Positions 1 through 13,051 of a stretch of DNA of 13,051 bases are shown in pieces. Below the pieces are notes generated by a model that saw nothing but the letters and a program-made list of their open reading frames with translations, did no database searches and was not told the origin of the DNA. The stretch comes from Candidatus Cloacimonadota bacterium (GTDB lineage: Bacteria; Cloacimonadota; Cloacimonadia; Cloacimonadales; TCS61). Within the stretch, counting starts at the first letter, position 1. Each line of letters starts with the position of its first letter. The stretch covers positions 1 through 13,051 of the forward strand of contig JASUTE010000032.1 of assembly GCA_030445745.1 (NCBI GenBank), read 5' to 3'. Position numbers and translations under genes: made by a program.

Positions 1-1
1 A

Positions 2-1048
2 ATTACTGGAGCTGCGGGCTTTATAGGTTATCACTTAGTAAAAAAACTTCAGCAGAATGAAGAAAACAAAGTTGTTGGTCTGGATAACATAAACGATTAT
101 TATGATCTGCGTGTAAAATACGGACGATTAGATGATTGTGGAATTCATCTGCAAAATATCAAGCATAATGATTTGGTGCAAAGTACCCGATATCCAAATT
201 ATAATTTCATCAAATTAGATATCTCCGACCAGAAGCATCTTTATAAATTATTTGCTACAGAAAAATTTGATGTGGTAGTAAATCTGGCGGCTCAAGCGGG
301 AGTTCGTTACAGCATTACCAATCCGGATGCATATCTGCAAAGTAATATCATCGGTTTTTATAATATTCTGGAAGCTTCTCGTCAGCACAAGATAAAGCAT
401 CTGGTTTTTGCTTCCAGTTCCAGTGTTTATGGATGGAATGAAAAATTGCCCTTTTCTACTTCTGACAATGTAGATCATCCAATCAGTCTATATGCAGCCA
501 GTAAAAAATCAAATGAACTTTTGGCTCATTGCTATAGTGCTCTTTATAATATTCCTTCCACTGGATTACGTTTTTTTACTGTTTATGGTCCTTGGGGCAG
601 GCCAGATATGGCATTATTTTTATTCGCAAAAAATATTATTGAAGGAAAACCAATTGATGTTTATAATTACGGGAATATGTTGAGAGATTTTACTTATATA
701 GATGATATTGTGGAAGGGATTCATCGTGTTATCCAAAACCCACCTCAAGGTAACAGCAAGTGGGATGGCAAAAATCCCGATCCCGGCAGTTCCAAAGCAC
801 CTTATAAAATCTATAATATTGGAAATGATGATCCGGTAAGGTTATTGGATTTCATAGAATCAATAGAAAAGAAATTGAATAAAAAAGCAATAAAAAATAT
901 GATGCCCATGCAACCTGGCGATGTGCCAGCTTCACATGCCGATGTAACTGACTTGATCGCAGATATGGGCTATAAACCCGAAACTCCAATCCAGGAAGGA
1001 ATTAATCGGTTTATTGATTGGTATTTGGAGTTCTACGGTAAACGGTAA
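2..1048 (+). CDS. UDP-glucuronate 4-epimerase (NAD-dependent SDR family), 5' end cut off
   Basis: Interconverts UDP-glucuronate and UDP-galacturonate in the cytoplasm, feeding acidic surface glycans (LspL/CapI-type extended short-chain dehydrogenase). The frame is open from base 2; only the first few residues, normally ending in the strand before TGAAGFIG, are missing. In the visible 348 residues I see the NAD-binding GxxGxxG (3-9), AGVRYS (99-104), the SSSSVYG strand (138-144), the catalytic YAASK with Tyr164 and Lys168, and GPWGRPDMA (196-204), which is characteristic of the glucuronate epimerases. An internal TTG at 173 is not the start. The last codons, Gly-Lys-Arg-stop, are written by the heptad array that begins at 1035, so the native C-terminus may have been replaced. 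Family is certain; exact substrate is inferred. Confidence 0.92.
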   Translation: MTGAAGFIGYHLVKKLQQNEENKVVGLDNINDYYDLRVKYGRLDDCGIHLQNIKHNDLVQSTRYPNYNFIKLDISDQKHLYKLFATEKFDVVVNLAAQAGVRYSITNPDAYLQSNIIGFYNILEASRQHKIKHLVFASSSSVYGWNEKLPFSTSDNVDHPISLYAASKKSNELLAHCYSALYNIPSTGLRFFTVYGPWGRPDMALFLFAKNIIEGKPIDVYNYGNMLRDFTYIDDIVEGIHRVIQNPPQGNSKWDGKNPDPGSSKAPYKIYNIGNDDPVRLLDFIESIEKKLNKKAIKNMMPMQPGDVPASHADVTDLIADMGYKPETPIQEGINRFIDWYLEFYGKR

Positions 1049-1092
1049 ACGGTAAACGGTAGACTGTAGACGGAATACTGTAGGTAGAAGAA
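1035..1092 (+). repeat. Heptad array, left arm of S23 element 1 (unit ACGGTAA)
   Basis: Tandem 7-base units in strict register: ACGGTAA, ACGGTAA, ACGGTAG, ACTGTAG, ACGGAAT, ACTGTAG, then decaying into GTAGAAG. It overlaps the stop codon of the upstream epimerase. The units are the reverse complement of those downstream of the S23 gene (TTACCGT, CTTCCGT), so the two arrays are inverted arms around the gene. Confidence 0.85.
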
Positions 1093-1116
1093 AGAAACAG
1101 GAGTTAGGAGAATTTA

Positions 1117-1458
1117 ATGGCAACAAAGAGTTTTAAAGAAATTGAAGCTTGGCAATTGGCTCATCAATTTGTTTTGCAAGTATATGACTTAACGAATAAT
1201 TTTCCGAAAGAAGAAATATTTGGTCTTACTTCGCAGTTTAAGAGAGCAGCAGTTTCTATAGCTGCAAACATCTGTGAAGGGTATAAAAAAATTGGTAAAA
1301 AAGATAAAGTCAGGTTCTATAATATTTCTCAAGGGTCTATCGAAGAGTGCCGTTATTATCTTCTCTTGTCTAAAGATTTAGATTATGGTTACCCTCTTGG
1401 AATGGAAGATTTATTAGATCAATGCAGTCGAAAATTATTTGGATATGTAAATCAATAA
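1117..1458 (+). CDS. Four-helix-bundle protein, S23/TIGR02436 family (copy 1)
   Basis: A 113-residue member of the S23 family, first known from proteins encoded in intervening sequences of bacterial 23S rRNA and related to the Avd accessory protein of diversity-generating retroelements. These are small basic bundles thought to bind nucleic acid; their role outside rRNA is unknown. The family core is clear: KEIEAWQLA near the start, then LTSQFKRAAVSIAANICEGY (37-56) and the ISQGSIEECRYYLLLS helix. ATG follows AGGAG (1106-1110) by 6 bases. It matches copy 5 (7380) at 90 of 111 aligned residues. One missing A in the GTAAATC stretch near 1449, compared with copy 5, shifts the end to YVNQ-stop and loses the SIKENRNY tail, so this copy is slightly truncated. 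Confidence 0.93.
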   Translation: MATKSFKEIEAWQLAHQFVLQVYDLTNNFPKEEIFGLTSQFKRAAVSIAANICEGYKKIGKKDKVRFYNISQGSIEECRYYLLLSKDLDYGYPLGMEDLLDQCSRKLFGYVNQ

Positions 1459-1486
1459 AGAAAAATAGGAATTACTGATCTATGCT

Positions 1487-1626
1487 ATTCCATCTACCGT
1501 CTCCCGTCTCCTGTCTTCCGCATTCTTTTTCCTGTCTTCCGTCTCCCATATTCAGTTTACCGTCTTCCGTATTCCGTATTCTGTATTCTCCAAACCCTAA
1601 TCCCCAAACCCTACACCTTACCTCCC
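1487..1626 (+). repeat. Heptad array, right arm of S23 element 1 (unit NTNCCGT)
   Basis: Twenty consecutive 7-base units in perfect register: ATTCCAT, CTACCGT, CTCCCGT, CTCCTGT, CTTCCGC and so on, with TTACCGT, CTTCCGT and ATTCCGT in the middle and AAACCCT-type units at the end. The strand is pyrimidine-rich. It fills the gap between the S23 gene and the deacetylase-like gene. An open frame through it (1482-1718) is only the array read as a 7-residue repeat. Arms left and right are mutually complementary. Confidence 0.88.
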
Positions 1627-1656
1627 CCCAAAAAAACATATCAAGGAAGAAAGCCC

Positions 1657-2358
1657 ATGAAAGAACTCAGAGCTTTAAAAAGAGTTTTCAAACTCTGGAA
1701 TTTAAATTCTACATATGAGCAGGTACTAAAAACTGCTTATCAAAAAAATGTTAAGATTTTCAATGAAAGAGAATTCTACAACTATTTCCAGAATAAGGAT
1801 TTCCAACTTACTGCTATCGATGAACCAATTCTTGTCTTAAAGCATGATGTGGATAGAATGCTATCACCAATTGCTGTCATAGATAAGATAGAAAAAAAAT
1901 ATAAAGCAGCCTCTACTTATCATGTACGGGCAGATGAAGCCCAATACTCTTTACCAGAAGCGCAAAAAGTTTGCAAAGACCTGGATGTAGCTCTGCACCT
2001 GGTAGGAGATGTAGCAACAGATAAGCAGAATTTTCTGAAATATTTTCCCGATGTAATAGGCTGTTCTACTCACGGCGGACATGAAAAGCAGTTTGTTTTT
2101 AATGATAGTTTGATTGATGAGCTAGCTGAGCATTTTGATTATGTTTCAGATGGTTTACTGCGTCCTGAACCAATTCGTATTAAAGATAAATTTTTGCTTA
2201 TTCCTATCGATTCCGCTGACATCTACTTAGAAAATTTGCTATCAAAATTAGAAGAAACAATAAAAAAAAACAAAGTTATGATATTAAATACTCACGTTGA
2301 ATATTTCACTCCCTTGGCATATTTGAAAAGACAGTTTATGCAGTTGTTTGGTAAATAG
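1657..2358 (+). CDS. Polysaccharide deacetylase-like protein (NodB-type fold, divergent)
   Basis: Probable cytoplasmic carbohydrate de-N-acetylase-like protein of 233 residues; no signal peptide or membrane segment. The metal-site motif KHDVD (62-66) matches the NodB motif 1 seen in the fuller homologue at 6377 (RHDVD). Later possible ligand or base positions are ALHLVGD (112-118), THGGHE (138-143) and NTHVEY (211-216). The rest of the fold is divergent, so substrate and activity are unproven. ATG sits 6 bases after AAGGAAGA (1643-1650). The gene heads a tight run: its stop lies 9 bases before the DUF354 start. Pairing with a glycosyltransferase-like gene supports a role in modifying a surface-glycan intermediate. 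An inactive family member is also possible. Confidence 0.75.
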   Translation: MKELRALKRVFKLWNLNSTYEQVLKTAYQKNVKIFNEREFYNYFQNKDFQLTAIDEPILVLKHDVDRMLSPIAVIDKIEKKYKAASTYHVRADEAQYSLPEAQKVCKDLDVALHLVGDVATDKQNFLKYFPDVIGCSTHGGHEKQFVFNDSLIDELAEHFDYVSDGLLRPEPIRIKDKFLLIPIDSADIYLENLLSKLEETIKKNKVMILNTHVEYFTPLAYLKRQFMQLFGK

Positions 2359-2367
2359 GAGAAATTG

Positions 2368-3399
2368 ATGAAAATTTGGTTTGATATTACGAATACACCA
2401 CATGTTCACTTTCAATTAGCTATCTATAGAGAGCTAAAGAAGAAAGGGCACAGCTTTATTTTTTCAGCAAGAGATTTTTCTGAAACAATTAAACTTTTAG
2501 AAAAAAATTGTCCTGAAGATTTTAAAATTATTGGTAAGCATCATGGGAAAAGCTATCTTAAGAAAATCTTAGGTCTTTTTTATAGATTCAGAAATATTAA
2601 TAGTAACATTGGTGAATTTGATTTATCTATATCAAATGGTAGTGAAAATGCGATTTGGTTGTCCTGGTTGAGAAGAAAAAAATCTATAGCTTTCGGAGAT
2701 AATGATCAGGCTAGGCAATGGACGTATAGTAGGTTTACCAATTTTACTTTTTTCCCCAAAGCAATACCAACAAAAGTATTGAACAAGCAGGGTTTAGGGA
2801 AAAAGAAATTATATCAGTTTGATGGATACAAAGAAGATATTTATTTAGCTGATTTCGTGCCTGATAAAGATTTTTTGAAGCAGTTACCTTTTGATAATTA
2901 CATCATCGTGCGTCCCGAGAATGTTCAGGCAAACTATATCAGAAATGGCAGTGTGAAAAGTATTGTCCCAGAGCTTTTGAAAGCACTTTCAATAGCTGGA
3001 TACAATATAGTTTATCTTCCACGTTATCAAATAGATAGAAGCTATGCAGAAGAGTTAAAAAATGTCTATATTCCTGAAGACCCAATTGATGGCTTAAATG
3101 CGTGTTATTATGCTACTGCTGTTTTAACTGGGGCTGGTACTTTAGCCCGCGAGGCAGCTTGTATGGGTGTTCCTGCTGTCTCTTTTTATGCAGGTAAGGA
3201 GCTGTTGGCTGTTGATAAACAGATGATCAAAGATGGTTGGACATTTTTTTCCAGAGATACTTCAAAAATATTAGAGTTTTTGAAGACAGCAAAACGCAGA
3301 GATAGTGGTTTGGAAAGATCGAAGCGAGTGAAAAAGGAAGTTATGGAAAAACTCGATGAAGTGATTGAACGATTGCTTGGAAAAAAGGAGAATTCATGA
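2368..3399 (+). CDS. DUF354 family glycosyltransferase-like protein
   Basis: Recognised as DUF354 from its start MKIWFDITNTPHVHF and from the C-terminal TGAGTLAREAACMGVPAVSF (20 residues), which resembles the nucleotide-sugar binding turn of GT-B enzymes such as MurG and non-hydrolysing UDP-GlcNAc 2-epimerases. At 343 residues it is full length for the family. No membrane segment is visible, so it should act in the cytoplasm or at the inner membrane face. ATG 2368 is chosen over TTG 2365 because AGGAGA (2357-2362) stands 5 bases upstream of ATG. Its stop overlaps the next start (ATGA, 3396-3399), so the two are translationally coupled. DUF354 genes are common in archaeal and bacterial glycan clusters; the exact reaction is not established. 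Confidence 0.85.
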   Translation: MKIWFDITNTPHVHFQLAIYRELKKKGHSFIFSARDFSETIKLLEKNCPEDFKIIGKHHGKSYLKKILGLFYRFRNINSNIGEFDLSISNGSENAIWLSWLRRKKSIAFGDNDQARQWTYSRFTNFTFFPKAIPTKVLNKQGLGKKKLYQFDGYKEDIYLADFVPDKDFLKQLPFDNYIIVRPENVQANYIRNGSVKSIVPELLKALSIAGYNIVYLPRYQIDRSYAEELKNVYIPEDPIDGLNACYYATAVLTGAGTLAREAACMGVPAVSFYAGKELLAVDKQMIKDGWTFFSRDTSKILEFLKTAKRRDSGLERSKRVKKEVMEKLDEVIERLLGKKENS

Positions 3400-3827
3400 T
3401 TATTAAAAATGGGTTTAAAATTCCCAAGGATTTGTTTGATGAAGTTATCAACAAAAGTGAAGATAGTTGGATACGTTGCGATGTTAATGAACGAGCAGAA
3501 AAAATTATTGCTCCATCATTAAGTGGAGAAAAAACACTTGGTGTTTTTGCTAGTGGAAGTGCATCCAATCTTCATCAAGAAGAATATGGATTAGAAACAG
3601 TTGGTGGTATTGACAGATTAAGAATTGAAAATAATCCCAAAAATGGAGAACCCCCTATTAATATTGATCATTATGCTGTTTGTAATGGAGAAGACCCAGA
3701 GAATTACGATGTATTTTATATTAGACCTCAAAATGGAAATGAACCGAAACCTTTTGATCATTGGCCTGATAGCAGTCAAGTAAATAAAATAATCAATAGT
3801 ATCGAAAAAAAGATTAGAGATATATAA
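3396..3827 (+). CDS. Unknown protein coupled to the DUF354 gene
   Basis: A 143-residue acidic, soluble protein I do not recognise. ATG overlaps the previous stop as ATGA and follows AAGGAG (3385-3390) by 5 bases, so it is a real coupled gene and not a shadow. The sequence looks globular: an N-terminal helical stretch (KIPKDLFDEVINKSED), a central Gly/Asn-rich part with GGIDRLRIENNPKNGEPPIN, an aromatic DVFYIRP strand and an amphipathic C-terminal helix ending in EKKIRDI. No signal peptide, membrane segment, cysteine cluster or metal motif. Position suggests a role in the same glycan step as its neighbours, but that is inference from context alone. Confidence 0.8.
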   Translation: MIIKNGFKIPKDLFDEVINKSEDSWIRCDVNERAEKIIAPSLSGEKTLGVFASGSASNLHQEEYGLETVGGIDRLRIENNPKNGEPPINIDHYAVCNGEDPENYDVFYIRPQNGNEPKPFDHWPDSSQVNKIINSIEKKIRDI

Positions 3828-3830
3828 TCT

Positions 3831-3950
3831 ATGGATTTCACTCTAACCCTCTACCAACAATTATTAGGAGCACTACAGAAGCAAAATTACCAGTTTCTAA
3901 CAGTCTAAGAGTTTACGAAGAGGCGATTTGGCGATTTGGTGAAGATGAGA
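3831..3950 (+). pseudogene. Deacetylase N-terminal remnant 1
   Basis: Reads MDFTLTLYQQLLGALQKQ followed by NYQFLTV, an in-frame TAA (3906-3908) where the relatives have Glu, and then EF before passing into GCGATTTG repeats. It matches the first 28 residues of the 58-codon remnant at 5816 and, more weakly, the intact deacetylase at 6377 (FTL, Y, LL, FLTVEE shared). The rest of the gene is absent. It lies 3 bases after the stop of the unknown gene, so the original deacetylase probably belonged to that operon. It is directly followed by an S23 fragment. Confidence 0.75.
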
Positions 3951-3952
3951 AA
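3915..3952 (+). repeat. Octad array (unit GCGATTTG) before an S23 start
   Basis: Period-8 units ACGAAGAG, GCGATTTG, GCGATTTG, GTGAAGAT, GAGAAAAT in register. They begin where the deacetylase remnant reaches EEF and end at the start codon of the S23 fragment. The same junction recurs at 5903-5982, which makes the arrangement more than a coincidence. Confidence 0.65.
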
Positions 3953-3998
3953 ATGAAGATTAGAACTCATAAGGATTTAGATGTCTATGGAATAAAGC
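3953..3998 (+). pseudogene. S23-family N-terminal fragment (copy 2)
   Basis: ATG and the first residues MKIRTHKDLDVY match the intact copy at 6009 (MKIKTHKDLDVY). After about 14 codons the frame runs into a CGGTATT heptad array and stops at 4016-4018. Everything beyond the first helix is gone. No function expected. Confidence 0.8.
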
Positions 3999-4047
3999 CG
4001 GTATTCAGTATACGGTAATCGGTAGACAGTAAACAGGAGAAGTAAGC
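3999..4047 (+). repeat. Heptad array (unit CGGTANN / CAGTAAA)
   Basis: Seven units in register: CGGTATT, CAGTATA, CGGTAAT, CGGTAGA, CAGTAAA, CAGGAGA, AGTAAGC. Exact reverse complements of its units (TTTACTG) occur in the array at 4157-4219, so the two look like the arms of an element whose S23 gene is now missing from between them. Confidence 0.8.
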
Positions 4048-4063
4048 AGAAATGGGAATTATA

Positions 4064-4147
4064 CACGTAATGCGTTATCAGTGATGAGTGATGGGTAATG
4101 TGTGATGTGTGATGAGTGATGCGTGATGCGTGATGGGTGATGAGAAA
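4064..4147 (+). repeat. Heptad array (unit TGNGTGA)
   Basis: Twelve units in perfect register: CACGTAA, TGCGTTA, TCAGTGA, TGAGTGA, TGGGTAA, TGTGTGA twice, TGAGTGA, TGCGTGA twice, TGGGTGA, TGAGAAA. This is the cleanest array of the window and uses a unit unlike any other here. No clear TCACNCA partner array is found nearby, so its opposite arm may have been lost. Confidence 0.88.
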
Positions 4148-4156
4148 AACAGTTTT

Positions 4157-4219
4157 TTTACTATTTACTGTTCACATTTATCTCTACACAGATTACTGTT
4201 CACGCTTTACGGTCTTACC
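4157..4219 (+). repeat. Heptad array (unit TTTACTG)
   Basis: Nine units in register: TTTACTA, TTTACTG, TTCACAT, TTATCTC, TACACAG, ATTACTG, TTCACGC, TTTACGG, TCTTACC. It is complementary to the array at 3999-4047. It ends 3 bases before the AGGAGG that precedes the split S23 gene, so it may form the leader of that gene. Confidence 0.75.
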
Positions 4220-4385
4220 TGCAGGAGGTTAAGAAATTAAAACACATAAGGATTTGGATGTTTGGAATAAAGCGATAGAGTTCGTTGTAAAGATTTATGC
4301 AATAACAGAGAATTTCCCGAAATCTGAAACATATGGGATATCAAATCAAATCAGAAGAGCTGCAGTTTCAATTCCAAGTAATATT

Positions 4386-4749
4386 TCCTGCCCCGTGGAA
4401 TTTGTTTTTTTATTTATTCAACTGGGACCTGCCCCGCTTGCCGTGTGTAATTTCTTTTTTTATTAGACTATGGTGGAATAAAATGTATTATACATATGTA
4501 TTAAGAAGTGTAAAAGATTCAAATCTTTACATAGGTTTCACTGAGAACTTAGAGAAGAGAATAAAGGAACATAACTCAGGTAAAGTTAAATCAACTAGAT
4601 ATAGAACACCATTTGAATTAGTATATTTTGAAGCATGTAGAAACATTGATGATGCATTACATCGTGAGAAATATTTAAAAACAACTTATGGGCATCGATA
4701 CTTACAGAACCGCTTGAAAAATGATAGATAGTTGTATTTCACAGGGCAA
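4386..4749 (+). mobile_element. GIY-YIG insertion in S23 copy 3, with inverted ends
   Basis: Insertion defined by the two halves of the S23 frame; borders are certain to within about 4 bases. Left end TGCCCCGTGGAATTT (4389-4403) and right end ATTTCACAGGGCA (4736-4748) are imperfect inverted repeats. Inside the left part a second version of the end, TGCCCCGCTTGCCGTGTG with a following poly-T run, makes a near-tandem repeat before the gene. The ends resemble the palindrome inserted in the deacetylase at 6741-6778. Confidence 0.7.
4483..4731 (+). CDS. Small GIY-YIG nuclease-like protein (UPF0213/YhbQ-type), insertion 1
   Basis: An 82-residue single-domain GIY-YIG protein. The signature is YTYVLRS (3-9) and LYIGFT (17-22), followed by EKRIKEHNSGKVKSTRYRTP with the expected Arg, and a Glu-rich last helix ALHREKYLKTT that carries the family's metal-binding Glu. 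Proteins of this size have no separate DNA-recognition domain; related domains cut DNA in UvrC and in group I intron homing nucleases. ATG 4483 is preceded by GGTGGA; a longer frame upstream of it is only the S23 sequence in another frame. The gene sits in the S23 reading frame at the conserved SNI-EGAGR site, in the same orientation. It looks intact, so it could be the agent or a passenger of the insertion. Confidence 0.9.
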   Translation: MYYTYVLRSVKDSNLYIGFTENLEKRIKEHNSGKVKSTRYRTPFELVYFEACRNIDDALHREKYLKTTYGHRYLQNRLKNDR

Positions 4750-5012
4750 GAAGGTGCTGGTAGAAGTTCAGATAAGGAGTTTAATCACTTCCTTTCAATA
4801 TCTCTTGGATCAATAGCTGAAGTCGATACTCAGTTATTAATTAGCATGAGACTAGGATATTTAAATAGTGATGACTATCACATGCTTGGAGTTGGAACTT
4901 ACGAATATTAGAAAAATGGTCATCGGATTGAAAAAGTTCGTACAATCTAAAACACAAAAGTAAGTTTGTATTCTCTCAGATTACAGATTACTAAAAAGAT
5001 TAAAGGAAAATC

Positions 5013-5816
5013 ATGTCAAAATTAATAGTTGAACATAGGAAGATATCAATAAAGGTAATTAATGATGTTGATTACATATCGTTAACAGACATGGTTAGGG
5101 ATATTGAAAACGGCTTAGCTTTAATTGAAAAGTGGTTAAGAAACAAGAATACAATTGAATTTCTGGGGATATGGGAAGAGCTACATAACCCAAGTTTTAA
5201 TTCCACCGAATTCGAGGGAATTAAAAATCAAGCAGGATCAAATCGTTTTGTATTATCCGTAAAACAATGGACTCAAAAAACAAATTGTATAGGTATTGTA
5301 GCAAAAGCCGGCAGATACGGTGGAACATACTCACATAAAGATATAGCTTTTGAGTTTGCGTCATGGATTTCACCTAAATTTAAGATATATTTAATAAAGG
5401 AATATCAGAGATTAAAGGAAGATGAACAGAAGCTGATTGGATGGTCAGCAAAGAGAGAATTATCAAAGATAAATTATAAAATCCATACAGATGCAATAAA
5501 GACTAATCTATTTCCGGCTGAACTCTCCAAATCTCAAATTTGCCATATTTATGCAAGTGAAGCGGATATTTTGAATATGGCTTTATTCGGTAAAACAGCT
5601 CAGGAATGGAGAAATGAACATCCTGTTTTAAAAGGGAATATGAGAAATTATGCTTCTATAAATCAGTTAATATGTTTATCAAATCTTGAGAATATTAATG
5701 CTGTATTTATAAATGAAGGATTATCTCAAGAAGAGAGATTGAAGAAATTGAATCATATAGCAATCCAGCAGATGACAGTTTTAGAAGAAGCTGGTCAAAG
5801 GAAATTGTTAAAATAA
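5013..5816 (+). CDS. KilA-N domain protein
   Basis: A 267-residue protein of the KilA-N class, a DNA-binding domain common in phages and mobile regions. The domain covers about residues 1-135: a beta-rich start (ISIKVINDVDYISLTDMVRD), a helix IEKWLRNKNTIEFLG, and the hallmark RYGGTYSHKDIAFEFASWIS (101-120) followed by PKFKIYLIKEYQRLK. The C-terminal part has LNMALFGKTAQEWRNEHP and a helix with LSQEERLKKLNHIA, the tail usual in chromosomal KilA-N proteins. ATG follows AAAGGA (5002-5007). Its stop overlaps the ATG of the next deacetylase remnant by one base. It lies between a dead S23 gene and that remnant, so it probably arrived as cargo. Cellular role unknown. Confidence 0.9.
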   Translation: MSKLIVEHRKISIKVINDVDYISLTDMVRDIENGLALIEKWLRNKNTIEFLGIWEELHNPSFNSTEFEGIKNQAGSNRFVLSVKQWTQKTNCIGIVAKAGRYGGTYSHKDIAFEFASWISPKFKIYLIKEYQRLKEDEQKLIGWSAKRELSKINYKIHTDAIKTNLFPAELSKSQICHIYASEADILNMALFGKTAQEWRNEHPVLKGNMRNYASINQLICLSNLENINAVFINEGLSQEERLKKLNHIAIQQMTVLEEAGQRKLLK

Positions 5817-5992
5817 TGGATTTCACGTTAACTACCTACCAGCAATTATTAGAAGCACTGATAGAAAATAACTATAGCTTTTTGACAGTCGAAGAGTTTA
5901 CGCAGAGGCGATTTAGCGATTTGGAGAAGGTGATTGAGCGACTGTGCGAAGAGGCGAAAGGCAATTTAGCGACTTGGCGAGAAGGCTATTAG
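5816..5992 (+). pseudogene. Deacetylase N-terminal remnant 2 (58 codons)
   Basis: MDFTLTTYQQLLEALIEN, then NYSFLTVEEF, then residues encoded by a GCGA octad array up to a stop at 5990-5992. It matches remnant 1 (3831) closely and the start of the intact deacetylase at 6377 at 16 of 28 positions. The catalytic HDVD part is absent. Its ATG overlaps the KilA-N stop, so it may still be translated as a short peptide, but it cannot be an enzyme. Confidence 0.75.
5903..5982 (+). repeat. Octad array, left arm of S23 element 4 (unit NNNNGCGA)
   Basis: GCGA (or a one-base variant) recurs mostly every 8 bases: 5908, 5916, 5924, then after a slip 5938, 5946, 5954, 5961, 5969 and 5977. Units include AGAGGCGA and TTTAGCGA. 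Its reverse complement, TCGCNNNN with the same period, is found at 6469-6532 inside the next gene. It starts right after codons for FLTVEEF and ends about 26 bases before the S23 ATG. Confidence 0.75.
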
Positions 5993-6008
5993 CTAGGAAG
6001 AAAATATT

Positions 6009-6380
6009 ATGAAGATAAAAACACATAAAGATTTGGATGTATATAAGTTAGCTTTTAAATCTGCTATGGAAATCTTTAAGCTGTCAAAATCGTTTCCTTC
6101 AGAAGAAAAATATTCCTTAACAGATCAAATAAGGCGGTCTTCTCGGTCTGTTTGCGCTAACCTTGGGGAAGCATTCAGAGCCAGAAGATATGAAAAGAGT
6201 TTTATTTCAAAATTGTCAATTTCAGAATGCGAAGCTGGAGAAACACAAGTTTGGTTAGATTTTGCTCTTTCTTGTGGATATATTGATAAAGAAATCCATG
6301 AAAATCTATTTGATCACTATGACCATATTCTCGCTATGCTTGTTAATATGATAATAAACCCCAAAAACTGGTTATTGTGA
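6009..6380 (+). CDS. Four-helix-bundle protein, S23/TIGR02436 family (copy 4)
   Basis: Intact 123-residue S23 protein of a different subgroup from copies 1 and 5. It opens with MKIKTHKDLDVYKLAFKSAM and carries the core LTDQIRRSSRSVCANLGEAF, the hallmark basic loop RARRYEKSFISKLSISECEAGE and a final helix ending in INPKNWLL. ATG is 8 bases after AGGAAG (5995-6000). Its stop overlaps the GTG start of the deacetylase (GTGA, 6377-6380), so the two are translationally coupled, unusual for a supposed inserted element and possible evidence that the host gene now depends on it for translation. The flanking arrays have period 8 instead of 7. No insertion in its conserved motif, so it shows what copies 3 and 6 looked like before they were split. 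Confidence 0.93.
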   Translation: MKIKTHKDLDVYKLAFKSAMEIFKLSKSFPSEEKYSLTDQIRRSSRSVCANLGEAFRARRYEKSFISKLSISECEAGETQVWLDFALSCGYIDKEIHENLFDHYDHILAMLVNMIINPKNWLL

Positions 6381-7273
6381 AAGATTTCACATTATCAGTA
6401 TACAGAAACCTTCTTCAAACTCTAAAATATAAAGATTATGAGTTCCTTACAGTCGAAGAGTACTTTACTCGCCAAGTCGCCTCTTCGCAGGGACGTTCCC
6501 TCGCCTCTTCGCTTCCTCGCTCCCTCGTTCTTCTCCGTCATGATGTCGATCGCAAACCTGAAAATGCCCTCAGAATGGCAAAACTGGAAGCGGTATTGGG
6601 AGTAAAAGCTACTTACTATTTTCGGACAATACCACAAACGTTGAAGCCGGACATAATTAAGCAAATTGCTGAGTTGGGGCATGAGATAGGATACCACTAC
6701 GAGAATTTGACAACAGCAAATTCACAAATTAAAAATTTAAACCCTGTGAAATATTCTCGTTCCTCGAATTTCACGGGTCAAAAATGTAAAATTAAAAATG
6801 AAGAAGAATATGAAAAAGAACTTTTTGAATTAGCGATAAAGGATTTTGAAAAGAACTTAAATAAACTACGGAAAATTGTTCCTATAAAAAATATCTGTAT
6901 GCATGGTAGCCCCTTGAGTAAATGGGATAGCAGAGATTTGTGGGGAAAGTATAATTACCGAGATTACGGTATTATTTCTGAGCCTTATTTTGATATTGAT
7001 TTTTCCAAAGTGCAGTACATTACCGATGCTGGGCGTTCCTGGAATAATGCAGCAATAAATTTGCGCGATAAAGTGAATTCACCATTCGAAAATAATTTCA
7101 AGCATACAAATAATATTATTAAGGCAGCAGAAAACGGTCAGCTCTCCGAGCAGACAATGTTCAACATCCATCCTGAGCATTGGGCTGCAACTTCACCTGA
7201 ATGGCTGAAGATTTGGACTGTGAGGAAAGTGAAGAATGCGGTGAAGAGGGTAGTTTTGCGAAGAAGGCCGTGA
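6377..7273 (+). CDS. Polysaccharide deacetylase family protein with two repeat-derived inserts
   Basis: A 298-residue NodB-fold protein that probably removes N-acetyl groups from a glycan precursor; no signal peptide, so likely cytoplasmic. Metal-site motif RHDVD (54-58), GHEIGYHYE (101-109) with His102 and His107, ICMHGSPLSKWDSRDLW (173-189) and the late NIHPEHW (263-269) are all present. GTG start overlaps the S23 stop. Residues 31-52 (Ser/Arg/Leu-rich) are the translation of the TCGC octad array at 6469-6532, placed between FLTVEEYF and the catalytic strand. Residues about 121-141 come from a 63-base palindromic insertion. Both keep the frame. The stop codon is the first triplet of the next heptad array. 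Its N-terminal exon-like segment is repeated upstream at 3831 and 5816. Confidence 0.87.
   Translation: MKDFTLSVYRNLLQTLKYKDYEFLTVEEYFTRQVASSQGRSLASSLPRSLVLLRHDVDRKPENALRMAKLEAVLGVKATYYFRTIPQTLKPDIIKQIAELGHEIGYHYENLTTANSQIKNLNPVKYSRSSNFTGQKCKIKNEEEYEKELFELAIKDFEKNLNKLRKIVPIKNICMHGSPLSKWDSRDLWGKYNYRDYGIISEPYFDIDFSKVQYITDAGRSWNNAAINLRDKVNSPFENNFKHTNNIIKAAENGQLSEQTMFNIHPEHWAATSPEWLKIWTVRKVKNAVKRVVLRRRP
6469..6532 (+). repeat. Octad array inside the deacetylase gene, right arm of S23 element 4 (unit TCGCNNNN)
   Basis: Eight consecutive 8-base units in register: TCGCCAAG, TCGCCTCT, TCGCAGGG, ACGTTCCC, TCGCCTCT, TCGCTTCC, TCGCTCCC, TCGTTCTT. It is complementary to the GCGA octads at 5903-5982 (for example GCGAAGAGGCGA against TCGCCTCTTCGC). 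The array is translated as a Ser/Arg/Leu-rich linker. Confidence 0.85.
6726..6799 (+). repeat. REP-like palindrome inserted in frame in the deacetylase gene
   Basis: Hairpin arms ACCCTGTGAAAT (6741-6752) and ATTTCACGGGT (6768-6778) pair completely apart from one bulged T. The hairpin is bordered by perfect 11-base direct repeats AAATTAAAAAT at 6726-6736 and 6789-6799. Counting one direct repeat, the extra DNA is 63 bases, exactly 21 codons. The repeats are AT-rich, so their status as a target-site duplication is inference. Confidence 0.7.
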
Positions 7274-7370
7274 GCGGATGAGAAGTGAGCGTGTGAGAGA
7301 AGAAAGCTCGGTAAACAGAAGACAGAAGACAGAAGACAGAAGGAAGACAGTAGGCGGTAAACAGGAGAAG
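7271..7370 (+). repeat. Heptad arrays, left arm of S23 element 5 (units NTGAGNN then ACAGAAG)
   Basis: Two stretches: TGAGCGG, ATGAGAA, GTGAGCG, TGTGAGA from 7271, then four ACAGAAG units (7315-7342), a 4-base slip, ACAGTAG, GCGGTAA and ACAGGAG. It begins at the deacetylase stop codon. Units are complementary to the CTTCCGT/CTTCTGT-type array after the S23 gene. Confidence 0.8.
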
Positions 7371-7379
7371 TAAGAAGAA

Positions 7380-7742
7380 GTGGGGACAAAGAGTTTTAAA
7401 GAAATTGAAGCCTGGCAATTAGCACATAAAATTGTTTTAGAAGTATATGAGCTAACAAATGATTTCCCGAAAGAAGAAATATATGGCTTAATATCACAAT
7501 TTAGAAGAGCAGCTGTTTCTATCGCTGCAAACATAGCAGAAGGTTATAAAAAAAATGGGATTAAAGATAAAATCAAGTTTTACAATATCTCCCAAGGTTC
7601 TATAGAAGAGTGTAGATACTATATTTTACTATCCAAGGATTTAGGATATGGTTATTCATCTGAAATGGAAGAATTATTAGATAAATGCAGTCGAAAATTA
7701 TTTGGATATGTAAAATCAATAAAGGAAAATAGGAATTACTGA
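7380..7742 (+). CDS. Four-helix-bundle protein, S23/TIGR02436 family (copy 5)
   Basis: Intact 120-residue S23 protein, the closest relative of copy 1 (90 of the first 111 residues identical). It shows KEIEAWQLAHKIVLEVYEL, the core LISQFRRAAVSIAANIAEGY and the ISQGSIEECRYYILLSKDL helix, and ends SIKENRNY, a tail that copy 1 has lost by a one-base deletion. The start is GTG (where copy 1 has ATG); the nearest strong ribosome site is AGGAG at 7363-7367, 12 bases away, with AGAAGAAG nearer. Similarity to copy 1 continues past the stop through AATAGGAATTACTGA and into the first heptads, so the unit moved or was duplicated together with its 3' arm. Confidence 0.92.
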   Translation: MGTKSFKEIEAWQLAHKIVLEVYELTNDFPKEEIYGLISQFRRAAVSIAANIAEGYKKNGIKDKIKFYNISQGSIEECRYYILLSKDLGYGYSSEMEELLDKCSRKLFGYVKSIKENRNY

Positions 7743-7750
7743 GCCATGCT

Positions 7751-7883
7751 ATTCCGTCTACCGTCTCCCGTCTCCTGTCTACCGCCTTCCGTCTTACGCT
7801 TCCTGTCTTCCGTCTTCCGCTTCCCGTCTCCCGTCTTCCGTCTTCCGCTTCCCGTCTCCCGTCTTCTATCCTATCTTTAACTT
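7751..7883 (+). repeat. Heptad array, right arm of S23 element 5, reaching the next start codon
   Basis: Nineteen units in perfect register: ATTCCGT, CTACCGT, CTCCCGT, CTCCTGT, CTACCGC, CTTCCGT and so on to CTTCTAT, CCTATCT, TTAACTT. A four-unit block of 28 bases is exactly duplicated (7807-7834 and 7835-7862), a sign of recent slippage or unequal exchange. The last unit touches the ATG of the sugar transferase gene. Confidence 0.9.
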
Positions 7884-9413
7884 ATGCCTAAAACAACTAT
7901 AAAACTAACCCTTTATCTTGTCGATGTGCTTATTCTTATCGCATCGTTTTTATTTTTCATCTGGCTTAAACCATCTTCTATCAACACCTACCTACCTCAG
8001 TTCTGGTTTCCTTTTGTTATTTTTTTAGCTATCTGGCTGCTGTTTTCAGTTATCGGTCGTAAATTCTTTATTATTAGCAAACCCCTCAAAAAAGCTGTAA
8101 GCAGTGCCTTGAATATCAATTTAGTCACAGCAGCATTTATTTTTATGCTTATCTATCTTTTCGACTTAGTTCATCTTTCGCGCCTGGTTGTGTTAGGAAC
8201 CATGGGGCTTGCCACTGTTTTAGAACTTATACTTATCTACTTAGTTAATCAGATAATGCATGCTCATCCTATTCAAGCCGAACAGCTTTCTAACCCAAAA
8301 GAAGAATTAGAACTGCATGACCCTTTGGTAGACTTTAGCCAGAGCCAACTCTGCCAGGATAGTGTGCGTAGCTTCCTAGAAAAAGAAGCAAGCTTAAATA
8401 GTAATATAAAAGAATTTTTAGTTAAAAACATTCCTACTGATAAGATAGAAAACTCCACTTTCCGGCTTTTCAATACTGCCACAGTTTTCAATATTGCCAG
8501 CATTGTACCCAATACTCTGCTGCTGCTAGTGAATCTGCATAAAATCAATGATATCAAAAGGATCAATCGCTATTTCATCAAAGTGAACTACCGTCTGCAG
8601 GCGGGCGGCTATTTTGTGGGACAGGTAGAAACTATTAAGGTGCGGTTCCAAAAAATTATGGCGCACTATCCTGTTGGCTTCAACTACCTGGCCTATGGCA
8701 TTGATTTCATTTTCAAGCGGGTAATTCCCAAAATTCCACTGCTAAAACAATGTTATTTTGCCCTCACCAAAGGCAAGAATCGCTCTATATCTAAAACCGA
8801 GGTATTGGGAAGGCTTTACTATTGTGGCTTCAAGGTAGAAGCTTTGGGAGAGATAGATAATAAACTGGTTTTTGCTGCTAGGAAGGTAAATCTACCCCTG
8901 CGCTATCAAGAACCGTCTTACGGACCTTTTATCAAGTTACGCCGGGTAGGAAAAGATGGCGAGATCATCAACGTTTATAAGTTTAGAACCATGCATCCTT
9001 ACTCGGAATTCCTGCAGGAATATATTTATGAGAATTATAAATTGGACAAAAGCGGTAAGTTCAAGAACGATTTTAGGATAACTACCTGGGGTAAAGTTTT
9101 TCGCCGGTTATGGATAGATGAACTACCGCAGCTTATTAACTGGCTGCAAGGTGACCTGCGTATTTTTGGAGTGCGTGCCATTAGCCAGCATTATTTTAGT
9201 CTTTATCCCGAAGAAGTTCAGGAAATGCGCATAAAGCATAAACCAGGTCTGGTACCTCCTTATTACACGGATCTGCCTACCGAATTTGAAGAGATTGTGG
9301 AATCGGAAAAGCGCTATTTGCTACAAAAACAGGAGCATCCCATCCTCACCGATATCAAGTATTTCTGTAAAGCTTGGTGGAATATTATATTTAAGGGAGC
9401 GAGGAGCAAGTAG
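7884..9413 (+). CDS. Membrane phosphoglycosyl transferase (bacterial sugar transferase, WcaJ/PglC superfamily) with N-terminal extension
   Basis: Starts surface-glycan assembly by moving a sugar-1-phosphate from a UDP-sugar to undecaprenyl phosphate at the inner membrane. 509 residues. Hydrophobic segments at about 8-28, 41-57, 76-95 and 100-122 form an N-terminal membrane region. A middle part (about 190-340) with VNYRLQAGGYFVGQVET looks like a degenerate methyltransferase-like domain. The C-terminal catalytic domain has VYKFRTM (364-370), DELPQL (412-417) whose Asp412-Glu413 is the catalytic dyad, GVRAIS in place of the usual GPRP, and PGLVPPY. There is no ribosome-binding sequence before ATG 7884: the leader is a heptad array. 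The stop abuts the next array. Sugar specificity cannot be read from sequence. Confidence 0.92.
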   Translation: MPKTTIKLTLYLVDVLILIASFLFFIWLKPSSINTYLPQFWFPFVIFLAIWLLFSVIGRKFFIISKPLKKAVSSALNINLVTAAFIFMLIYLFDLVHLSRLVVLGTMGLATVLELILIYLVNQIMHAHPIQAEQLSNPKEELELHDPLVDFSQSQLCQDSVRSFLEKEASLNSNIKEFLVKNIPTDKIENSTFRLFNTATVFNIASIVPNTLLLLVNLHKINDIKRINRYFIKVNYRLQAGGYFVGQVETIKVRFQKIMAHYPVGFNYLAYGIDFIFKRVIPKIPLLKQCYFALTKGKNRSISKTEVLGRLYYCGFKVEALGEIDNKLVFAARKVNLPLRYQEPSYGPFIKLRRVGKDGEIINVYKFRTMHPYSEFLQEYIYENYKLDKSGKFKNDFRITTWGKVFRRLWIDELPQLINWLQGDLRIFGVRAISQHYFSLYPEEVQEMRIKHKPGLVPPYYTDLPTEFEEIVESEKRYLLQKQEHPILTDIKYFCKAWWNIIFKGARSK

Positions 9414-9502
9414 CAGAGATCAGAAGGCAGAAGACAGAGATCAGAAGACAGAGGTCAGAGATAAGTGTTTAGGAGTCAGGTCAAGAGTCAGAGGTTAAGA
9501 AG
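9412..9502 (+). repeat. Heptad array, left arm of S23 element 6 (unit NNCAGAG)
   Basis: In register from 9412: AGCAGAG, ATCAGAA, GGCAGAA, GACAGAG, ATCAGAA, GACAGAG, GTCAGAG, then drifting through ATAAGTG and GTCAGGT to TAAGAAG. It starts within the stop codon of the sugar transferase. Complementary to the CTCTGNN-type units at 10183-10217. Confidence 0.82.
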
Positions 9503-9691
9503 CAGGGGACACGGGAGGATAAGATGCAAATTAGATCTGCGAAAGATTTAACTGTCTATCAGAAAGCCTATAAACTTGCTATGGAAATTTATGAGCTTAG
9601 CAGAGATTTTCCCCAAGAAGAAAGATATGCATTAACCAATCAGATAAGAAGGTCTTCTCGGTCAGTCTGCTTAAATTTACGAGAAGCTTGG

Positions 9692-9976
9692 CTTCCAGCT
9701 CGTAGAGTGTATGTATAAAGTATATGCAATTGAAAGTGAAAATACTGGCAGAATTTATATTGGACAAACTAATAATATCCAGAAGAGATTGAAAATGCAC
9801 AATATGGGCTATGTAAAATCAACTTACAAAGATATGCCTTGGCATTTGTTGGCAATTGAATCGTTTGATACAAGAAATGAAGCAAGATGGCGTGAAAGAC
9901 AATTAAAAAAATCAAAAGGAATTAGAATGAAGTGGCTCGCTCATTTTAAAGTATAAAGTGCTTACAGCTCGGAGAG
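9692..9976 (+). mobile_element. GIY-YIG insertion in S23 copy 6, with direct-repeat ends
   Basis: Exactly 285 bp (a multiple of three) between codons TGG and GCT. It begins CTTCCAGCTCGTAGAG (9692-9707) and ends CTTACAGCTCGGAGAG (9961-9976), a direct repeat matching at 14 of 16 bases. Keeping one copy in the target would shift the S23 frame, so both copies probably belong to the insert. Confidence 0.8.
9711..9956 (+). CDS. Small GIY-YIG nuclease-like protein, insertion 2
   Basis: An 81-residue single GIY-YIG domain: VYAIES (4-9), IYIGQTNNIQKRLKMHN with YIG and the conserved Arg, and a C-terminal helix RNEARWRERQLKKSKG with the conserved Glu. It is clearly different in sequence from the GIY-YIG protein at 4483, with other spacing and another C-terminus, so it is an independent arrival and not a copy. 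ATG 9711 overlaps the end of the truncated S23 frame; no good ribosome site precedes it, so expression may rely on coupling to S23 translation. The insertion lies four codons further along the S23 motif than insertion 1. Reading frame intact; activity unknown. Confidence 0.9.
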   Translation: MYKVYAIESENTGRIYIGQTNNIQKRLKMHNMGYVKSTYKDMPWHLLAIESFDTRNEARWRERQLKKSKGIRMKWLAHFKV

Positions 9977-10182
9977 GCTAAGCGTTTTTATGAAGCTCAT
10001 TTTATTAGTAAGTTAACAGATTGTGACGGAGAGAATAGCGAAACGAATTCATCACTGGACTTTGCTAAGGATTGTAATTATATTAATAAATCAAAATATA
10101 ATGAATTGATTAAATTAAATAAAGAAATTGGAAAGATGTTAGGTTCAATGATAAATAATCCTCAAAAGTTCTTAGTAAAACG

Positions 10183-10217
10183 ATCTGAGAGCTGACATCT
10201 GCTAACTGACCTCTGGA
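10183..10217 (+). repeat. Heptad array, right arm of S23 element 6 (unit NNCTGNN)
   Basis: Five units in register: ATCTGAG, AGCTGAC, ATCTGCT, AACTGAC, CTCTGGA. They overlap the S23 stop codon and are complementary to the CAGAG/GTCAG units before that gene. Confidence 0.7.
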
Positions 10218-10219
10218 AT

Positions 10220-10402
10220 ATGTTGGCAGATTTTTACAATAAAATAAAGATATCGTTAAAGGAGTCTCGCGAAACTACCTATTGGTTAAGGATTTTAAAA
10301 GAACTTCAGCTCGGTGACCAAAAAGTTTTGTTGTTTCTATATAAAGAATCAATTGAATTATCAAATATTCTTGGCTCAATCTCTTCGAAACAAGTCAGAT
10401 AA
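10220..10402 (+). pseudogene. S23-family C-terminal fragment (copy 7)
   Basis: Reads MLADFYNKIKISLKESRE, then TTYWLRILKELQL and a final helix ELSNILGSISSKQ. The run ADFYNKIKISLKESRETTYWL split as above matches the second half of a third S23 subgroup (typically DF..K..IA.KE.RET.YWLRLLKE). The N-terminal half is missing; the sequence upstream is the right arm of element 6, so a rearrangement joined the two. The ATG could give a 60-residue peptide but an incomplete bundle. Confidence 0.7.
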
Positions 10403-10420
10403 TTTTCCTGTTTTTATTTT

Positions 10421-10476
10421 TTTACTTTATAATTTTTACCTTATCCTTTAAACTTTAACCTTATCCCGTCTTTTCG
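10421..10476 (+). repeat. Heptad array after S23 fragment 7 (unit TANNCTT)
   Basis: Eight units: TTTACTT, TATAATT, TTTACCT, TATCCTT, TAAACTT, TAACCTT, ATCCCGT, CTTTTCG. Pyrimidine-rich on the + strand like the other downstream arms; its left partner would have been lost with the 5' half of the S23 gene. Confidence 0.65.
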
Positions 10477-10903
10477 ACTGGAAGCCTTTGGCTGGAATGG
10501 AGAAATCTCAAATTAATAACTATCCATTTTCCTCATCCGGCTTCGCTACGCTCAGCCACCTTCTCCAGCAGAGCTAGAGAAGGAAGAAGTGGTTGTCATC
10601 CTGAGGCATTCTCCGAACTCGATCGACGAAGGATCTAGATATAAGACCTAAAGCCAAGATATTTCGTCGCTTGCCTATGCAAGAATTCCCTCCACGTTAT
10701 CCAACATGGCACAGCAGCATGAAGGTCTTTTTCCTTCTTGCTCTTCACAAGTTGCCCTTGTAAGGGAAACTACAAAGGGTTTCATTTCTTCTTGAACTTC
10801 TCAAGTTTTCTCTTGCAGAGTAAGAGAAAACTACAAATGAGTTTGCAGCAAGGTAAACTACAAATGGGTTCACTTCTAAAGAACACCTATCTTACCTCTC
10901 CCT
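10477..10903. other. Gene-free stretch built of small palindromic and tandem repeats
   Basis: No gene seen. AGCC-TTT-GGCT hairpin near 10487; a palindromic piece 10531-10583 with arms CCTTCTC (10559-10565) and GAGAAGG (10577-10583); a GTCATCCTGAG...GAAGGATCT piece (10595-10636) of a kind found scattered in many bacterial genomes; and a tandem repeat at 10735-10870 listed separately. An open frame here (10738-10974) is composed of repeat sequence and is not taken as a gene. Confidence 0.6.
10735..10870 (+). repeat. Degenerate tandem repeat with three AAACTACAAA boxes
   Basis: AAACTACAAAGGGTT (10767), AAACTACAAATGAGTT (10828) and AAACTACAAATGGGTT (10855). The first two are preceded by matching TTCTTG...TTC-CAAGTT and a short palindrome (CCCTTGTAAGGG; CTCTTGCAGAGTAAGAG), giving a unit of about 60 bases. 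The first palindrome and its GGGTTT tail resemble the CCCTTCGTAAGGG repeat beside the DUF559 gene, so this may be a decayed relative. Confidence 0.65.
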
Positions 10904-10945
10904 TTTCCCATCTCACATTTCACTTTTTACTTTATACTTTTTTAA
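10904..10945 (+). repeat. Heptad array directly before the vanZ-like gene (unit TTTNACT)
   Basis: Six units: TTTCCCA, TCTCACA, TTTCACT, TTTTACT, TTATACT, TTTTTAA. It ends at the AAGGAG that precedes the vanZ-like start. No S23 gene adjoins it. Confidence 0.55.
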
Positions 10946-10952
10946 TAAGGAG

Positions 10953-11303
10953 TTGTTTATCACACTTATCATAAAAATACTCTGGCTGCTGTTTATTAGC
11001 CTAATTTACCTGTTGCCGCTTTTTTCACCAGCGGAGGTAGAACAAACCCTGCAACTGGGCTTTCGTATAGACTACCTGCTGCACGCCGGCGTCTTTTTCC
11101 TAACTGGAATAGTGTTTTTCCTGCGTTCCCGTAAAATGGGTTTATGGCTGGCAACATTTGCTGTTTACTCACTCGCCCTGGAGCTGGCGCAAAAATTTCT
11201 GGCCAGTCGCACCTTTAATCCCCTTGACTTTTTAGCCAATATTCTAGGATTGATATTGGCTTATTTTTTTATGAAATACCTTAATAGGAGAATATATGGT
11301 TAA
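10953..11303 (+). CDS. VanZ-like integral membrane protein
   Basis: A 116-residue protein with four hydrophobic segments (about 5-24, 42-57, 63-81, 90-110) and the VanZ pattern: an early loop before RIDYLLHAGVFFLTG (His in the second segment), LALELAQKFLASRTFNPLDFLANILG with the conserved Glu and the D-ANxxG turn. VanZ proteins sit in the inner membrane; the founding member gives low-level teicoplanin resistance, but most have no known role. The start is uncertain: TTG 10953 directly abuts AAGGAG (10947-10952), too close for normal initiation, and the next in-frame TTG lies within the first membrane segment. It overlaps the dehydrogenase gene by 8 bases, implying coupling. Confidence 0.82.
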   Translation: MFITLIIKILWLLFISLIYLLPLFSPAEVEQTLQLGFRIDYLLHAGVFFLTGIVFFLRSRKMGLWLATFAVYSLALELAQKFLASRTFNPLDFLANILGLILAYFFMKYLNRRIYG

Positions 11304-12321
11304 ATTTGCTTTAGTAGGATGCGGACGCATCTCTTCCAAACACTTTGAATCGATAAAACAGATCGAGCAGGCGCAAATAGTGGCCTGTTGCGATGTTGTA
11401 GAAGAAAGAGCGCAAAAAGCTGCTCGGGAATACCAAATTCCAGCTCATTTCACCAATTACGATGAGATGTTGGAAAAAACCGAATGCGATGCTGTGATAA
11501 TATGTACTCCTAGCGGCTTGCATCCCAAAATGGGTGTAAAAGCTGCCCAGCACAAGCTGCACGTAGTCACCGAAAAGCCAATGGGCACCACCCTGGCGGA
11601 ATCCGACAAGCTGATTAAAGCCTGCGATGAAAACGATGTGCAACTCTTCGTGGTGAAGCAGAACCGCTTGAATACTACTATTCAGTTGCTGAAAAAAGCG
11701 ATAGAAAAAGGGCGTTTCGGGCAAATTTACGTGGTGCAGTCCAATGTATTCTGGCAAAGGCCGCAGAGTTACTACGATCTAGCCAAATGGCGCGGTACCT
11801 GGGAATTTGATGGCGGTGCTTTTATGAACCAGGCTAGCCATTATGTGGATGCTGTGCAGTGGTTAATTGGACCGGTACAGTCGGTAATGGCAGAAACAGG
11901 CACCATGGCACGCCGCATAGAAACCGAAGATACAGGCTCAGCTATTTTGAAATTCCGTAACGGAGTGATCGGCACCATAAATGTTACAATGCTTACTTAT
12001 CCCAAAAATTTCGAGGGTTCCATAACTGTTTTGGGCGAAAAGGGCTCGGTTAAGATAGGTGGAATTGCTATAAATAAAATAGAAAAATGGGAATTTGAAG
12101 AATACGATGACGACGATAGCCTTATCGAGCGTAGCAACTACCAGCCGCCGAATGTTTATGGCCTAGGTCATCTGCCTTATTATAAGAACGTGGTTGATGT
12201 TCTTTTGGGAAAATGTGTACCCAATACCGATGGGCGTAGTGGACGTAAATCGGTAGAGGTTATCGAAGCGATCTATAAATCTGCCAAAACAGGTAAGAAA
12301 ATAGCCCTACCGCTTAGGTAG
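11296..12321 (+). CDS. wlbA: UDP-N-acetylglucosaminuronate 3-dehydrogenase-type oxidoreductase (Gfo/Idh/MocA, WlbA/WbpB group)
   Basis: Oxidises the 3-hydroxyl of UDP-N-acetyl-D-glucosaminuronate with NAD, a step toward 2,3-diamino-uronic acids of O-antigens and capsules; cytoplasmic. 341 residues, full length. N-terminal Rossmann motif GCGRISSKH (8-16), then EKPMG (93-97) with the catalytic Lys94, then QRPQSYYDLAKWRGTW (154-169) and MNQASHYVD (177-185) with the active-site His182. These last motifs are typical of WlbA/WbpB and separate them from other MocA enzymes. ATG follows AGGAG (11286-11290) by 5 bases. Partners WbpA, WbpE and WbpD are not in the window and should lie elsewhere if the pathway is complete. 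Possibly another UDP-sugar substrate. Confidence 0.85.
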   Translation: MVKFALVGCGRISSKHFESIKQIEQAQIVACCDVVEERAQKAAREYQIPAHFTNYDEMLEKTECDAVIICTPSGLHPKMGVKAAQHKLHVVTEKPMGTTLAESDKLIKACDENDVQLFVVKQNRLNTTIQLLKKAIEKGRFGQIYVVQSNVFWQRPQSYYDLAKWRGTWEFDGGAFMNQASHYVDAVQWLIGPVQSVMAETGTMARRIETEDTGSAILKFRNGVIGTINVTMLTYPKNFEGSITVLGEKGSVKIGGIAINKIEKWEFEEYDDDDSLIERSNYQPPNVYGLGHLPYYKNVVDVLLGKCVPNTDGRSGRKSVEVIEAIYKSAKTGKKIALPLR

Positions 12322-12407
12322 GAAGCCACGACAGGCTTAGGCTTGTTTATTAACCTTGCACAAAAATCACGCATAATTTATTATTTGATAAATAGTTAGA
12401 TGTCTTT

Positions 12408-12435
12408 TAGTCTCCCTTCGTAAGGGAGAATTAAA
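12408..12435 (+). repeat. Palindromic repeat A, before the DUF559 gene
   Basis: Perfect hairpin TCTCCCTT-CGT-AAGGGAGA (12411-12429) with tail ATTAAA. A second copy at 12888-12915 is identical at 27 of 28 bases. The adjoining AGAGGG is the only candidate ribosome site for the DUF559 gene, so the repeat supplies its leader. Confidence 0.88.
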
Positions 12436-12446
12436 GAGGGTTTACT

Positions 12447-12830
12447 ATGCTTCATTACCGTTCAGACTTGAAACAAAAAGCACGCAACAATAGAAAAAAT
12501 ATGAATAAACCAGAAGCTAAGTTATGGTATGAAGTGCTAAATAAAAAACGACTTGGCTATAAATTTCTCAGACAAAAGCCAATCAAAAATTATATAGTAG
12601 ATTTTTATTGTAATCAACTAAAGTTGGCTATAGAAATTGATGGTATGAGTCACAATAAACAAATGGAATATGATACTCATCGAGAAGATTGTTTAAAGAA
12701 GTTAGGAATTAAGATCTTACATTATTCTAACTGGCAAATCATGAATAATATTGATGGAGTTTGTGAAGACATCATAGAGAATATCGAACAGATAAAGCAA
12801 GAGAAAAACCCCTCTGCTCAGCAAAGCTGA
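12447..12830 (+). CDS. DUF559 domain protein (Vsr/PD-(D/E)XK endonuclease-like)
   Basis: A 127-residue protein of the DUF559 family, related to very-short-patch-repair nucleases. The N-terminus has LKQKARNNRKNMNKPEAKLW with the conserved Glu in PEAKLW; then GYKFLRQKPIKNYIVDFYC with the metal-site Asp, KLAIEIDGMSH with the conserved Glu-Asp-x-x-His, and a C-terminal GIKILHYSNWQIMNNIDGV. These positions fit an intact nuclease core; activity is not proven. ATG follows AGAGGG by 6 bases at the edge of repeat A. The last residues, NPSAQQS, and the TGA are encoded by repeat B, so the natural end has been overwritten or evolved with the repeat. It is separate from the glycan genes and probably selfish cargo. 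Confidence 0.9.
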   Translation: MLHYRSDLKQKARNNRKNMNKPEAKLWYEVLNKKRLGYKFLRQKPIKNYIVDFYCNQLKLAIEIDGMSHNKQMEYDTHREDCLKKLGIKILHYSNWQIMNNIDGVCEDIIENIEQIKQEKNPSAQQS

Positions 12831-12853
12831 GCTTCTCCCCTTAAAAAGGGGAG
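12806..12853 (+). repeat. Palindromic repeat B, overlapping the DUF559 3' end
   Basis: Two hairpins side by side: GCTCAGC-AAA-GCTGAGC (12816-12832) and CTCCCCTT-AAA-AAGGGGAG (12835-12853). The second is followed by an A-run, not a T-run, so it is not a standard terminator for this strand. A second copy, cut by the window end, begins at 13015 and differs at 2 of 37 bases. Confidence 0.88.
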
Positions 12854-12887
12854 CAAAAAAAACTATAAAAAATGTTAATCGCAAATT

Positions 12888-13051
12888 CAGTCTCCCTTCG
12901 TAAGGGAGAATTAAATTTATCCTGTGAAATTAAGTTTACTTAGCATTTCTATAGGAGAGGGTTTTCTTCATTACTAAAACACTAAGAAACATTAGCAAAT
13001 TGCAGTTTAATTGTAAACCCCTCTGCTCAGCAGGGCTGAGCTTCTCCCCTT
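12888..13051 (+). mobile_element. Deletion derivative of the A/DUF559/B unit (runs off the window)
   Basis: Repeat A again (12888-12915), then GAGAGGGTTTTCTTCATTAC (12955-12974), which matches the DUF559 start region, then about 40 bases of unrelated AT-rich sequence and repeat B again from 13015. The nuclease body is gone. A half palindrome ATCCTGTGAAATTA (12919-12932), similar to the arm inserted in the deacetylase, lies after repeat A. Confidence 0.7.

Follow-up and report, generated by a model that had tools for sequence, protein, structure and literature searches.

In the intervening sequence (IVS) of the 23S rRNA gene of Coxiella burnetii, three GACAGAT heptamers stand just upstream of the S23p gene, and the segment forms a 28-bp inverted-repeat stem and is excised by RNase III (PMC4990558); rRNA insertions of CPR bacteria also encode an S23 domain in some cases (PMC11270868). 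Heptad repeats are represented in Xanthomonas by GGGAATC and in Nostoc by GGGGATT, with many convergent inverted pairs in Xanthomonas (70 in Xcc and 75 in Xac), and that study found no general association of the repeats with mobile elements, S23 being absent from the searched part of the paper (PMC4692102). The TAACTGA repeats of Beggiatoaceae consist of one unit and are mostly direct, with a single indirect repeat reported, and their mobility has been considered (PMC4679880). Among open-licence papers, none was found that describes S23 genes between inverted repeat arrays as a class. Heptads are known in Nostocales as the cyanobacterial STRR repeats and small dispersed repeats, and base-paired heptads occur in the trnL intron; we know of no link of any of them to S23.

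The window, i.e., the whole stretch of DNA analyzed here, is an entire contig of 13,051 nucleotides that belongs to a 2.0-Mb genome and carries a polysaccharide-type gene cluster. Every S23 match of the genome (TIGR02436/PF05635) is confined to this contig, which contains three intact S23 genes, two genes split by GIY-YIG genes, and one extra fragment. The encoded proteins match S23/Avd-type families only: they reach 102, 101 and 111 bits with TIGR02436 (cut-off 24) and 111–118 with Pfam PF05635 (cut-off 33.8), and stay far below the cut-off of the Avd family (23.3 bits at a cut-off of 80). Structures of S23 homologues have been solved (2gsc, which is XCC0516 of Xanthomonas campestris, and 2rld). 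In intact copies S23 is the sole gene between the arms, no transposase, recombinase or nuclease domain being found in the element. The Rfam scan of the window gave no match, and the S23 elements do not lie in a 23S rRNA gene; similarly, no conserved 23S motif was detected in the fetched loci that were scanned.

The S23 genes of the window are placed between inverted arrays of short tandem units with a locus-specific unit (Table 1), as the initial annotation had claimed, and the arrangement proved to be general across phyla (see below). TRF revealed period-7 arrays flanking the copies at 1117, 7380 and 9523 (the split one), and octads near 6009. Around copy 1, the arrays were detected with period 7 at 1035-1073/1083 and with period 7/28 at 1493-1588; reading the right array by eye gave about 14 heptads of the CCGTCTT type (1491-1590) and then about five CAAACCC heptads up to ~1622, which is close to the 20 units counted originally. 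The arms of copy 1 pair as 1024-1111 with 1507-1594 (61 of 87 matches, score 29), and those of the 7380 element as 7298-7375 with 7764-7843 (60 of 77, score 31), such scores being reached by none of 1000 random window pairs in either case. The same plan was recovered with period 8 at 6009 (5923-5957 with 6501-6536, 27 of 35; 5 of 1000 random pairs as high) and, in a weaker form, at the split element (9414-9445 with 10184-10215, 23 of 32; 7 of 1000). In the decayed copy (~4240-4912) arrays are present, and their own pairing is not significant (508 of 1000 random pairs). The distinctness of units between elements is blurred for copies 1117 and 7380, the arms of which match each other almost as well (25–26) as their own partners (29–31); since these two copies are 80% identical and represent one lineage, they are not independent, and the window alone provides about three independent cases.

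Table 1. Coordinates of the S23 elements and their arms in the window, with the basis of each assignment.
Feature	Position	Strand	Description and basis
Left arm, element 1	1035..1083		ACGGTAA-type heptads from the stop codon of the epimerase-like upstream ORF; TRF and pairing
S23 / four-helix bundle gene, copy 1	1117..1458	+	Profile matches
Right arm, element 1	1490..1622		CCGTCTT/CCGTATT-type heptads, then CAAACCC-type; TRF, pairing, extension read by eye
Decayed element	3980..4912	+	Arrays 3980-4144; S23 fragments 4260-4388 and 4747-4887; GIY-YIG gene 4483-4731 between them; TRF and profile matches
Left arm, period-8 element	5923..5985		GCGA-type octads; pairing and sequence
S23 gene, period-8 element	6009..6380	+	Profile matches
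Right arm, period-8 element	6463..6536		In frame within ORF 6377-7273; pairing and ORF list
Left arm, 7380 element	7298..7375		ACAGAAG heptads; TRF and pairing
S23 gene, 7380 element	7380..7742	+	Profile matches
Right arm, 7380 element	7748..7866		TTCCGTC heptads; TRF and pairing
Left arm, split element	9414..9462		CAGAGAT/CAGAAGA heptads from the sugar transferase stop codon; TRF and pairing
S23 gene split by GIY-YIG gene (9711-9956)	9523..10159	+	Profile matches
Right arm, split element	10184..10215		Pairing

Several other features of the contig deserve mention in their own right. Each of the two small GIY-YIG genes (4483-4731 and 9711-9956) splits an S23 gene, and imperfect inverted ends, CCTGCCCCGTGGAAT and ATTTCACAGGGCAAG, are present in the first. 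One deacetylase-like 5' gene fragment occurs in three diverged copies (3831-3905, 5815-5905 and 6377-6462), with GCGA-type octads or an octad arm after every one of them; the third copy runs into a full ORF, the right arm being translated in frame. A DUF559 gene at 12410-12915 lies between two TCTCCCTTCGTAAGGGAGAATTAA repeats together with CTCTGCTCAGCA-type repeats and is perhaps another small mobile unit. Finally, a sugar transferase ending in NIIFKGARSK* directly precedes an S23 element both in the window (9413) and in a genome of another family (L302), and thus its end is an insertion point common to the two genomes.

Beyond the window, S23 loci were sampled from relatives (82 loci; S23 genes were found in 109 of the 147 relatives searched), from 80 named genomes of many phyla, for which the query selected canonical S23 by motif so that divergent S23 are under-represented, and from IMG/VR viral contigs. 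Of 211 S23 genes belonging to many phyla, 82% reached an own-arm score of at least 16, when the terminal 60 nt of each gene were admitted as a possible right arm; the loci share descent, so that these counts are not independent events. The same score was reached by 3.8% of 212 control non-S23 genes located away from S23. Over this set the median own-arm score was 22 and the cross-locus median 10; in the relatives the respective values were 21 and 10, with best periods of the left and right arms 7/7 in 28 loci and 8/8 in 27, and in the named genomes 20 and 10, with 7/7 in 41 and 8/8 in 14. Arm matching in the viral contigs behaved alike, while a single query of the INPHARED phage genomes gave no S23 match. 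Both refuting conditions named in the initial annotation were examined on other genomes, with the outcome that arms of unrelated loci do not match each other and that arrays are about 20-fold less frequent at a distance from S23 genes: 24 period-7/8 arrays were found in ~29 kb within 300 bp of S23 (0.83 per kb) and 13 in ~317 kb beyond 1.5 kb (0.04 per kb). Some of the distant arrays form inverted pairs without S23 (e.g., L040, 649-1154). It may be added that in L043 (4738-5674) and L054 (7369-8167) non-S23 genes are located between inverted arms of period 7 and period 9, possibly representing other cargo.

The S23 gene is under purifying selection and is kept as a protein, the median dN/dS being 0.105 in 20 close pairs and the value between the two window copies 0.118. 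The arm sequence is inherited together with it above about 60–70% protein identity: the cross-locus arm match stays at background below 50% S23 identity, rises from 50–60% and is as high as the own match at about 70% and above, whereas the own match is near 15–20 at all identity levels. Units are therefore passed on with the gene and, in the longer term, give way to new ones in both arms. Coevolution of the arms, as originally proposed, is supported only in part, in the sense that below ~60% S23 identity the unit differs in both arms; within a lineage the unit is inherited, and in the thiC|thiD orthologous set of genus g46 arms paired with their own partners no better than with those of other members, giving no sign of continuous base-by-base compensation. 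The period among 160 clear loci is 7 in 105, 8 in 47, and 6, 9, 12 or 13 in eight, and loci of like period group together on the S23 tree (16 changes, as compared with 33 or more after shuffling). The period was also considered as a deep-rooted trait of the S23 protein and rejected as such, since concordance exceeds chance only from ~55% identity upward, apart from one unexplained excess in the lowest identity bin. An arm length fixed at five units to fit a pentamer was rejected as well, the median being ~6.5–7 units with a spread.

Filled and empty versions of the same junctions, 92–98% identical, were found on cyanobacterial plasmids, and in these the arms and S23 were gained as a single insertion of ~0.44 kb, which makes the S23-arm unit a DNA insertion. 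At site A (~98% identity) the empty version AAAAAGTAATTAACAAATAAATATG, present on plasmids of Nostoc linckia, Microchaete and Aulosira, corresponds in Trichormus variabilis and Scytonema to AAAAAGTAAT, arm-S23-arm and GTAATTAACAAATAAATATG, with a duplication of GTAAT; further plasmids lack the S23 segment in the alignment. At site D (95% identity) the empty version GGTTCTAGGTTATGC of pNsp_c corresponds in pNsp_a of Nostoc ATCC 53789 and in C052 to GGTTCTA, the element and TTCTAGTTATGC, with a duplication of TTCTA. On a sister plasmid the site-D element is missing, and another S23 is located at the next gene along (site E), where the right junction is not flush. Two additional sites in genus g46, which are more diverged, would fit 5-bp duplications. 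A clean 5-bp target duplication is thus observed at two sites only, both on cyanobacterial plasmids with related S23 genes; across 175 loci, where boundaries are fuzzy and insertions mostly old, no signal exceeded that of permuted pairs, apart from 4-mers, which were slightly in excess. Copies with internal deletions but with both arms retained (L271, L272 and L275; G114, G117 and G123) and, in Nostoc C052, a left arm with a leftover S23 fragment were also encountered.

Cyanobacterial plasmids also harbor a non-coding mini-element (L262 at ~690-895, L263, and L268 at 1082-1262) whose TCAGAAT/TCAGGAG arms are like those of the Nostoc S23 elements and whose internal hairpins have stems differing by matching changes. 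It occurs at 83 places on 42 cyanobacterial plasmids, and its one resolved insertion, within an S23 gene, gave a duplication of 0–1 bp. The mini-element was for this reason rejected as a simple S23 MITE; with like arms and a different duplication, it indicates that the arms alone do not fix the chemistry.

The orientation of the S23 genes bears on another reading, according to which the element would act in RNA as an mRNA counterpart of the 23S rRNA IVS: the arm stem in the operon transcript would be cut by RNase III, S23 would be released or would bind the stem, and the arms would be retained because they spare the neighboring genes any damage from the insertion. Among S23 genes located between co-directional genes in the relatives and the named genomes, 134 are sense and one is antisense. 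The left arm starts at a median of 1 nt from the upstream stop codon (at most 12 nt in 62%), an abutment which insertion into short operon spacers may produce without targeting. The predicted RNA stems of two window elements fold better than shuffled sequences (z −3.0 and −3.4), and the Coxiella IVS, which has heptamers in front of S23p, forms a stem from inverted repeats and is excised by RNase III (PMC4990558), offers a precedent and bears out the link to such IVSs drawn at the outset. A sense-strand excess of G-U over A-C arm mismatches, looked for as a mark of RNA-level selection, is however absent (221 vs 286; in a second count 195 vs 294, with 766:909 when the register was shifted by one unit), which favors maintenance of the arms at the DNA level and leaves the proposal that S23 binds its own stem as RNA unsupported so far. 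Antisense copies with good arms exist, too (L249 and the IMG/VR contigs): in the viral contigs (L099–L133) S23 is mostly antisense to its neighbors, 14 to 1, and at two of the eight plasmid loci it is antisense. The sense orientation keeps the RNA-level reading alive, and we regard this reading as rather unlikely, though still deserving attention.

Recurrent occupation of one junction could suggest instead that a resident array is re-used and that S23 genes are swapped by recombination or annealing of similar arms. Three unrelated S23 lineages (34–49% identical), each with its own unit, occur at the M18 aminopeptidase | DUF1015 junction in genus g27, the junction being empty in a sister species, and three unrelated S23 genes (26–35%) at a second junction in genus g46; related S23 genes (67–70%), in turn, are found at different junctions. 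Moreover, at the junction in genus g27, the left arm of G058 consists of another element's unit and then its own in the same 8-bp register, and scores 61 against the right arm of that other element. Nevertheless, the arms are inverted and not direct, so that a simple exchange would invert rather than insert, and no array is present at sites A and D in their empty state, which makes the swapping of cassettes improbable. As heptamers are described as the most frequent 5–11-nt repeats of most prokaryotes, with slippage put forward as a mechanism (PMC4679880), the arrays could also be ordinary slippage-prone minisatellites untied to S23, the arms arising by coincidence or hitch-hiking. Such an origin, which we hold to be highly improbable, is already contradicted by the control-gene and empty-site results, i.e., by the gap between 82% and 3.8%, and by the gain of arrays together with S23; the match of arms to their own partner and the equal period on both sides speak against it as well.

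Taken together, these data lead us to consider it probable that the S23 gene and its two arms constitute a minimal mobile element of ~0.4–0.6 kb, the ends of which are element-specific repeat arrays. These ends are inverted repeats of degenerate tandem 7- or 8-bp units, which allows the arms to pair in several registers. Presumably they are recognized by shape, as a hairpin or cruciform, rather than by sequence, and for that reason the unit would be free to change if both arms change. In its most likely role, S23, a pentameric four-helix bundle related to Avd of DGRs, would bind the paired or single-stranded ends, a candidate function being guidance of strand transfer carried out by a separate enzyme. 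The element would persist by inserting at narrow junctions between genes, where S23 would be expressed from the host transcript. The initial impression of a new-looking element type is supported; as for a new class proper, defined by one non-catalytic four-helix bundle gene, private 7/8-bp inverted arrays changing together, recognition by structure, preference for gene junctions and occurrence in many phyla, we put it forward tentatively, as possible but doubtful. S23 genes are abundant and yet named only by a domain or an rRNA-derived label, and the arms and precise insertions give the family a natural history. Some of the heptad repeats known from Xanthomonas, Nostoc and other bacteria may be explained by such elements as well, and how an element keeps its two arms alike without a conserved sequence becomes testable.

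Compared with known systems, the S23 elements share terminal inverted repeats with classical DNA transposons and IS elements, although these repeats are element-specific arrays and no transposase is encoded as it is there. The target duplication is 5 bp at two clean sites, with no general signal over 175 loci. As regards MITEs, which are non-coding derivatives moved by a related full element, internally deleted S23 copies occur in place, and the mini-element with like arms at 83 plasmid places shows a 0–1 bp duplication at its one resolved site. The Avd protein of DGRs belongs to the same four-helix bundle superfamily as the window S23, which differs by its score (23.3 bits against the cut-off of 80) and by the lack of a reverse transcriptase among the window proteins scanned. 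Intergenic heptad arrays are shared with the Beggiatoaceae, where TAACTGA repeats are nearly all direct (PMC4679880), and 7-bp tandem units, arranged as inverted pairs in Xanthomonas, with the repeats of Xanthomonas and Nostoc (PMC4692102), unlike which the S23 arrays are tied to a gene, comprise many units and also occur with period 8. With the 23S rRNA IVS of Coxiella burnetii they have in common an S23-family ORF between complementary ends and upstream tandem heptamers (PMC4990558), and the ends are able to form a stem in both. The IVS is located in rRNA, whereas the S23 elements lie between protein-coding genes, both of their arms are repeat arrays whose unit and period vary between elements, and their S23 is under purifying selection, while the ORF of Coxiella has been reported as decaying and probably unexpressed.
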